In this document: positions 1 to 64,000 of the stretch, piece by piece | How positions within the stretch are numbered: the stretch's first letter is position 1 | Layout of the letters: the number at the start of each line of letters is the position of its first letter | Source: Chloroflexota bacterium | GTDB taxonomy: Bacteria; Chloroflexota; Anaerolineae; Promineifilales; Promineifilaceae | Assembly: GCA_013112725.1 (NCBI GenBank) | Contig: JABFFZ010000018.1 | Location: 1 to 64,000 of the forward strand | Length of the DNA stretch: 64,000 nucleotides | Direction: 5' to 3' | Notes under the pieces: model-generated | What the model was told of the DNA's origin: nothing | The model's database searches: none | Seen by the model: only the letters and a program-made list of their open reading frames with translations | Made by a program: the position numbers and the translations under genes

Positions 1-36
1 AATCTCTAATCTCTAATCTCTAATCTCTAATCTCCT
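1..36. repeat. TAATCTC heptamer tandem repeat
   Basis: About five head-to-tail copies of TAATCTC open the window, just before the first gene. The same heptamer in mixed orientations recurs at 5919-5970 and 21306-21356. It belongs to the class of short tandem heptamers that sit at many gene junctions here. Confidence 0.85.
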
Positions 37-45
37 ATACCACAA

Positions 46-573
46 ATGTTCACCGAAGTAGCCTGCCCCAACTGCTTACACCCGATTGATATTCGGCAGC
101 ACGGCCGTCACGTGACCTGTGCTGCCTGCCAGAGCCAGTTTGTACTGGACGGGCATATTTGCCCCCGTTGCAATGCCTATCATGCCCAGGAGCAGGGCTT
201 CTGCGGCGAATGTGGCGCCCCGCTCACCCGTGTCTGCCAGAAATGCCGCACATCTAACTGGGCGGGCGATGAGTTTTGCAAGCAGTGTGGTACGGCTATG
301 GATATTCTGGAACTGCTCAAAGTGAATTACGCCCAGACCACGGCCGACCGGCTGCACGCGCATCAGGAATGGGCCAGGGAGATCAAGGCCAAAGAAGAGT
401 CCGACTCACAACGGCGTATGGCGCAGTTGATGGCCCAGGAACAGGCGCGGCTGGCAGAGATGGCCCGTCTTCGTGCCGCTCAAAGCCAGAAAGACAAACA
501 TCTGTTTTTGCTTATTAACCTCTTTGCCTTTCTTTTTTTGGTAATCGTTGCTTTGTTCATACAGTTTTTTTAG
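46..573 (+). CDS. Zinc-ribbon protein with C-terminal membrane anchor
   Basis: This 175-residue protein begins with several CxxC pairs (CPNC, CAAC, CPRC, CGEC, CQKC, CKQC) that form two or three stacked zinc ribbons over roughly residues 7-82. A charged, probably coiled-coil segment follows (about 90-145), and a single hydrophobic helix near 152-173 ends the protein. The architecture suggests a cytoplasmic zinc-binding head tethered to the membrane by its tail. No enzymatic motif is visible and the function is unknown. Similar double-zinc-ribbon proteins are coded at 5494 and 58749. An in-frame stop at 28-30 makes the ATG at 46 the first possible start; no clear ribosome-binding site precedes it. 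Confidence 0.8.
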   Translation: MFTEVACPNCLHPIDIRQHGRHVTCAACQSQFVLDGHICPRCNAYHAQEQGFCGECGAPLTRVCQKCRTSNWAGDEFCKQCGTAMDILELLKVNYAQTTADRLHAHQEWAREIKAKEESDSQRRMAQLMAQEQARLAEMARLRAAQSQKDKHLFLLINLFAFLFLVIVALFIQFF

Positions 574-901
574 CGGAAGAGCATCATATGATCCCCGTAG
601 GGACGTTAAGCAGAACAGGTGTGGCGCGGCGGGGACGCCAGCCACAGCGACCTGGGTGGGCCGAAAATTACGACGACGGTAATGCCAACGAATGGACTGT
701 ACACAACGGCCGTACACCTTGCCACCATGTCACCCAGATGTTGGTTGGTGAGGTGGTACGGCCGTATAATCCCAATATTCATGTTAAGCAAAACAGGTGT
801 AATACGACGGGGCGTGTATTGAGCTTGCCGAAATGACGCCGGCCAAGCGGCCAACAGAAGACCGCGTTGGAGTAGGGGCAATCAGCCAAGTGGGGTTGCG
901 C
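574..901. other. Non-coding stretch with duplicated motif and promoter-like sequence
   Basis: I see no convincing gene here. A roughly 30-bp imperfect direct repeat beginning GTTAAGCARAACAGGTGT occurs at about 609-639 and 783-813. Between them, 741-770 reads TTGGTT, 18 bp, TATAAT, and is almost the same as the scpA promoter at 2301-2330, although no + strand gene follows for 1.5 kb. Two ACGGCCGT octamers are present, one fused to the -10 box. Confidence 0.55.
741..770 (+). promoter_or_regulatory. Orphan promoter-like cassette, TTGGTT-18-TATAAT
   Basis: The -35-like TTGGTT at 741-746 and TATAAT at 765-770 are separated by 18 bp, and the ACGGCCGT octamer runs straight into the -10 box. The block closely matches the scpA promoter. 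No gene of reasonable size starts downstream on this strand, so it may be a duplicated relic or drive a small transcript. Confidence 0.4.
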
Positions 902-1411
902 TTACCGAATATTCCGTGACGGTTTGGCGGAAGCGTCACCAGCGAAGCCTGTGAGCTGGTGAAACAAATGCTCAATTTGCTCCATTTTTGCCCGAAAGAT
1001 CGCCGGCTCCCATTTTTTAAAAGGGGCCGCCACCGATAGTTCACCTTGCGCAAACCTGGCCAGCAACGCCCGCGCCTCTTCCAGACGTTGGGCCGCTTTC
1101 TCTACCTCTTTTAAGTAGATATGAAGCTGAGTTAAGGAGACAAGGATCTCTAAACGATCCATCAGGTGCTCGGCCGTAGTACAGTTTTCAAGCGATTCTT
1201 CGAAGACGGCAACAGAAGATTTCCATATTTCCTCAATGGAAGACATCTCTGCCTCAAACAGGATATGGCGGACGATTGCGTGTTGCGGGGGAAATTTACC
1301 TAGTGAGGCAGCTTGTGCCTCATATCGTTTAAACGTTTGTTGCGCTTCGGTCGTTTTGCCCTGCAAACGCAAGCGGATAGCTTCCGTAAATAACGCAACC
1401 AATTCATCCAT
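902..1411 (-). CDS. Hypothetical helical (TPR-like) protein
   Basis: This predicted 169-residue soluble protein is almost entirely helical. It has heptad-like leucine/alanine patterns and a segment resembling a TPR helix pair near residues 5-35 (LFTEAIRLRLQGKTTEAQ). No signal peptide, membrane segment or catalytic motif is visible. Its start has no obvious Shine-Dalgarno sequence. It lies about 100 bp downstream of the secreted protein gene on the same strand and could be co-transcribed with it. The region from 790 to 2280 contains no ACGGCCGT octamer and is somewhat AT-richer than its surroundings, so both genes may be accessory. I do not recognise a family. Confidence 0.6.
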   Translation of the reverse strand: MDELVALFTEAIRLRLQGKTTEAQQTFKRYEAQAASLGKFPPQHAIVRHILFEAEMSSIEEIWKSSVAVFEESLENCTTAEHLMDRLEILVSLTQLHIYLKEVEKAAQRLEEARALLARFAQGELSVAAPFKKWEPAIFRAKMEQIEHLFHQLTGFAGDASAKPSRNIR

Positions 1412-1509
1412 TTACAAGCAAAATGCAGATCCAAGAAGGCTTTTCACCCGGAAGACGATAGCCTGTGCCGGCTTACTAAAAATGAGAGATTCATAAATGG
1501 GAGCCCCAT

Positions 1510-2043
1510 TTATGGGCTGCATCCTGGGCCAAAATCTGTTGTAAGTGCTGCGGCAACCGCATAGGCGATGGCAGTGTGCCCCGCAGGTACAGGACAAACT
1601 GCGTTTACCAAACAGGCGGGAAAAGCATCACATACGCCTGCTCCTACACACCCACTAATAGCTACCGGATTGGAAATCGAGCCTCCAAAAAAACCAGTCC
1701 CAAATGGCCCAGTGGACGTTAGAAACAGATCGTTAGCAGTTCTAGGCCCCGGACAATACATGGCTCCTGCATGTCCCCCAGCCCCTTCAATCCCTTCTAA
1801 CATTTCACCGATGGCGTCGTCATAATTAACACCAAGCTTCTTGAGCTCGTCTCGAATCTGTTCTTGGTCTGTGATGATAATCAGTTCCAGGTTCTCCCCT
1901 GTTGCTCCTTGTTCCCATGCTAGATTTAAAAGTTGTCCTGGATTGAGAAAGGGGATCTGCTTTGCAGCAACAGGTAAGCTTAACACTAAGAACAGTCCTG
2001 CAGCCAATAACAACAGTAGTAAAACAAAATTTTTCCTGCGCAT
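1510..2043 (-). CDS. Secreted Cys/Gly-rich hypothetical protein
   Basis: The ATG at 2043 follows a GGGAG ribosome-binding site (2051-2055 on the complement) at a spacing of 7, so I prefer it to the start six codons upstream. The 177-residue product has a classical Sec signal peptide: RRK, a long leucine/alanine core, then PVAA near residue 27. After an acidic helical segment (about 45-85), the C-terminal half is rich in glycine, alanine and cysteine (MYCPGP, SGCVGAGVCDAFPACLVNAV, GCSP) with at least six cysteines. This leader, acidic spacer and compact Cys-rich hydrophobic tail recall secreted bacteriocin-like or disulphide-stabilised peptides, but I recognise no family. A promoter lies at 2183-2211. 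Confidence 0.65.
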   Translation of the reverse strand: MRRKNFVLLLLLLAAGLFLVLSLPVAAKQIPFLNPGQLLNLAWEQGATGENLELIIITDQEQIRDELKKLGVNYDDAIGEMLEGIEGAGGHAGAMYCPGPRTANDLFLTSTGPFGTGFFGGSISNPVAISGCVGAGVCDAFPACLVNAVCPVPAGHTAIAYAVAAALTTDFGPGCSP

Positions 2044-2182
2044 GATTTGTCTCCCAATCACCCAAATTCTTTTGTGAGCGCTGCAATGCTAAAGTTTAGT
2101 TCCCGATAAACTTCATCTCAATACAGCAGTTAAAACAACAATGTACAATTAGGCACAGATAAAATAACCAAATACTCACGGC

Positions 2183-2211
2183 AGTATATTATACCGAGTC
2201 AGGAAAGTCAA
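2183..2211 (-). promoter_or_regulatory. Promoter of the secreted protein gene
   Basis: On the minus strand TTGACT (2206-2211) and TATACT (2183-2188) are separated by exactly 17 bp. This predicts a 5' leader of about 130 nt before the ATG at 2043. The rest of 2044-2343 is AT-rich and holds no gene. Confidence 0.55.
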
Positions 2212-2300
2212 TGCGGACAAGATGGTAAGATGGTTCGATGGTTCTTTTCCTACAAGAGATAAAATGTTTGATCTTTTACGCTGGTACGGCCGTGTAAACG

Positions 2301-2330
2301 TTGGTTGGTAGAGAGGTACGGCCGTATAAT
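2301..2330 (+). promoter_or_regulatory. scpA promoter, TTGGTT-18-TATAAT
   Basis: TTGGTT at 2301-2306 and a consensus TATAAT at 2325-2330 are 18 bp apart. The octamer ACGGCCGT abuts the -10 box, and a second octamer lies at about 2285. The predicted transcript start falls only about 7 nt before the scpA ATG, so the mRNA would be almost leaderless. Confidence 0.6.
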
Positions 2331-2343
2331 TCCGAAGGTGTTT

Positions 2344-3069
2344 ATGATCAACCAGTACCAGATTGCCCTGCCCGTGTTTTCCGGCCCGCTAGACTTGCTG
2401 CTGCACCTGATTGAGCGGCAGGAATTAGACATCACGGCCGTGTCCCTGGCCCACGTCACCGCCCAATATCTGGCTCAAATTGAGCAGATGAAAGAAAACC
2501 GCATGGAGCAGTTGATTGATTTCCTGGTGGTGGCGGCGCGGTTGGTACTGATCAAAAGCCGGGCGCTGCTGCCGCAAACGCCGGTCATCATCGAGGGGGA
2601 AGAGGAAGAAGACCCGGCGGAGGCGCTGGTGCGCCAGCTCAAAACGTACAAACAGTTCAAAGAGGCCGCTCGCTGGCTACAAAACCGCGAAGAAGCGGGG
2701 CTGCGCACCTTCCTGCGCGTAGCCCCGCCGCCAAAACTTGAAAGTCGGCTAGATCTGAGTGGGGTGACGGTGGATAGTTTGCTCACGGCCGTGCGCGATG
2801 TATTGGCGCGTGTGGAAAACCGCGAAGAAAGTGTGGCCCTGGTGCAGCCGCGTCGCATCACCATTGAAGGGCAGATCGCCCGGCTGCGCTTCCGCGCCCG
2901 GCAGGGACAATCTTTTCAGTTTCGGGATTTGCTGTCAGAAGAAAGTAACCGGGTAGAGGTCTCGGTGACGCTGCTGGCCGTGCTGGAACTGATCAAACGG
3001 CAGGAAATCGAAGTCAGCCAGCCGGCATTGTTTGGGCCAATTGCGATTCAGGGCAAAACGGCAGCGTGA
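2344..3069 (+). CDS. scpA: Segregation and condensation protein A
   Basis: ScpA is the kleisin subunit of the bacterial SMC-ScpAB condensin, which organises and segregates chromosomes in the cytoplasm. The N-terminus matches the family closely (FSGPLDLLLHLIERQELDIT, then YLAQIEQ), followed by the acidic middle (about residues 80-90), a helical linker and the C-terminal winged helix that ends in TLLAVLELIKRQEIEV. The 241-residue length is typical. I chose the ATG at 2344 because a TTG 13 codons upstream lies inside the promoter. ScpB is not adjacent, unlike in many Firmicutes. The last 56 bp overlap the 3' end of the convergent kinase gene. Confidence 0.93.
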   Translation: MINQYQIALPVFSGPLDLLLHLIERQELDITAVSLAHVTAQYLAQIEQMKENRMEQLIDFLVVAARLVLIKSRALLPQTPVIIEGEEEEDPAEALVRQLKTYKQFKEAARWLQNREEAGLRTFLRVAPPPKLESRLDLSGVTVDSLLTAVRDVLARVENREESVALVQPRRITIEGQIARLRFRARQGQSFQFRDLLSEESNRVEVSVTLLAVLELIKRQEIEVSQPALFGPIAIQGKTAA

Positions 3070-5167
3070 ATTGGATGGTCGTACCGGTTTCCGAACTGTT
3101 TGCCAGCCAGATACGGCCGTGATGCGCCTCCACCACCATCCGGCAAAAATACAAACCCAGGCCACTGCCCCGCTCCTGCTGCATCCCCCGCGAAAATTTT
3201 TCAAACAGATGCGCCTGCATCTCCACCGGTATACCTGGCCCGGAATCAGCCACCGTCACCAATACCAACGCCGGATTGACCACATCTTGCTGCACCATCA
3301 CTTGAACGTGCCCATTATGGGGCGTGAACTTCAAAGCGTTATTTACCAGATTTTGTAACACCCGTTCCAGCAATTGGCGGTCGGCCGCTAACAACGGTAA
3401 GGCGCTGGTGATGTGGCTGGTCATGTCTATCTGTTTCTCACGCGCCAGGGGCAGATGCCCATCTATCACATTGTTCACCAGATCGGCCAGGGCTATCAGC
3501 TGATAATTTAACTGCCAGTGACCACCTTCTAGCCGGCTGAGTTCCAAAATGGCTTCCACCAGTTTTAGCAATCTGTGGGTACTGCTGCCGGCGCGTTCTA
3601 TGATTTGCAGGCGGCGTTCGGTGTTGGCATTGCCGGTTTGTTCCATCATTTGCAGTGTTTCTAACGAGATGGAAATTGCGGTTAGCGGCCCGCGTAAATC
3701 GTGTACCATCGTATGGGTCAGGTCGTCGCGCATTTTTTCCAGGATGTGTTCCTGGGTGGTATCGCGCAGCACGATCAGGCGACCCATCGGCTGACCATCT
3801 AACAAAACGGGCAGGTTACGCCAGTGAATAGTACGCGGCGGTAAATCAAATGTTCCTTCACCCACCGCTGCATCACCGGCAGCCACCCGGTTTGTTTCTG
3901 CTTCGATGATGCCGGCGGCCTGGGGTGATTTCTTTTGCAGCCGGGCGATGGCCGCTTTGACCGAACGGCCCACCCATGCTTCTGGGGCGTCATCTAATTG
4001 CAGGAAAGCAAAACCGGGTGGGTTGATGAGCAAGACACGGCCGTCTGTGCCCACCAGGATGATACCGTCTGTGGCTGCCGCAATGAGAGCCTGGAAACGG
4101 CCGTGTTCCTCCCGAATGGCTTGAAACAATCGCGCATTTTCCAGGGCAATGGCGGCGTGTTGGGCGATGCCCCGACAGAGCGCAATCTCATCCTCATTGA
4201 ACTGGCGGCGATGGCGGCTGTCCCATAGTTCAGCATAGGCGATAGTATCGCCGCCAATGCCCATGGGAATAATCATCACCGTTTGCGCCCCAAACTGCTC
4301 CATGTGTGCCTGCATCGCTTCAGACAGATGGGCATCGTCACGATAGATTACCCCCAATTCGCCGCGTTCCAAAAAAGCTACGTCGTGCGAGAGTTGATCT
4401 GATAGTAAGTATGTAACCCCCAGGTCAGATACCTGTTCCAGAGTTGACGCTGATGGGCTGATGTATTCCGCCAGGACGGTGGAGTTTCTTGTGGCCCTTT
4501 CGTAGCTGCAAATATAGGCACTGGTAGCGCCAATGGCCCGGCACATCTGTTCAACAATGCGGTTTAACACCACCGGAAGTTCTAAGGAGGTGGTGATAGT
4601 GGCCGTGGCTTCCTGTAACGCGGTTTGCGCGGCCAATCGGCGTTGTGATTGTTCGTAAAGCTCGGCATAATCCAGCGCCAGGGCAATCACTTCGGCCATA
4701 GATTCGGCCAGGAGTACATCGCTTTGGCTGAACGGTTCATCTTTTTCAACGCTAAAGATGCCTAAGCGCCGCCGGCCGCGCATCATGGGGATAGAAAGGG
4801 CGCTGTACAGTTTTTGGTACGTTGGCCCTTCGTCTGAATCGCCAATCAGGTTGTCGGCCATTTGGGTATCGCCGGTGCGGTAGGCACGGCCGTGAATGCC
4901 CACGTCGGTCAGCAGCGACCCCATGGCCGCGCGCACCCTCATCACGCCATTGGCATTTGGCGACAGAATGGCAACGGTAGGCCAACCGGTTAGCTCCACC
5001 ACCTTTTCCACCGCCAGATAAGCCACACTCTCCGGCTCCAGCGATTCGCCAATCGCTCGCAGTAACCGGTACGTAATGAGCTGGTGATTAACAGAAGGCG
5101 TTGCTAAACGATCCATAATAAACGGCTCGGTTACTGCTGCCTGTATGACGAGTGATGTTCTGCCCAT
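3014..5167 (-). CDS. Soluble GAF-GAF-PAS sensor histidine kinase
   Basis: This 717-residue protein has two GAF domains (about 35-175 and 195-345), a PAS domain (about 350-465), a HisKA dimerisation helix with phospho-acceptor H489 in MVHDLRGPL, and an HATPase domain with N box NLVNNALKF (606-614), DSGPGIP (641-647) and GSGLGLYF (667-674). All catalytic motifs are intact. No transmembrane segment is visible, so it should sense a cytoplasmic ligand, redox state or light-related cofactor through the GAF domains. No response regulator is adjacent, which makes it an orphan kinase. It converges on scpA, and the two coding ends overlap by 56 bp. Confidence 0.92.
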   Translation of the reverse strand: MGRTSLVIQAAVTEPFIMDRLATPSVNHQLITYRLLRAIGESLEPESVAYLAVEKVVELTGWPTVAILSPNANGVMRVRAAMGSLLTDVGIHGRAYRTGDTQMADNLIGDSDEGPTYQKLYSALSIPMMRGRRRLGIFSVEKDEPFSQSDVLLAESMAEVIALALDYAELYEQSQRRLAAQTALQEATATITTSLELPVVLNRIVEQMCRAIGATSAYICSYERATRNSTVLAEYISPSASTLEQVSDLGVTYLLSDQLSHDVAFLERGELGVIYRDDAHLSEAMQAHMEQFGAQTVMIIPMGIGGDTIAYAELWDSRHRRQFNEDEIALCRGIAQHAAIALENARLFQAIREEHGRFQALIAAATDGIILVGTDGRVLLINPPGFAFLQLDDAPEAWVGRSVKAAIARLQKKSPQAAGIIEAETNRVAAGDAAVGEGTFDLPPRTIHWRNLPVLLDGQPMGRLIVLRDTTQEHILEKMRDDLTHTMVHDLRGPLTAISISLETLQMMEQTGNANTERRLQIIERAGSSTHRLLKLVEAILELSRLEGGHWQLNYQLIALADLVNNVIDGHLPLAREKQIDMTSHITSALPLLAADRQLLERVLQNLVNNALKFTPHNGHVQVMVQQDVVNPALVLVTVADSGPGIPVEMQAHLFEKFSRGMQQERGSGLGLYFCRMVVEAHHGRIWLANSSETGTTIQFTLPFCPESQLAQTMPAG

Positions 5168-5310
5168 AGCAGTACCACGTTAACACAAGTTGGTCAAGTG
5201 ATGTATGAAGAAATGGGGGTGGGAAGTGGGTAATAGGTATGGATCAACAAGGCATTGGTACTAACAGGCCAGACGGTATCGGTTATCGGTTTACATGCAA
5301 TGTTTCCCAG

Positions 5311-5490
5311 GTGATGAGTGATGAGTGATGAGTGACGAGTGACGAGTGACGAGTGATGGGTGATGGGTGATGGGTGATGAGTGACGAGTGACGAGTGACG
5401 AGTGACGAGTGATGGGTGATGGGTGATGGGTGATGGGTGATGAGTGACGAGTGATGAGTGACGAGTGACGAGTGATGAGTGATGAGTGAC
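5311..5490. repeat. Large heptamer array (GTGAYGR, about 25 copies)
   Basis: About 180 bp consist of head-to-tail 7-bp units drawn from three variants, GTGATGA, GTGACGA and GTGATGG, in blocks. This is the longest array in the window and fills most of the 5168-5493 gap, where I see no gene. The same GTGACGA unit builds the arrays at 12086-12181 and 62507-62602. Confidence 0.95.
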
Positions 5491-5493
5491 CGT

Positions 5494-5895
5494 TTACGGC
5501 TTACGGGTCAGATCACGGCCGTACCGGTAGAGCGCCCAGCCCACCAGCACCGCAATTGACAAAGGAATGAGAAAGCGCACGGCCGTGACGCCCCCCACCA
5601 GCACCAACAGCAGCAACACAGCAATGACACCGGTCACGATAAAGGCAGGTGGCACAGGGAATGGTTCTGGCCGGTTTAATTCGCGTTCCCGCTGTGCCCG
5701 GCGGCAGGCATCACTGTTGCCCACACGTTGTACGGCTCCTTTTAATGTCCATTGGCAGCCGCACGCTTCACATTGCAGGCAGGTCTGTGTGGGCCGCCCG
5801 GTTTCTTTATCCGTGCGCCGCCAGACGCGCCCGCCGCAATGGTCGCAGTCGTAACCAGAATCCTTCCAGGAAGTTTGTACGTCAATATGGGTCAT
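5494..5895 (-). CDS. Zinc-ribbon protein with two membrane helices
   Basis: This 133-residue protein has an N-terminal zinc ribbon built from CDHC and CEACGC (about residues 17-46), a basic linker rich in arginine, and two adjacent hydrophobic helices (about 84-104 and 106-122) before a short basic tail. It is probably an inner-membrane protein with a cytoplasmic zinc-binding head. The function is unknown. It is separated by short TAATCTC-type repeats (5919-5970) from the next minus-strand gene upstream, and followed on its 3' side by the large heptamer array. Confidence 0.72.
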   Translation of the reverse strand: MTHIDVQTSWKDSGYDCDHCGGRVWRRTDKETGRPTQTCLQCEACGCQWTLKGAVQRVGNSDACRRAQRERELNRPEPFPVPPAFIVTGVIAVLLLLVLVGGVTAVRFLIPLSIAVLVGWALYRYGRDLTRKP

Positions 5896-5918
5896 AACGT
5901 CAAAGAAGATATTGGGAG

Positions 5919-5970
5919 ATTAGGAGATTGAGAGATTGAATCTCCTAATCTCTCAGTCTCGCAATCTCTG
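5919..5970. repeat. Snap-back TAATCTC/GAGATTA repeat
   Basis: Tandem GAGATT units are followed by the inverse AATCTC units, so the segment can fold on itself. It uses the same heptamer as the window's first 36 bp. It sits between two minus-strand genes. Confidence 0.7.
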
Positions 5971-6010
5971 ATAAAGTGCGGATTTATTCTTTGAAGATCC
6001 CTGAATATCC

Positions 6011-6481
6011 TTACTCCACCTCATCCACATGTATCCGCTCACAGCTATCCAGCAGCAGGTTATAGGTGCTGGAATGGCTGACGTAGACAAAACCGCCACA
6101 CATCTTGCAACTGGCCTGATATTCCATATCTGAGCCACTGACGCGCTCCCAATCGGTGAGGATGTGACCGTGAATGCTGGCGGTGGCTTCGGTCTGGCGC
6201 ATGTGTAGTTCCAGGCTTTCTTGCATTTCTGCCTGGGCAGCGGCGTAATACCCTTCGGAGGCTTCGATGATGGCACGCACGGCGGCGGCCTGCACCAACC
6301 GATCCGGTACTGCGTCTGGCAAATCTTTCACCTTGTGCAGCAGGTGGTTCAGGGCTACGGCTATTTCAACGCGGGTTGCTTTGTCATAGCGGGCAATGAG
6401 CGAGCCATCTTCCAGCAGGCCAATCAGGTACTTCACGGCCGTTTTCAACTGCGCTAATTCAATCTCTGCCGATTTGCTCAT
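6011..6481 (-). CDS. Hypothetical protein with C-terminal CxxC knuckle
   Basis: This 156-residue protein is mostly helical in the first 100 residues. A small domain follows that contains CKMCGG and a further cysteine near the end (LLLDSCERIHVDEVE), which may bind a metal. It has no signal peptide or membrane segment. The ATG at 6481 is preceded by GGAG at a spacing of 6, better placed than the ATG four codons upstream. It lies about 100 bp downstream of polA on the same strand. I recognise no family. Confidence 0.68.
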   Translation of the reverse strand: MSKSAEIELAQLKTAVKYLIGLLEDGSLIARYDKATRVEIAVALNHLLHKVKDLPDAVPDRLVQAAAVRAIIEASEGYYAAAQAEMQESLELHMRQTEATASIHGHILTDWERVSGSDMEYQASCKMCGGFVYVSHSSTYNLLLDSCERIHVDEVE

Positions 6482-6588
6482 AGGTGTCTCCAAATTCGTT
6501 AAAGTTTTTGCCTATCATGCGGTATTTTTCTTTTGATGGCAAGTTGCAGGTGGCAGGTACCTGCTTCCCGCCACTTGCCGCCTGCAAC

Positions 6589-9387
6589 TTAATCTTTCAA
6601 CTCCAACCAGTTCACCCCTGTACTTATGCCCACTTTCAGGGGGACATCCAATTGATACGCATTCATCATGGTGTCCACCAGCAACGGCCGTACCACTTCT
6701 ACCTCCTCTTCCGGCAGTTCCAACAGCAGTTCATCGTGAACTTGTAGGAGTAATTTAGCCCGGTACGGCCGTAGCCGGTCAAACAACGCAATCATCGCCA
6801 TCTTTACAATGTCCGCGGCCGTGCCTTGAATGGGATGGTTCACCGCTTCCCGCTCCGCCCGCAGCCACGCCTGCCGGTTTTGCCCCGTCATCGTCCCTTT
6901 GAAAACCGGGAAATAGCGCCGCCGACCCATCAAGGTTTCCACATACCCCTGCTGCTTCGCCTGCTCCTTCGTCTCGTCCAGATAACGCTGGATGCCGGGG
7001 AATTGGGCAAAATACGCCTTGATGTAATTTTCCGCTTCCGCCAGCGTCAGTTCCGAATCCCGCGCCAGCCGGAACGCCCCCATGCCGTAAATCAGGCCAA
7101 AGTTCACCGCTTTGGCAAACCGCCGCTGGTTATAGGTCACATTTTCCACCGGGATGTTGTACACGGCTGCCGCCGTGGTGCGGTGAATGTCCTGGTCTTG
7201 CCGGAATGCTTCCAGCAGCGCCTCATCCTGGCTGACGTGCGCCAGGATGCGCAGTTCCACCTGCGAATAGTCGGCCGCCAGAAAGACGTGCCCTGGCCGG
7301 GCCACAAACGCCCGCCGAATCCTTTGCCCCTCCTCGCTGCGGATGGGGATATTCTGCAAATTGGGGTCACTGCTGGCGATGCGCCCGGTGATGGCCCCGG
7401 TTTGGTGGAAACTGGTGTGGATACGGCCGTCTTTGCCCACCATGTCCGGCAGCGCATCCACATACGTACTTTTTAGCTTGCCCAACTCCCGGTATTCCAA
7501 CAGTCGGGTTACCATGCCCGACTTTTTCTCTTGCTCTGTCTCCTTCAACTCTTCCAGTACGTTAGCGGCTGTGCTGTAAAAACCGCTGCTCGTTTTGCTC
7601 AGCCCCTCCACCGGAAAGCGGAGCTTCTTAAACAGCACGTCGCTCAACTGCTGCGTGGAATTGATGTTAAACGGCTCCCCGGCAATCTCGTGAATCTCCC
7701 GTTCCAGCGCCAGCAGCCGGGCATCTAAATCCTGGGACATGCGCCGCAAAAAAGGCACATCCAGCCCAATGCCCGCCTGCTCCATCGCCGACAAAATAGG
7801 AATCAGCGGTAGTTCCAATGCCATAATGCGATCCTGGTTCTTTTCTGCCACTTCTTTTTGTAGTGGTTCCACCAGCCGCAGCGTCATATCCGCATCGGCC
7901 GCGCCATAAGGGGCGGCATCGGTGATGGCTACTTCAGCAAAGGTGCGCTGGTTTTTACCCTTACCGATCAGTGCCTCAATGTGTGTCATTTCGATGCCCA
8001 GCCGGTGGAAGGCCAGTTCTTTCAGCCCTTTGTACTTGGTTGCCGGGTCGGTGAGCCATTCGGCAATCATCGTGTCAAAGGTGATGGGTGTCACGGCAAT
8101 GCCATACCGATCCAACACCGTGTAATCATACTTGGCATTGTGCGCCACCTTGCCAATGGCCGGGTTGGTCAGCGCCGGTTTAATGGCGGCCAATACCTGC
8201 TCAAGCGGCAACTGCCCCTCCGCCAGTTTGGGCGCGCTGGCAAACAGCGCCATCTGCCCGCTGTCACTTTGCTTCGCCTGCGCCAGATGCCCCACCGGAA
8301 TGTAATACGCCGTCGGCGGCGTCACCGCCAGGCAAATGCCCACCAACTCCGCGCTGGTTTCGTCCACGCCGGTTGTTTCCACGTCAAAGGCGACCAGGCT
8401 GGCGCTGTTGAGATGCGCCACCAGGTCGGCCAACTGCGCTTCGGTCTGCACAATGATCGTTTGTGTGGGCGGGGCGGTCTCGGTGGGGGGGGCAATGTCT
8501 ACGGCCGTTTCCACCCGCGCCAGCAAATCTCTGGTCAGCGTGCGGAATTCCAGTTCGCGGAATATCTCCAAAACCGCGTTCACGTCAAAGTCATGGGCTA
8601 CACAGGCTGCCAGATCAAGGCTAATGGGCGCGTCAGTGACAATACGTGCCAGCTTTTGGCTCAGGTAGGCGCTTTCTTTGCCATCCAGCAGCTTCTTTTG
8701 ATTGGCCCCTTTGATGCTGTCAATATGCGCGTAGATATTGTCCAGAGTGTTATACTCTTGCAGGAGTTTGGCGGCCGTTTTGGGGCCAATACCGGCCACA
8801 CCGGGAATGTTGTCGCTGGTGTCGCCCACTAATGCTTTGTAGTCTACTACCTGGTCTGGTCGCACCGCCCAATACTCTATCACAGCCTGGGTATCAAACA
8901 GTTCGGGCCGGGCATCACCTTTGCGCGGTGGCAGCTCGACCACCGTATTTTCATCTACCAACTGGAACAAATCCCGGTCGCCGGTGATGATGTGGACGGG
9001 GACACCCAGCGGTTTTGCCTGCCGGGCAATCGTCCCCAGCACATCATCTGCCTCATACCCATCCAACTCCAAAATGGGTATATTCAGCGCCCGCACCACT
9101 TCTTTGATGCGCTCAATTTGCAGCGCCAGTTCATCCGGCATCCGCTCGCGGGTGCCCTTGTATTCAGTGAACAGGGCATCACGGAACGTCGCGCCCACGT
9201 CAAAACTAACGGCAAAGTATTGCGGCGGATTGTCGCTGAGAATGCGTTCCAGCACGGTGCGGGTGAAACCGTAGGTGGCGTTGGTGGGTTCGCCCGCTTT
9301 GGTGCTGAATGCTTCCAGGGGCAGAGCGAAGAACATGCGGTAGGCCAGGGCGTGGCCGTCAATAAGAACCAGTTTGTTTTCAGACAT
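6589..9387 (-). CDS. polA: DNA polymerase I
   Basis: At 932 residues this is a full three-domain Pol I for Okazaki-fragment processing and repair synthesis. The 5' nuclease domain comes first (about 1-290, starting KLVLIDGHALAYR, with GDRDLFQL and the H3TH motif GVAGIGPKTA). The 3'-5' proofreading domain keeps its carboxylates: DVE in FDVETTG near residue 335, NAKYDYTVLD, and YGAADADMT. The polymerase domain shows DYSQVELRILAH, the O-helix RRFAKAVNFGLIYGMG and QVHDELLLE. Nothing is truncated. Large antisense reading frames across it are compositional shadows. The start at 9387 has no strong ribosome-binding site. Confidence 0.97.
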   Translation of the reverse strand: MSENKLVLIDGHALAYRMFFALPLEAFSTKAGEPTNATYGFTRTVLERILSDNPPQYFAVSFDVGATFRDALFTEYKGTRERMPDELALQIERIKEVVRALNIPILELDGYEADDVLGTIARQAKPLGVPVHIITGDRDLFQLVDENTVVELPPRKGDARPELFDTQAVIEYWAVRPDQVVDYKALVGDTSDNIPGVAGIGPKTAAKLLQEYNTLDNIYAHIDSIKGANQKKLLDGKESAYLSQKLARIVTDAPISLDLAACVAHDFDVNAVLEIFRELEFRTLTRDLLARVETAVDIAPPTETAPPTQTIIVQTEAQLADLVAHLNSASLVAFDVETTGVDETSAELVGICLAVTPPTAYYIPVGHLAQAKQSDSGQMALFASAPKLAEGQLPLEQVLAAIKPALTNPAIGKVAHNAKYDYTVLDRYGIAVTPITFDTMIAEWLTDPATKYKGLKELAFHRLGIEMTHIEALIGKGKNQRTFAEVAITDAAPYGAADADMTLRLVEPLQKEVAEKNQDRIMALELPLIPILSAMEQAGIGLDVPFLRRMSQDLDARLLALEREIHEIAGEPFNINSTQQLSDVLFKKLRFPVEGLSKTSSGFYSTAANVLEELKETEQEKKSGMVTRLLEYRELGKLKSTYVDALPDMVGKDGRIHTSFHQTGAITGRIASSDPNLQNIPIRSEEGQRIRRAFVARPGHVFLAADYSQVELRILAHVSQDEALLEAFRQDQDIHRTTAAAVYNIPVENVTYNQRRFAKAVNFGLIYGMGAFRLARDSELTLAEAENYIKAYFAQFPGIQRYLDETKEQAKQQGYVETLMGRRRYFPVFKGTMTGQNRQAWLRAEREAVNHPIQGTAADIVKMAMIALFDRLRPYRAKLLLQVHDELLLELPEEEVEVVRPLLVDTMMNAYQLDVPLKVGISTGVNWLELKD

Positions 9388-9659
9388 AGGTTATTGATCC
9401 GCGAAGGACGCGAAGGGGCGCGGAGGTTTGCTGTGCTTATTTCGTGTCATTCGTGTAATTTGTGGTAATGAATGAGCGGGATTGTACCATAAAACAGATG
9501 TTCTGTAGAGGGGGGGGGCAACGAATGGGAGTAAGGAGGGAAACATGGGTGAAGACACGGCCGTAACCCGGCCCAAACACCCAACAGACAGTCAGATAAA
9601 CCCATTCGTCATCTACGAGCCAACCACCCGAACACATAACCACCTGAGCACTTAAACAC

Positions 9660-9688
9660 TTGACACCCATATCCCCATCTGTCATACT
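9660..9688 (+). promoter_or_regulatory. Promoter of the FadR-type regulator gene
   Basis: TTGACA (9660-9665) and CATACT (9683-9688) are separated by exactly 17 bp. Transcription would begin at about 9695, inside the operator at 9695-9711. Confidence 0.6.
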
Positions 9689-9694
9689 ACGGCC

Positions 9695-9711
9695 AACTGG
9701 TCAGACCACTT
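9695..9711 (+). promoter_or_regulatory. FadR-type operator
   Basis: AACTGGTCAGACCACTT matches the E. coli FadR consensus core TGGTCNGACCA exactly and is palindromic at 7 of 8 paired positions. It starts 6 bp after the -10 box and ends 16 bp before the regulator's ATG, the expected place for autorepression. This is a motif match without binding data. Confidence 0.7.
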
Positions 9712-9727
9712 ACCAGAAGGATGTTGG

Positions 9728-10453
9728 ATGAACAACTGGACAGCCCCACAGCGGCCAAACTCTTACGCCGAACACATGTTGATCAATGCCATCCTGGATG
9801 GCGATTTTCCGCCGGGCAGCAGCCTGCCGGGGGAGCGTGACCTGGCGGTGCAGTTGGGCGTCACCCGGCCCACGCTGCGCGAAGCCATTCAACGGCTGGC
9901 GCGGGATGGCTGGTTGACGGTGCAGCAGGGGAAGGCTACGGCCGTGAACAACATCTGGCAAGACGGCGGCCTCAACGTCCTCAGTGGGCTGGTGCGGCAC
10001 AGCGAACATTTGCCGCCCGGTTTTATCACCAACCTGCTGGAAGTGCGGCTGCACCTGGCCCCGGTTTACACGGCGCGGGCGGTGGCGTTGGCGGCCGAGG
10101 TGCTGCACGAATTTTTGCAAAGCCAGGCCATTTTGCCCGATGAAGCCGCCGCCTTCGCCCATTTTGACTGGCAATTACACCGCCTGCTCACCCAACAGTG
10201 TGGCAATCCCATTTACGGCCTCATTTTGAACGGGTTTACCGATTTTTATGAACAGTTGGCGCGGCTCTATTTTGCCCCGCACGCTTCCCGCGCCGCGTCA
10301 CGGGCCTACTATGCGGAATTGGCTACGGCCGTTGCCCAACAGGACCCCACCCTGGCCGAAGCCGTCACCCGCCGGGCGATGCAAGAGAGTATAGAGTTGT
10401 GGCAGGAGGCCAGGGCGATTAGTGAGCAGTGGGCAGTGGGCAGTGAGCGGTGA
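9728..10453 (+). CDS. fadR: FadR-type (GntR family) fatty-acid-responsive regulator
   Basis: This 241-residue protein has an N-terminal winged helix (about 10-75; LPGERDLAVQLGVTRPTLRE, then RLARDGWLTVQQGK) and an all-helical C-terminal domain. Both halves resemble gammaproteobacterial FadR rather than generic FCD regulators. The acyl-CoA-binding half keeps NPIYGLILNG and the RLYFAPHASR segment that parallels E. coli RHYFANPEAR. Family knowledge predicts DNA release on binding long-chain acyl-CoA. A FadR-like operator overlaps its own promoter. The last residues (EQWAVGSER) are coded by a GTGGGCA-type repeat that has invaded the 3' end. It precedes two lipid genes on the same strand. Confidence 0.82.
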   Translation: MNNWTAPQRPNSYAEHMLINAILDGDFPPGSSLPGERDLAVQLGVTRPTLREAIQRLARDGWLTVQQGKATAVNNIWQDGGLNVLSGLVRHSEHLPPGFITNLLEVRLHLAPVYTARAVALAAEVLHEFLQSQAILPDEAAAFAHFDWQLHRLLTQQCGNPIYGLILNGFTDFYEQLARLYFAPHASRAASRAYYAELATAVAQQDPTLAEAVTRRAMQESIELWQEARAISEQWAVGSER

Positions 10454-10472
10454 ACTCGCTGCTCACTGACAT
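10420..10472. repeat. AGTGGGC/AGTGAGC repeat with inverted tail
   Basis: Tandem GAGCAGTG and GGCAGTG units are followed by the inverse GCTGCTCACTG. The repeat covers the last codons and the stop of the FadR-type gene. Related units occur at 44700-44760 and inside the methyltransferase gene near 42020-42060. Confidence 0.7.
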
Positions 10473-10483
10473 AAGGAGAAACC

Positions 10484-12076
10484 ATGAGACGATGGAACGG
10501 CTGGGGGGATGATACAAAGGATTATCCGGTGCCGGAGAGCGCCGCGCCGTTAATTGCCAAATGGGTGGGCAACGGCCGTCCACCGCAAGATGTGACGTTG
10601 GATGAAGCGGTCACGGCCGTGCCGCCTTCCCGCCTGCCTGATCATCCGCTGGTAAACAAGGACGCCGAGATCCGTCTGCGCCACGCGCGCGGCCAAAGCC
10701 TGCCGGACTTGATCGCCCTGCGCAGCGGGCAAATTGACGCCTTTCCCGATGGCGTGGCCTTGCCCACCAGCGAAGAGGAGGTGCAGGCGCTCATTCAGTT
10801 TGCGGCGGCAGTAGGGGCGAAACTGATCCCCTACGGCGGCGGCACCAGCGTTGTCGGCCATATCAATCCCCTGGCCGGTGATGCCCCCGTGTTAACGGTC
10901 AATTTGCAGCGGCTCAATCAGCTACAGCAACTGGACGAAACCAGCCATCTGGCCACATTTGGCGCGGGCATACAGGGGCCAGACCTGGAAGCGCGGCTGC
11001 GGGCGCATGGTTACACTCTGGGGCACTTTCCCCAATCGTTTGAGCTTTCTACACTGGGTGGGTGGATCGCTACCCGTTCCAGTGGGCAGCAGTCGTTGGG
11101 CTACGGCCGTATCGAGAGCCTCTTCGCCGGGGGACATTTAATTTCGCCAGCCGGGACATTGGAACTGCTGCCCTTTCCCGCTTCTGCCGCCGGGCCGGAT
11201 TTGCGCCAGATAGTGTTGGGCAGTGAGGGGCGATTGGGCATCATTACCGCCGCCACCGTGCGCATCACACCGCTGCCAGAGCGAGAGGAGTTTCACGCCA
11301 TCTTTTTCCCCGCCTTTGAGCAGGGCATGGCGGCAGCGCGCCAATTGGTGCAGGCGGGGCTGCCCCTTTCGATGTTAAGGTTGAGCACGGCCGTGGAAAC
11401 CGCCACCACCCTGGCCATGGCCGGGCACGAACGGCTCATCGGCGCCGTCGAAAAGTGGCTCACCTTTCGCGGCGCAGACGACGAGAAATGTATGCTGCTG
11501 CTTGGTTTCACCGGCGCAGACAGGATGGTGAAGGCCAGCCGCAAAGCGGCGCTGGACATCACCGGGGCGCATAAAGGGGTGCATATGGGGCAGCAGTTTG
11601 GCAAACAGTGGCACAAAGGGCGCTTCCGTACCCCCTACCTGCGCAACACGTTGTGGGAAATGGGGTACGCGGTAGATACGTTGGAAACGGCCGTGTCCTG
11701 GCATCACGTCCCCGAACTCATGGGCAGCATCGAAACCGCCATCCGCGCCGCCGCCGCCCCATTTGACGAACGGGTCCACGTCTTTACCCACCTCTCCCAT
11801 CTTTACACAGACGGGGCCAGCATTTACACCACCTACCTCTTTCGGTTGGGGCAGACGCCCGATGATACCATGCAGCAGTGGCAGGCGATGAAAACAGCCG
11901 CCAGCCAGGCCATCGTCGCCGGGCAGGGCACCATCAGCCACCAGCACGGCGTGGGGCGGGACCATGCCCCCTATCTGCCCGCCGAAAAGGGCGAACTGGG
12001 CATGGCCGTCCTCGCCGATCTGGCGCAGCGGTTTGATCCGCAGGGGATGATGAATCCGGGGAAGTTGTTAGGGTAA
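10484..12076 (+). CDS. Alkylglycerone-phosphate synthase-like FAD enzyme
   Basis: The 530-residue product starts with RRWNGWGDDTKDYP, the hallmark opening of alkyl-DHAP synthases. It then has a PCMH-type FAD domain (about 88-270; YGGGTSVVGHINPL, STLGGWIATRSSGQQS) and a cap domain ending in SHLYTDGASIYTTY and ISHQHGVGRDHAPYL, the conserved histidine region of this family. Known members exchange the acyl chain of acyl-DHAP for a fatty alcohol and so create the ether bond of ether lipids. The next gene encodes glycerol-3-phosphate dehydrogenase and the preceding gene a FadR-type regulator, which supports a lipid role. The true substrate is not proven. An AAGGAG site precedes the ATG. Confidence 0.8.
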   Translation: MRRWNGWGDDTKDYPVPESAAPLIAKWVGNGRPPQDVTLDEAVTAVPPSRLPDHPLVNKDAEIRLRHARGQSLPDLIALRSGQIDAFPDGVALPTSEEEVQALIQFAAAVGAKLIPYGGGTSVVGHINPLAGDAPVLTVNLQRLNQLQQLDETSHLATFGAGIQGPDLEARLRAHGYTLGHFPQSFELSTLGGWIATRSSGQQSLGYGRIESLFAGGHLISPAGTLELLPFPASAAGPDLRQIVLGSEGRLGIITAATVRITPLPEREEFHAIFFPAFEQGMAAARQLVQAGLPLSMLRLSTAVETATTLAMAGHERLIGAVEKWLTFRGADDEKCMLLLGFTGADRMVKASRKAALDITGAHKGVHMGQQFGKQWHKGRFRTPYLRNTLWEMGYAVDTLETAVSWHHVPELMGSIETAIRAAAAPFDERVHVFTHLSHLYTDGASIYTTYLFRLGQTPDDTMQQWQAMKTAASQAIVAGQGTISHQHGVGRDHAPYLPAEKGELGMAVLADLAQRFDPQGMMNPGKLLG

Positions 12077-12085
12077 GAGGTTGCA

Positions 12086-12181
12086 AGTGGCGAGTGACGA
12101 GTGACGAGTGACGAGTGACGAGTGACGAGTGACGAGTGGCGAGGACGAGTGACGAGTGACGAGTGACGAGTGACGAGTGAC
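12086..12181. repeat. GTGACGA heptamer array (about 13 copies)
   Basis: Head-to-tail GAGTGAC units with one 1-bp-short unit in the middle fill the gap between the flavoenzyme gene and glpD. A short TTGCAACTTGCAAC repeat follows. The same unit is used at 5311-5490 and 62507-62602. Confidence 0.92.
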
Positions 12182-12231
12182 TACCTGCAATTTGCAACTT
12201 GCAACTTGTCACCAATGTGAGGAATCCAAAA

Positions 12232-13974
12232 ATGTGGGATGCAACATGGCGCGAAACGGCATGGGCGCAGCTTGACCAGGAATGGGACATGCTGATCATT
12301 GGTGGCGGCATTACCGGGGCCGGCATTTTCCGTGAGGCGGCGCGGCTGGGGCTGCGCGTGCTGCTGGTAGACCAGCATGATTTTGGCTGGGGCACCTCCA
12401 GCCGTTCCTCCAAATTTGTGCATGGGGGGCTGCGTTATTTGAAAGAAGGGCAACTTGGCCTGACGCGCAGCGCGGTGCTGGAACGGGAACAGTTGTTGGC
12501 CGATGCGCCGGGGTTGGTGGACCCCATTGGCTTCTTGCTGGCCACCTATCGCCGCGACAAAATTGGCCGCACGGTCTACCGCGCCGGCCTGGCGATTTAT
12601 GACTTGCTGGCGCTGCAATGGAGCCACCGCTACTACAGCCCGGCCGATTTTCAACTGTTAGCGCCGCACATTGAGGCGGAGGGGTTGAAGGGCGGCTTTC
12701 ATTACCAGGATGCGCAAACAGATGATGCCCGACTGGTGCTGCGGGTGCTTCAAGAAGGGGCGACTGACGGCCGTAGGCGTGCCATCCCGCTCAATTATGC
12801 TGCCGTCACCGACCTGCTGCGGGACGCAAACGGCCAGGTTTGTGGCGCAACGGTGCGCGACGAAGTGACCGGGCAAAGCCAACCGGTGCGGGCGCGGGCG
12901 GTGGTGAACGCCACCGGCAGTTGGGTGGACAGATTACGGCGGCAGGTGGGAGGGGAGGAAAAGATACGGCCGTTGCGCGGCAGCCATCTCATTTTTCCCG
13001 GCTGGCGGCTGCCGGTGGCCCAGGTCGTCACCTTTTTGCATCCGGTAGACCAGCGCCCCGTCATGGTCTTCCCCTGGGAAGGGGCGACGATGGTGGGTAC
13101 AACGGACGTGGATCATCCCCACGATGATCTGACCGAGCCGTGCATTTCCCCTGAAGAGGTGGCCTATCTGATGGCCGCCGTCACCGCCGAATTCCCCTCA
13201 TTGAACATTCAGTTGCGTGACGTGATCGCCACCCAGGCCGGGGTGCGCCCGGTCATTGGCACGGGCAAAGAAGACCCGTCTGAGGAGTCGCGGGAGCATG
13301 TGTTATGGTTGGAGGAGGGGCTGCTGACGGTGACGGGTGGTAAGCTGACCACCTTTCGCCTGATTGCCCATGATGCGCTGAAAGTATTGCACGGCCGTTT
13401 CCCCGATTGGCCGCCGCTGGACGAAAAAATCCCGGCGCTGACGCCAACCCCACCCGATCTCCTGGCCGATGTGCCGCTGGACAGCCACCTGCGCCGCCGT
13501 TTGTGCGGGCGCTACGGAGCGCTGGCGGCCGACCTGGTAGCCGCCGCCCAGGAAGGTGAACTGGACACCATCCCCGGCACGCGCTATGTCTGGGCGGAAC
13601 TACGCTGGGCGGCGCAGGCGGAGGGAGTGCAGCATTTGGAAGATTTATTGCTGCGGCGGCTGCGGCTGGGGCTGCTGCTGCCGGAAGGGGGGCGGGCGCA
13701 TCTGCCGCGCATCCGCGCTATTTGCCAGGCGGCGTTGGGGTGGAGCGACGGCCGTTGGCAAGATGAAGAAGCCGCTTACCTGGCGCTGTGGCAGCGCGCC
13801 TACAGTTTGCCGCCGCTGGAAACTATCCCCGACTGGCGGGCGATGTTGGCCCGGGTGGAAATGGACACGGCCGTGACCGTGCATCATCCCGCCCGCCGCA
13901 CCTGGGTGGCCGGGGTGTTGGTGGGGGCGGCGGTTGTGCTGACGGCCGTGTGGCTCTGGCGGCGCAAGCGTTAA
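12232..13974 (+). CDS. glpD: Glycerol-3-phosphate dehydrogenase with C-terminal membrane helix
   Basis: This FAD enzyme oxidises sn-glycerol-3-phosphate to dihydroxyacetone phosphate and passes electrons to the quinone pool. The Rossmann motif GGGITGAG lies at residues 24-31, followed by GTSSRSSKFVHGGLRYL, ATGSWVD, and TGGKLTTFR further on. I start it at ATG 12232, with TGAGGA 8 bases upstream. The 580-residue protein carries an unusual extra: its last 25 residues form a hydrophobic helix (VAGVLVGAAVVLTAVWLW) ending RRKR, a probable tail anchor. GlpD is normally a peripheral membrane protein without such a helix. DHAP produced here is the substrate class of the preceding enzyme's pathway. Confidence 0.92.
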   Translation: MWDATWRETAWAQLDQEWDMLIIGGGITGAGIFREAARLGLRVLLVDQHDFGWGTSSRSSKFVHGGLRYLKEGQLGLTRSAVLEREQLLADAPGLVDPIGFLLATYRRDKIGRTVYRAGLAIYDLLALQWSHRYYSPADFQLLAPHIEAEGLKGGFHYQDAQTDDARLVLRVLQEGATDGRRRAIPLNYAAVTDLLRDANGQVCGATVRDEVTGQSQPVRARAVVNATGSWVDRLRRQVGGEEKIRPLRGSHLIFPGWRLPVAQVVTFLHPVDQRPVMVFPWEGATMVGTTDVDHPHDDLTEPCISPEEVAYLMAAVTAEFPSLNIQLRDVIATQAGVRPVIGTGKEDPSEESREHVLWLEEGLLTVTGGKLTTFRLIAHDALKVLHGRFPDWPPLDEKIPALTPTPPDLLADVPLDSHLRRRLCGRYGALAADLVAAAQEGELDTIPGTRYVWAELRWAAQAEGVQHLEDLLLRRLRLGLLLPEGGRAHLPRIRAICQAALGWSDGRWQDEEAAYLALWQRAYSLPPLETIPDWRAMLARVEMDTAVTVHHPARRTWVAGVLVGAAVVLTAVWLWRRKR

Positions 13975-14202
13975 GCATACTCAATTCCCGGCGATTAAAA
14001 TCGCGGCTACAGAGGGCAAAGCCCACCTTCGTGGACTGGGTCCCAGTCGGCGAAGGCCGACTTTGCCTTCTGTTGGTGCAGATTTATCTGCCTCATTGAG
14101 GAATATGCAAGCACTCTGCGCAGAACTGTGAGAAACTCGCCGAACCGCTTTTCTCCGCTACAATAGGCCAAACCAGTGCAGGCATAATCACGGAGGCAAA
14201 AC
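13975..14202. repeat. Intergenic palindromes between glpD and the DGR target gene
   Basis: Several short inverted repeats follow each other, including GGCGATTAAAATCGC and TCGGCGAAGGCCGA. A GGAGG ribosome-binding site for the next gene lies at the right end. No gene is visible. The segment marks the left edge of the octamer-free DGR region. Confidence 0.5.
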
Positions 14203-17001
14203 ATGTCCAACCCAGACCCCCAACCCGACCAGAAACCCGGCATCTGGCAATCCATTCTGCAAGCAGCCGAAGGGCTGCCCAGAGAGCTACGCTTCATCGT
14301 TGTCTTTGGCGTTCTCCTGTCCATCCTCTTTATCGCCGGCCCCAACATTCCCAACAACCTGGTGCCCCTGCTCTACGTCCTCCTCATTGGCGGTATGGGG
14401 CTGTATATCTACGGCGAACACCAGATTTCTCAACGCCAAAAGGAAGAACACCGGCACAAAGAGAAACTCGAAGAGATCGTCAAACCACCGCCGCCCGTAA
14501 CCGTGCTGCCGGAGCCGCCGCCGCCTGCCGACCTGCAAGGCAACTATCTGCATGACCTGTTCATCCGGTGCGAATTTATCCCCATGGCCACCGTAGACCT
14601 GCGCGCCCAACGCACCCGTACTGCTCAGATCGCCTTACAAGCCATTTTCACTGCCCTGGATGTGGCCGATACCCGGCAGCAAGAGATGGGCCACGAGGCG
14701 ATGGGCCAAGAGGCAGCCATGCGCGGTGAAAAAGAGCGGCGTGAACCGGTGTTGGCCGCCATCAGCCGCCACCGCTATCTGGTGCTGTTGGGTCAGCCCG
14801 GCTCCGGCAAATCCACCCTGGTCAACTTCATCACCTATTGCCTGGCTGGCGATGGGTTGGGGTATGACAATATCAACGTTCCCCGCCTGAATGAAATCGG
14901 CTGGACGCTGCCCGGATTGCTGCCCGTGCGCGTTATCTTGCGCCAGTATGCCGCCCGCGGCCTGCCCCGGCAACAAACTCTGTGGCAATTCCTGACCGGC
15001 GAGCTACAAACAGCCGGATGGGGCGCTTATCAGGCAGAACTCAAGCAACATCTGGAGCGGCGCGGCGGTATTTTGCTGCTGGATGGCCTGGATGAGGTAC
15101 CTCAGGAAGATCAACGGCGGGAACAACTACGCCAGGCTGTTTTGACTTTTGTGCATGAGTTTCCCCAGGTGCGAGTGTTGGTCACCAGCCGGCCATATGC
15201 TTACACGGCCGATTGGGTCTTGCCCGGATTCACCCGCGCCGACCTGCTTGACTTTAGTCCTGAACAAATCAACCAATACATTGATAGCTGGTATGCTGTG
15301 GCCGGAGAATTGGATCCAGACCTGGGGGCGCAGCGCGCCGCCACGTATGCGGAGCGGCTCAAGCGCGAAATTGAGCATAAAGAGAACTTGGCCGAACTGG
15401 CGCCCCGTCCCCTGCTGTTGGCGCTGATGGTGTCGCTGCATCGCTGGCATCAGGGCGGTGGCCTGCCGGAAAAACGGGAAGAGTTGTATGACCAGAGTGT
15501 AGACCTGCTGCTGGAATTGTGGCAGCAGCCCAAACAGATAGACGACGAGCACGGGTCTCGTGAAGACGCCAGCGTTTTGAAACAGTTGGGCATCAGCCGG
15601 GACAGTTTGCGCGCCGCCCTCAGCCGGGTCGCTTTTGAGGCGCATAAGGATCAGCCCCGGCTGGAAGGCGTGGCTGATATTCCTGGCGGCCAGATAGCGG
15701 CCGCGCTCCATGATGCGCCTGGCCGCGATCCGGGCATCAAACCGGATGACATCATTGATTACATCCGGCGGCGCGCTGGATTGCTGGTGGAGCAAAGCGG
15801 CGCGGGGCAGGGTGTTTATGCCTTTCCCCATCGCACCTTTCAGGAGTACCTGGCGGCCTGCCATTTGTTTGGCCTGAGTACCTTTCCCAAAGAACTGGTG
15901 AGACTGGCCCGGCAAGACCCCCAACGCTGGCGCGAGGCGGTGCTGTTGGCCGCCGGACGCGCTAAAACGGAGGCACTGGTGTGGCAGTTGGTACAGGCGT
16001 TGTGCCCCCATGCGCTGCCGCCGGATCCGGCGCAGGTGGGGGAACAGGATTGGTGGGGGGCGTTTCTGGCGGGGCGGGTATTGTGGGATGCCGCTTTGTT
16101 TGAGACGGATGAGACGTATTGGCAGCCGGTGTTGGACAATGTGCGGGCGTGGCTGGTGGGGTTGATTGCGCAGGCGGCGCTGCCGCCGCTGGATCGGGCG
16201 GCGGCGGGCGAGGTGGCCGACCGGTTGGGCTACCTGCCGTCCGACCTGAACAGCTGGCTGCCCTGCCCCGGCTGTGCGGCTGACCCTTCGGCCGGCTCAG
16301 GGCCGGATTTGCTGGTGATGAAATACCCGGTGACCAATGCCCAGTTTGCCCTGTTTATGCAGGCGGGTGGCTATAAAAACAAAACCTATTGGGCGGCGGG
16401 ACGCTTTGGCGAGTGGGATGAACCGCGCTATTGGAATGATGCCCGTTTTGGCCGGGGGCGGCGAGGTTTTCCGGTGGTGGGCGTCTCCTGGTATGAGGCG
16501 TGTGCCTATGCCGCCTGGCTGACGGCGTTGCTGGCGCGGGCGCGGCTGGGGGAGACGCTGCCCGATGTTGAGCGGGCGCTGGTGGCTGATTTGCTGGCCG
16601 CCGGGGCCACAGAAGTGCGCTTGCCGGAAGATGCGGAATGGGTGAAAATAGCCGGTGGCGATAAAAATGACCGCTACCCGTGGGACCCGGTGGGCGGCCC
16701 GGCGACGAAAGAGGTTAACGCCATTTTGGAGCGGGCCAACACCAGCGAACTGGGTTGGGCACAGACAACGCCGGTTTACCAATACCCCGACGGGAAAAGC
16801 GTCCCTTATGGATTGATGGATATGGCCGGAAATGTTTGGGAATGGGTTGGTGATGGCCGGGCGCTGCGCGGCGGCTCGTGGGACGACGGTCAGCTCGGCG
16901 CGCGCGTCGCCTCCCGCTACGACTACCTCTTCCCGTTCAACTGGGACGACAGTATCGGTTTTCGGGTGGTCGCCCCCGTCCTTCTGGCTTCTGGTTTCTG
17001 A
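14203..17001 (+). CDS. DGR target: membrane-anchored NACHT-FGE/C-lectin protein
   Basis: This 932-residue protein has two membrane helices (about 29-46 and 52-70), a proline-rich linker, and a NACHT/STAND NTPase with Walker A GQPGSGKST (197-205), Walker B LLLDGLDEVP (D294, D297, E298) and VLVTSRP. A helical region follows, then a formylglycine-generating-enzyme-like (C-type-lectin fold) domain from about 680. The final domain lacks the catalytic cysteines of true FGE and ends in the variable repeat at residues 885-925 (GGSW...IGFRVV). The two helices predict both termini in the cytoplasm, so the diversified face is intracellular. GGAGG precedes the ATG. The reverse transcriptase, Avd and template repeat follow on the same strand. 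Confidence 0.93.
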   Translation: MSNPDPQPDQKPGIWQSILQAAEGLPRELRFIVVFGVLLSILFIAGPNIPNNLVPLLYVLLIGGMGLYIYGEHQISQRQKEEHRHKEKLEEIVKPPPPVTVLPEPPPPADLQGNYLHDLFIRCEFIPMATVDLRAQRTRTAQIALQAIFTALDVADTRQQEMGHEAMGQEAAMRGEKERREPVLAAISRHRYLVLLGQPGSGKSTLVNFITYCLAGDGLGYDNINVPRLNEIGWTLPGLLPVRVILRQYAARGLPRQQTLWQFLTGELQTAGWGAYQAELKQHLERRGGILLLDGLDEVPQEDQRREQLRQAVLTFVHEFPQVRVLVTSRPYAYTADWVLPGFTRADLLDFSPEQINQYIDSWYAVAGELDPDLGAQRAATYAERLKREIEHKENLAELAPRPLLLALMVSLHRWHQGGGLPEKREELYDQSVDLLLELWQQPKQIDDEHGSREDASVLKQLGISRDSLRAALSRVAFEAHKDQPRLEGVADIPGGQIAAALHDAPGRDPGIKPDDIIDYIRRRAGLLVEQSGAGQGVYAFPHRTFQEYLAACHLFGLSTFPKELVRLARQDPQRWREAVLLAAGRAKTEALVWQLVQALCPHALPPDPAQVGEQDWWGAFLAGRVLWDAALFETDETYWQPVLDNVRAWLVGLIAQAALPPLDRAAAGEVADRLGYLPSDLNSWLPCPGCAADPSAGSGPDLLVMKYPVTNAQFALFMQAGGYKNKTYWAAGRFGEWDEPRYWNDARFGRGRRGFPVVGVSWYEACAYAAWLTALLARARLGETLPDVERALVADLLAAGATEVRLPEDAEWVKIAGGDKNDRYPWDPVGGPATKEVNAILERANTSELGWAQTTPVYQYPDGKSVPYGLMDMAGNVWEWVGDGRALRGGSWDDGQLGARVASRYDYLFPFNWDDSIGFRVVAPVLLASGF
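16854..16978 (+). repeat. DGR variable repeat (VR)
   Basis: These 125 bp align without gaps to the template repeat at 18635-18759. Within 16882-16952 there are 20 differences, and each one falls on a template adenine (9 A to G, 9 A to T, 2 A to C). The non-adenine template bases in that core are all unchanged. Fourteen codons are altered. The last five bases at the right edge add one more A to C change. The VR ends about 20 bp before the stop codon of the NACHT-FGE gene. Confidence 0.97.
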
Positions 17002-17039
17002 ACTACTGGTTTCTGGCAATACTGATTTCTGTGGGGGGT

Positions 17040-17060
17040 GCAGGGGGGCTTCCCCCCTGC
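17040..17060 (+). promoter_or_regulatory. GC-rich hairpin downstream of VR
   Basis: GCAGGGGGG (17040-17048), a 3-nt loop and CCCCCCTGC (17052-17060) form a perfect 9-bp stem about 60 bp past the VR. In characterised DGRs a GC-rich hairpin/cruciform just after the VR promotes retrohoming; this one may serve that role or act as a transcription attenuator. A second perfect 9-bp palindrome (GGGCAAGAT-GT-ATCTTGCCC) follows at 17071-17090, just before the RT gene. Confidence 0.65.
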
Positions 17061-17099
17061 CCAAATTGTAGGGCAAGATGTATCTTGCCCGAAGAGTAC

Positions 17100-18152
17100 A
17101 TGAAAACATACCGTAACCTCTACCCGCAAATTTGTGACTGGAACAACCTTTACCTGGCTTACCACAAAGCGCGTAAAGGCAAACGCAGCCGCCCACCGGC
17201 CGCCGCCTTTGAATTTCACCAGGAAGAACAGTTGCACGATCTCTGCCACGAACTGGAGAGCAAAACCTACCAGCCCGGCCCTTACCATTCCTTTTACATC
17301 CACGAACCCAAACGCCGCCTCATTTCCGCCGCCCCTTTCCGTGACCGCGTTGTCCACCACGCTCTCTGCAACGTCATTGAACCCATCTTTGAACGCACCT
17401 TTATCTACGATTCCTACGCCAACCGGGTGGGCAAAGGCACCCACCGCGCCATAGACCGCTGCCAGGAATATGCGCGCCGCTTTGCTTACGTGCTGCCCTG
17501 CGATTTGCGCCAGTTTTTCCCCAGTATTGACCACGCCATCTTGCGCCACACCCTGGCCCATAAAATCGCCGACGCCGATACACTATGGCTGGTAGACCGC
17601 ATTCTGAACAGCGGCGTCGGCGTTTTGTCTGATCAGTATGACATGGTCTGGTTTCCCGGCGATGATTTGCTGGCGGCCACCCGTCCGCGGGGTTTGCCCA
17701 TCGGCAACCTGACCAGCCAGTTCTGGGCCAACTGTTACCTGAACCCCTTTGATCATTTTGTTAAGCGTGAACTGAAATGCGCCGGGTATGTGCGGTATGT
17801 GGATGATATGCTGCTCTTTGCCGATGATAAAGAGACCCTCTGGCAGTGGCATAAATCCCTGACGCAAAAACTGGCTGAACTGCGCCTGACCATTCACCCC
17901 ACAGCACAGCCGCAGCCGGTTAGCGAAGGCATCCCCTTTCTTGGTTTTGTCGTTTACCCCGATCACCGCCGCCTGAAACGGCGCAAGGGGATTCATTACC
18001 GGCGGCGGCTCAAAAAGCTGCTGGCGGAATACCAACGGGGCGAACGCTCGACGGAACAGGTGCAGGCGTCCATTCGCGGCTGGATCAACCATGTGCGCTA
18101 CGCCGACACCTGGGGTTTGCGCCGGGCCATTCTGGCCGATGTCGTTCTGTAG
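17100..18152 (+). CDS. DGR reverse transcriptase
   Basis: The 350-residue enzyme copies the template RNA with adenine infidelity and drives replacement of the VR. It has the DGR-type RT motifs: LPCDLRQFFPSID with the first catalytic aspartate D135, LPIGNLTSQ (199-207, the SQ signature that separates DGR enzymes from group II intron and retron RTs), the catalytic YVDD box (233-236) and PFLGFVV. No maturase or endonuclease domain follows, which also rules out a group II intron protein. I chose ATG 17100, just after the hairpins; upstream in-frame codons lie inside the VR. Its TAG stop lies within a 12-bp palindrome. Confidence 0.96.
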   Translation: MKTYRNLYPQICDWNNLYLAYHKARKGKRSRPPAAAFEFHQEEQLHDLCHELESKTYQPGPYHSFYIHEPKRRLISAAPFRDRVVHHALCNVIEPIFERTFIYDSYANRVGKGTHRAIDRCQEYARRFAYVLPCDLRQFFPSIDHAILRHTLAHKIADADTLWLVDRILNSGVGVLSDQYDMVWFPGDDLLAATRPRGLPIGNLTSQFWANCYLNPFDHFVKRELKCAGYVRYVDDMLLFADDKETLWQWHKSLTQKLAELRLTIHPTAQPQPVSEGIPFLGFVVYPDHRRLKRRKGIHYRRRLKKLLAEYQRGERSTEQVQASIRGWINHVRYADTWGLRRAILADVVL

Positions 18153-18175
18153 GGCAATTTGCCAAATTGCCCTAC
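18149..18175. repeat. Perfect 12-bp palindrome between RT and avd
   Basis: GTAGGGCAATTT (18149-18160), loop GCC, AAATTGCCCTAC (18164-18175). It includes the RT stop codon and ends just before the Avd ribosome-binding site. It shares the TAGGGCAA core with the palindrome at 17071-17090. Confidence 0.85.
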
Positions 18176-18189
18176 GTGGAGTTATCCCT

Positions 18190-18531
18190 ATGCAGCAGTC
18201 ACCCATTTTCAGCAAGACGTATGATTTACTCACCTGGCTCATCCCGGCCACAACCAAATTCCCCCGCGAACACCGCTTTGTGCTGGCGCGGCACGTGCAG
18301 GAAGCGGCGCTGCGTTTTCAGGAGCAGTTGATCGAGGCGGCGCTTGGCCCTAAAACGGCGCAGTCCCAGGTGTTGGCGCGGGCGGATGTGAGTCTGGCTA
18401 AACTGCGTTTCTACCTGCGGTTGTGCCAGGATTTGCAGCTATTAACGCCGCGCCAGTACCGGCATGTTTCCGGCATGGTGGTGGAAATTGGGCGGTTGTT
18501 AGGCGGCTGGCAAAAGGTCGGTAGCCGGTAG
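18190..18531 (+). CDS. avd: DGR accessory variability determinant (Avd)
   Basis: This 113-residue basic, all-helical protein matches the bacterial Avd/four-helix-bundle family: FPREHRFVLARHVQEAALRF, then LAKLRFYLRLCQDLQLLTPR and the C-terminal IGRLLGGW. Avd forms a pentameric barrel that binds the RT and template RNA and is needed for mutagenic cDNA synthesis. GGAG at 18178-18181 lies 8 bases before the ATG, so I reject earlier in-frame starts inside the RT gene. The template repeat begins about 100 bp downstream. The last codons run into a CGGTTAT repeat. Confidence 0.93.
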   Translation: MQQSPIFSKTYDLLTWLIPATTKFPREHRFVLARHVQEAALRFQEQLIEAALGPKTAQSQVLARADVSLAKLRFYLRLCQDLQLLTPRQYRHVSGMVVEIGRLLGGWQKVGSR

Positions 18532-18534
18532 TCA

Positions 18535-18588
18535 GTTATCGGTAATCAGTAATCGGTTATCGGTTATCGGTTATCGGTGGGCCGATGG
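18535..18588. repeat. CGGTTAT heptamer array
   Basis: Tandem ATCGGTT units, some degenerate to ATCAGTA, lie between Avd and the template repeat. Matching units occur in the tRNA spacer at 30691-30728. Confidence 0.8.
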
Positions 18589-18634
18589 CTGACTACTGCT
18601 TATCGGCAGGTAGCAGTGGGGACAGGTCAACAGG

Positions 18635-18759
18635 TGGCCGGGCGCTGCGCGGCGGCTCGTGGAACAACAATCAGAACAACGCGCGCGTCGCCTCCCGCAA
18701 CGACAACAACAACCCGAACAACAGGAACAACAATATCGGTTTTCGGGTGGTCGCCCACG
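18635..18759 (+). repeat. DGR template repeat (TR)
   Basis: This is the invariant donor copy of the VR, offset by 1781 bp. Its core is built of 14 AAC/AAT codons plus one AGG in the target's reading frame, so random replacement of A can never create a stop at the AAY codons. Of the 32 adenines in 18663-18735, 20 differ in the VR. The flanks TGGCCGGGCG... and ATCGGTTTTCGGGTGG are unchanged and would serve as homology arms, the right one including the presumed IMH-like segment. Confidence 0.97.
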
Positions 18760-18961
18760 CCCTTCGTCCGCCACCGGCAGTGCGCCGGGTGGTCATAGAC
18801 GCGGCGCCGAGGTGGGGAATTTGCTAAAGTAATTCCATGAAGAAGGACGGCGTGATCTGTTCCTGGCCGGAGATAGCTCCGGGCACATATCAAAACCCCT
18901 GGCGGCCTGTGGTAGGGCATATCTATGCGTGACGCTTGCTGCCAGGGAATTTTTTTATGGC

Positions 18962-18990
18962 GTGGCCTGGGAATTGCATTCCCAGGCCAC
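18962..18990 (+). terminator. Strong hairpin closing the DGR region
   Basis: GTGGCCTGGGAAT, loop TGC and ATTCCCAGGCCAC form a perfect 13-bp stem, followed by a T-rich tail TATTTATTTT. It may terminate the template RNA or DGR transcript. It could also be another dispersed palindrome. Confidence 0.5.
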
Positions 18991-19006
18991 TATTTATTTT
19001 CAGGGC

Positions 19007-19035
19007 TTGACAAGTTTATAATTTGATGTTATATA
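19007..19035 (+). promoter_or_regulatory. Promoter of the marR gene
   Basis: A consensus TTGACA (19007-19012) and TATATA (19030-19035) are separated by 17 bp. The surrounding 60 bp are very AT-rich, unlike the rest of the window. Confidence 0.7.
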
Positions 19036-19062
19036 TCTTAATATCAAAATATATGATATTAA
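19023..19062. promoter_or_regulatory. Overlapping MarR operators
   Basis: Two inverted repeats with the same 9-7-9 layout overlap. TTGATGTTA (19023-19031) pairs with TAATATCAA (19039-19047) at 8 of 9 positions, and TTAATATCA (19038-19046) pairs perfectly with TGATATTAA (19054-19062). They cover the -10 box and the transcript start, as expected for MarR autorepression. Confidence 0.75.
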
Positions 19063-19072
19063 AAATAAAACG

Positions 19073-19522
19073 ATGAGTACACATTATCAAGGCACACCAG
19101 AAGAAATACGGGCGCTGGACAGCTATATTAAGCTGTCACGGGCGGCTGAGGCAGTTGGGCAGCGTATCAACGGCCATTTGCAGGCGTATGATCTGACGAC
19201 CAGCCAGTTTGGCGCGTTGGAGGCGCTCTATTTTCTGGGGCCGATGCAGTCCGGGCAGCTAGGCGAAAAGATTCTGAAGAGCAGCGGGAACATGACGCTG
19301 GTGATTGACAATCTGGAAAAGCGAGGTCTGGTGACACGCGAACGGCGGGTGGATGACCGGCGCTGTGTGGAAGTACACCTGACGGCCGTTGGCCGAACGT
19401 TAATAGAAACCATTTTACCGGATCATGTGGCCGGGGTGGTGGCAGCGTTTGGTGTGCTGACGGCCGTGGAACAGGAACAATTAGGTGCGTTGTGCCGCCA
19501 GCTTGGGCTGGCGCAGCGTTGA
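19073..19522 (+). CDS. MarR family regulator (MhqR-like)
   Basis: This 149-residue winged-helix protein has the family pattern TSQFGALEALYFLGP, SGQLGEKILKSSGNMTLVIDNLEKRGLV, then the wing RRVDDRRCVEVHLTAVGR. In Bacillus, the related MhqR represses glyoxalase-fold dioxygenases and an MhqD esterase and is released by quinones. The same set of genes follows here (19649, 20663, 21380). Cysteine C103-like positions might sense electrophiles, but that is inference. Its own promoter carries two overlapping palindromic operators. Confidence 0.85.
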   Translation: MSTHYQGTPEEIRALDSYIKLSRAAEAVGQRINGHLQAYDLTTSQFGALEALYFLGPMQSGQLGEKILKSSGNMTLVIDNLEKRGLVTRERRVDDRRCVEVHLTAVGRTLIETILPDHVAGVVAAFGVLTAVEQEQLGALCRQLGLAQR

Positions 19523-19582
19523 CAAGAATCAAAGATTGCGCAGATGACGCAGATTTTTTATCTGTGCCATCTGGTCGTAGTT

Positions 19583-19629
19583 GGCACGTTAGTGCCGTCA
19601 GAAGGCGATGAATCGCCTACTACAAACGT
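19583..19629. repeat. Dispersed palindromic element (AGGCGAT-GA-ATCGCCT)
   Basis: GGCACGTTAGTGCC is followed by AGGCGAT-GA-ATCGCCT and ACTACAAACG. Nearly the same element in reverse lies at 63963-64000, and a relative with longer stems at 43000-43044. It sits between the marR gene and its first target. Confidence 0.75.
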
Positions 19630-19648
19630 ATTTTCAGAGGAGACAACC

Positions 19649-20590
19649 ATGCAACCGATTCAAGGTTTACACCATATCACGGCCGTAGCGGGCGACCCGC
19701 AGGCCAACATCAACTTTTATCATCAGGTGTTAGGGCAGCGGTTCGTCAAAAAAACGGTTAATTTTGACGATCCGGGTACCTACCATTTCTATTTTGCGGA
19801 TGAAGTAGGCACACCGGGCACCGTTCTCACCTTCTTCCCCTGGCAGCATATGCGCCGGGGTGAACGAGGGAACGGGGAGACGACGGCCGTTGCCTACACC
19901 ATCGCCCCGGACTCCATTGGTTACTGGCAGGAACGGCTGGCGGCCCATGGCGTGGTGGTGGGGGAGGTGCAGACGCGCTTTGGTACGGCCGTGTTGCCCT
20001 TCCATGATCCCGACGGGATGCCGCTGGAACTAATTGCCAGCGGCGAAAAAGGGAACTTTCGCCATTGGGCCAATGGGCCGATCCCGGAAGCACACGCCCT
20101 GCGCGGTTTTCACGGCGTCACCTTGTGGCTGAGCGCGGTGGAGCCAACCGCGGCGGTGCTGACGGAGCAAATGGGTTACACCTTTGTGGGGCAGGAAGGC
20201 AGCCGGTACCGGTATCGCGGCGCTTCGGCCGATGGTGGACTGTATGTGGACATTTTGCACCGCCCAGGGCAGCGGCGCGGCAGCTTTGGCGCCGGCTCCA
20301 TTCACCACATCGCCTTCCGCACGGTGGATGACAGCGAGCAGTTGGAATATCTGCAAACGCTGCGGCAGGCCGGTTTGCAGGTGACGCCGGTGCAAGACCG
20401 GCAGTATTTCCACTCCATCTATTTCCGCGAACCGGGCGGCGTGTTGTTTGAAGTTGCCACCGATGCACCCGGCTTTTTGATTGACGAAACGGTAGAAGAG
20501 TTAGGTTCACACTTGAAACTGCCCCCCTGGTTTGAACAACACCGGGCGGAGATTGAGCGTGCGCTGCCGCCGGTGACGGTGAATGGGTAA
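19649..20590 (+). CDS. Ring-cleaving dioxygenase, glyoxalase fold (MhqO/MhqA-like)
   Basis: This 313-residue protein has two tandem vicinal-oxygen-chelate modules. The first begins GLHHITAVAGDPQANINFYH with the family's VKKTVNFDDPGTYHFYFADE; the second contains GSIHHIAFRT and ends with YFREPGGVLFEVATDAPGF. Metal ligands H8 (GLHH), H214-like (IHHIA) and the late glutamate are present. Relatives are putative extradiol hydroquinone dioxygenases. AGAGGAG precedes the ATG at 19649, which rules out the longer frame. It is the first gene after the MhqR-like regulator. Confidence 0.86.
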   Translation: MQPIQGLHHITAVAGDPQANINFYHQVLGQRFVKKTVNFDDPGTYHFYFADEVGTPGTVLTFFPWQHMRRGERGNGETTAVAYTIAPDSIGYWQERLAAHGVVVGEVQTRFGTAVLPFHDPDGMPLELIASGEKGNFRHWANGPIPEAHALRGFHGVTLWLSAVEPTAAVLTEQMGYTFVGQEGSRYRYRGASADGGLYVDILHRPGQRRGSFGAGSIHHIAFRTVDDSEQLEYLQTLRQAGLQVTPVQDRQYFHSIYFREPGGVLFEVATDAPGFLIDETVEELGSHLKLPPWFEQHRAEIERALPPVTVNG

Positions 20591-20648
20591 TTGAGTAATT
20601 GAGTAATTGAGTAAATTGGGGCAATTACCTGATTACCCAATTACTTTC
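20587..20648. repeat. GTAATTGA tandem with inverse copy
   Basis: Three GTAATTGA units are followed by ATTACCTGATTACCCAATTACT, which can pair back onto them. The same composite is found at 32761-32820 before pyrH. Confidence 0.75.
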
Positions 20649-20662
20649 TGCAAGAGGTGAAA

Positions 20663-21319
20663 ATGGAACACAACACAACATCAGGCCCACACCAGGGGCA
20701 GCCAGTTTTGAGGGCGGGACGGCCGTTGGCGGAGGCGCGGGCGGCGATGATTTTGGTACACGGCCGTGGCGGTGACGCTGAAAGTATCCTGGATTTAGCC
20801 AATTTATTGGCCCATCCCGATTTTGCCTATCTCGCGCCGCAAGCAGCGGGTAATTCCTGGTATCCCTACAGCTTTCTCATGCCCATCCCCCAAAACGAAC
20901 CGGGGCTTTCTTCCGGCTTGCAGGTGATTGCTGATTTGATCAGCGAGATTGAGGCGGCGGGCATTCCGGCGGAGCGGATCGTGTTGGCCGGTTTTTCGCA
21001 GGGGGCCTGCCTGGCCTCGGAGTTTGTGGCGCGGCACGCCCGGCGGTATGGCGGGCTGCTGGTGTTCAGCGGTGGTGTGATTGGCCCGCCGGGAACGCCG
21101 CGCCATTACGAAGGTTCATTGGCCGATACGCCCGTTTTCCTGGGATGCAGCGATGTTGACCCCCATATTCCGTTGGAACGGGTGCAGGAAACGGCCGTGA
21201 CATTTACCACTCTCGGCGCGCACGTGACCACCAAAATTTACCCCCGCATGGGGCATACCATTATTCAAGATGAGATTGAGCAGGCCAGGAAGATAGTGAA
21301 TGGGGTATTGAGAGATTAG
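20663..21319 (+). CDS. Carboxylesterase/phospholipase (MhqD-like)
   Basis: This 218-residue alpha/beta hydrolase has the nucleophile elbow GFSQGA near residue 113 and late acid and base residues in SDVDPHIP and GHTII. The oxyanion region reads VHGRGG. MhqD-type esterases accompany quinone dioxygenases and are thought to process quinone-derived esters or adducts. I chose ATG 20663, behind AAGAGGTGA; a GTG two codons upstream is possible. It is the second structural gene of the MarR-controlled cluster. A TTAGAGA repeat at its 3' end (21306-21356) separates it from the next gene. Confidence 0.85.
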   Translation: MEHNTTSGPHQGQPVLRAGRPLAEARAAMILVHGRGGDAESILDLANLLAHPDFAYLAPQAAGNSWYPYSFLMPIPQNEPGLSSGLQVIADLISEIEAAGIPAERIVLAGFSQGACLASEFVARHARRYGGLLVFSGGVIGPPGTPRHYEGSLADTPVFLGCSDVDPHIPLERVQETAVTFTTLGAHVTTKIYPRMGHTIIQDEIEQARKIVNGVLRD

Positions 21320-21356
21320 AGATTAGAGATGGCACAATCTCCAATCTCTAATCTCC
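21306..21356. repeat. AGAGATT/AATCTCT snap-back repeat
   Basis: GAGATTAGAGATTAGAGAT is followed by the inverse AATCTCCAATCTCTAATCTCC. It overlaps the last codons of the esterase gene. Confidence 0.8.
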
Positions 21357-21379
21357 GGTCTCCATTTACGGAGGTAATC

Positions 21380-21991
21380 ATGCAGAAAATTCAAACACAA
21401 GGCGTCCACCACATTACCCTGATTGGGGCGGATCGCCAGACTTCGATTGATTTTTGGGAAGGGGTATTGGGCATGCCCTTTGTTTTTGAGCAGCCGAACC
21501 TGGATGTGGCATCTGAGAGCCATTTGTACTTTGATCCGGGCGACGGCCGTCTGATTACCGTATTTACCCGTGAAGATCGGGCCGTTGACCCCACGCCCAA
21601 CCCGGAAGGCATTGGCAATTTGCACCACATTGCTTTCAGCGTCTCCCGCGCTACTTATACCCAGGTTAAAACGCGCCTGGACGAACGCGGCATCCGCCAT
21701 TCCGGCGAGATAGACCGGGGTTTTATGTATTCCATTTATTTTCGTGATCCATTGGGGCAGTTGTATGAGCTGGCCTCTTACAAGTTTGAGCCGCCGGTGG
21801 GGGTGACACATGCGGACGTGCTGTTTGAAGCCCATAAATTGCGCACCGAACGGGGTGATTACGCCATTGGCGACGGTCACCTGGCCGACGCCATTGAGAT
21901 TCTGACGCAGCGCACGACCCGTTCTTTATCTACTGATCGGTCGCCTAAAAATCCGTACAAAGCCCCGGTTCGGCTATGGGATAATGATTGA
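21380..21991 (+). CDS. Glyoxalase-fold dioxygenase (MhqE-like)
   Basis: This 203-residue vicinal-oxygen-chelate protein opens with GVHHITLIGADRQTSIDFWE and contains GNLHHIAFSVSR and YFRDPLGQLYELASY, the three metal-ligand regions (H10, H91-like, E143-like). It is about two thirds the length of the paralogue at 19649. A strong GGAGGT site lies 4 bases before ATG 21380. It completes a regulator, dioxygenase, esterase, dioxygenase set like the Bacillus mhq genes. Confidence 0.84.
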   Translation: MQKIQTQGVHHITLIGADRQTSIDFWEGVLGMPFVFEQPNLDVASESHLYFDPGDGRLITVFTREDRAVDPTPNPEGIGNLHHIAFSVSRATYTQVKTRLDERGIRHSGEIDRGFMYSIYFRDPLGQLYELASYKFEPPVGVTHADVLFEAHKLRTERGDYAIGDGHLADAIEILTQRTTRSLSTDRSPKNPYKAPVRLWDND

Positions 21992-21999
21992 GAAAAACA

Positions 22000-22008
22000 T
22001 GGTATAAT
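22000..22008 (+). promoter_or_regulatory. Extended -10 promoter upstream of the Uma2 gene
   Basis: TGGTATAAT (22000-22008) is an extended -10 element without a good -35, 54 bp before the start codon of the next gene. Confidence 0.45.
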
Positions 22009-22061
22009 TTGCCAGCGCATAGGCAAGTAGTAGTGGATATGAACCATGAAGGAAGGTGATA

Positions 22062-22790
22062 ATGGTAGAGATGATTATTACCGGGGTGGTGGAAGTGGAG
22101 CCACCGGATGTTTCCCATATTGTAACCGAGGACGATACGCCGGTGGATAACATATTCTCGGCCAAACAACAGCGGCTGCTGGTGCGTTCGCTTTATGCGT
22201 CCTGGCAGACGGACCGCAAGTTTGTGGCTGACAGCAACGTGGGCGTTTTTGTCACGCCGTATCGGCCGGCGATTGTGCCCGATATGTTTTTGAGCCTGGA
22301 TGTGGAAATTGCCGAAGATTGGTTTGCTCAGGAGCATCGCTCTTATTTCATCTGGGAGTTTGGCAAACCGCCAGACCTGGTGGTGGAGATTGTGTCCAAC
22401 AAAAAAGGGGGCGAAAATGGTAAGAAACTGGATGATTATGCCCGGATGAACGTCTGGTACTATGCCATTTACGATCCGCAATTATTGATTCAGAACCAGG
22501 TATTGCAGTTGTACGAATTGCGGGCGGACGGGTATGTGCCGGTGAAAAATTTGTATATGGAAAAGATCGGCCTGGGGTTGATGTTGTGGGACGGCCGTTA
22601 TGAAAGCCGTGATGGGCAGTGGCTGCGTTGGTGTGATAAAGAGGGTCATCTGTTGCTAACGGGGGAAGAAGCAGCGATTGCGGAGCGGGGCCGCGCCGAA
22701 GCGGAGCGGGATCGCGCCGAAAGGGAAATGAGACGCGCTGCGGCGCTGGCGGAGAAGCTGCGGGCGCTGGGCGTTGACCCTGATGCGTAG
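22062..22790 (+). CDS. Uma2 (DUF820) family nuclease-fold protein
   Basis: The 242-residue protein has the PD-(D/E)xK-like Uma2 core: VGVFVTPYRPAIVPDMFLSLD, then PDLVVEIVSNKKGGENGKKL and YARMNVWYYAIYDP, where the D, E and K are the predicted metal and catalytic residues. A charged helical C-terminus (about 205-240) contains repeated AERGRAEAERDRAE units. Uma2 genes are strikingly numerous in cyanobacteria and Chloroflexi, and their biological role is unknown. ATG 22062 follows GGAAGGTG. Confidence 0.85.
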   Translation: MVEMIITGVVEVEPPDVSHIVTEDDTPVDNIFSAKQQRLLVRSLYASWQTDRKFVADSNVGVFVTPYRPAIVPDMFLSLDVEIAEDWFAQEHRSYFIWEFGKPPDLVVEIVSNKKGGENGKKLDDYARMNVWYYAIYDPQLLIQNQVLQLYELRADGYVPVKNLYMEKIGLGLMLWDGRYESRDGQWLRWCDKEGHLLLTGEEAAIAERGRAEAERDRAEREMRRAAALAEKLRALGVDPDA

Positions 22791-22796
22791 CCTTTA

Positions 22797-23420
22797 TTAG
22801 ATAGCGGTATACCAGTGGGTGATGGTGTGGATCACGGCCGTCACCCCCGCCACCATCACATCCAAACTCATGGAAGGCAAGGGGGGCCTTTTCCCGGCGG
22901 TTTGTTGGGGTAATTGTGGCAGGTGGACAAATCCGGCGAGGCTCTTTAGCTGGTGTTTGTGGATGTAGTGCAGCATCTCATACATGACCTGGTTACACAG
23001 GAAAGTGCCGGCGGAGTAAGAGAGTTGAGCAGGGATGCTGATTTCGGTTAGCGCATTGACCATTTGCCGGGTGGGCAGTGTGGCAAAATAAGCCGGGGGG
23101 CCATCGGCCACGATGGGTTTGTCTGTGACCAGATGGCCGCCATTGTCGGAGATGGAGAAGTCAAGCAGGTTGGCGGCGACGCGTTCGATGGTCACGGCCG
23201 TGACGCCCCCCGCTTCCCCCAATGACAAGACCACGTTTGGCTGTGCCGAAATGTAGGTGCGAATCAGTGTATCCGGCCCGGTAAAACGTTCCACCGGCAG
23301 GATGACGGTCAGTAATTCCACCCCTTCAATTTCTTGCTGCGCCAGTTGATGCACCACCTTTTCAGAGGGGTTGATCGAACTGTTGCCAAATGGTTCAAAG
23401 CCGGTGAGTAGGAGTTTCAT
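22797..23420 (-). CDS. pcp: Pyroglutamyl-peptidase I
   Basis: This 207-residue cysteine peptidase (family C15) removes N-terminal pyroglutamate from peptides in the cytoplasm. It starts LLLTGFEPFGNSSINPSE, as the family does, and keeps the catalytic triad: E69 in LGEAGG, C142 in SAGTFLCNQ and H166 in FVHLPQLP. It converges on the Uma2 gene with 6 bp between the ends. Confidence 0.94.
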   Translation of the reverse strand: MKLLLTGFEPFGNSSINPSEKVVHQLAQQEIEGVELLTVILPVERFTGPDTLIRTYISAQPNVVLSLGEAGGVTAVTIERVAANLLDFSISDNGGHLVTDKPIVADGPPAYFATLPTRQMVNALTEISIPAQLSYSAGTFLCNQVMYEMLHYIHKHQLKSLAGFVHLPQLPQQTAGKRPPLPSMSLDVMVAGVTAVIHTITHWYTAI

Positions 23421-23488
23421 ATCGTTATCCGTGAGGCGTGATACGTGACCCGTAGTCCGTAAACCGTGAGCCGAAGCCCGACGACGGA

Positions 23489-23938
23489 TTACGAGTTACG
23501 ATTCCACCGCCAGAGTATCACAAATACGCCCAGGAACAAGAGCGTGAGACTAATTTGCCATAGCCGGGTAGGGGACAGGGCAAAACGGGCCAGGCGAAAG
23601 GTGTAGCTGCCACTGGTGGGGTGACCGTCGGTGGACACGGCCGTCCACTGCACGGTATAGTCGCCAGGTGACAAACGCGGCATGGTTGTGATGAGTGTAT
23701 GGGGGTTGCCTGGCTCTACTTGCGCCATAATGCCTGTTACCGGCTGAAAACCCTCAGTAAAGAGTAGGATGGCGCTTTCCTTCGTGATAGGTTCGCTAAA
23801 CGTCAGGCGAATTTCGGCCAGGGAATATGTCACGATGCTGCCGGGGGCGGGCACGGCCGTTCGCAGTTCGGCATGGGCGTGGGCGACGGCCGTAACAGCC
23901 AGCAGATACAACAGCAAAACCGGGACAGCCCTTTTCAT
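23489..23938 (-). CDS. CopC-like copper-binding membrane protein
   Basis: This 149-residue protein has a signal peptide ending AVAHA, so the mature form would begin HAEL with the N-terminal histidine that forms the CopC copper brace. The Ig-like CopC domain follows (PAPGSIVTYSLAEIRLTFSEPI, SPGDYTVQWTAVSTDGHPTSGSYTF, with the second histidine in DGHPT). One C-terminal membrane helix (about 126-143) anchors it. Its start overlaps the stop of the redoxin lipoprotein gene by 4 bp, which points to translational coupling and a shared role in copper handling or cytochrome oxidase assembly. Confidence 0.88.
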   Translation of the reverse strand: MKRAVPVLLLYLLAVTAVAHAHAELRTAVPAPGSIVTYSLAEIRLTFSEPITKESAILLFTEGFQPVTGIMAQVEPGNPHTLITTMPRLSPGDYTVQWTAVSTDGHPTSGSYTFRLARFALSPTRLWQISLTLLFLGVFVILWRWNRNS

Positions 23939-24780
23939 GGTAACAGTGGGTCTAGCGCCAGACGTAGTTCGCGGGGGGAAAGAGGACCTTCAAAACGGGC
24001 GGCGACACGGCCGTCCGTATCCAACACATACACCCAGGGTTCCGTTTGCAAACCCCATTCCGCCATCTCCGGCACGAAGGTTAAATTTTGGAAATCATCA
24101 TACACTTCCACATGGATGAAGTTGGCCTGATCACCCACTGCCTCAAAGACCGCCTCCACGCTGTCCAGCACCGGCGTACACCATTTGGTCTGGCACAGCC
24201 CCGGCGTGGCAAAGGCGATTACAGTGGGTTTGCCCGTTTGCAAGGCGTCGGCAATGGTCATCTGGTAAAAGGCGGGGTTGGGGTCATTGCCAGAACTCAG
24301 TTTGTGCAGGTCAGGTTCGGTCGCCAGGGTGCGGTTTTGGCTGGGCGGAGCGGCTGCGCCAATGGCAATGGCCTGGCCTTCGTTGGTCACTTCTACCAGA
24401 AAGGGAGCGGTAATAGCTTCACCGTTTGCCAGGGTGATGACGGCCGTCAGCCCCCAGATTCCCGGCGTGGGTAACTGCGGTGTGATGACCCAATAGGGGA
24501 TTTCGTAGTTGGTGTAGGGTACGGCCGTGACCGCCGCCACCGCCTGCCCATTTTCATCACCAACCAACTGGGCCGCGACCGTCACATTGGATATGTTTGT
24601 CAGCGGGTCGGGCCCGTCAAAAATGGCAAAAGAGATGCGGGGTGTGCCCACCACATACTCGAAATTCAGTCGTTGAATTTGGGCGGGTGACACACTGCTC
24701 ACCACACCTGCCGGTGCGGCGGGACGGCCACAGGCTGCCAACCCCCACAGGGCCATCACAAAAAACAGGATTTGTCTCAT
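23935..24780 (-). CDS. Lipoprotein with thioredoxin-fold domain
   Basis: The lipobox LAAC places the lipidated cysteine at residue 17 of 281. An Ig-like beta domain (about 35-130) is followed by a redoxin-like domain with ATPGLCQTKWC (C196 and C201, a CxxxxC arrangement rather than CxxC) and WVYVLDTDGRVAARFEG. It probably faces the outside of the membrane. Sco-type copper chaperones use CxxxC, so a copper or thiol-redox role beside CopC is plausible but unproven. It is the upstream gene of a two-gene operon. Confidence 0.82.
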   Translation of the reverse strand: MRQILFFVMALWGLAACGRPAAPAGVVSSVSPAQIQRLNFEYVVGTPRISFAIFDGPDPLTNISNVTVAAQLVGDENGQAVAAVTAVPYTNYEIPYWVITPQLPTPGIWGLTAVITLANGEAITAPFLVEVTNEGQAIAIGAAAPPSQNRTLATEPDLHKLSSGNDPNPAFYQMTIADALQTGKPTVIAFATPGLCQTKWCTPVLDSVEAVFEAVGDQANFIHVEVYDDFQNLTFVPEMAEWGLQTEPWVYVLDTDGRVAARFEGPLSPRELRLALDPLLP

Positions 24781-24850
24781 GGGGCAACTGTAGCCAGAGA
24801 GGGGAGAGTATGCAAGGGATTTTTATGGCCGTTTAAGCCATCAACCAACA

Positions 24851-26110
24851 CTACACCGGCGGATCGGACTTCGGGATGCGAACCAGAGGCGAGGGCGCAT
24901 ATTCAGTGGCGCGTTCTGATGGTAGTCGTTTGAGCAAGTCGCGTTGCACCAAATTATCCAGAATGGGCAAAATTTCCCGAAATTCTTTGGTCCTGACCTT
25001 ATCCAACTCCTCAAGCGTGACGCTTTCATCAGATAACACACCTTTATCCAGTACCAGTTCCAGAATATACATTTCCTCAATCGTCAAACCAGACTGTCCG
25101 CGCAACTGTTGATCAGCAAATTCTACACCGGCCTGAAAGACATCTGGTGTGATCATCGGCGCGCCAAGTTCCGCTGCTTTGAGCAAAACATAGCTCCCCA
25201 ACCTGTTCAACATACGGGGAATACCTTCTGAGCGCGCGCACAATTCCCTGGCTGTATCTTGTGTGAAAGGCCAAACTGCCTGTAGTTCATCATAATCTCG
25301 TTGTTTTTCTTTTGGGCGCACACTGTTCAGGTAATTGACCAACATGCGATAAGAAGTCGTCTGGTCGAGCGGCTTTAACTCTAGCGCCAGGTCAAACAGC
25401 CCTAATTCACGCGCCAAAATGTCATGGGTGATAGTGGCTGGATGTCCCGTTAAAAAGAACCAGGCGTTGCTCTTGAGCAATCCTTGTTCATCACGCAGCA
25501 TTTGCCTGATCAAATCGGGATTTCGTTTTTCCAGGTCATCTATGCCAATGACAATACGATCAAACTTTTGGTACGCGCGATCTAACAAAGCTTCAAAACT
25601 GGCTGCCGGGTAAAGCGGCCTGGAAAAGGGGGACGTTTCTTCCGTTGTTTCCACGCCAGAACCGGAGAGGCCAGCTTTTACCGTCGTCTTTTTTTCTACC
25701 GCACGCTGACTAGCGGGTAACCCCATTTGTGTAAGCAGGTGTTGAGCATAGTCATCTTTTGGCAGTTTGCGAGCAAGCCCAATCAGGGCGGCGGTTGATA
25801 AATCCATGCCGGGCAGCAAAGAAATGTAACTGGCTAACGTTTTAGGTGCTTTTCTTTCCAACACACCGATAATTTCGCGCAAGAAGGCTGTTTTGCCAAT
25901 GCCCACCCAACCGTAAACAAAGATTCGTTTGCGTTCACGGCCGCGCACCAGATTAAACACCTGCCGGAGTTCATTTTCTCTGCCGGTAAAAAGCTGCCTG
26001 AGTTGTTTCTGCCCCAATTCAACAGCGCTTTCGGTGAAGGGAATTTCGCTCAATCCCCAGGCATCAAAAATATCGCCAGCTTGTGCCCATAAATCGTCAG
26101 GGGTACTCAT
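24851..26110 (-). CDS. STAND/AAA-type ATPase
   Basis: This 419-residue soluble protein has Walker A GWVGIGKT (67-74), Walker B RIVIGIDDLEK (D191, D192), a sensor-like FFLTGHP and a C-terminal winged-helix-like region (about 330-400). The FTGRENELRQV segment before the P loop is typical of AAA_16/STAND signalling ATPases. Its ATG overlaps the stop of the EAD-TPR gene by 4 bp, so the two are translated together. The 2.3 kb covering these two genes is free of ACGGCCGT and AT-richer than neighbours. I infer a sensor or conflict module; the exact job is unknown. Confidence 0.82.
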   Translation of the reverse strand: MSTPDDLWAQAGDIFDAWGLSEIPFTESAVELGQKQLRQLFTGRENELRQVFNLVRGRERKRIFVYGWVGIGKTAFLREIIGVLERKAPKTLASYISLLPGMDLSTAALIGLARKLPKDDYAQHLLTQMGLPASQRAVEKKTTVKAGLSGSGVETTEETSPFSRPLYPAASFEALLDRAYQKFDRIVIGIDDLEKRNPDLIRQMLRDEQGLLKSNAWFFLTGHPATITHDILARELGLFDLALELKPLDQTTSYRMLVNYLNSVRPKEKQRDYDELQAVWPFTQDTARELCARSEGIPRMLNRLGSYVLLKAAELGAPMITPDVFQAGVEFADQQLRGQSGLTIEEMYILELVLDKGVLSDESVTLEELDKVRTKEFREILPILDNLVQRDLLKRLPSERATEYAPSPLVRIPKSDPPV

Positions 26111-27090
26111 ACCCGTTCTTTTTCCTTTACCCGGTGAACAAAATGCATTATTTCGTCTATTTCTTGCAGTTTTTTGTCGTTATCGTCTTGCCTATAGGCG
26201 AGCCGTGCCTTCTGGATTTGGGCAATACCTTCATCTATGAATCCAAGTTGGATGGCAACCGTACCTAGATTTAAGTTACAGGCGGCAATACCCGCTTTGT
26301 TTCCTGTATGTTGGTACAAGCGCATAGCATCCCGATAGCGAATTTGTGCTTCAGCCAGATTGCCCATCAGTTGGTAGGTTCTACCAATCTGGTAAATGGT
26401 GTCAGCGCGTTCATCCAAATTATCCAGGAGGCGACGTATGGTCAGGCTGCGATCAAAACGCCGCAGACCGGCGTGCCACTTACCTTGCCCCACCAGCGCA
26501 ATACCTAATTCATGTTCCATTTCCGCATAATTTTGTGCATACTGCTCAAGAGTTGGATCATCATGCCGGGAAAGAAGATCGCGCAAGAACTCATGTGGTG
26601 CATCCTCTAGAAGATTCAATAGGTTTTGTGTCTCTTCGTCGTTAAGGCCAGTTATGTCCTGGATTTCCTGGAATTGCTGTTGCAAACGATTGACTCGGAA
26701 ATAAAAATCTTCTAATTGCTGGCTTGCAGAAGAAGGGGCTAATTTGACTTCGTCTGAGGTAATATGATGAGTGCTGCTAGAGACATTCAGCGTATTTGTG
26801 ACGTCCTTTTCTAAAGCCGCTGGTTTCGATTCTTGCACAGATTGCTGGGAGAATTTATCCCAATTGATGTAAGGGCGCGTTTCTTGAATAGCTTTGATCA
26901 ACTGTTCATACACGCCATGACGTTGAGTATATTTAACGAGAGAAATGATCGTTTCGCTTCTTGAAATTCCTTCCAGGTCATCATAAGGAATGTCCATATT
27001 AAGAGCCAGAGATTGTAACTCAGCAGTATTGAAGTACATATTCAAAGCCTCTGCTACCTGCTTCGGTGTTATTGATTTTTTGTCGTCCAT
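26107..27090 (-). CDS. EAD-like plus TPR adaptor protein
   Basis: This 327-residue protein begins with a small helical domain (about 10-75: LNMYFNTAELQSLALNMDI, then YEQLIKAIQETRP) that looks like an effector-associated domain (EAD), the death-like adaptor found in bacterial STAND conflict systems. A linker and a helical segment lead into TPR repeats (about 185-310; ELGIALVGQGKWHAGLRRFD, TIYQIGRTYQLMGNLAEAQI, ACNLNLGTVAIQLGFIDEGI). EADs pair by like-with-like contact, so a partner with the same domain may exist elsewhere in the genome. It overlaps the ATPase gene by 4 bp. Confidence 0.78.
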   Translation of the reverse strand: MDDKKSITPKQVAEALNMYFNTAELQSLALNMDIPYDDLEGISRSETIISLVKYTQRHGVYEQLIKAIQETRPYINWDKFSQQSVQESKPAALEKDVTNTLNVSSSTHHITSDEVKLAPSSASQQLEDFYFRVNRLQQQFQEIQDITGLNDEETQNLLNLLEDAPHEFLRDLLSRHDDPTLEQYAQNYAEMEHELGIALVGQGKWHAGLRRFDRSLTIRRLLDNLDERADTIYQIGRTYQLMGNLAEAQIRYRDAMRLYQHTGNKAGIAACNLNLGTVAIQLGFIDEGIAQIQKARLAYRQDDNDKKLQEIDEIMHFVHRVKEKERV

Positions 27091-27110
27091 CTTTTCTTAA
27101 TCCTGTTTCG

Positions 27111-28154
27111 TCACAAAATCCGGCTAAGAGCATCGGCGCCAATTTGCTGGATGAGAAAGTGGGCGATGGTGGCTTTTTGTTCGGCCTGGCTGGTGGCCGG
27201 GTTGGGTTGGGCGGCTAACTGCACGTACTCTTGAACGGCTTCGTCGTCCGTGAGTTGGTTGGTGAGGGTGACTAACCCTTCCAGGTCGTAGCCATCAACC
27301 AGACGGCGGATGAGGGTGTCCTGGCGGGCGGGAGGAGCGGCGGCGGTGGCAACGGCCGTACCCGGCTGATTCATCGCCTGATCGAGCAGTAAATTAACAT
27401 AGGATTGGCCGCCATTTTCCAGGATCATCAGGGCGATGCTGGTTTTGGCAAAATGTTCCGGTGCTTTAGGGTCAATCAGTTTTTCTAACTCGCCTAGTTT
27501 TTGTTGTTCTTCTTCGGCGGTGAGCGTTTCGCGGGCGGTGATGGTGTAGAGGGCAATGTCATACAGTTCGGCCAGGGTGGGGTAATAGTGGAGCAGGCGG
27601 GTCACGGCCGTGCGCCGGTTGTTCATCAATTCCAGGTCAATTTGCCGCCGCGCCAGGTTGGAGAACTGGTCATAGAGCCAGCCCAGGTTGATGGCTACCT
27701 CGCCATCTTTGTCTGACCCCACCTGTTTGGCCAGCACAAACCGGGTGCGGATGATGCCCTGAAAGCCAAAGGCCACAATCAGAAACTCCATCAGGAAGCT
27801 CATGGGGGAAGTGGTGGCGCGTAGGATAAGCAGGGCGGCAATGGCGGCCAAAACATTGGCAAAAATAAGCACCCAGGCCCAGCGCGTGAGCAGGGCTTCA
27901 CGAGGATATGTTTTGAAGGTGGAAACCAACTCGGCCACCCCAATTAACCCACCGACAAAGCCGATGACGAGAAAGGGGGCGAGTACGGCCGTGAAGTGGC
28001 GCAAATCCCCCTGAAAAGGCCCCATCCACGTTGGCGCTGCCGGGCCAACCGGCCACACCAGTAGAACGACGACGACGAAGGATAAGAGGATGACCAGCAG
28101 CAGCAGAATTTTGGCGCCGATGCTGGCGGATGTGGGGGCGATGTTTTCGGTCAT
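27111..28154 (-). CDS. Membrane protein of unknown function
   Basis: This 347-residue protein has an N-terminal block of four membrane helices (about 14-34, 54-75, 92-110, 118-135) and a long cytoplasmic helical domain (about 150-347) with no recognised motif. It lies 20 bp upstream of the EAD-TPR gene on the same strand and 12 bp downstream of the winged-helix gene, so the four genes form one transcription unit. It contains three ACGGCCGT octamers, unlike the two genes after it. I do not recognise a family. Confidence 0.72.
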   Translation of the reverse strand: MTENIAPTSASIGAKILLLLVILLSFVVVVLLVWPVGPAAPTWMGPFQGDLRHFTAVLAPFLVIGFVGGLIGVAELVSTFKTYPREALLTRWAWVLIFANVLAAIAALLILRATTSPMSFLMEFLIVAFGFQGIIRTRFVLAKQVGSDKDGEVAINLGWLYDQFSNLARRQIDLELMNNRRTAVTRLLHYYPTLAELYDIALYTITARETLTAEEEQQKLGELEKLIDPKAPEHFAKTSIALMILENGGQSYVNLLLDQAMNQPGTAVATAAAPPARQDTLIRRLVDGYDLEGLVTLTNQLTDDEAVQEYVQLAAQPNPATSQAEQKATIAHFLIQQIGADALSRIL

Positions 28155-28166
28155 AGGGGCGGGACG

Positions 28167-28424
28167 TTAGCGTTTGCCGTTGCTGCCGTTGACAAACCCT
28201 CTGGCGTTGTTGGTGATGGCTACCAGCCAGCCGTCGGGGCTGTTGCTGTCCTCACGCAGCACCACAAACCCGGCGCTGGACATTTCTTGCAGCATCGTCC
28301 GCATATCACCGGGTAATATCCATGTTTCGGCTGCTACCTGGCTGGGACTCATCGCCCCCCGGCTGGCCAACGTGTTTAACACCTTTGTTTCAGTGTCGGT
28401 TAGTTCAAATTGAAAACGTTTCAT
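28167..28424 (-). CDS. Small winged-helix protein
   Basis: The 85-residue product is a single winged-helix domain: LTDTETKVLNTLASRGAMSP, a recognition helix region SQVAAETWILPGDMRTMLQE and a wing GFVVLREDSN. It resembles MarR- or Lrp-like DNA-binding modules without a ligand domain. As first gene of the four-gene operon it could be its regulator. Confidence 0.7.
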   Translation of the reverse strand: MKRFQFELTDTETKVLNTLASRGAMSPSQVAAETWILPGDMRTMLQEMSSAGFVVLREDSNSPDGWLVAITNNARGFVNGSNGKR

Positions 28425-28578
28425 GCCTGAACCTTTTAGGGGTATGGTCTAGCTGCCCGGCAGCTACACCACCATAAACAATTGCGTAGATTATAACACA
28501 AGGGCACGGCCGTCAGACAACGAGTTATGCTTCTCCTGATTACACGCGGGCAAAAAACTGCTCTATACTTGGGTGTGT

Positions 28579-30564
28579 ATGGAAATCATCGAAGGCCAGA
28601 TTCCGGCAGACCCGACATGGCGCGGATTGTTCTTGTTAACCAGCGCCGATCAGTTAGGCAAAACATTTGATTTGGGGTTGGCGTTGGCGCGGGCACACAA
28701 TGGGTATTTGCTCACGGCCGTGTTCCTGCACAGCGCCATACCACCAGAGATGGCCCAGGCCCGGCAGCTTTTAGCCAGCGCCCGGCAGGCAGCCGGCAGT
28801 GAACTGGCCGATTATATCTGCCCCCTTATCATCGTCAGCACGGATTTTGAAGCCGATTTGCACAAACTGGTCAGCGCAGCCCAGGTGGAACTGGTGTTGG
28901 CTCATCTGGATGGGCCTATCTGGCATGATCTAAACCAGGTGACGTGTGCGGTAGCCGCCGTGCGCGGAGATAGAACCAACCCGGAGAACACCGCCAGCAA
29001 CGATAGACTGCAACACATCTTGATGCCCACCTCTGGCGGGCCGAATACAGCCCATGCTTTGCAATTTCTGCTGCGCATTGCGCCGCGCATCAAGATCACC
29101 GCTTTGTACATCGCCCGCAGTTACCTGGGACCGAACGAGGAAGCATTGGGGCGGTCGCGTTTGCGCCAGCTCTTACAATTTGTGGATGCCAGTGATCGCA
29201 TCGAAAGACAGGTGGTCACGGCCGACACGGTAACAGACGGCATTCTGGCGGCAAGCAGTGATTGTGACCTGGTGATTATTGGTGCTACCAAAGAAAGTTC
29301 CATAGACAAGGTGTTATTTGGTGATATACCGGCGGCTGTGGTGCGGCAAAGCAAACGACCGGTAATGATTGTGCGCCAGCCGCAGGCGCGTTTCAGCCAT
29401 TGGTGGGCGTATCTATTCTGGTATATGAGGAAACTACTGCCCCATCTGGATTTGGTGAAACGCACGGAAGCCTATACCCGGATTCGCCGGGGCGCGCGCC
29501 CCGATATTGACTTTTATATGCTTATTTCCCTCTCGGCCATTATTGCGGCCTTTGGCCTGATGAGTAACAGCGCGGCGGTGGTGATTGGGGCCATGTTGGT
29601 AGCGCCGTTGATGTCGCCCATCGTGGGCATGGGCATGGCGGTGGTCTTGGGTGATGCCCGTTTCTTGCGCCTGACGACGGCCGCCGTGGCCAAAGGAGCA
29701 TTGCTGGCAATAGGGGTGGGGATGTTGGCCGGGTTGTTGCTGGTGGTGATGCGCCTGCCATTGACGCCGGAGTTGTTGGCCCGGACACGGCCGTCACTGC
29801 TCGATCTGGGTATTGCCCTCTTTTCCGGCCTGGCTGCCGCCTACGCACTTAGCCGGTCGGATGCGGCCGGAGCGCTGCCAGGTGTAGCCATTGCCGCTGC
29901 TCTGGTGCCGCCGTTGGCGACGGTTGGCATCACCTTTGCTGCCGGTTATTTTTGGGAATCGTTAGGGGCGCTGCTGTTGTTTATCACCAATCTGGTCTCC
30001 ATCAGTTCGGCGACCGCGTTAATGTTTCTGGTATTAGGCTTCCGGCCGGCGCGTAATCAGAAAGCGCGGCGCGCCGTGCAGATGCGCAGCGTTCAGGTGG
30101 AACTGCTCTCGTTGGCCACCGTCATTATTCTGTTGAGTGTGTTGACCGTGGAACTGGTCCAGGTGCAAACACGGGAAGCGCGTATTATTGAAGTGACCAC
30201 TATGGCCGTTGAAGATGAGGCCATCATCGGCGGGTCAGTCGTAGAACTGGAATATGATTTTGTTCTGAATGATAGTGGGCATGAACTATTGCGAATGGAT
30301 GTGGTGGTGCGCTCAACGCGCGAGGTGTCGCATAGACAGGTGGAACGTTTACAACAAGAAATCGGCACAACGCTGCAAAATGAGGGAATTGCCCGGCAAA
30401 TCGCATTGACGTTATCGGTAATACGGGTGACAGAGCTTGATCCCTTGATTCCGCCAACCGCCACTCCCACCCCTGAGGCGACCCCTATTTTGACGCCTGA
30501 TGGCACACCGATGCCGGTCACGGCCGTTGCCTGCAAACTTGCCGGCAGTGGGTGCTTATGGTAG
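28579..30564 (+). CDS. Usp-DUF389 fusion membrane protein
   Basis: This roughly 660-residue protein joins two universal-stress-protein-like modules (about 15-130 and 140-265; the second ends ILAASSDCDLVIIGATKESS and VLFGDIPAAVVRQSKRPVMIV) to a DUF389 membrane domain with several helices (about 315-520; MSNSAAVVIGAMLVAPLMSP is the family signature). A periplasm-like beta domain and a Pro/Thr-rich tail follow. DUF389 proteins are of unknown function; the Usp modules suggest nucleotide sensing. ATG 28579 or the GTG two codons earlier may be the start. TATACT at 28564-28569 is so close that the mRNA could be leaderless. Confidence 0.85.
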   Translation: MEIIEGQIPADPTWRGLFLLTSADQLGKTFDLGLALARAHNGYLLTAVFLHSAIPPEMAQARQLLASARQAAGSELADYICPLIIVSTDFEADLHKLVSAAQVELVLAHLDGPIWHDLNQVTCAVAAVRGDRTNPENTASNDRLQHILMPTSGGPNTAHALQFLLRIAPRIKITALYIARSYLGPNEEALGRSRLRQLLQFVDASDRIERQVVTADTVTDGILAASSDCDLVIIGATKESSIDKVLFGDIPAAVVRQSKRPVMIVRQPQARFSHWWAYLFWYMRKLLPHLDLVKRTEAYTRIRRGARPDIDFYMLISLSAIIAAFGLMSNSAAVVIGAMLVAPLMSPIVGMGMAVVLGDARFLRLTTAAVAKGALLAIGVGMLAGLLLVVMRLPLTPELLARTRPSLLDLGIALFSGLAAAYALSRSDAAGALPGVAIAAALVPPLATVGITFAAGYFWESLGALLLFITNLVSISSATALMFLVLGFRPARNQKARRAVQMRSVQVELLSLATVIILLSVLTVELVQVQTREARIIEVTTMAVEDEAIIGGSVVELEYDFVLNDSGHELLRMDVVVRSTREVSHRQVERLQQEIGTTLQNEGIARQIALTLSVIRVTELDPLIPPTATPTPEATPILTPDGTPMPVTAVACKLAGSGCLW

Positions 30565-30595
30565 CATTCCGTTGCTGTAGCACTTTGTGTTCATG

Positions 30596-30668
30596 GCGGG
30601 TGTAGCGTAGCGGTTAACGCGTCTGGTTGTGGCCCAGAAGACCGTGGGTTCAAATCCCACCACTCGCC
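30596..30668 (+). tRNA. tRNA-His (GTG)
   Basis: The cloverleaf is complete: acceptor GCGGGTG pairs with CACTCGC, the anticodon loop TTGTGGC carries GTG, and the T arm is GTGGG-TTCAAAT-CCCAC. A G at 30595 (position -1) faces C73 at 30668, the identity element of tRNA-His. A full CCA is not encoded. Confidence 0.95.
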
Positions 30669-30690
30669 CAGACCTGATTTGGTAAACAGC

Positions 30691-30728
30691 AATCGGTTAT
30701 CGGTGATTCGGTTCGCTGATAACCGATT
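30691..30728. repeat. Stem-loop between the two tRNA genes
   Basis: AATCGGTTATC (30691-30701) and GATAACCGATT (30718-30728) form an 11-bp stem with a 16-nt loop. It shares the ATCGGTT unit with the array at 18535-18588. Confidence 0.8.
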
Positions 30729-30752
30729 ACTTTTTACCGATTACCGGCATCA

Positions 30753-30825
30753 GCGCCCGTAGCTCAATGGACAGAGTAACTGACTTCGAATCAGGCGGTT
30801 GGGGGTTCGAGTCCCTCCGGGCGCA
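30753..30825 (+). tRNA. tRNA-Arg (TCG)
   Basis: Acceptor GCGCCCG pairs with CGGGCGC, the D arm reads GCTCAATGGACAGAG, the anticodon loop CTTCGAA carries TCG, and the T loop is TTCGAGT. Discriminator A is at 30825 and CCA is not encoded. Confidence 0.93.
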
Positions 30826-30848
30826 CTGTTAAACATCCTGTTGGTGGT

Positions 30849-30876
30849 TTGCGCATTTTTTCACTTTCGTTATAAT
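30849..30876 (+). promoter_or_regulatory. Promoter upstream of rpsB
   Basis: TTGCGC (30849-30854), 16 bp and a perfect TATAAT (30871-30876). It predicts a leader of about 250 nt before rpsB, long enough for the S2 autoregulation known for this operon. The rest of 30826-31131 holds no gene that I can support. Confidence 0.55.
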
Positions 30877-31131
30877 CCCCTACGTTTTGCTACCCATCTT
30901 TCTGACGGCCAATTTGCAGAGCGATGCGGTGTACTTCACATAAACTATCTTAATAATCAAACACATATCTGGACTGCGGCAATGTGCTTATGTCATACCC
31001 TGAGATGGTCTGTTTACCAGCCATGATGGGGTTGAAGGCCACATGAGTTTTGGCGTAGGGTGAAAGGTATGGGTGGAGCGGTCGGTTTGGTCGGCTGGCG
31101 CTCAAAAAAACAACGATAAGGAGAATTATAC

Positions 31132-32007
31132 ATGGCCATTGTTTCAATGAAGGCACTCCTGGAAACAGGAGTGCATTTCGGACACCGCACGCGCCGTTGG
31201 AATCCGAAGATGAAACCATACATCTTCACCGAACGCAACGGCATCCACATCCTCGATTTACAACAAACGATTGTAATGATTGAAGATGCCTATAACCTGA
31301 TCCGTGACACGGTGGCGCAGGGTGGCGCGGTCTTGTTTGTGGGCACCAAGCGGCAGGCGCAGGATACCATTTCCAGCGAGGCTTCGCGCGGAATGCAGCC
31401 ATACGTGAACCAACGCTGGTTGGGTGGCACGCTGACAAACTGGCAGACCATTCGTCGCCGAATTGATTACTTGAAAAAGCTGGAAGCCCGGCGGGATGCC
31501 GGCGAGTTTGCCGCTTTGAAAAAGCGCGAACGGCTGCATGTGGAACACGAAATTGAGAAGTTGAATTTGCGTTTGGGTGGGGTGCGCAATATGCGCGACC
31601 TGCCAGACTTGCTCTTTATTATTGATGTGAACCATGAAGAAACGGCCGTGCGCGAGGCCAACAAACTCGGTATTCCCATTGTGGCATTGGTAGATACCAA
31701 CTGCGATCCCGATCCCATTGATTACCTCATCCCTTCCAATGATGACGCCATTCGGGCCATTAAGCTGATTGCCGGCAAAATGGCGGACGCGGCTTTGGAA
31801 GGTCTGGCGATGCGCAAAGAAACAATGGGTGAAGATTACGACGAACGCGCCTACGAGACTTCCTTTGATGGTATGGAAGATGTGGATGATGAAATTTTGT
31901 TAGGCGAGTCTACTTTGGCCAAAATGCGCAAAGCGGCTGAAGCGTTTGATGACGAGCATGAAGACGACATCGCCTTAGACTATTTCGATGAGGATGATGA
32001 AGAGTAA
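31132..32007 (+). CDS. rpsB: 30S ribosomal protein S2
   Basis: This 291-residue S2 starts [26 protein letters not shown], with [14 protein letters not shown] and [21 protein letters not shown] family motifs. The usual domain ends near residue 230 ([16 protein letters not shown]). An acidic C-terminal extension of about 55 residues (rich in D and E, ending DEDDEE) follows and is longer than in most bacteria. AAGGAG lies 8 bases before the ATG. It is first in the block rpsB-tsf-pyrH-frr-uppS-cdsA. Confidence 0.96.
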
Positions 32008-32064
32008 AAACGTTGGGGGAACGGCCGTGTTATCCTACTAAATTTGGAGACTAAATAACAAGGT

Positions 32065-32667
32065 ATGGCCATAACAACTGCACAAATAAAAGAACTGCGC
32101 GAGGCAACCGGCGCAGGTGTATTGGAAGCGAAAAAAGCGCTGGAATCTACTAACGGTGATTTTGACAAAGCCGTAGACTTGCTGCGGGAAAAAGGCGCCG
32201 CCCGCGCCGCCAAACGAGCCGAACGCGCTGCCAGCGAAGGTATCATTGAATTGTATGCCCATCCCGGCAACCGTGTTGGCGTCATGTTGGAACTTAACTG
32301 CGAGACCGATTTTGTCGGCCGTAACGAAGAGTTCCGCAACCTGGCGCATGACTTGGCGCTGCACATTGCGGCCATGGGGCCGCGTTACCTCACCCGCGAA
32401 GAAGTGCCCCAGGCCGAACTGGATCGGGAACTTGATGTGCTGCGCGCCCAGGCTAAAGCCGAGGGCAAACCGGACACTATCGTGGAGAAAATAGTTCAGG
32501 GACGCCTGACCAAGTTCTATGAAGAGTTTTGTCTACTGGAACAGCCGTTTGTGAAAGACGACAGCATCAAGATCAGCGACATGATCACAGATGTGATTCG
32601 CAAAACGGGTGAAAATATCATCATCCGTCGTTTTGCCCGCTATGAGTTGGGCGAATCGCTCGATTAG
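32065..32667 (+). CDS. tsf: Elongation factor Ts
   Basis: EF-Ts recharges EF-Tu by exchanging GDP for GTP. The N-terminal UBA-like region (IKELREATGAGVLEAKKALE) and the TDFV motif (NCETDFVGRNEEF) are intact. At 200 residues it is the short form, with one reduced core subdomain, also seen in Thermus and some other lineages, as against about 280 in E. coli. It follows rpsB by 57 bp. Confidence 0.96.
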   Translation: MAITTAQIKELREATGAGVLEAKKALESTNGDFDKAVDLLREKGAARAAKRAERAASEGIIELYAHPGNRVGVMLELNCETDFVGRNEEFRNLAHDLALHIAAMGPRYLTREEVPQAELDRELDVLRAQAKAEGKPDTIVEKIVQGRLTKFYEEFCLLEQPFVKDDSIKISDMITDVIRKTGENIIIRRFARYELGESLD

Positions 32668-32760
32668 CCGGTGGAAAAGTTGGGGGCGTTCGCAAGAGCG
32701 CCCCTAATTTTTACCAATATCCTCAATGTGCCCTTGGGGGACTTCGTATGAACCTGTTAT

Positions 32761-32820
32761 TGGGTAATTGAGTAATTGAGAGGACGCTTTTCCAAGTTAC
32801 CCAATTACTTAATTACTCAC
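32761..32820. repeat. GTAATTGA composite repeat before pyrH
   Basis: GGGTAATTGAGTAATTGAG is followed by the inverse TTACCCAATTACTTAATTAC. It is a second copy of the composite at 20587-20648 and could fold into a hairpin in the tsf-pyrH spacer. Confidence 0.75.
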
Positions 32821-32840
32821 TTTAGCGGAGTCAAATTCAC

Positions 32841-33560
32841 ATGACATCAATTCAGTATAGGCGAGTGTTGTTAAAGATGGGTGGGGAAGCGTTGTCTGGC
32901 CCTTCTGGGTTTGGTATTGATCCTGTGCGCGCCACGCAGGTTGCCCAGATTGTGAAGGATGTTTATGATTTGGGGGTGCAGGTAGCACTGGTGATTGGGG
33001 GTGGTAATTTGTGGCGTGGTTCCGTAGGTAGTGCTATGGGCATGGAACGGGCGTCGGCTGACCACATTGGCATGATTGCGACGGTGATGAACGCGTTGGC
33101 CTTGCAGGATGCGCTGGAGAGGAAAGGTGTTGCCACCCGTGTACAAACAGCTATTGAAATGCGCACCATTGCCGAACCATATATTCGTTTACGGGCCATG
33201 CGCCATTTGGAAAAGGGCCGTGTGGTTATTTTTGGGGCCGGTACGGGAAATCCTTATTTTACGACGGATTCAGCGGGTGCGCTGCGGGCCATGGAGATCA
33301 ATGCCAATGTGTTGATCAAGGCCACGAAGGTAGGCGCAATTTATGATGATGACCCGGAGAAGAACCCCCAGGCGCGCCGTTTTGATAAAATTTCGTATAT
33401 TGACTTTTTGAATTTGCGGTTGAAGGTGATGGACAGCACGGCCGTTTCGCTGTGTATGGATAATGACTTGCCGATTGTTGTGTTGAATTTTTGGCAGGAG
33501 GACAGCGTGAAACGATTCTTGCAGGGTGAGGATATTGGCACGACTATCACCAACTTGTAA
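32841..33560 (+). CDS. pyrH: Uridylate kinase
   Basis: PyrH converts UMP to UDP in pyrimidine nucleotide synthesis. The 239-residue sequence has the amino-acid-kinase fold motifs [55 protein letters not shown] and the ending [12 protein letters not shown]. Length and motifs are standard for bacterial UMP kinase. Confidence 0.96.
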
Positions 33561-33631
33561 GGCGTTGCCCCAATACGAGATGGGCGCCTTTTATCATTCA
33601 TCATTCATCATTCTTTGCGGAGGAGGACAAG

Positions 33632-34189
33632 ATGATACGCGAACTATTGGCAGATGCAGAATCGAGAATGCAAGGCGCGATTACTTCATTGGAAGCTGAT
33701 TTGAGTGGGTTTCGTACCGGGCGTGCTTCTCCCCATTTGGTAGACAAAATTGTAGTGGAAATGTATGGCACAGAAATGGCCTTGAACCAGATGGCGGTCA
33801 TTTCTGTGCCGGAACCACAGCAGTTGGCGATACGGCCGTATGACGCCAACTCCATCTCCGCCATTGAAAAAGCCATTATGCGCTCTGACCTGGGCATTAT
33901 GCCTAATAATGACGGCAAAATCATCCGCCTCAATTTGCCGCGTCTGACGGAAGAACGGCGGCGGGATTTAAGCAAATTAGCCCATAAACGAGTGGAAGAA
34001 GCTAAAGTTGCGGTGCGTAATGTGCGCCGCGATGCCCTGAACGATTTCCGGGATATGAAAAACGAATCCATGATTACTGAAGATGAGTTTCACCGCAGCC
34101 AGGAAGAGTTGCAAGCCTTAACCGACCGGTATGTGAAAAACATTGATGAGATCGGCGAGGACAAAATCGCCGAGATCATGGAAGTATAA
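33632..34189 (+). CDS. frr: Ribosome recycling factor
   Basis: This 185-residue factor, together with EF-G, splits post-termination ribosomes. It shows LSGFRTGRASPHLVDKI, the conserved PYD region (IRPYDANSISAIEKAI), LGIMPNNDGKIIRLNLPRLT and the C-terminal KNIDEIGEDKIAEIMEV. A strong GGAGGAGG precedes the ATG. uppS starts 6 bp after its stop. Confidence 0.97.
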   Translation: MIRELLADAESRMQGAITSLEADLSGFRTGRASPHLVDKIVVEMYGTEMALNQMAVISVPEPQQLAIRPYDANSISAIEKAIMRSDLGIMPNNDGKIIRLNLPRLTEERRRDLSKLAHKRVEEAKVAVRNVRRDALNDFRDMKNESMITEDEFHRSQEELQALTDRYVKNIDEIGEDKIAEIMEV

Positions 34190-34195
34190 AATCAC

Positions 34196-34933
34196 ATGGC
34201 CGAGCGCAATGCCCCTTTGGATTTAACCGGCCTGGTGATTCCCACGCATGTGGCCATTATCATGGATGGCAACGGCCGTTGGGCCAAAAAGCGTGGCCTA
34301 CCGCGCCAGGCCGGCCACCGGGCCGGCGCGGAAAACCTGCGCCGCATCATCAACGCCTGTGTCGAATTCAAGATTAAAATCCTCACCATTTACGCCTTTT
34401 CCACCGAAAATTGGGGTCGCCCAGAAATGGAAGTACGCGGCCTGATGAAAATCATCTCCCGCGTCATTGATCAGGAGCTAAAAGATTTACACGCCCAGGG
34501 CGTTTGCCTGCACCATCTCGGCTCGATGAGCGGTGTGGCGCCCAGCCTGCAAGAAAAAGTGCATCGCGCCCTGGAACTGACCAAAAATAATGACCGTCTT
34601 ATCCTGAATGTGGCCTTTAACTACGGTGGGCGGGCGGAAATTTTGCAGGCGGTGAAACAAATTCTGGCGGACAATGTCGTCCCCGATGACCTGACGGAAG
34701 ATTTATTCAGTTCTTATCTTTTCACCAGGGGTTTGCCGGACCCTGACCTGGTCATTCGTACCAGTGGCGAACTGCGTATCAGCAACTTTCTCATCTGGCA
34801 GGCCGCTTATTCTGAGTTTTACCCCACGCCAACTTATTGGCCGGATTTCGGCCGTGAGAATTTGTATGAGGCGATCCTGGCTTTTAACCAGCGGGAACGT
34901 CGCTTTGGCCTGGTCACAGAATCGCCAGTGTAA
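34196..34933 (+). CDS. uppS: Undecaprenyl diphosphate synthase
   Basis: This cis-prenyltransferase makes the C55 lipid carrier for cell-wall and glycan assembly. The catalytic aspartate lies in AIIMDGNGRWAKKRG, followed by GHRAGAENLRRI, FSTENWGRP and the C-terminal DLVIRTSGELRISNFL and SEFYPTPTYWPDF. The 245-residue length is normal. It is tightly coupled to frr and cdsA (6 and 5 bp gaps). Confidence 0.96.
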   Translation: MAERNAPLDLTGLVIPTHVAIIMDGNGRWAKKRGLPRQAGHRAGAENLRRIINACVEFKIKILTIYAFSTENWGRPEMEVRGLMKIISRVIDQELKDLHAQGVCLHHLGSMSGVAPSLQEKVHRALELTKNNDRLILNVAFNYGGRAEILQAVKQILADNVVPDDLTEDLFSSYLFTRGLPDPDLVIRTSGELRISNFLIWQAAYSEFYPTPTYWPDFGRENLYEAILAFNQRERRFGLVTESPV

Positions 34934-34938
34934 GCCCT

Positions 34939-35775
34939 ATGTTCCTGCAACGTGCTGCTGTCGCTCTTATTTTTGGCCCGCTGGCTCTGGCGCTGATTTA
35001 TTTCGGCGACCGGATGGGTGGGCTGGTGTACTTTGTGCCGTTTGCCATTTTGTTGGCGTTGGCGACGGCGGAGTATGTGCAGTTGACGCGCCATTTGGGC
35101 TGGCATGTGTCCATCTGGCTGCTGCTGCCGTTGGTGATTGCCCAGTGGGTTGTGGCGCAATGGGGTGAACCGGCCTGGGTGGGGCCGTCATTCCTCGTCA
35201 GCATGTTGTTTATGCTGACGGCCGTACTCTACTCCTACGAAAAACAAAGCAGCCAGACCGTTGCCGTAGATTGGATGGCTTACATGGGCGGCTTTTTGCT
35301 GCTGGGCTGGTTGGGCAGCCACTTTTTCTCCTTGCGTGGTATCCCGTATTATGCCTGGCAGTGGACGGTGCTGGCCATGCTCACCACCTGGATAGCTGAT
35401 TCCGGCGCTTACCTGGTGGGCAAGTTTGTGGCCGGTAAATATGTCTTAGGCAAACATCAACTGTCGCCCCGCCTCAGCCCAAACAAAACAGTCGAAGGTT
35501 TTTTTGGTGGGTTGGTGTTGGGCACATTTTTTACCGTGTTGATTGGTTATTTCCTGCAACTACCTTTGTGGCCCCTGGTGATTTTGGGACTGCTGATCAC
35601 CATTTTAGGGCCGTTGGGCGACTTAAGCATTTCCCTGCTAAAACGCGAAGCCGGGGTAAAAGATTCCGGCAATTTGCTGCCTGGGCACGGCGGTGCTTTA
35701 GATCGGGTGGATACCCTGTTATGGGCAGTCACCATCGCCTACTACCTGGCGCTCTACCTGCCACCGCTTTCCTGA
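34939..35775 (+). CDS. cdsA: Phosphatidate cytidylyltransferase
   Basis: CdsA makes CDP-diacylglycerol from phosphatidate and CTP at the membrane. The 278-residue protein has about eight hydrophobic helices and ends with the family signature: LSPRLSPNKTVEGFFGG, GDLSISLLKREAGVKDSGN and PGHGGALDRVD, whose acidic residues bind Mg-CTP. It closes the translation/lipid block. Confidence 0.95.
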   Translation: MFLQRAAVALIFGPLALALIYFGDRMGGLVYFVPFAILLALATAEYVQLTRHLGWHVSIWLLLPLVIAQWVVAQWGEPAWVGPSFLVSMLFMLTAVLYSYEKQSSQTVAVDWMAYMGGFLLLGWLGSHFFSLRGIPYYAWQWTVLAMLTTWIADSGAYLVGKFVAGKYVLGKHQLSPRLSPNKTVEGFFGGLVLGTFFTVLIGYFLQLPLWPLVILGLLITILGPLGDLSISLLKREAGVKDSGNLLPGHGGALDRVDTLLWAVTIAYYLALYLPPLS

Positions 35776-35804
35776 TTGAGATGGTCTGGTGTATGGCGTA
35801 TAAT
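35776..35804 (+). promoter_or_regulatory. fbp promoter
   Basis: TTGAGA (35776-35781) and a perfect TATAAT (35799-35804) are exactly 17 bp apart. The -10 box is followed at once by ACGGCCGT. The -35 overlaps the end of cdsA. Confidence 0.7.
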
Positions 35805-35871
35805 ACGGCCGTACATACTGATTCCCACAACCAATTTACCCACATTCCCATCTGAACCGGAGATGCAGCTC

Positions 35872-36885
35872 ATGTCCAAAATCATTACAATTGAACGATT
35901 CATCCTTGATCATCAGCCTGATTATGCCCGGGGTGAATTTACAAATCTGTTGTATGACATTGCTCTGGCAGCTAAAGTAATTGCCCATAAAACCAACCGT
36001 GCCGGTCTGGTAGACATTTTAGGGCGGGCCGGGGCGGTGAACATCCAGGGCGAAATTCAGCAAAAACTAGATGTGTTCGCCGACGACATTATTTTCCGCA
36101 TCTGTGATCATACCGGGCGTCTTTGTGTAATGGCTTCAGAAGAGCGTGAGGACATTATTCCCATCCCTGAACCGTACAAAAAAGGTTCCTACGTACTGGT
36201 GTATGATCCCCTGGATGGTTCCTCAAACATTGACGTCAACGTGAGCATTGGCACCATTTTTGGCGTGTATCGCTGTAAAAGTTGGGAAAATCGCGGCCGC
36301 CTGGAGGATGTGTTGCAGCCCGCCCGCAATCTGGTGGCTGCCGGCTATGTCCTCTATGGCTCCAGCACGATGCTGGTGTATACCACCGGGCAGGGTGTTC
36401 ATGGCTTTACCCTTGATCCGGAATTGGGCGAGTTTTTGCTTTCGCATGAAAATATGCGCCTGCCGGAGCCGCCTGGGTATTACAGCGTGAACAGTTCGTA
36501 TTACGAATCCTGGTCGCCCCAAATTCAGCAGTATGCCCGTTGGTTGCAAGGGCTGGATGGCTCTGACGCACCCAAGATGTCGGCGCGGTATATTGGTTCA
36601 CTGGTAGCGGACATTCATCGCAACCTGATGCGCGGCGGTATCTTTTGTTATCCGGCTGAGAGAGGCAAGCCACAGGGCAAAATACGGCTGCTGTATGAGG
36701 CCGGCCCACTGGCGTTTATGATTGAACAGGCAGGCGGGTATGCGTCGGACGGCCGTCGTAACATTCTGGATATTGAACCCACCCATTTGCACCAACGCAC
36801 CCCTTTCTACATTGGCAATCGGTCTCTGGTACATAAGGTAGAGCAATTCGTTGCTCAGGAAATTGACTTGCCTGGGGATGCGTGA
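35872..36885 (+). CDS. fbp: Fructose-1,6-bisphosphatase, class I
   Basis: This gluconeogenic enzyme hydrolyses fructose-1,6-bisphosphate to fructose-6-phosphate. The 337-residue sequence has the metal-binding EE (ASEEREDI), the signature [20 protein letters not shown], and later [27 protein letters not shown] and AGGYASDG motifs. I prefer ATG 35872, with GGAG 9 bases upstream, to the ATG three codons earlier. Confidence 0.95.
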
Positions 36886-37251
36886 TATACTCCGCCTGCT
36901 CACAAAGTGGATGACCAAAAGCTCCCTGCAATGATTTAAATACCAATATTCAGGAGAGAAACGCACGGTTGAGCCTGCGCGTAATTTCCCCCAAATGAAG
37001 AGCAACTTGACACTGTTATTGATTTACCCATCACCAACCTGCAAAGGTATCGGACATACCTGGGCCATTTTCTGATCATGCCGTTGGCGCTACAACCCCA
37101 ACCATTGACTAAATAATGTGACGACAACTGGAAGCCTGATTCAGGCTGTTGTTGGTTTTGGGCGTTGCAACGGCCGTGCAGAATGTTATACCAGTCGCAC
37201 CAGACATGATCTGTCAGGAAACACCTTGAATTGAAGGAGAATAAAGAGAAA
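36886..37251. other. Intergenic region and probable rho leader
   Basis: No gene is visible in these 366 bp. TTGACA occurs at 37007-37012 without a good -10 partner. One ACGGCCGT lies near 37170. A long untranslated leader is common for rho, which regulates its own transcription in several bacteria, but no attenuator is evident to me. Confidence 0.4.
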
Positions 37252-38556
<1,305 letters not shown>

Positions 38557-38689
38557 AACGAAAAACCGGGCTTTTGCAAAAGGCCCGGCTTTTGTCTGAG
38601 CAGAGGTTTAGAATACGGGCCGTTTTCGACGGCCCGTTTTTGTTGTTTAGGGGCGGTGTGGTAGCATTTTGCCCGTTGGAGATGCATTG

Positions 38690-39772
38690 GTGGAAAAGAA
38701 ACGCGATTTGTGGCAGCGGTTTAGCGGATATCTGGTGGTTGCAGCGGGCATTTTGTTGTTGATCGCTCTGGTGCAGGTGTTGGGGCTGAATGAATTAGCA
38801 GCTGCCGGAGAGGGGAGTGAGGCCACGGCCGTGCCCCCCACCATTGAACCGGTCAGTGATGCGGCGGCAGCTACGGCCGTGACGCGCACCAACAACCTCC
38901 CCACCGCCCCCTTGCCCGTCCTTCACGACAACAGTCTGGCCCCTGTGCCCAACCCGCACACCTATCAGGCCCAATTGCCCACCCATAACTTCAAAATCCA
39001 TGTCGTCACTGACTTTGACACCCCCAACTCCATTGCTCTGCAATATGGCATCTCCGCCGACACTATCATTGGCGGCAACGCCAACATCAGCCGTGAATCC
39101 AACCTGCTCCAAACAGGCGCGGAGTTGGTTATCTTGCCTGTAGATGGGGTGCTGCACACCGTCAAACCGGGTGAGACGCTGGACTCTATCGCCGCCCTGT
39201 ATGGCGTACCGGTAGCCGACATCATTGGCTTTCCATCCAATAATTTGGAAGTCCCTTTTTTACGGCTCATACCAGATTCGCAACTGGTGATCCCCGGCGC
39301 GTCTCTGGGGCAGTTCACGTTTAGAGCGCCAAAATCGGTGGGCAATAGTGGCGGTACGCAGCAGTGGGCAGTCGTAGGCACCGGCGCCTATATCTGGCCG
39401 GTGAGCGGCCGTTGCCTGACCAATTACTATTCTGGCTTTCACCCCGGCATTGACGTTTCGATGGCCGAAGGTTCGCCCGTTTACGCTGCAGATACCGGCA
39501 CTGTCACCTATGCTGCCTATGCTGCCGGCATTTATTACGATTATGGCAACCTGATTGTGATCAATCATGGCAATGGCTATGAAACCTTCTATGCCCACCT
39601 CAGCGGCATTAACGTTTACCCTGGCCAGATTGTGTACCAGGGGGATTATATTGGCGCTACCGGCAATACCGGCCGTTCCTCCGGGCCGCACCTCCACTTT
39701 GAAATCCGCAGTAACGATTACGGCCAAAACCCGTTAAATCGGTTGGCGGGGCCGGTGCGGTCGTGTTCGTGA
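38690..39772 (+). CDS. LysM-LysM-M23 cell-wall peptidase (copy 1)
   Basis: A single N-terminal membrane helix (about 13-32) anchors this 360-residue protein. A Pro/Thr-rich linker, two LysM modules (IHVVTDFDTPNSIALQYGIS and HTVKPGETLDSIAALYGVPV) and a C-terminal M23 domain follow. The zinc ligands are seen in HPGIDV and HLHFEI, with the intermediate histidine in FYAHLSG. It should cleave peptidoglycan cross-links or act as a divisome/wall regulator outside the cell. GTG 38690 follows GGAG with 9-base spacing. It is a tandem paralogue of the next gene. Confidence 0.88.
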   Translation: MEKKRDLWQRFSGYLVVAAGILLLIALVQVLGLNELAAAGEGSEATAVPPTIEPVSDAAAATAVTRTNNLPTAPLPVLHDNSLAPVPNPHTYQAQLPTHNFKIHVVTDFDTPNSIALQYGISADTIIGGNANISRESNLLQTGAELVILPVDGVLHTVKPGETLDSIAALYGVPVADIIGFPSNNLEVPFLRLIPDSQLVIPGASLGQFTFRAPKSVGNSGGTQQWAVVGTGAYIWPVSGRCLTNYYSGFHPGIDVSMAEGSPVYAADTGTVTYAAYAAGIYYDYGNLIVINHGNGYETFYAHLSGINVYPGQIVYQGDYIGATGNTGRSSGPHLHFEIRSNDYGQNPLNRLAGPVRSCS

Positions 39773-39843
39773 ACCATAATCCGTGAGCCGTAAACCAATC
39801 ACGGGTAACGGATAATACGGATCACATCCCTGGGAGCACTTCT

Positions 39844-40878
39844 ATGGATTATTCTGCAAACTTTTGGAAACGCGCGGGTGGGTACACGTTATTGCTCTGT
39901 GTGGGATTGGCGCTGTTTGCCGGGTGGCGGACGGTGAATGGGGCGGAGGGTACGGCCGTACCGGCTATCACCCCCGCCACACTTCTTGCCAGCAGCACGG
40001 CCGTTGCCGATGATACCTCCCCCACCCCATCCAGTAGCGATGTACCCGTGTTGACCGACAACAGCCTGGCCCCCGCTCCCTATCCCCACACCTACCAGGG
40101 TAAACTGCCCGAACACAACTATGAAACCTACGTTGTCGAACGCGGCGATACGCCGGTAGGCATTGCCGAACGCTTTGGCATTAAAACCGAAACCATCCTC
40201 GGCGGCAATCCCAAACTGAGCCAGGAATCCAGCCTGCTGCAAACCGGCGTGGAACTGATTATCCTGCCCATTGACGGTGTACTGCACGATGTTCAGCCCG
40301 GCGACACATTGGAGGGTCTGGTGAACCTGTACGGTATCCCCGCCGAACAAATCATCACCTACGCCCCCAACAACCTGGAATTCCCCTACCGGCTCTACCC
40401 GGACACTAAAATTATGATACCCGGCGCGGTGCGCGAAGTGTTTGTGTGGACGCCGCCCACACTGGAGTCAGTACGGGGTACGGGCAGCGGCATTCAACCG
40501 CTCGTTGTTGGCACCGGCAGTTTCATTTTCCCCGTCAACTCACGCAACTTCACCCAACAATTTTGGTACGGCCATCCTGGTGTGGATATTGGTCTGGCGG
40601 AGGGTTCGGCCGTATACGCCGCCGATACCGGCACCGTCACTTATGCCGGCTGGAACATTTACGGCTACGGCAACCTGATTGTGGTCAATCATGGCAATGG
40701 CTATGAAACTTTCTATGGCCATCTGAGCGGCTTCAACGTTGTTCCCGGCCAGATTGTGACCAAAGGCCAGGTCATTGGCGCGTCTGGCAATACCGGCAAC
40801 TCCTCCGGCCCCCATCTTCACTTTGAAATCCGCATCAACGGCAACCGGGACAACCCCTGCTGGTATGTGGGCTGTTAA
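39844..40878 (+). CDS. LysM-LysM-M23 cell-wall peptidase (copy 2)
   Basis: This 344-residue protein has the same plan as the preceding gene: membrane helix (about 14-31), linker, LysM modules (YVVERGDTPVGIAERFGIK, HDVQPGDTLEGLVNLYGIP), then M23 with HPGVDIG, FYGHLSG and HLHFEI. The two proteins share long near-identical segments (DNSLAP.P.PHTYQ, YAADTGTVTYA), so they arose by tandem duplication. The linker between them carries CCGTGAGCCGTAAACC-type repeats. Zinc ligands are intact in both copies. Confidence 0.88.
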   Translation: MDYSANFWKRAGGYTLLLCVGLALFAGWRTVNGAEGTAVPAITPATLLASSTAVADDTSPTPSSSDVPVLTDNSLAPAPYPHTYQGKLPEHNYETYVVERGDTPVGIAERFGIKTETILGGNPKLSQESSLLQTGVELIILPIDGVLHDVQPGDTLEGLVNLYGIPAEQIITYAPNNLEFPYRLYPDTKIMIPGAVREVFVWTPPTLESVRGTGSGIQPLVVGTGSFIFPVNSRNFTQQFWYGHPGVDIGLAEGSAVYAADTGTVTYAGWNIYGYGNLIVVNHGNGYETFYGHLSGFNVVPGQIVTKGQVIGASGNTGNSSGPHLHFEIRINGNRDNPCWYVGC

Positions 40879-41171
40879 CCGTCATATATGCACGTAGCAG
40901 GCGGTCCCCTGACCTCAACTTTAGTGCATGGCCGGCAGGGTATTCTTTACGTCACAGGTTTGGCTATGAGTATGGCATATCTCCCTTTCCTGCCAACAAC
41001 CTGGCCAGATTCCATTGTTGAGAGGGTATTGTGTTTTTGGGTACGGCCGTTGCCCTCAAGTTTCAGCGTAATTATTCACTCTGCGCCTATTTTTAACCAC
41101 GGATGACACGGATTTTTTTTGTCCATGTTGATCTGCACAATCCGTTAAATCTGTGGTTGATTTTTTAAGGA
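40879..41171. other. Intergenic region before the integrase remnant
   Basis: No gene is visible. An octamer lies near 41042. The segment 41098-41165 is a dispersed ACGGATGACACGGATTTTT-type repeat with an inverse AATCCGTTAAATCTGTGG. Confidence 0.45.
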
Positions 41172-41512
41172 GTGAATGCTTACGTTTGGTATGATGCTTA
41201 TTGTACGGAGCAGACATATATCCAATGGATTCGCCGCCATATCCTTTTTCACGATAAGCGCCACCCGTGTGAAATGGGGGCTGCTGAAATCGAAGCCTTT
41301 CTCACGCACCTGGCGGTAGAAGGGCAGGTGGCGGTCTCCATCCCAAACCAGGCGCTTTGCACCCTGCTCTTTTTATACCATGATACCCTTTCCCGGCGCA
41401 CAAGCCGTCAAAAGATCCCCGGTCTGGGGTAACGCGCCGCGATTATCTGGACGAAAGTAGTTTGCCAAAAGCGGTATGCCGGGCGGCTAAAGAGGCGGGT
41501 ATCCCCATGTGA
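41172..41512 (+). pseudogene. Integron-type tyrosine recombinase remnant
   Basis: The first part (to 41432) reads YCTEQTYIQWIRRHILFHDK, RHPCEMGAAEIEAFLTHLAVE and [15 protein letters not shown], the N-terminal core-binding domain of integron/XerC-like integrases. It ends at a TAA. In another frame 41435-41512 reads [20 protein letters not shown] then AGIPM and stops, which matches the segment just before the HTLRHSFATHL box of the same family. The middle, the catalytic R, H, R and Y residues and the C-terminus are missing. It is therefore an internally deleted, frameshifted relic. Confidence 0.75.
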
Positions 41513-41599
41513 TGAATAAATGTCCCCTGGGGGTACGTAGTCCGTTGGATGGTTGATTCTCTACTGGTAAATCGGGCGGCTTAGGGGTACATTTCCGGT

Positions 41600-42466
41600 A
41601 TGAGCAATGAAGCTGATGTGGAGGTGGTGGTCACGGCCGTGAAACAATCTACCAAATACGGCGATGCCAGCGAGGCTACCATCCGGGAATTGGCAGCCGA
41701 AGCAGTACGCCAACATAAGAAAACCAAACCGGCCATTAAAGCGGTGCGCGCCCGGCTGCACAGCATCATGGCCCCTTACCTGGGCGACCCCGATTATACG
41801 GCCGAAGCCGCCCGCCTGGACGCCGCCTTTGCGGCCCATGATACCACCGCCATTGACGCCATCTGCCAGGATTGCCTGTACGCCCACCTCTCCACGCGGG
41901 AACGCCTGCCCATCATGGCCGATTTTTACGAGCGCATTTTTGCCATCACTGGCCGGCCGCAATCCATCCTGGATATCGCCTGCGGCCTGAATCCGCTGGC
42001 GCTGCGGTGGATGGGTTTGGCGTTAGTTAGCAATGAGCAGTTAGCAGCGCGCAGTGGGAGGGTGAGGTTTTATGCGTATGATATTCACGAGCCGAGGATT
42101 GCTTTTATCAACCATTATTTTCGGTTAGAAGGCTTGCCAGAATTGGCGCGGGTGCAGGATGTAGCCATGGATTTTCCGCAGGAGGCGGCGGATGTAGCCT
42201 TGTTTTTGAAGGAGATGCCCCGTTTTGAGCGGAACTATGGTGGGCGGGGACGGCCGTTGCTGGAAGCCCTCCGCGCCCGATTTCTGGTCATCTCTTACCC
42301 CACCATCAGCACCCACGGCGGCCGTAACCTGACCAACCGTTACCGGGAATTTATGTTCCAACTCATTCAGGGGCATGATTGGCCGGTGACCGAGTTGTTG
42401 TTTGCGGGGGAGCTGGTTTTTATTGTGGAGAAGAAATCCGAAGATTCAAAGAGTGGTTTTGCATAA
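41600..42466 (+). CDS. 16S rRNA (guanine-1405-N7) methyltransferase homologue
   Basis: This 288-residue protein resembles the FmrO/Arm family that methylates G1405 of 16S rRNA and gives high-level resistance to 4,6-disubstituted aminoglycosides. It has STRERLPIMADFYERIFAIT, the SAM motif LDIACGLNPLALRWM, YAYDIHEPR and the ending SYPTISTHGGRNLTNRYREF. Between PLALRWMGLAL and VRFYAYD lies an extra run (VSNEQLAARSGR) coded by AGCAGTTAGCAGCGCGCAGTG, a member of the AGCAGTG intergenic repeat family, so a repeat has inserted in frame. Activity has not been shown and the insert might impair it. Confidence 0.82.
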   Translation: MSNEADVEVVVTAVKQSTKYGDASEATIRELAAEAVRQHKKTKPAIKAVRARLHSIMAPYLGDPDYTAEAARLDAAFAAHDTTAIDAICQDCLYAHLSTRERLPIMADFYERIFAITGRPQSILDIACGLNPLALRWMGLALVSNEQLAARSGRVRFYAYDIHEPRIAFINHYFRLEGLPELARVQDVAMDFPQEAADVALFLKEMPRFERNYGGRGRPLLEALRARFLVISYPTISTHGGRNLTNRYREFMFQLIQGHDWPVTELLFAGELVFIVEKKSEDSKSGFA

Positions 42467-42498
42467 ACTAACTCCCAATCTCTCAACCTATTTCACCC

Positions 42499-43002
42499 AT
42501 GAAAAATATCCTCAAGTCCCTCACACTCCCTCAACTAAAACAACTGCCGCTCACTTACCGCGCCACCGTCACGGACGGGCATCTGGATTTGATGGGGCAT
42601 ATGAATGTGCGCCATTACCTGGGCTTTTTTGACGATGCTACCTGGCATCTCTTTGCCAGCTTTGGTATGGACCATCACTACTACACCACCAGCAGCAATG
42701 GTTCTTTTGCTTTGCAGCAGTTCATTTTTTACCTGGCAGAAGTGCGCACAGATGAAACAATTGCGATCTGGTCGCGGCTGTACGGCCGTAATGACAGACG
42801 CATCCACTTCTGCCACTTCATGATCAACGAAAGCACCGGCCAACTGGCCGCTACCGTGGAAATGCTCGGTTCCCACGCCAACCTGGCCATCCGCCGCACC
42901 TCGCCTTTTCCACCTGCCATCGCCGCCAAAATAGATGCCCTCCTGGCAGAGCATAACCGTCTTAATTGGCCCCCACCTTTGTGTGGCGCTATAAGTTTAT
43001 AG
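42499..43002 (+). CDS. Hotdog-fold acyl-CoA thioesterase
   Basis: This 167-residue protein has the 4HBT-like hotdog motif TDGHLDLMGHMNVRHYLGFF with the active-site-type D, H and N pattern, then FALQQFIFYLAEVR. It would hydrolyse acyl-CoA thioesters. It is followed by an acyl-CoA ligase and a CoA-transferase on the same strand, consistent with an acyl-CoA pathway. Its stop codon lies inside the palindrome 43000-43044. Confidence 0.8.
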   Translation: MKNILKSLTLPQLKQLPLTYRATVTDGHLDLMGHMNVRHYLGFFDDATWHLFASFGMDHHYYTTSSNGSFALQQFIFYLAEVRTDETIAIWSRLYGRNDRRIHFCHFMINESTGQLAATVEMLGSHANLAIRRTSPFPPAIAAKIDALLAEHNRLNWPPPLCGAISL

Positions 43003-43044
43003 TAGGCAATTTATCGCCGTGAAAGGGCAATAAATTGCCTACTA
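43000..43044. repeat. TAGTAGGC palindrome
   Basis: TAGTAGGCAATTTAT (43000-43014) and ATAAATTGCCTACTA (43030-43044) form a perfect 15-bp stem with a 15-nt loop. ACAAACG follows, as in the related elements at 19583 and 63963. Confidence 0.85.
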
Positions 43045-43063
43045 CAAACGAGAAAGGAGAACT

Positions 43064-44698
43064 ATGAACGGTCTTATGATGGATTACCAATTGACGCTGG
43101 ATCGCATTTTGGAACATGCCAGCCGCGTCAGTCCGCACAAGCGGATCAGCACCTTGCAGCCCGATGGCTCGCTGCACCGCTACACCTATGCTGACTTACA
43201 CGGCCGTGCCAGACGGCTGGCCAAAGCACTGGTCAACCTGGGCGTAGAGCCAGGCGACCGCGTCGCCACCTTTGCCTGGAACAACTTCCAACACCTGGAA
43301 CTGTATTACGCCATTCCCGGCGCAGGCGCAGTCTGCCACACCCTCAACATTCGCCTTTTCCCGGAGCAGTTGGCCTATATCGTTAACCACGCCGAAGACA
43401 AGGTTGTGTTTGTAGAAGGGTCATTGCTGCCGTTGTATGAACGGGTGGCCCACGAAATTGATTGTGTGCAGCATTACGTGTTGTTCAACGCGCCCCGCGA
43501 TGTGCAAACCCAATTGCCCAATGTCTTGTTTTATGAGGATTTGATTGATAGCAGCGACGAGGCATTTACCTGGCGCAGCACCGATGAACAGATGGCTGCC
43601 GGGTTGTGTTACACCAGCGGTACGACGGGTGAACCAAAGGGGGCATTGTACAGCCACCGTTCCATGTACCTCCATGCGATGGGGGCGGGGCAGGCCAATG
43701 CCCTGGGCGTGAAGGAAACGGATGTGGTGCTGCCGGTGGTACCCCAGTTTCACGCCATGGCCTGGGGACTGCCTTACGCCTGCGCTGCGGCCGGAGCCGA
43801 AATTATCATGCCCGGCCTGCATTTGAAGGCCGAACCGCTGGCCCGCCTGATTGAAGAGGAACGGGTGACTGTTGCCGCCGGGGTGCCCACCATCTGGACA
43901 GGGCTGTACCACGAATTGAAAAACAATCCGCGCGATATTTCCTGCATCCGGGCGCTGGTGGTGGGTGGTTCGGCCATGCCCCGCGCGCTGACAAAGGCGT
44001 ATGAGAGCGAATTGGGCGTGAATGTGCTGCACGCCTGGGGCATGACGGAAATGTCGCCGTTGGGTAGTGTGTGTAACCTGAGCAGCCAACATGCCCACCT
44101 TTCTGACGAGGAGAAGTGGGACATCAAGGCCAAACAAGGCTACCCGATTTGTGGCGTGGAGATGCGGATTGTGGATGAGGTGGGGAAGAAACTGCCGTGG
44201 GACGGCCGTCAGATGGGCGAATTGCAAGTGCGCGGCCCGTGGATCATCCGCCAATACTTCAAGCGCGAGGTCTCGGAGGATAGTTTCACCCGCGATGGCT
44301 GGTTCCGCACCGGAGATGTGGTGACGATGAGTCCTGATGGTTACATGCAGATTATGGACCGCACCAAAGATTTGGTGAAGTCAGGCGGCGAATGGATTTC
44401 TACAGTAGAACTGGAAAACGCGATTATGGCCCATCCACAGGTGATGGAAGCGGCCGTGATTGCCATACCAGACGAGAAGTGGCAGGAACGGCCGTTGGCC
44501 GCCGTCGTGCCTACCCCAGATGCCGCCAACCTGACCGCCGCCGACATCACCACCTTCCTGGAAGGCAAAGTGGCCCACTGGTGGATTCCCGAAACGATCC
44601 TGTTTGTGGACGAAATCCCCAAAACCAGCGTGGGCAAATTCGACAAAAAAGTGTTGCGCGGCCGGTATGCGGCCGGGCAATTGGTTAGTCAGCAGTAA
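43064..44698 (+). CDS. Long-chain fatty-acid/acyl-CoA ligase
   Basis: The 544-residue adenylate-forming enzyme activates a carboxylic acid to acyl-AMP and then acyl-CoA. Motifs are complete: [19 protein letters not shown] (P-loop-like), [12 protein letters not shown], the hinge [15 protein letters not shown] and the catalytic lysine in [11 protein letters not shown]. The pattern is that of medium/long-chain acyl-CoA synthetases. AAAGGAG precedes the ATG. The last residues (QLVSQQ) border an AGCAGTG repeat. Confidence 0.9.
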
Positions 44699-44699
44699 G

Positions 44700-44760
44700 C
44701 GGCGAGCAGTGAGCAGTGAGCAGTGAGCAGTGAGCAGGTGTCTTTACTGCTCACTGCTCC
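44700..44760. repeat. GAGCAGT heptamer tandem with inverse
   Basis: About five GAGCAGT units are followed by ACTGCTCACTGCTCC, giving a potential hairpin between the ligase and CoA-transferase genes. Confidence 0.85.
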
Positions 44761-44771
44761 CATTCTTCACC

Positions 44772-45959
44772 ATGCCCTCCCCCCTCTCCTCCCTCAAAAT
44801 CCTGGACTTCAGCGCGTTGCTGCCGGGGCCGTTTGGCAGCATGATGCTGGCTGACCTGGGCGCGGCGGTGTTGCGCGTAGAAGCGCCCACCCGCCCGGAT
44901 ATGGTGCGTTTTGTACCGCCGTATGATGGCGATGCTTCCGCCTGGCACCGGCTGTTGAACCGCAATAAACGCTCGATTGCGCTGGATTTGAAGCAGCCGG
45001 AGGCGGTAGAAGTGGTTAAACGGCTGGTTCGTGAGGGGGGGTATGACATTGTGTTAGAGCAGTTTCGCCCGGGTGTGATGGATCGGTTAGGCATCGGCTA
45101 TGAGGGGCTTCGCATGGTGAATCCGGGGTTGATTTATTGCGCCGTCACGGGGTATGGGCAGACGGGGCCGTACCGCGACCGGGCCGGGCATGACAACAAC
45201 TATCTGGCGCTGGCGGGGGTGATGAGCCACAGCGGGCGCAAAGAAAGCGGCCCGCCGCCGTTGGGGGTGCAGGTGGCAGATATTGGCGGCGGGGCCATGG
45301 GGGCAGTAGTGGGGATTCTCACGGCCGTCATCCATCGTCACCACACCGGCAAAGGGCAGTTTGTGGACATTAGCATGTTCGACATGTCCATTGCCTGGCA
45401 CGCCCATGCCGTCAGCCATTACCTGGTGGGGGGCGAGACGCCAGCGCCGGAAAGCTGGCAGTTAAACGGCGGTGGCTATTATGATTTTTACGAAACGGCC
45501 GACGGCCGTTACCTCTCTGTGGGCAGCCTGGAACCAAAATTTTGGGAAGGGTTTTGCCAGGCCATCGCGCGGCCTGATCTTATTCCACGCGGTTTTGACC
45601 AGTCAGCGGCCAATCAACAAACGTTGAAAACAGAAATTCGAGCGGTAATTGCGGCCCAGACGCTGGCTGAATGGACGGCCATGTTTGCCGCATACGATGT
45701 GTGTGTGGAACCGGTGCTGACCATCCCCGAAATGGTGGCCCATCCGCAAACGCAGGCGCGGCAGATGATTGTGGACGTGCCCAAACCGGACGGCGCCACC
45801 CAGCCGCAGGTGGGCAGCCCGTTCAAGTTTTCCCAAAGCGAACCCGTTTACCATCATGTAGGCGGCGATGTGGGGGCAGACACAACGGCCGTGCTGCACG
45901 AAGTGGGCTACACGGACGTGGAGATTGAGGAACTGCGGGGGCGGGGGGTGTGCCGGTAA
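44772..45959 (+). CDS. CaiB/BaiF family CoA-transferase
   Basis: This 395-residue class III CoA-transferase moves CoA between carboxylates through an aspartyl intermediate. It begins LKILDFSALLPGPFGSMMLADLGA and has the catalytic-aspartate region GPYRDRAGHDNNYLALAG, then QFVDISMFDMSIAW. ATG 44772 is preferred because the earlier in-frame start lies in the repeat. With the thioesterase and ligase it suggests activation and exchange of an unusual acyl group, possibly in branched or aromatic acid breakdown. Confidence 0.88.
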   Translation: MPSPLSSLKILDFSALLPGPFGSMMLADLGAAVLRVEAPTRPDMVRFVPPYDGDASAWHRLLNRNKRSIALDLKQPEAVEVVKRLVREGGYDIVLEQFRPGVMDRLGIGYEGLRMVNPGLIYCAVTGYGQTGPYRDRAGHDNNYLALAGVMSHSGRKESGPPPLGVQVADIGGGAMGAVVGILTAVIHRHHTGKGQFVDISMFDMSIAWHAHAVSHYLVGGETPAPESWQLNGGGYYDFYETADGRYLSVGSLEPKFWEGFCQAIARPDLIPRGFDQSAANQQTLKTEIRAVIAAQTLAEWTAMFAAYDVCVEPVLTIPEMVAHPQTQARQMIVDVPKPDGATQPQVGSPFKFSQSEPVYHHVGGDVGADTTAVLHEVGYTDVEIEELRGRGVCR

Positions 45960-46040
45960 TCGGTAGTCCGTAGTCCGTTATTCGTAATCCGTGAACCGTG
46001 AACCGTAATTGGATAACGGATTACGGTTCACGGATTACGA
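45957..46040. repeat. GTAGTCC/GTAATCC tandem with inverse
   Basis: GGTAGTCCGTAGTCCGTTAT, GTGAACCGTGAACCGTAAT and then the inverse ATTACGGTTCACGGATTACG form a snap-back block before the sigma-factor gene. Relatives occur near 23440-23500 and 39775-39825. Confidence 0.75.
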
Positions 46041-46092
46041 AATTTTCGGGCATGGGGAACCAAACAACCATACGCGGTGTATAGTGTGGTAG

Positions 46093-46689
46093 ATGACGCT
46101 TTCCGGCAAGATCGGGGGTGAAGAAAGCGACCGGGCGGCGGCCGACGAACGGCCGTGGCTGCGGCAGGCGCGCCAGGGAGATGAAGCTGCCTGGGAGTGG
46201 CTGGTGGCTGTTTACCAGCAGCCAGTTTTCCGGCTGGCCTATTTGCTCCTGGGCGATGCCGCTGAAGCCGAGGAAGTGGCCCAAGATGTCTTTGTGCGGG
46301 CTTATTTTGCGCTGGATCGGTTTGATGAGTCACGGCCGTTGCGCCCCTGGCTGCTGCAAATTACCCGCAATCTGGCGCGGAATAAACGGCGTAGTTTGGG
46401 ACGTTATTGGGCGGCGGTGCAGCGTTGGTGGCTGCACCAGCCGGAAGCGGTGGAGACGGCCGAGAAACAGCCAGAGTCGCAATTGTTGTGGCAGGCGGTG
46501 CGGCAGCTACGGCCGTCGGCGCAGGAGATCATTTATTTGCGGTATTTTTTAGAGATGAACGAGGCGGAAACGGCCGTAGCGTTGGGCATCCAACCGGGCA
46601 CGGTCAAATCACGGCTGCACCGCGCTCTCAAGCAGTTGCAGGTGGTGGTGGAACGAGATTTTCCAGAGTTAAGTGAACACAGACCCTAA
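46093..46689 (+). CDS. ECF sigma factor
   Basis: This 198-residue sigma factor has region 2 (WLVAVYQQPVFRLAYLLLGD, AEEVAQDVFVRAYFALDRF, RPWLLQITRNLARNKRR) and region 4 (LRPSAQEIIYLRYFLEMNEA, ALGIQPGTVKSRLHRALKQL). It contains four ACGGCCGT octamers in 600 bp. The next gene, a membrane protein, overlaps its end and is the likely anti-sigma or signalling partner. Confidence 0.92.
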   Translation: MTLSGKIGGEESDRAAADERPWLRQARQGDEAAWEWLVAVYQQPVFRLAYLLLGDAAEAEEVAQDVFVRAYFALDRFDESRPLRPWLLQITRNLARNKRRSLGRYWAAVQRWWLHQPEAVETAEKQPESQLLWQAVRQLRPSAQEIIYLRYFLEMNEAETAVALGIQPGTVKSRLHRALKQLQVVVERDFPELSEHRP

Positions 46690-47494
46690 AGTTTTTCTGA
46701 AACCCTTAGGGTCTTACCAAAGCATGAATGACGAGAAAGAGTTAGCGCATTGGGCAGAGTGGGTACAGGAGATGGCAGCTTCATTCCCCTACCCGCCAAC
46801 GCCGGATAGCCGGGGGGGGGTGCGGCAGCCGATGGGGTCACGGCCGTCTGTGCATTTTGCCCGCTCTCCCCGGCTGGCGTGGGTAGTCATCCTGGTGGCG
46901 CTGGTATTGGCGTTACTGGCTGTGCCGCAGGTGCGGGCGGCGATGTTACGGCTTTTCCAGATTGGGGCCATTACTGTTTTTGAAGTGGATGAGCCGCCAT
47001 TGCCCAGCGCAGAGATTTGGGCGACCAAACCAGCCCGGCTGCCGCTGGTGGCGCAAGGTCTGGCCGTTGAAGTTTCGCTGGCGGAGGCGCGGACGGCCGT
47101 GCCCACCGGCCTCTTTCTGCCTACTTACCCGGCCGATTTGGGCAAACCGGATGTGGTGTATCTGGCAGAAACGGGCTGGCCGCAGACGATTATCTCTGTC
47201 TGGAATGAGCCAACCGACCTGGCGCTGTACCAGATTGGCGCCGAGCAATTTGCTTACAAAGGTGCGCCGGTCATAGAAGAGACGGCCGTGAACGGGCAGT
47301 GGGCGATCTGGCTGGCAGGGCCGCATCGGTTTATGCTGGCGGACGGCCGTTGGCAAGAGTGGCAGTTCATCGAAAGTAACGTCCTCATCTGGTGGGCGCG
47401 CGATGGGTTGACGTTCCGCCTGGAAGGGGCGGAATCATTGGCCGCAGCGATACGCATTGCCGAGTCGCTGCACAAATATGAAGATGGTGGTTAG
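46673..47494 (+). CDS. Membrane protein, probable partner of the ECF sigma factor
   Basis: The product has a cytoplasmic N-terminal segment, one membrane helix (about 70-88, WVVILVALVLALLAVPQVR) and an extracellular beta-rich domain of about 180 residues. That layout fits a membrane anti-sigma factor, although no zinc-binding HxxxCxxC motif is present. GTG 46673 overlaps the sigma gene by 17 bp; ATG 46724 is a plausible later start. It precedes a cytochrome gene, so the pair may respond to redox or envelope state, which is inference. Confidence 0.68.
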   Translation: MNTDPKVFLKPLGSYQSMNDEKELAHWAEWVQEMAASFPYPPTPDSRGGVRQPMGSRPSVHFARSPRLAWVVILVALVLALLAVPQVRAAMLRLFQIGAITVFEVDEPPLPSAEIWATKPARLPLVAQGLAVEVSLAEARTAVPTGLFLPTYPADLGKPDVVYLAETGWPQTIISVWNEPTDLALYQIGAEQFAYKGAPVIEETAVNGQWAIWLAGPHRFMLADGRWQEWQFIESNVLIWWARDGLTFRLEGAESLAAAIRIAESLHKYEDGG

Positions 47495-47546
47495 TGGCTG
47501 GTGGCTGGTGGCTTGTACCAGTCAGTAGCCACCAGCCACCAACCCC
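47493..47546. repeat. GTGGCTG tandem with inverse
   Basis: GTGGCTGGTGGCTGGTGGC is followed by GCCACCAGCCACCAACC. A relative lies at 50306-50352. Confidence 0.8.
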
Positions 47547-47565
47547 TACTTCGGAGGAATCTATC

Positions 47566-48453
47566 ATGGTTAAGAAATAGATGTGGGCATTGTTGGGGTT
47601 GGTTGGTATTTGGTGTTTGTGGATGGGGGCGGTGTGGGCCGGTGGTTGGGCCGTGCTGACGTTGGAAAGTTGGCCGGAAAATGTGGTAGCCGGGGAGCCG
47701 TTTACGGTGCGTTATGCGCTGCGCCAGCATGGGAATCATCTGATTTCTAGGATAGAAGGAACGGTCACGGCCGTGCACACCGAAACAGGCGAGCGGTTGC
47801 AGTTTACGGCCACAGATACAGACGAAACAGGCTATTATGAGGCAACGCTTCTGCTGCCAGCAGCCGGCGAATGGCGCTGGTATATTGATAGTTTTGGCCG
47901 TTTTGAGATGCCGCCCCTGCCGGTGGAAACGGGTATGGCCGTACCCGCTGCGGCAGCAGCCCCCATGATATGGCTGGCAAAACTAACGTCGTTCCCCTGG
48001 CTATTGGGGTTCATGGGCGTGGTGGTGGTGGGTACGGCCGTTGGCTTGTGGCGGCGACAGCAAACCCGCTTTGCGCCGGTAGCGGCGCTGCTGGGCGTCA
48101 CCTTGTGCCTGGCCGGATTTGTGGTGACACCTGCGGTAGGAATGGTGGCTTCGGAAACGGCCGTGCCGCCGACGGCCGAATGGGGCGAAATCCTGTTTGT
48201 GGCTAAAGGGTGCGTTACCTGCCATCAACACGATGACGTGGCCTACAATGGCATTCGCACCGACATGGGGCCAAACCTGAGCCATCATCAGGTTGGCGCA
48301 GAGTTTCTGCAGCTGTGGCTGCGCCACCCGGCGCAGGTGCGCCCGCAAACGCTCATGCCCAACCTGGAATTGTCAGACCGTGAAATTGAGGCGCTTATTG
48401 TGTTTTTGAGTGGGGATGGGGAAACGGGTGTGAAGGAAACGGCCGTTAAATAG
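47566..48453 (+). CDS. Membrane-bound FixH-like/cytochrome c protein with amber codon after start
   Basis: From ATG 47581 the product is 290 residues: a hydrophobic start (about 1-25), a FixH-like beta domain (about 28-110), two membrane helices (about 137-156 and 164-184) and a class I cytochrome c domain with heme motif CVTCH (C211, C214, H215) and the axial-methionine region TLMPNL. The ribosome-binding site GGAGG (47553-47557) is placed for ATG 47566, which codes MVKK and then an in-frame TAG directly before ATG 47581. The original signal peptide probably began at 47566 and lost its charged n-region to the stop; translation may now restart at 47581. Confidence 0.8.
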
Positions 48454-48470
48454 AGTTAGCTCAGGTTCAT

Positions 48471-49130
48471 TCACACAGGTGCATCCATACCGGCCATCAG
48501 GTCGTCAGCCAGCTTTAGAAAATACGCCTGTAAATCGGCTATAGACAATGGCTTTACCATGCGCGGTAATAACTTGACCTGGCGTACACGCTGTAAAGAA
48601 ATCGCCAGCCAGTAATCATCCATCCCCACATGCTTTTGGCGGGCGAACGGCAGCATCTCCGCAAATGCCATCCGTTCCTGGTTGATGAAGTAGATGTCCA
48701 CGAAATCCTTCTCAGCCGAGCGGTCGAACAGGGCAGAGAGTTTGTTGCTGGCAATATCCAATAAGTTATCAACCTGCAAACCAAATGCCACATTTAATTC
48801 AGTTGGCTGGAGACGATAGGGTGTGTCTTGCGCAAAATCCAGCTTGACGCTTTCACCCTCAGGTTGCCTAACAAAACACTCAATAAACGTGTTAAATGTG
48901 CGCGAGAAGTGGAGCGTTGCGCCCAACTGCTGGCAAGCATCGGTTAAAGACGGTTGCACCAGGCGGAGAGCATTGGGATCAGCCGTGAAAAAATCTAAGT
49001 CCTCAGAGAAACGATGTTGCAAATAGAATGCTGCCAGAGCCGTTCCCCCTGTCAGGTAGAAGTTTTCGGCCAGTTTGGTTTGCCCAATGGCGCTAAGTAG
49101 CTGTTTCTGAAAGGGGGTCAAAATTTCCAT
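48471..49130 (-). CDS. AbiEii-type nucleotidyltransferase toxin
   Basis: This roughly 219-residue protein (ATG 49130, MEILTPFQKQLL) has the AbiEii/DUF1814 nucleotidyltransferase signature: FYLTGGTALAAFYLQHRFSE followed by DLDFF, with the GG and D-x-D metal-binding residues intact, then VKLDF and DIYFIN. Characterised relatives (AbiEii, MenT) modify tRNA or use nucleotides to stop growth. Its start overlaps the end of the upstream partner gene by 38 bp. The region is free of ACGGCCGT and AT-richer, like an acquired module. Confidence 0.85.
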   Translation of the reverse strand: MEILTPFQKQLLSAIGQTKLAENFYLTGGTALAAFYLQHRFSEDLDFFTADPNALRLVQPSLTDACQQLGATLHFSRTFNTFIECFVRQPEGESVKLDFAQDTPYRLQPTELNVAFGLQVDNLLDIASNKLSALFDRSAEKDFVDIYFINQERMAFAEMLPFARQKHVGMDDYWLAISLQRVRQVKLLPRMVKPLSIADLQAYFLKLADDLMAGMDAPV

Positions 49131-49371
49131 ATCGCTGTTTGGCGTGGGGTTGCGAAAAGTACCAATCCCAGAATTCACGAATATCCTGAGGCAAGTATAG
49201 ATGTGGCAGATAAGCGTGAATGGTTTCCAGACCAATGGCGCGAATGTCATCGGCCGTGCCATGCGTGAGTACCCGTTTGACATACCATTCACGGAAGGCC
49301 TCGTTGGTTTGCGCGTCGGGGGGGATATCGTAATCCCAGACCAATTTTTCGTTGATGGGTATGGGTTTCAT
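49093..49371 (-). CDS. Predicted antitoxin/partner of AbiEii toxin
   Basis: This 92-residue protein (KLVWDYDIPPDAQTNEAFRE, YVKRVLTHGTADDIRAIG, WDWYF near residue 70) resembles the small DUF6922-like proteins coded just upstream of AbiEii-type nucleotidyltransferases. It overlaps the toxin gene by 38 bp, which points to coupled translation. It lacks an obvious helix-turn-helix, unlike AbiEi. Confidence 0.7.
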   Translation of the reverse strand: MKPIPINEKLVWDYDIPPDAQTNEAFREWYVKRVLTHGTADDIRAIGLETIHAYLPHLYLPQDIREFWDWYFSQPHAKQRYGNFDPLSETAT

Positions 49372-49388
49372 AGCATTATTATAACAGG

Positions 49389-50282
49389 TTACTTGGGCAT
49401 GGGCGTAAAGCCGCTGCCCATGGCCTCGTGGCTGATGCCAATGGTCACAAACGCCTCTCTGTCTACTTCGGCTATTACTTCCTTCAATTCATTGACTTGC
49501 GGTCGGGTGACGGTACACAGCACCAGATACCGCTGCTGCCCGGTATAACCGCCGGTAATGGGCCAATACGTCACACCCCGGTGAATGCGCTGCATGAGGG
49601 ATTGAATCATCTCATCCGGTTTGTTGGTGATGATGGTGGCGGTGCGGGTGGTGCTGGGGCCTTCCAGGGTGTAGTCAGACGCCAGACCGTTCAGGAACAA
49701 CATCAAAAAGCCGTACAGCACCATGACGGGGCCAAATACCACCCCGCCCAGCAAAATGATCAGACCATCCGAGTAAAAATAGACCTGGCTGAGGGGGCGG
49801 CCTGTACGTTTTTGCAGCACCCTCCCCAAAATGCCGGTGCCGCCCATAGTGCCACCGGCGCGGTAAATGAGGCCACCACCAATACCACCGACGATGCCGC
49901 CATAGATAGTGTTCAGCAGCAGGTCATCGGTGAGGGGGAATTCCGGTAAAACTTGTGGCAGATAATACAGCATGAGATCGGTACTGACGGAAAAGATAGT
50001 GGCGGCGATGAGGGTGCGGTACAAAAAGCCCCATCGCCCCAGTTGGAAAAAGCCCAACAGCAGCAGCGGCAGATTCATGATCCAATACATCAGACCCACA
50101 GGCCAGCCGGTGAACTGGTTGATGATGATGCCCAGGCCAGAGATACCGCCGGCGACGATGTTGTTGGGCACCTGAAAAATGACGTAGGCGGCGGATACAA
50201 TCAAAACGCCAATGGTGAGCAGAAATAAGGTTTTTGTTTCATGCCAGATGGTGGCGCGTGACGGCCGTGACCATGTTTTCAT
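49389..50282 (-). CDS. YitT family membrane protein (DUF161-DUF2179)
   Basis: This 297-residue protein has five or six membrane helices with the YitT pattern VPNNIVAGGISGLGIIIN and GGTMGGTGILGRVLQKRTG, then a C-terminal ferredoxin-like DUF2179 domain (about 205-290; VLCTVTRPQVNELKEVI, DREAFVTIGISHEAMGSGF). The function is not established; a carrier role is often assumed. Confidence 0.9.
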   Translation of the reverse strand: MKTWSRPSRATIWHETKTLFLLTIGVLIVSAAYVIFQVPNNIVAGGISGLGIIINQFTGWPVGLMYWIMNLPLLLLGFFQLGRWGFLYRTLIAATIFSVSTDLMLYYLPQVLPEFPLTDDLLLNTIYGGIVGGIGGGLIYRAGGTMGGTGILGRVLQKRTGRPLSQVYFYSDGLIILLGGVVFGPVMVLYGFLMLFLNGLASDYTLEGPSTTRTATIITNKPDEMIQSLMQRIHRGVTYWPITGGYTGQQRYLVLCTVTRPQVNELKEVIAEVDREAFVTIGISHEAMGSGFTPMPK

Positions 50283-50631
50283 CTACTTTCTCTCCTCTAT
50301 GAATGTAGTTGGTGGCTGGTGGTTGGCGGCTTGTGCCCACCAACAGCCACTAACAACTCTACTTTTCACGCCACAGATTGGCAATAACCAACCATCAGCA
50401 AAAACCGGGCGATGGTAGACATCTGATTTCCTGGAGAAATCGGATGTCTGGCCGGGGCGCGCTTTGCCTTACGGCGAAACAGGGTGTGATTTGTGCCTGT
50501 AGCCAAGACAGATACAATGGTGAACATGGCCGATATGGTTGGTTCTATAACAGATAGCATGTTTGGTATCCTTTATGAGAGTCAATCTCCTATGGTAATC
50601 AATCTTCCAATTTCCAATCTCATCCAACCGC
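50283..50631. other. Intergenic region with GGTGGCTGGTGG repeat
   Basis: A GTGGCTGGTGGTTGGCGGC / GTGCCCACCAACAGCCAC snap-back repeat occupies 50306-50352. The rest contains an inverted ATCTGATTTC/GAAATCGGAT near 50420-50445 and no gene that I can support. It lies between divergent genes, so promoters for both should be here, but none is clear. Confidence 0.5.
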
Positions 50632-51570
50632 ATGAACATTGAGCGCATCCAGCGTGATTCCCCACCCACGGCCAAACGCCGTTTTCGTCTGGGTTATGAC
50701 AAAACCACCGGGTTGCTGCTCATTTCACCCTGGCTGGTAGGATTTTTCCTGTTTAAGCTGCTGCCCATCCTGGCTTCGTTTGGCCTTTCCTTCACCAACT
50801 TTTACCTGCTGGAACCAGGCCAGACCCGGTTTGTGGGGCTGGAGAATTATGCCCGGTTGCTAGAGGATGAAGCGGTTGGGTTTCTGATTGTGGCTACCAT
50901 CAGCACCGCCATCAGCACGATACCCTTACAGTTGGTCGCGTCCACATTATTGGCCGCATTGTTGAGCAGCCCCCGGCTGAAAGCGCGTACCGCCCTGCGT
51001 ACCCTCTTCTTCCTGCCGAGTATTATCCCCAGTGTGGCCATTCTCTTCATGTGGTTTGGTTTTACCGATCCCAATGTCGGCTGGTTGAACCGATTTATTT
51101 TACGGCCGTTGGGCCTCACCGGCTTCAATGATCTCTATTCCGACGCTGCTTATGCCCTGCTCATTGCCATCAACTCCCTCTGGGCCATTGGCCCCGGTAT
51201 GCTCATCATGCTGGCTGCCATGCAAAGCGTTTCCTCTGAAATACAGGAAGCCGCCCGTGTGGATGGCGCCGGGCCGCTGCTGCGCTTTTTTCGCATCACC
51301 CTGCCACTGATTACCCCCGCCATCTTCTTTGCCCTGGTCATCAACCTCATCGCCGTTTTTGGCGGCGTCATCCTGCTTGATCGGGGTAACACCTTTCGCG
51401 GCGGCGCCTCCCCCTTCGACAGCTACATCACCTACTGGATATTTGAACGATGGCAGTTAGGGTACGCCGCCAGCCTGGCCTGGCTCTTTTTTGCGCTGGT
51501 CATGGTCGTCATCGTTATTCTTTTCACCACCTCTCATCGTTGGGTCTATTATCCAGATCGGGGGGATTGA
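50632..51570 (+). CDS. ABC sugar transporter permease (MalF-like)
   Basis: This 312-residue inner-membrane permease has six membrane helices, the N-terminal pattern LLISPWLVGFFLFKLLPILA, and the EAA loop EAARVDGAGPLLRFFRITLP that docks on the ATPase. It belongs to the carbohydrate-uptake (CUT1) family. The second permease follows after a short palindrome (51574-51607). No substrate-binding protein or ATPase gene is adjacent, so those must be elsewhere. Confidence 0.9.
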   Translation: MNIERIQRDSPPTAKRRFRLGYDKTTGLLLISPWLVGFFLFKLLPILASFGLSFTNFYLLEPGQTRFVGLENYARLLEDEAVGFLIVATISTAISTIPLQLVASTLLAALLSSPRLKARTALRTLFFLPSIIPSVAILFMWFGFTDPNVGWLNRFILRPLGLTGFNDLYSDAAYALLIAINSLWAIGPGMLIMLAAMQSVSSEIQEAARVDGAGPLLRFFRITLPLITPAIFFALVINLIAVFGGVILLDRGNTFRGGASPFDSYITYWIFERWQLGYAASLAWLFFALVMVVIVILFTTSHRWVYYPDRGD

Positions 51571-51573
51571 AAA

Positions 51574-51607
51574 AGTCATTGGGTCATTGGGTCATGACCC
51601 AATGACT
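51574..51607. repeat. GTCATTGG repeat hairpin
   Basis: AGTCATTGGGTC (51574-51585) pairs perfectly with GACCCAATGACT (51596-51607). It separates the two permease genes. Confidence 0.8.
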
Positions 51608-51617
51608 GAACTATCCT

Positions 51618-52697
51618 ATGCAAACACAATCCACGCCCCCAAAAGCCGTTGTACCCCACACCTATGTCAGTCTGCGCCGCTGGGAACTATTGGGGACGGC
51701 GTTGTTTAACCTGCTGATATTAACCCTGCTGATCGCCTATCTCTTTCCCATTCTGTATATCATTTCTACTGCCTTCATGGAGAGCGCCCAACTGCGGGAC
51801 CGCAACGCGCCGCCGTACCCCGCCCGGCAGGTGCGCTTTGAATATGAGGGCAAGGAGCGTATGGTCTATAACGTGCCGTTTGCCGAAGGTCAGCGCCAAT
51901 TAGCATTGGTAGCGCCTGGCCGTACCAGCAGCGAATTTGTAGACCCGCAAAACCCGGAAGCCGGGTTGATTCAATGGGAAGGTAACTGGCGCATCCTCGT
52001 TGGGGTATATGAATTTCACTGGACATGGGAGAACTTTAACCTCCTCTTTCGCTCCCTTCGGTTGCCGCAAATGCTCAGGAACACCTGGCTGCTGGCCTTC
52101 ATCACGGAAATAGGGGTACTGCTTTCTTCGATTGTGGTCGCTTATGGTTTTGCCCGCTTCCCCCTACCCGGCGGCAATTTCCTCTTTTACCTGATGATCG
52201 CCACCATTCTCATCCCGGAAAATGTGACACTGATTCCCACTTACTACATTTTTGCGCGTGTGCTGCATTGGGATGGTTCCTGGCTGCCGCTTGTTGTCCC
52301 TTTCTTTTTTGGCAATGCCGTCTACATATTTCTGCTGCGTCAGAACTTCAGGAGCATCCCCAAAGAGATGGACGAGGCAGCCATGTTGGATGGCGCCGGG
52401 CCGATCCGCACCCTGTTTTCGGTCATTTTGCCGCAGTCCTGGCCGGTGGTTATTACTGTTTCTCTGCTGCACTTCTTCTACATGTGGAACGAAACACGCC
52501 AGGCAGCGCTTTATCTCAGCACCCGCCGCGATCTGATTCCTGTTTCCTTTGGCATCCAAAACTTTCAATCACTCTCCCCGGTGATCAACCAGCTTGAGGC
52601 CAGCGCACTGTTGATTATGATTGTGCCGGTGTTGGTGCTGCTGCTCTCGCAGCGTCACTTCATGCGCAACCTGGTCATTACCGGCGCCGAAAGGTAA
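51618..52697 (+). CDS. ABC sugar transporter permease (MalG-like) with extra loop domain
   Basis: This 359-residue permease has the CUT1 second-subunit pattern: VAYGFARFPLPGGNFLFYLM, ILIPENVTLIPTYYIFARVL and the EAA loop DEAAMLDGAGPIRTLFSVIL. Typical MalG-like subunits have about 275-300 residues. The extra length is an insert of about 80 residues after the first membrane helix (about 55-135; beta-rich, EYEGKERMVYNVPFAEGQRQ, IQWEGNWRILVGVYEF) that should lie outside the membrane and may contact a binding protein. Confidence 0.9.
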   Translation: MQTQSTPPKAVVPHTYVSLRRWELLGTALFNLLILTLLIAYLFPILYIISTAFMESAQLRDRNAPPYPARQVRFEYEGKERMVYNVPFAEGQRQLALVAPGRTSSEFVDPQNPEAGLIQWEGNWRILVGVYEFHWTWENFNLLFRSLRLPQMLRNTWLLAFITEIGVLLSSIVVAYGFARFPLPGGNFLFYLMIATILIPENVTLIPTYYIFARVLHWDGSWLPLVVPFFFGNAVYIFLLRQNFRSIPKEMDEAAMLDGAGPIRTLFSVILPQSWPVVITVSLLHFFYMWNETRQAALYLSTRRDLIPVSFGIQNFQSLSPVINQLEASALLIMIVPVLVLLLSQRHFMRNLVITGAER

Positions 52698-52706
52698 GTA
52701 GGATTT

Positions 52707-52757
52707 GTTCGGAGGGGAGGCTTTAGCCGACTATCGGCTAAAGCCTCCCCTCCGAAC
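52707..52757. repeat. Perfect 24-bp inverted repeat
   Basis: Positions 52707-52730 and 52734-52757 are exact reverse complements around a 3-nt loop CTA. The arms begin GTTCGGAGGGGAGGC. It sits just after the permease gene and before the glycosyltransferase, and could act as a transcript-stabilising hairpin or be a mobile palindrome. Confidence 0.95.
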
Positions 52758-52770
52758 GACAACAAAGTTT

Positions 52771-54087
52771 ATGCCATCATCTCCTTCAAAACGCACTATT
52801 TTTTTCATCTGGGCAGGTTGGGCGGCCATTATGCTGCTTTACCATATCTGGGCGCCGGCCCGGTTGACGGTACAGCGACCAGATCGCGCGTTAAGCTGGA
52901 CGGCCGAATCTACCCGTTCAGGTGGCCCCCAAGACAACAAGTATTATTTGCAGGAACCATTCCTCAACCGGCATGTGGCCTGGGATTCTGAGTATTACCT
53001 GGCTATTGCCCTGGGGGGTTATGAAGACCCGCACCCAGATCGGGTGGGGGAATCGTTTGGCGTCGCGCGTACCGGCGGTGGATTTTGGCCCTTTGTGGTG
53101 CCCCAAGGCCAGGGAGAAGCCCGCGCCGGCATTTCGCTTAGTTATGCCTTTTTCCCTTTTTATCCCTTCCTGATTCGGCTGTTGGCGCCCCTATTGGGGT
53201 TGTTGGGGCTGACGCCGTTGGCAGCGGCGGCATTGGCCGGGGTGACAATTTCGCTGTTGGGTACTTTGGCGGCGGCCATCGCCCTGTTTGAATTGGGTCG
53301 GGATGAATGGGGGGCGGAAGGTGGGCTGCGGGCGGCTTTTTATTTACTTATCTTCCCCAGTGCCTTTTTCCTGGCAGTGGTGTATACGGAGGGGTTGTTT
53401 TTGGGGTTGGCCTTTTCCAGCTTGCTGCTGCGGCGGCGGGGCCATTGGGGGTGGGCAGCGCTGTTGGCGGTGCTGGCGACCTTTACGCGGGCGGCTGGTG
53501 TGCTGCTGGTAGTACCGCTGTTGATGTCTTGGGTGAAACAAGGGGAATGGCTGGAACTGGATATGGAATGGCGGCAAATTTATTTTCGAGGATTGCCCTG
53601 GAAAGCAATCGGCCATGCGCTGGTGGTGTTTGCGCCGCTGCTGGTGTTTATGGTCTGGCGGCTATCTTATTTTGGCATGGCTTTCAGCCGGGTGGAGGAT
53701 GCGTTTTTTGGGCGTGGTTTTCTCGATTTGCTGGGAACCTATTGGGCCTGGCGGCAGGCGTTTTACAATATGGTGGGCAGTAATCCGCAGGCGACGGCGT
53801 ATTATGTGGTAGAATTTGGGGCGATTGTGCTGGCGTTTACGGCCTGTATTGCCGGGCTGCGCCAATATCCTGATCTGGCCTGGTTTGGGCTGCTGGTTGT
53901 GGTTTTGTCGTTTGCCAGTGGCCCGGCCCAGGGAATGTACCGTTATGTACTCGCGGCGCCGCCGGTCTTTTTGCTATTGAGTCAGTGGGGGGTACGGCCG
54001 TCCTTTGACCGCGTCTGGACGATTGCCAGTGTTCTGCTGCTGGGGGTGATGGCGATGATGTTTATGTTTGATATGTGGGCCGGGTGA
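52771..54087 (+). CDS. PIG-V-like membrane mannosyltransferase
   Basis: This roughly 438-residue protein has about ten membrane helices. After the first helix it contains WDSEYYLAIALGGYE, the conserved acidic luminal/external loop of PIG-V and GT-C enzymes, then FFPFYPFLIRLL and VYTEGLFLGLAFSSLLL. Such enzymes use polyprenyl-phosphate sugars to glycosylate lipids or proteins outside the membrane. The acceptor here is unknown. ATG 52771 follows the long palindrome. Confidence 0.8.
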   Translation: MPSSPSKRTIFFIWAGWAAIMLLYHIWAPARLTVQRPDRALSWTAESTRSGGPQDNKYYLQEPFLNRHVAWDSEYYLAIALGGYEDPHPDRVGESFGVARTGGGFWPFVVPQGQGEARAGISLSYAFFPFYPFLIRLLAPLLGLLGLTPLAAAALAGVTISLLGTLAAAIALFELGRDEWGAEGGLRAAFYLLIFPSAFFLAVVYTEGLFLGLAFSSLLLRRRGHWGWAALLAVLATFTRAAGVLLVVPLLMSWVKQGEWLELDMEWRQIYFRGLPWKAIGHALVVFAPLLVFMVWRLSYFGMAFSRVEDAFFGRGFLDLLGTYWAWRQAFYNMVGSNPQATAYYVVEFGAIVLAFTACIAGLRQYPDLAWFGLLVVVLSFASGPAQGMYRYVLAAPPVFLLLSQWGVRPSFDRVWTIASVLLLGVMAMMFMFDMWAG

Positions 54088-54170
54088 GCCGGGTGTGACA
54101 ATCTTCACGGAAAAACAGGCTAAAGAGCATAACGGCCGTACCCCCATCTCCGGTATCATCTTGAAAGTGA

Positions 54171-55900
<1,730 letters not shown>

Positions 55901-55901
<1 letters not shown>

Positions 55902-56536
55902 TGAAAATCTATGACCTGACCCTACCCATAACGCCTGATCTCATTGTCTGGCCGGGTGATCCGCCACTGCAATTTTCGCAGCCATACCACCTGGAACGCG
56001 GCGACATTTGCACAGTCACCCGGCTGAGCCTGAGCGTGCATACCGGCACACACCTGGATGCCCCCGCCCATTTTGTGCCCGGCGGCGCCGGCGTGGAGGT
56101 GCTGGCCCTGTCCACCCTCATCGGCCCGGCGCTGGTGGTAGAGGCATTGGCGGTACCGGCACTGACGGCGGCCGTGTTGGCGGCGCTGCCCATTCCGTCC
56201 GGCACGGAGCGCCTGCTGGTGAAAACAGACAATGCCGCCCGCTGGACGGTCGGTGAGACTGTTTTTTATGAGGAGTATGTGGCGGTTACGGCCGATGGCG
56301 CTCGCTGGCTGGTGGACAACGGCATCAAACTGATTGGCGTGGATTACCTGTCGGTGGCGCCGTTTGCGGAACTGGTGTCGCCGCACCAGATTTTGTTGAA
56401 TGCGGGCGTCATCCCGGTGGAAGGACTCAACTTGGATGGCGTCCCGCCAGGCCCTTACCAGTTGGTATGCCTGCCACTGCTTATTCCCGGCAGTGACGGC
56501 GCTCCTTGCCGGGCGGTGCTGCTGACAGCGGATTAG
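55901..56536 (+). CDS. Cyclase family hydrolase (kynurenine formamidase-like)
   Basis: This 211-residue metal-dependent hydrolase has the signature HTGTHLDAPAHF (zinc ligands H, H, D) and a C-terminal GVDYLSVAPF and NAGVIPVEGLNLDGV. Family members hydrolyse N-formylkynurenine or act as isatin hydrolases or polyketide cyclases, so the substrate is open. It overlaps the malic enzyme stop by one base (ATGA-type coupling), and its 3' end overlaps the convergent FHA gene by 4 bp. Confidence 0.85.
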
Positions 56537-57543
56537 AGCTGGGTACGGGCAATTTCCAGTGGGCTGACGGCCAGGATGGTGAGCGCCGCTTCCAGGCGTT
56601 GGCGCAGGTTAGCTGACGCGGTGCGGGTGGGTGAGAGGGCGGCCATCATGTCACCGGCAAGTCCTTCGATGGCCTGTTCCAGTAAGGTCACGGGATGTTT
56701 GCGATCCTGAATGGTGAATTCGGTATATTGATCGCGCCAGGGAGCGAGGCACTGCTGTAGCAGGTGCAGCGTCTGCGGATTGATTTCCAGATTGATGGCG
56801 ATGCCGTTTGGTTTTTCCTGGATTTCAAAAAGATAGATGTCGCGGGGCGGCTGTCCCTGAGAGAGGGCGATGATCTCTTGCAATTCGTTGACGGCTTGCA
56901 GAAAGGGGGAAAGCTGCATGAGCAAATAGGGGGGGCGTAACAGGTGGGGATGATTTTCCAGGGTGTTGCGCCCTTTGAGGAGGATGGTGAGCCGTCTAAC
57001 GGCCGTATGCGCTGCCTTGAAACAAACGACAACGGTGAGCAGCCCCAACCGTATCTGATCGCCGCTTTGCAGATGGTAAATTTTGCCGGGTTCCAGCATT
57101 TGCTGGTTGAGCCACGTGCCGTTGGTGCTGCCCAGGTCACTGCATGTAAAACCGCCTGCGGCCGGCAAGATAACGGCGTGGCGGCGAGAAACGCTGTGTC
57201 CCAACGGGCTGAGTTGGGAAATGTCCACCATCTGTTCGCCGGTGTTGGCAGCATCACGCCCCAATATCAGATTTCTAACGATGGGAAAGATGAGGGGTTC
57301 GGCGTTGCTGCTGATAAACAGGGCTAAACTGCCGTCTGGCAAAGAATTCAAGGTCTTGTCGTATTGGGCTTTGTAGGTATTGCTGCCCCAGATTATTTCT
57401 TGCCGTTTTCGTTCCGTTTCCAGTTGGGGGTCTTGGGTTACCAGGGGCGCGCCACAATGTTGGCAATGGGTAGCGTGCCATTGGTTGGTATGCTGGCAAA
57501 AAATACAAAACAGGCCATCCTTTCCATTCGGTGATTGGTTCAT
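56533..57543 (-). CDS. Zinc-ribbon and FHA domain protein
   Basis: This 336-residue protein starts with a zinc ribbon (CIFCQ and CQHCG, about 12-35). It continues with an FHA phosphothreonine-binding domain (about 80-175) that has the key LGRD, SRRHA and GSTNGTWLN motifs, then a helical C-terminus. It probably reads Ser/Thr-kinase signalling, but no kinase gene is adjacent. ATG 57543 is preferred to a GTG one codon upstream. Confidence 0.86.
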   Translation of the reverse strand: MNQSPNGKDGLFCIFCQHTNQWHATHCQHCGAPLVTQDPQLETERKRQEIIWGSNTYKAQYDKTLNSLPDGSLALFISSNAEPLIFPIVRNLILGRDAANTGEQMVDISQLSPLGHSVSRRHAVILPAAGGFTCSDLGSTNGTWLNQQMLEPGKIYHLQSGDQIRLGLLTVVVCFKAAHTAVRRLTILLKGRNTLENHPHLLRPPYLLMQLSPFLQAVNELQEIIALSQGQPPRDIYLFEIQEKPNGIAINLEINPQTLHLLQQCLAPWRDQYTEFTIQDRKHPVTLLEQAIEGLAGDMMAALSPTRTASANLRQRLEAALTILAVSPLEIARTQL

Positions 57544-57612
57544 CACCCATATTGTATGGATGAGGCACGGCCGTGAAAATGAGAGAAAGATGCTATGGGA
57601 TAGACAGCGTCG

Positions 57613-58014
57613 TTAAGCCGACACCCCTTTGTCGCGCAGCAAGATCAGGTCAATGTGATGTTCATGGGCATAATCGAGCAAGGAAACGGCCGTGTCTTCC
57701 ACCAGACTATCTATCGTCACCCCCGCCTGCTGTGTCTGCGCCTGCAATCCACGCAGCGTCGTAAACAACGCCTCCTCATCCAGATCATCATCACGCCCCA
57801 CATGCAGCAGCACCAATTCAGCCGCTGGCGTCATTTCCAGCGCTACTTCCAGGTCTGGGCTGTCCATACATTCGCTATCAACCGGTAGCAGCAAACGCCG
57901 AAAAGCCGGTTTATCCGACGCCAACAATAGAGTTTTGGCTGAATTCACCGGCAAACACGGCACCAATTCAGACTTTTCAGAAAAACGTGTATCTTGTTTC
58001 GTATAAACAGCCAT
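57613..58014 (-). CDS. Usp-like protein, short
   Basis: The 133-residue product has a UspA-like half: RRLLLPVDSECMDSPDLEVA, AAELVLLHVGRD and a C-terminal HIDLILLRDKG, where a full Usp would continue with the G-2x-G-9x-G(S/T) nucleotide loop. The protein ends just there, so it lacks the ATP-binding loop and may be truncated. Start ATG 58014 has GAGGA upstream; a longer frame from 58071 is possible. Confidence 0.65.
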   Translation of the reverse strand: MAVYTKQDTRFSEKSELVPCLPVNSAKTLLLASDKPAFRRLLLPVDSECMDSPDLEVALEMTPAAELVLLHVGRDDDLDEEALFTTLRGLQAQTQQAGVTIDSLVEDTAVSLLDYAHEHHIDLILLRDKGVSA

Positions 58015-58106
58015 TTTATCCTCTTCCGCAACTTCTTCAGTGCGTACCGCCTCGTTCGCAGTGGTGGTCACCCCTCAGGCAGAAATGAAAGAACTTCATG
58101 CAGCAC

Positions 58107-58217
58107 CTACAGTGGTAAGCGTTCAGACTTGACAAGTTTATTACCAGAGGCAGCTGCCGCAATTCAGGCGCAAAAACTTGTCAAGTCTCCAGAGGAACTG
58201 AACGGTTACCTACAGTG
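58107..58217 (+). mobile_element. IS66-type MITE, copy A, with 8-bp target duplication
   Basis: A 95-bp element (58115-58209) is flanked by exact 8-bp direct repeats CTACAGTG (58107-58114 and 58210-58217). Its ends GTAAGCGTTCAG and CTGAACGGTTAC are 12-bp inverted repeats with one mismatch, and ACTTGACAAGTTT / AAACTTGTCAAGT form an inner inverted pair. A GTAA terminus with 8-bp duplication is typical of the IS66 family. It contains no transposase. Confidence 0.9.
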
Positions 58218-58365
58218 TAAAAGATTCCCGTCCCTGGCACAACAAAATTACCGGGTTTCCCGGTGGCTTAATGGTGGTCTAATGGGGCTATTTGTGATTA
58301 TTGGGCTATAGTGCTAACGTATTGTTGACACCAGCCGGTTTTTCTTGTTAAGCTATTGTCCATTA

Positions 58366-58476
58366 ACAATTTAGTAACCGTTCAGTTCCTCTAGAGACTT
58401 GACAAGTTTTTGTGCCTGAATTGCGGCAACCGCCTCTGGTAATAAACTTGTCAAGTCTGAACGCTTACATAATTTA
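58366..58476 (-). mobile_element. IS66-type MITE, copy B, opposite orientation
   Basis: A second 95-bp copy (58374-58468) in reverse orientation differs from copy A at 4 positions. Its flanks ACAATTTA and ATAATTTA match at 7 of 8 bases, consistent with an aged 8-bp target duplication. It ends 41 bp before the pilin start codon. Confidence 0.88.
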
Positions 58477-58509
58477 TCCTTTTCTGTTCTAATTTTTGGA
58501 GATGGTTTC

Positions 58510-58659
58510 ATGTTATTCATAAAGGAAGGACAGGAAGGCCAGGGATTGATGGAATACGCGCTGGTGCTGGTGTTTGTAGCGGTCGTGATCATCGCCATTC
58601 TGACGGTGTTAGGCCCGCAAATAGGCAACATGTACAGCCGGGTTACCGTCGCCTTTTAA
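58510..58659 (+). CDS. Flp/Tad-type pilin
   Basis: This 49-residue prepilin reads MLFIKEGQEGQGLMEYALVL and continues with a single hydrophobic helix (VFVAVVIIAILTVLG). The G-L-M-E-Y arrangement fits a Flp prepilin with the conserved E and Y after the cleavage site. GGAG at 58498-58501 lies 8 bases before the ATG. No tad assembly genes are in the window, so this is an orphan pilin locus. A rho-independent terminator follows at 58677. Confidence 0.85.
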   Translation: MLFIKEGQEGQGLMEYALVLVFVAVVIIAILTVLGPQIGNMYSRVTVAF

Positions 58660-58676
58660 GGTTTACCCTCTGGTCA

Positions 58677-58706
58677 GCGCCTCGCCAACGCGGGGCGCTT
58701 TTTTTT
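58677..58706 (+). terminator. Rho-independent terminator of the pilin gene
   Basis: GCGCCTCGC (58677-58685), loop CAAC and GCGGGGCGC (58690-58698) make a 9-bp stem with one G-U pair, followed by eight T (58699-58706). Confidence 0.92.
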
Positions 58707-58748
58707 GTGTTATAATCGCCGCCTAAATGGTGAGGAACTTGACGATAC

Positions 58749-59288
58749 ATGACAATCCCTTCATTTGAGACCATCCAATCTTACCTGACGATTTTTGCCG
58801 CCGTTACCGGTGCGCTCCTGGCAGCCTTGTGGATTAGTCTGGTGATTTGGGCATTTCGGGATATGCGCGCCCGTTCGCGTGACCCGTTTGCGCAACTGCT
58901 GGCGGCATTGGTGGTGGCGGTGCTGCCGGTGGTGGGCATCATCATCTACCTTATTTTGCGACCGCGCGAGACGCTGGCGGAGGCATATGAACGGGCGCTA
59001 GAGGAGGAAGCGCTGCTGCAAGAAATTGAGGAACGGCCGCGCTGCCCTGGCTGCTCCCGCACCACAGAGTCAAACTGGCTGTTATGCCCCTACTGCCATA
59101 CACGCCTCAAAAAGGCGTGCCCAGACTGTAACTCCTTACTGGATTTGCAATGGAATATCTGCCCGTTTTGTGGCAATCACCACATTGATCCCTATCAGGC
59201 AGAGGTGGGTGGGGGCACGGCCGTGCCCCCCGCAACCACACCCGCCAACGGCAATTTCCCACTCCCCATCCAGGAAACAGAACCATAA
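58749..59288 (+). CDS. Membrane protein with C-terminal double zinc ribbon
   Basis: This 179-residue protein has two membrane helices (about 12-37 and 48-70; the second resembles PLD-nuclease N-terminal membrane hairpins, GIIIYLILRPRETLAE), a short helical linker, and zinc-ribbon pairs CPGC, CPYC, CPDC and CPFC (about 98-142). It is the third protein of this kind in the window, with the order of domains reversed. Its TAA lies in a bidirectional terminator. Confidence 0.8.
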   Translation: MTIPSFETIQSYLTIFAAVTGALLAALWISLVIWAFRDMRARSRDPFAQLLAALVVAVLPVVGIIIYLILRPRETLAEAYERALEEEALLQEIEERPRCPGCSRTTESNWLLCPYCHTRLKKACPDCNSLLDLQWNICPFCGNHHIDPYQAEVGGGTAVPPATTPANGNFPLPIQETEP

Positions 59289-59325
59289 CAAAACGACCTA
59301 CCAACGGGCAGGTCGTTTTGTTATG
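59282..59325. terminator. Bidirectional terminator
   Basis: A 17-bp perfect stem (59282-59298 with 59309-59325) around a 10-nt loop contains an A-tract on the left and a T-tract on the right (CGTTTTGTT). It lies between two convergent genes and should stop transcription from both sides. Confidence 0.85.
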
Positions 59326-59381
59326 GGGCAAATGTAATCGTTCTCAGGTCTACAGTGAATAGATAAAGCTCTTTGTAAAGG

Positions 59382-59792
59382 TTATGCCTTTGCAGGGCCG
59401 ATGTATTGGGCGTCGCCAAAACCCAGAAGCAGATACCCTATTGCCTGGAAAAGCCATAACAAAACAACGCCGTACAGTACATCTTTCCCAAAAGCCTTGG
59501 CTACATCAATGGCGATGAGTAGGGATACGACGATATTAACGAAAGGGATGAAGTACAACAGCACCCACCATCCGGGGCGGCCGGCGATCAGGCATAGCAC
59601 ATACAGATTATAGATGGGGATGATGGCGGCCCAACCAGGTTGCCCGGCCTTTTCAAAGGTCTTCCAAAAGCCGGCGATGATCAGCACGATGATGGCCAGC
59701 CAGCAGATAAAACCGAAACCGCCAAATAAAGCGCCAATAATACCCCCACCGTCGTCTTGTAAGATATTGGCTAGAATTGGTAAGAAGGTCAT
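59382..59792 (-). CDS. DUF5684 membrane protein (copy 1)
   Basis: This 136-residue protein has four membrane helices with the family pattern GFWKTFEKAGQPGWAAIIPI, YNLYVLCLIAGRPGWWVLLY and a closing GYLLLGFGDAQY. The function is unknown. It is a paralogue of the gene at 59979, and both are on the same strand. Confidence 0.82.
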   Translation of the reverse strand: MTFLPILANILQDDGGGIIGALFGGFGFICWLAIIVLIIAGFWKTFEKAGQPGWAAIIPIYNLYVLCLIAGRPGWWVLLYFIPFVNIVVSLLIAIDVAKAFGKDVLYGVVLLWLFQAIGYLLLGFGDAQYIGPAKA

Positions 59793-59978
59793 TGTTTACT
59801 CTCCTGTATTTTGCTCTGCAGCCAGAGACGATTACATGCCTATTGTATTATGTTAGCCAGAAGTCAACCAGAAAAACAAGACAGTGGATGGGAAACTAAT
59901 AAGCGGATAGGTGAACTGTACGGCCGTCACGCCGCCCCGCCGATGGGCAACGGCCGTGTCCGCTGCCAAACCGATTAC

Positions 59979-60350
59979 TCAATTAGCCAACGGTTTTCGA
60001 TAAGTTGCGTCTGAAAAGCCCAACACCAGGTATATGATCCAGGGCAAGAAAAAGAGCAAAATACCGGTGAGTGTGGTCTTGCCAAAGGCATAAGCTGTGT
60101 CCAGTGCCACCATCAGCCAGATAACGAGATTCAGGATGGGCACAAAAAACAAGAGCATCCACCAGCCAGGCCGCCCTGATATCTTCACCATGAAATACCA
60201 GTTGAGAATGGGGATCACGGCCGTCCAGCCCGGCTCCCCAGCTTTTGCCAATGTTTTCCACAAACCGGCGGTGAATACAACGTACAGTACGAGGCCAAAA
60301 ACAGTGCCAAGCGTGGATAAGGTTGCCAGCGTGTCCGCAGATAATGTCAC
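59979..60350 (-). CDS. DUF5684 membrane protein (copy 2)
   Basis: This 123-residue protein shares the motif order of the previous entry: GLWKTLAKAGEPGWTAVIPI, NWYFMVKISGRPGWWMLLFF and YLVLGFSDATY. The two genes lie 186 bp apart with two ACGGCCGT octamers between them, and are probably an old tandem duplication. Confidence 0.82.
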   Translation of the reverse strand: MTLSADTLATLSTLGTVFGLVLYVVFTAGLWKTLAKAGEPGWTAVIPILNWYFMVKISGRPGWWMLLFFVPILNLVIWLMVALDTAYAFGKTTLTGILLFFLPWIIYLVLGFSDATYRKPLAN

Positions 60351-60586
60351 GAATTTTCTCCTTTATGTTATGTTCCCAGCTACTTATATTTCATTATGGG
60401 CAGGCTGACAATAGCGTTTTACGTTTCGGCTTTTTGCCAATATACTTGGGGGCTTATACCCTGGCAAAGGGCTTAAACCTTTACCAATCCACAACTCGAA
60501 GCAGTTCAACATGGATGCGGCACCCCAGGATGAATAAAAATTCATAATTCATCCTTCATAATTCATAATTTCCAGAGGAGGCTGAT

Positions 60587-62497
60587 ATGGCTGAAAACAA
60601 AAGTATGGTAGGCGAAGTGTACTATCCGGCGCCGGAAGTGATTACCCGCGCCCACATTTCCGACTATGACAAAGTCCATGCGGAAGCGTCGGCAGACCTG
60701 GCTGGTTTTTGGGGCAAAATTGCTGCCGAAAATTACGAATGGTACAAGCCATGGGAAACCGTTTTGGATGATCGTAACGCCCCCTTTTACAAATGGTTTG
60801 TAGGGGCCAAAGTGAACATCATCCACAATGCGCTCGACCGGCACATGCGCACGGCCGTGCGCAACAAAGCCGCCCTTATCTTTGAAGGCGAACCGGGGGA
60901 TGTGCGCACCTACACTTACCAGCAGCTCAACTTTGAAGTATGCAAATTTGCCAGCGTCCTGCGTTCCATGGGCGTTAGCAAAGGTGACCGCGTCACCATT
61001 TACATGGGGCGCATCCCCGAACTGATCATCGCCATGCTTGCCTGCGCCAAAGTAGGCGCCATGCACTCCGTCGTCTATGGCGGCTTTTCCACCGAAGCCT
61101 TGTTGGGGCGCATTGACGATAGTAAGTCCAAGCTGCTCATCACCTGCGACGGCGCCTGGCTGCGTGGCAAAATTGTGGAACTCAAACAAATTGCCAACGA
61201 AGCCGTAGACCGCGCCGGCACCATCCAATCCGTCATTTGTGTCAAGCGCACCGGGCAAGAGGTGGAAATGGTGTCCGGGCGTGATTACTGGTATCACGAC
61301 CTGATGAATCTGCCTATTGCCGACCCCAAAGCAGCCACACAGGTCATGGATGCCGAAGACCCGCTCTTCATCCTCTACACCTCCGGCACCACCGGCAAAC
61401 CCAAGGCCATCTTGCATACGCATGGCGGCTATATGGTCTGGACGAGTACCACGCTCAAATGGACATTTGACGTGAAACCGGAGGATGTCTGGTGGTGTGC
61501 CGCCGATCCGGGCTGGATTACCGGGCACAGTTACATCGTCTATGCGCCCTTGATTTTGGGCGCGACCAGCGTCATGTATGAGGGCGCGCCCACCCACCCC
61601 TACCCCGATCGGTGGTGGTCTATCGTAGCCAAATATGGCGTTTCCATCATGTACACCGCGCCCACAGCCATTCGTGGCCTGATGCGGTTTGGTGAAAGCT
61701 GGCCCAATAAACACGATCTTTCTTCGCTGCGGCTGTTAGGCACGGTGGGTGAACCCATCAACCCTGAAGCCTGGAAGTGGTATTACCGCGTCATTGGCAA
61801 AGAACGCTGCCCCATTATGGATACCTGGTGGCAGACGGAAACGGGCGGTTTTATGATTACCCCGCTGCCCTGTGTGCCCCTGAAGCCGGGGTCAGCCACC
61901 CGCGCCTTCCCCGGCGTGCAGATAGATGTGGTGGATGAAGAAGGCGATCCCGTCGCCGCCAACGAAGAAGGCTACCTGGTTATCCAATCCCCCTGGCCTG
62001 GAATGCTGCGCACGGTTTATCAGGACCCTGACCGGTATGTGCAGCAGTATTGGAGCCGTTTTGCCGAACAGGGCTGGTACCTGCCCGGCGACAGCGCCCG
62101 CAAGGATGAAGATGGGTATATCTGGGTGATCGGCCGTATAGACGACGTGATCAAAGTGTCTGGCTACCGTTTGGGCACGGCCGAAATTGAAAGCGCCCTG
62201 GTCAGCCACCCGGCGGTGGCCGAAGCCGCCGCCATTGGCATCCCTGACCCCAACGAAGTGAAAGGGAATATCATCAAAGCGTACTGCATTTTGCGCCAGG
62301 GATATGACGCCACCGAAAAGCTGGCCCACGAACTGCGGGACCATGTGGGGCATGAAATGGGGCCAATTGCCAAACCGGAAACAGTGGAATTTGTCACTTC
62401 CCTCCCCAAAACGCGCTCTGGCAAAATTATGCGCCGTGTCCTCAAAGCCCGCGCCCAGGGCCATGATGAGGGCGATCTTTCTACTTTGGAAGAATAA
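60587..62497 (+). CDS. acs: Acetyl-CoA synthetase
   Basis: The 636-residue AMP-forming enzyme converts acetate, ATP and CoA to acetyl-CoA. It has [35 protein letters not shown], the acetate-pocket region [17 protein letters not shown], the hinge [20 protein letters not shown] and the lysine motif [11 protein letters not shown] that is acetylated in well-studied homologues. GGAGG precedes the ATG. An ATTCATAATTCAT repeat lies just upstream. Confidence 0.96.
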
Positions 62498-62506
62498 TGA
62501 TGCGAG

Positions 62507-62602
62507 ATGCGTGACGAGTGATGCGTGAATGGATGTTACGGGTCACTTGTCACGCATCACTCGTCACGCATCACTCGTCACGCATCACTCGTCACGCATC
62601 AC
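62507..62602. repeat. GTGACGA/TCGTCAC repeat array
   Basis: GCGTGACGAGTGATGCGTGA is followed by three tandem 14-bp units TCACTCGTCACGCA in the opposite sense. It separates the convergent acs and TRAP genes and reuses the GTGACGA heptamer of 5311 and 12086. Confidence 0.9.
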
Positions 62603-62607
62603 AGGTT

Positions 62608-63945
62608 TTACGACGACAGATTAACCAGCCACAAAACAGTCGCCGGGACCAGCATCACGACAATCAGCGCCACCGCTTGTAAACCCATGAAAGGCAGTGC
62701 GCCTTTGTGAATGTCCAACGTGGGCACTTCGGGCGGGGCCACGCTTTGCAGATAAAAGAGGGAGAAGCCAACGGGGGGGGAAATAAACGCCATATTGAGA
62801 TTGATGGCGATCATCACCGTAAACCAGATGAGATTGACATCTAGCAAGATGGCGGCGGGGATAAAAATGGGCAGGGCAATAAAGCTGATTTCCAGAAATT
62901 CCAGGTTGATGCCCAGTAAGAAAATGGCGATATTGGCCACAATAATGAATCCCCAATACCCACCCGGCAAGTTGGTCAGCAGTTGGGTGGCAAATCGCTG
63001 CCCGCCCAAATTGTCAAACACCAGGCTAAATAAATTGGAACAGAATAAGATCATCAATACCAGCGAGGTGATATTAGCGGTGGAGCGGGCGGCCTGGGTG
63101 ACGACTTTCCAGGTGAAATTGCGGTTGAGGGCTGCCAGGACGCAGGCGCCAAATGCGCCCACGGCGCCGGCTTCGGTGGGGGTAGCCAGGCCGGCAAAAA
63201 TGCTGCCCAACACGGCAAAGATAAGGATGAGGGGCGGTACCACCGCTACCAGGGTGCGGCGGGCCAATGCCCACCCTTTCAGGGTGCGCGCTTCTTTGGG
63301 TATGGGGGGGGCCAGCGACGGCCGTAAAAAACCCACCACCAACACATAAGCCGCATACAAACCGGCCAAAATCAGACCAGGAATCAGAGCGCCCAGGAAA
63401 AGTTTGCCCACAGATATCCCCACCTGCTGGCTCAGGACAACCAATACCAGACTGGGCGGGATCAACTGCGCCAGCGTGCCGGAAGCGGTGATGACGCCCG
63501 TAGACAGCTTGTTGTCGTAGCCGTACCGTACCATGATGGGCAGCGCCAACAGCCCCATAACGATCACCGTTGCGGCCACCACACCGGTAGCGGCTGCCAG
63601 CAGCGTGCCCACAATCACCACCGCTAACGCCAGCCCGCCGGGTAATGGCCCCATCAACAGGCCAATCGTTTCCAGCAGTCGCTCGGCCAAGCCGGACTTC
63701 TCAAATATGGCGCCCATAAAGACAAAAAATGGTATCGCCAGCAAGGTGAAGTCTGACATCGAACCAAACCAGCGGTTAGGCAGCAGCCGGAGGATATTTA
63801 GATCAAAGGCGTCCAGCGCCAGCCCAATCGCGCCAAAGACGATGGCCGTACCGGCAAACGAAAAAGCGACCGGATATCCGCTCAGGATGAGGAATAAGAA
63901 CAACACAAACATGATGATGGCTACCCATTCAAATCCCGATCCCAT
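62608..63945 (-). CDS. dctM: TRAP transporter large permease (DctM)
   Basis: This 445-residue protein has about twelve membrane helices and the DctM patterns [58 protein letters not shown] and [14 protein letters not shown]. It is the sodium-coupled transport subunit for dicarboxylate or similar substrates. GAGGAGAAGG precedes the ATG. The small permease and binding protein would normally lie upstream, beyond the right end of the window. Confidence 0.94.
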
Positions 63946-63962
63946 ACCTTCTCCTCATAAAT

Positions 63963-64000
63963 ACGTTTGTAGTAGGCGATTCATCGCCTGCTGACGGCAC
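63963..64000. repeat. Second copy of the AGGCGAT palindromic element
   Basis: CGTTTGTAGTAGGCGATTCA then TCGCCTGCTGACGGCAC is, in reverse, almost the same as 19589-19629. It starts 18 bp upstream of the DctM gene and runs off the window. Confidence 0.8.

What the first reader, a model, noticed from the sequence alone, without database searches (positions are those of the whole stretch)
14203..18759. Complete diversity-generating retroelement targeting a NACHT protein
Target gene with a 3' variable repeat, DGR-type reverse transcriptase (LPIGNLTSQ, YVDD), Avd and template repeat lie in order on one strand within 4.6 kb. Every part needed for mutagenic retrohoming is present and uninterrupted. 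DGRs with STAND/NACHT targets are known as a class in other bacteria, but this host and this architecture (two membrane helices, NACHT, FGE/C-lectin) deserve a full description.
Basis: partly seen in the sequence, partly recalled or inferred. Interest (0 to 1): 0.95.

Follow-up and report, generated by a model that had tools for sequence, protein, structure and literature searches.

The report
Self-mutating NLR-like receptor in Chloroflexota
A Chloroflexota bacterium carries a complete gene-rewriting retroelement beside a predicted membrane-anchored relative of animal NLR immune receptors; in a sister species the receptor gene's tip differs at 18 DNA sites, every one a template adenine, so the element has likely been reshaping what this probable defence sensor binds.

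Summary
Observation confirmed, reading supported. Window 14203-18765 holds a complete diversity-generating retroelement (DGR): NACHT-FGE target with 3' variable repeat (VR), RT, Avd and template repeat (TR). VR and TR differ at 21 of 123 positions, all TR adenines. G005 has lost most of RT, and Avd and TR. Three other same-genus genomes show the site without the cassette.

Outside training, 27 of 37 loci with a known TR have it, all 27 lying 18-148 nt 3' of the TR; 94.5% of cells pair against 65.9% shuffled.

The kind is known: Dore et al. 2024 (PMC10907252) describe DGR-diversified NACHT/C-lectin sensors. A defence role is inferred, not shown. New member of a known kind, with a template-RNA family I did not find described.

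The parts
14203..17001 (+). DGR target gene, 932 aa: two predicted N-terminal membrane helices, NACHT NTPase, helical region, C-terminal FGE/C-type-lectin-fold domain
   Evidence: ORF; Pfam; model mf7e281a3a279 (pLDDT 86.7, pTM 0.79); fold matches; 54 of the 73 rows of A1 (query included) have two or more hydrophobic segments in the first 130 aa
14293..14415 (+). two predicted membrane helices (residues 31-49 and 53-71)
   Evidence: Kyte-Doolittle window 19, threshold 1.6; helices in the model
14773..15294 (+). NACHT domain (residues 191-364); Walker A GQPGSGKST from residue 197
   Evidence: Pfam PF05729 E 2.5e-11; motif position; fold matches to NOD2 and NLRC4
16306..16971 (+). FGE-sulfatase (C-type lectin fold) domain, residues 702-923
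16854..16976 (+). variable repeat (VR)
   Evidence: 21 of 21 mismatches to TR at TR adenines; 18 of 18 differences from the G005 VR at TR adenines
16953..16975 (+). constant 3' end of VR, identical to TR: candidate IMH
   Evidence: sequence; IMH role inferred
17040..17060 (+). GC hairpin after VR (9-bp stem, CTT loop)
   Evidence: core GGGGGGCTTCCCCCC found three times in the 5.5-Mb assembly, once after each of its three VRs; 38 of 76 VR sites across loci have a GC hairpin, 14 of 76 TR sites, 1 of 76 shuffled
17100..18152 (+). DGR reverse transcriptase, 350 aa
   Evidence: phrog_1423 E 3.9e-127; PDB 8ub7 E 9e-64; BPP-1 brt 36% over 97%
18190..18531 (+). Avd accessory protein, 113 aa
   Evidence: NF033474 105.3 bits over the 80-bit cut-off; bAvd E 2e-21; phrog_3206 'Avd protein of DGR'
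18635..18757 (+). template repeat (TR); homology to VR continues to 18765
   Evidence: 33 adenines in 123; 18 variable codons, no stop reachable, 5.6e18 protein variants
18771..18959 (+). structured RNA 3' of TR: P0 18771-18815, P1 18865-18884, ATA 18887-18889, P2 18897-18947, T run 18950-18956; predicted to bind RT-Avd and prime cDNA
   Evidence: R1 match 18808-18959, 69.7 bits, E 3.3e-14 in the window (the window is a training row, and the model aligns its P2 poorly); P0, P1 and P2 in the window's own MFE fold, z -3.21; covariation
13975..14108 (.). dispersed inverted-repeat element at the 5' edge of the cassette

Best explanation
A complete DGR is predicted to rewrite the ligand-binding tip of a predicted membrane-anchored NACHT protein, which likely works as an NLR-type intracellular defence sensor. 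Steps. (1) Shown: TR, VR, RT and Avd are present, and VR differences, both from the TR (over 16854-16976) and between two species, sit at TR adenines only. (2) Inferred from BPP-1: RT-Avd binds the folded RNA 3' of the TR, primes cDNA there and misincorporates opposite adenines. (3) Inferred: the cDNA replaces the VR, helped by the GC hairpin after it. (4) Predicted: the rewritten surface is on a C-type-lectin-fold domain that lacks the FGE cysteine pair, so it binds and does not catalyse. (5) Inferred: ligand binding switches the NACHT NTPase and oligomerises the protein, and the paired N-terminal membrane helices act as effector or anchor. (6) Inferred: the outcome is membrane damage or a death signal that stops an invader. 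Loss of RT, Avd and TR in G005 would freeze the receptor in its current specificity.
For: A-directed VR/TR mismatches 21 of 21. Two other DGRs in the same genome: C75 9 of 9 mismatches at A; C30 12 of 14 with 8 gap columns. VR difference between G000 and G005: 18 of 18 at A, p 6e-13. Codon comparison: VR 20.5 nonsynonymous and 0.5 synonymous changes in 42 codons; NACHT 0 and 3 in 190; all but VR dN/dS 0.32. RT nearest to DGR RTs; Avd over its cut-off. Post-TR RNA: 16 pairs, 89.6% of cells paired against 68.7% shuffled; outside training 94.5% against 65.9%. In 52 family genomes it tracks the RT: 15 of 22 genomes with RT have it, 3 of 30 without, Fisher p 1.9e-5. NACHT part folds like NOD2/NLRC4, C-terminal part like the solved DGR target TvpA. 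FGE cysteines absent. 49 of 53 long DGR targets are NACHT+FGE.
Against: No expression, cDNA, retrohoming or phage data exist here. Only one close relative was available for the VR test. No defence model fits the target well (PADLOC mad8 18.9 bits, E 2e-4; NCBIfam EruA 25.2 of 1000 bits). Of the eight neighbouring genes scanned, none looks like a partner effector: regulators, FAD enzymes, glyoxalases, a hydrolase, and a Uma2-type gene with a weak PADLOC hit. The RNA models do not find the BPP-1 spacer or the phage and cyanobacterial DGRs tried, and R1 misses 10 of 37 known-TR loci outside training, among them a second DGR of the same genus (L064, G003:C38), so the priming role rests on position and structure. 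Effector activity of the two helices is a guess; they may only be an anchor.
Confidence: 0.75

Rival explanations
1. The DGR is real but the receptor is not anti-viral: it recognises kin or environmental ligands, and the NACHT switch drives aggregation, regulation or incompatibility.
For: Dore et al. discuss kin recognition as an alternative (PMC10907252, section 19 read). No known effector domain is fused, no defence model fits well, and no effector was seen among eight neighbours.
Against: Hydropathy and charge suggest that NACHT and FGE are cytoplasmic (inference), which suits an intracellular ligand. Homologues of the same NACHT-FGE scaffold carry other N-terminal domains such as TIR or cyclase (precomputed Pfam accessions; their names recalled), a make-up usual in defence STANDs (established knowledge).
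Confidence: 0.25
2. The element is a fossil: the VR was diversified long ago and the locus no longer works.
For: DGRs here decay: G005 lost most of RT, and Avd and TR; only RT fragments are found in G002 and G004. Activity was not measured.
Against: In the window all parts are open and intact. Non-adenine VR positions stayed identical in the two species (0 of 90) although the 300 nt at 16500-16799 differ at 13-15% of sites, which suggests rewriting after or near the split.
Confidence: 0.15
3. TR and VR are an ordinary duplicated FGE segment drifting apart, with no retroelement mechanism.
For: The genome has many FGE domains (16 matches).
Against: 21 of 21 mismatches at adenines in one copy, p 1.4e-15; 18 of 18 between species; adjacent RT, Avd and TR-linked RNA.
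Confidence: 0.01

Closest known systems
Clade 5 (5D) cellular DGRs with STAND/NACHT-C-lectin targets, e.g. Thiohalocapsa PB-PSB1 DGR 3 (PMC10907252; whole text parts 1-3 of 9, section 11 part 1 of 2, sections 14 and 19 read)
   Same: DGR RT and accessory protein, TR/VR, NACHT plus FGE/C-lectin target, several DGRs per genome, some targets predicted to have membrane regions
   Different: Chloroflexota host; single target at this locus; two N-terminal helices; a sister species with an RT-deleted locus and relatives with cassette-free sites; post-TR RNA family defined here. RT clade placement was not tested by a tree
Bordetella phage BPP-1 DGR (mtd-avd-TR-brt)
   Same: adenine mutagenesis logic, Avd, hairpin after VR, spacer after TR; RT 36% identical
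   Different: order here is target-RT-Avd-TR-RNA; hairpin has a CTT loop and starts 55 nt after the repeat ends, against 4-nt GRNA loops 4-34 bp away in phage DGRs (PMC3240598, passages); R1 and R2 do not match the BPP-1 spacer
Bacterial NACHT / Avs anti-phage STAND proteins and animal NLRs (NOD2, NLRC4)
   Same: N-terminal part, NTPase, C-terminal sensor layout; NACHT fold match
   Different: sensor is a DGR-diversified C-type-lectin fold, not repeats; putative effector is two membrane helices; anti-phage activity untested
Treponema denticola TvpA (2y3c), a solved DGR target
   Different: PMC10907252 calls the solved T. denticola target an outer membrane lipoprotein; this one is fused to NACHT and predicted cytoplasmic

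Membership tests
Diversity-generating retroelement | TR/VR pair with mismatches confined to TR adenines | tested here: met
   21 of 21 over 123 nt; between species 18 of 18
Diversity-generating retroelement | DGR-type reverse transcriptase | tested here: met
   8ub7 E 9e-64 (recalled as BPP-1 DGR RT) against group II intron RT 8.7e-27; BPP-1 brt 36% over 97%; IGNLTSQ motif (recalled as DGR-typical). phrog_1423 is named only 'Reverse transcriptase'. No tree was built
Diversity-generating retroelement | accessory protein Avd | tested here: met
   NF033474 over cut-off
Diversity-generating retroelement | VR in a C-type-lectin-fold target | tested here: met
Diversity-generating retroelement | hairpin 3' of VR | tested here: met
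   17040-17060; 15-mer core found only after the three VRs in the assembly
Diversity-generating retroelement | mutagenic cDNA synthesis and retrohoming | not testable with these tools
   needs a bench assay or population reads
Clade 5/5D STAND-NACHT DGRs (Dore et al. 2024) | NACHT/STAND domain fused to diversified C-lectin domain | tested here: met
Clade 5/5D STAND-NACHT DGRs (Dore et al. 2024) | RT falls in clade 5D | not tested
Clade 5/5D STAND-NACHT DGRs (Dore et al. 2024) | several DGR loci in one genome | tested here: met
   three RT loci C18, C30, C75
Clade 5/5D STAND-NACHT DGRs (Dore et al. 2024) | multicellular host | not testable with these tools
   unnamed assembly; a same-genus contig (G003:C221, match 89-1111) has the length (60,657) and match position of JAHBVI010000030.1, an Anaerolineae MAG
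BPP-1-type spacer RNA | structured RNA directly 3' of TR | tested here: met
BPP-1-type spacer RNA | sequence/structure model shared with the BPP-1 spacer | tested here: not met
   R1 and R2 find nothing at the BPP-1 spacer; short motif likeness by eye only
Anti-phage NACHT/STAND protein | NACHT NTPase with Walker A | tested here: met
   PF05729; GQPGSGKST at residue 197
Anti-phage NACHT/STAND protein | known N-terminal effector | tested here: inconclusive
   two predicted membrane helices, no named effector
Anti-phage NACHT/STAND protein | phage protection | not testable with these tools
   bench assay
Formylglycine-generating enzyme | active-site cysteine pair | tested here: not met
   T. curvata FGE 5nxl has GGSFLCHESYCNRY where the target profile has its RGGS region; the target there has GGSWDDGQLGARVASRY, inside the VR; that this pair is catalytic is recalled
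Group II intron / retron RT | RT scores over the curated family cut-off | tested here: not met
   TIGR04416 139.8 of 300 bits; NF038233 53.9 of 235 bits

The most novel reading that the evidence does not exclude
This lineage runs anticipatory adaptive immunity: membrane-bound bacterial NLRs whose ligand surface is continually rewritten from an RNA carrying its own conserved docking and priming module. That module is an undescribed RNA family spread over several phyla, and lineages can lock in a useful receptor by deleting the RT, Avd and TR while keeping the receptor gene, as G005 has.
Probability: 0.45. Interest if true: 0.88.

Novelty: new member of a known kind. Interest (0 to 1): 0.62.

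Why it matters
The function of DGRs in free-living bacteria is open. This locus offers a natural set for testing it: an intact element, a sister species with the same receptor but without most of the RT and without Avd and TR, and relatives with the site but no cassette. The RNA model marks template RNAs directly (at 11 of 13 matched loci where the repeat search had failed it sits after an AAC-rich stretch), names residues to mutate in a priming assay, and gives a search handle for orphan TRs.

Tried and rejected
Rejected: FGE enzyme (cysteines absent); group II intron or retron RT; plain duplication. Trans targets of this TR in the held assembly (83% complete): none seen; the other TR-like hits C56, C55, C27 and C75 have 71-76% identity, and the first three carry a 3-nt gap and non-adenine mismatches. 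Homology of the post-TR RNA with the BPP-1 spacer: not detected by R1 or R2; R1 finds nothing in two phage and two cyanobacterial plasmid DGR stretches. Rfam: no family over its cut-off (window; 18500-19050, best isrO 18.9 of 42 bits). PDB by sequence for residues 1-689: none at E 0.01. Phage RTs: best 39% among the 20 listed of 160 records, all 160 under 60%; one IMG/VR contig at 58%.

Caveats on counts. R1 was trained on 27 loci including the window; the 93 searched sources were mostly chosen because they encode this RT. 64 of them had a known TR: 27 training, 37 not; of the 37, 27 had a match at E 0.01 and 10 had not (L064, L092, L103, L113, L120, L121, L122, L130, L142, L166), four of the ten only with weaker E. 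The 29 family matches include training rows (G000:C18, G000:C30 and probably G008:C162 = L093). In one search, 76 VR sites were counted, some loci with several. One search scanned 87 named entries, some the same locus twice (L031 and L031rc; L063 and L100), and missed C30, found by blastn. For A3, 27 of 66 entries had no motif match and were left out, 5 more (L124, L115, L141, L100, L163) were dropped, and I took 27 of the remaining 34. The alignment used was fitted to the model.

Papers: PMC10907252 as listed under Closest known systems; PMC3240598, PMC12875486, PMC7159879, PMC8195603 passages only; PMC10053308 and PMC7517822 term searches only. That the RNA family is not described rests in an open-licence library (one search listed 15 of 655 papers); other papers on the BPP-1 spacer were not seen.
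Full report
What is there. The cassette lies between a FAD-dependent oxidoreductase gene with a glycerophosphate-oxidase C-terminal domain (12199-13974) and a MarR-family gene (19073-19522). On the + strand: target 14203-17001 with VR at its 3' end, RT 17100-18152, Avd 18190-18531, TR 18635-18757. Pfam finds NACHT and FGE-sulfatase in the target, RVT_1 in the RT and bAvd in Avd. PHROGs calls the RT 'Reverse transcriptase' and Avd 'Avd protein of DGR'; NCBIfam names Avd, and its best RT model, group II maturase, stays under its cut-off. Among solved structures the RT is nearest to 8ub7 (E 9e-64; recalled as the BPP-1 DGR RT), well ahead of group II intron RTs. Over 123 nt VR and TR differ at 21 places, all adenines in the TR. 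The TR is rich in AAC/AAT codons: 18 codons can vary, no stop is reachable, and 5.6e18 proteins are possible. Eight neighbouring genes scanned are ordinary (regulators, FAD enzymes, glyoxalases, a hydrolase, a Uma2-type gene with one weak PADLOC hit).

Natural test of diversification. Genome G005, same genus, has the orthologous locus on contig C400 (93.6% identical over 9646-17230, 98.0% over 18990-20276). Its VR and the window's differ at 18 of 123 positions; all 18 are TR adenines and none of 90 other positions differs (p 6e-13). At 6.4% general divergence zero changes in 90 would have p 0.0025. Codon counts: 20.5 nonsynonymous and 0.5 synonymous in the VR; 0 and 3 in NACHT; dN/dS 0.32 outside the VR. 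G005 keeps a 937-aa target, but its RT is cut after about 45 codons, and Avd and TR are gone; no fuller RT and no match to the TR-linked RNA is found elsewhere in that 95% complete assembly. Two further TR-like hits in G005 (C420, C379) are VR-like FGE ends, not AAC-rich templates. It looks like a receptor fixed after diversification. An assembly error at the junction, or a TR in the missing 5%, cannot be excluded.

Cassette gain or loss. Between the places aligned to 13970 and 19006 of the window, G004 has 74 nt, G002 323 nt and G003 311 nt, the latter two including a relative of the dispersed repeat. So in three relatives the whole cassette is absent from the same site. Its 5' edge starts with a dispersed inverted repeat (13975-14108) found in many copies in five of six same-genus genomes. 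Identity between G000 and G005 is patchy: 97-100% over 13950-16050, 81-99% from there to the VR, 87-99% in the gene upstream; recombination is likely, but high-identity tracts also occur elsewhere.

Three DGRs in one genome. RT loci are C18 (window), C30 (66% identical) and C75 (58-61% in two pieces of one frame). All have A-directed repeats: C75 9 of 9 mismatches, C30 12 of 14 with 8 gap columns. The C30 target is also a two-helix NACHT-FGE protein by prediction. After each VR stands GGGGGGCTTCCCCCC, and this 15-mer occurs nowhere else in the assembly (3 matches, reversed-pattern control 0). Across loci, 38 of 76 VR sites have a perfect GC hairpin of at least 7 bp within 170 nt, against 14 of 76 TR sites and 1 of 76 shuffled; so half of the VR sites show none by this strict rule. 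Guo et al. (PMC3240598, passages) report such hairpins for phage DGRs with 4-nt GRNA loops, so the feature is known; the CTT loop and larger distance differ.

A conserved RNA after the TR. Sequences 3' of TRs share ..CTGTTCCTGGCCG-hairpin-CGGGCAAATAnnAA-long stem. In A3 (27 sequences) RNAalifold gives 11 pairs, each with compensatory changes. For 16 named pairs 89.6% of cells pair, against 68.7% shuffled (0 of 500 reach it); covariation 0.550 against 0.184; slid controls at most 0.194. Model R1 gave 67 matches at E up to 0.01, one in each of 67 of 93 sources. Of 37 non-training loci with a known TR, 27 have a match and 10 have not; all 27 lie 18-148 nt 3' of the TR on the same strand. Of 13 further matches where no TR/VR pair had been called, 11 have an AAC-rich stretch upstream, against 3.4% of 805 random windows. 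In these 40, 94.5% of cells pair against 65.9% shuffled (the alignment was fitted to the model and leans to it). In six same-genus genomes R1 finds 3 in G000 (its three DGRs; C75 weak, E 0.03), 3 in G003 (not at its C38 DGR), 1 in G002, 0 in the rest. In 52 family genomes 22 have the RT (E 1e-40) and 18 the RNA (E 0.01), 15 both; Fisher p 1.9e-5; 21 of 29 RNA matches lie within 1 kb of an RT match. There stricter filters were used, so weak matches such as C75 are missed. In the window, the minimum-energy fold has P0, P1 and P2 with a T run after P2 (z -3.21). No Rfam family reaches its cut-off. In BPP-1 the spacer after TR folds, recruits bRT-Avd and primes cDNA from an internal adenine (PMC12875486, passage); position and structure suggest the same job here, but R1 and R2 do not match the BPP-1 spacer. 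Matches come from records named as Chloroflexota, KSB1, Nitrospirales, Acidobacteria, Accumulibacter, Thiothrix and others; MAG names were not verified.

Judgement. The DGR reading is close to certain. The immune reading is the most likely function (about 0.6), and follows Dore et al. 2024. The locus itself is a new member of a known kind; the added value is the two-species test, the RT-less sister, the cassette-free sites and the RNA family.

Noticed in passing
G000:C55:29155-29259 and G000:C27:28581-28685 (L004, L005); G005:C420:1332-1436 and C379:358-422 (L087, L089): FGE C-termini of one type (VLRGGSW...ARAA.R...VGFRVVVRRPP) in two species look like VRs of one missing TR: constant parts alike, differences mostly at codons where TR18 has AAC; no matching TR was seen.
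   Followed up: partly
G000:C56:5020-5122 (L003): An FGE gene ends in an unmutated TR-like AAC-rich segment (GGSWNNNDNNVRAANRNNN), perhaps a freshly reset VR or a TR relic.
   Followed up: partly
window 17065-17099 versus L060: The short hairpin between VR and RT is of a different repeat type in G005 although the flanks are alike, as if swapped.
   Followed up: partly
window 9750-17230: Patchwork identity between G000 and G005: tracts of 97-100% (9750-10349, 12150-12599, 13950-16050) beside tracts of 81-93%.
   Followed up: partly
window 19575-19643: Second dispersed short repeat with many copies across the genus.
   Followed up: no
G002:C31:25373-25532: Post-TR RNA beside an AAC-rich TR-like stretch, with no full RT match in that assembly: candidate orphan template.
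   Followed up: partly
G003:C226:46869-47491: RT fragments, one with a stop, beside two RNA-model matches: likely a decayed DGR.
   Followed up: no
L090 (IMGVR_UViG_3300029624_000205): A contig filed as viral carries a related DGR with TR/VR, RNA match and a NACHT-FGE target; could be bacterial sequence.
   Followed up: partly
L031 (G000:C30): RT lies on the opposite strand to target, Avd, TR and RNA, so the template RNA is likely transcribed apart from the RT.
   Followed up: partly
window 18606-18634: A motif like GTGGGGACAGG recurs just 5' of TR in several of the eight loci printed; role unknown, perhaps where cDNA synthesis stops.
   Followed up: no
window 22056-22790: A Uma2-type gene (PF05685) with a weak PADLOC hit (PDC-S03, 23.9 bits) about 3 kb downstream.
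   Followed up: no
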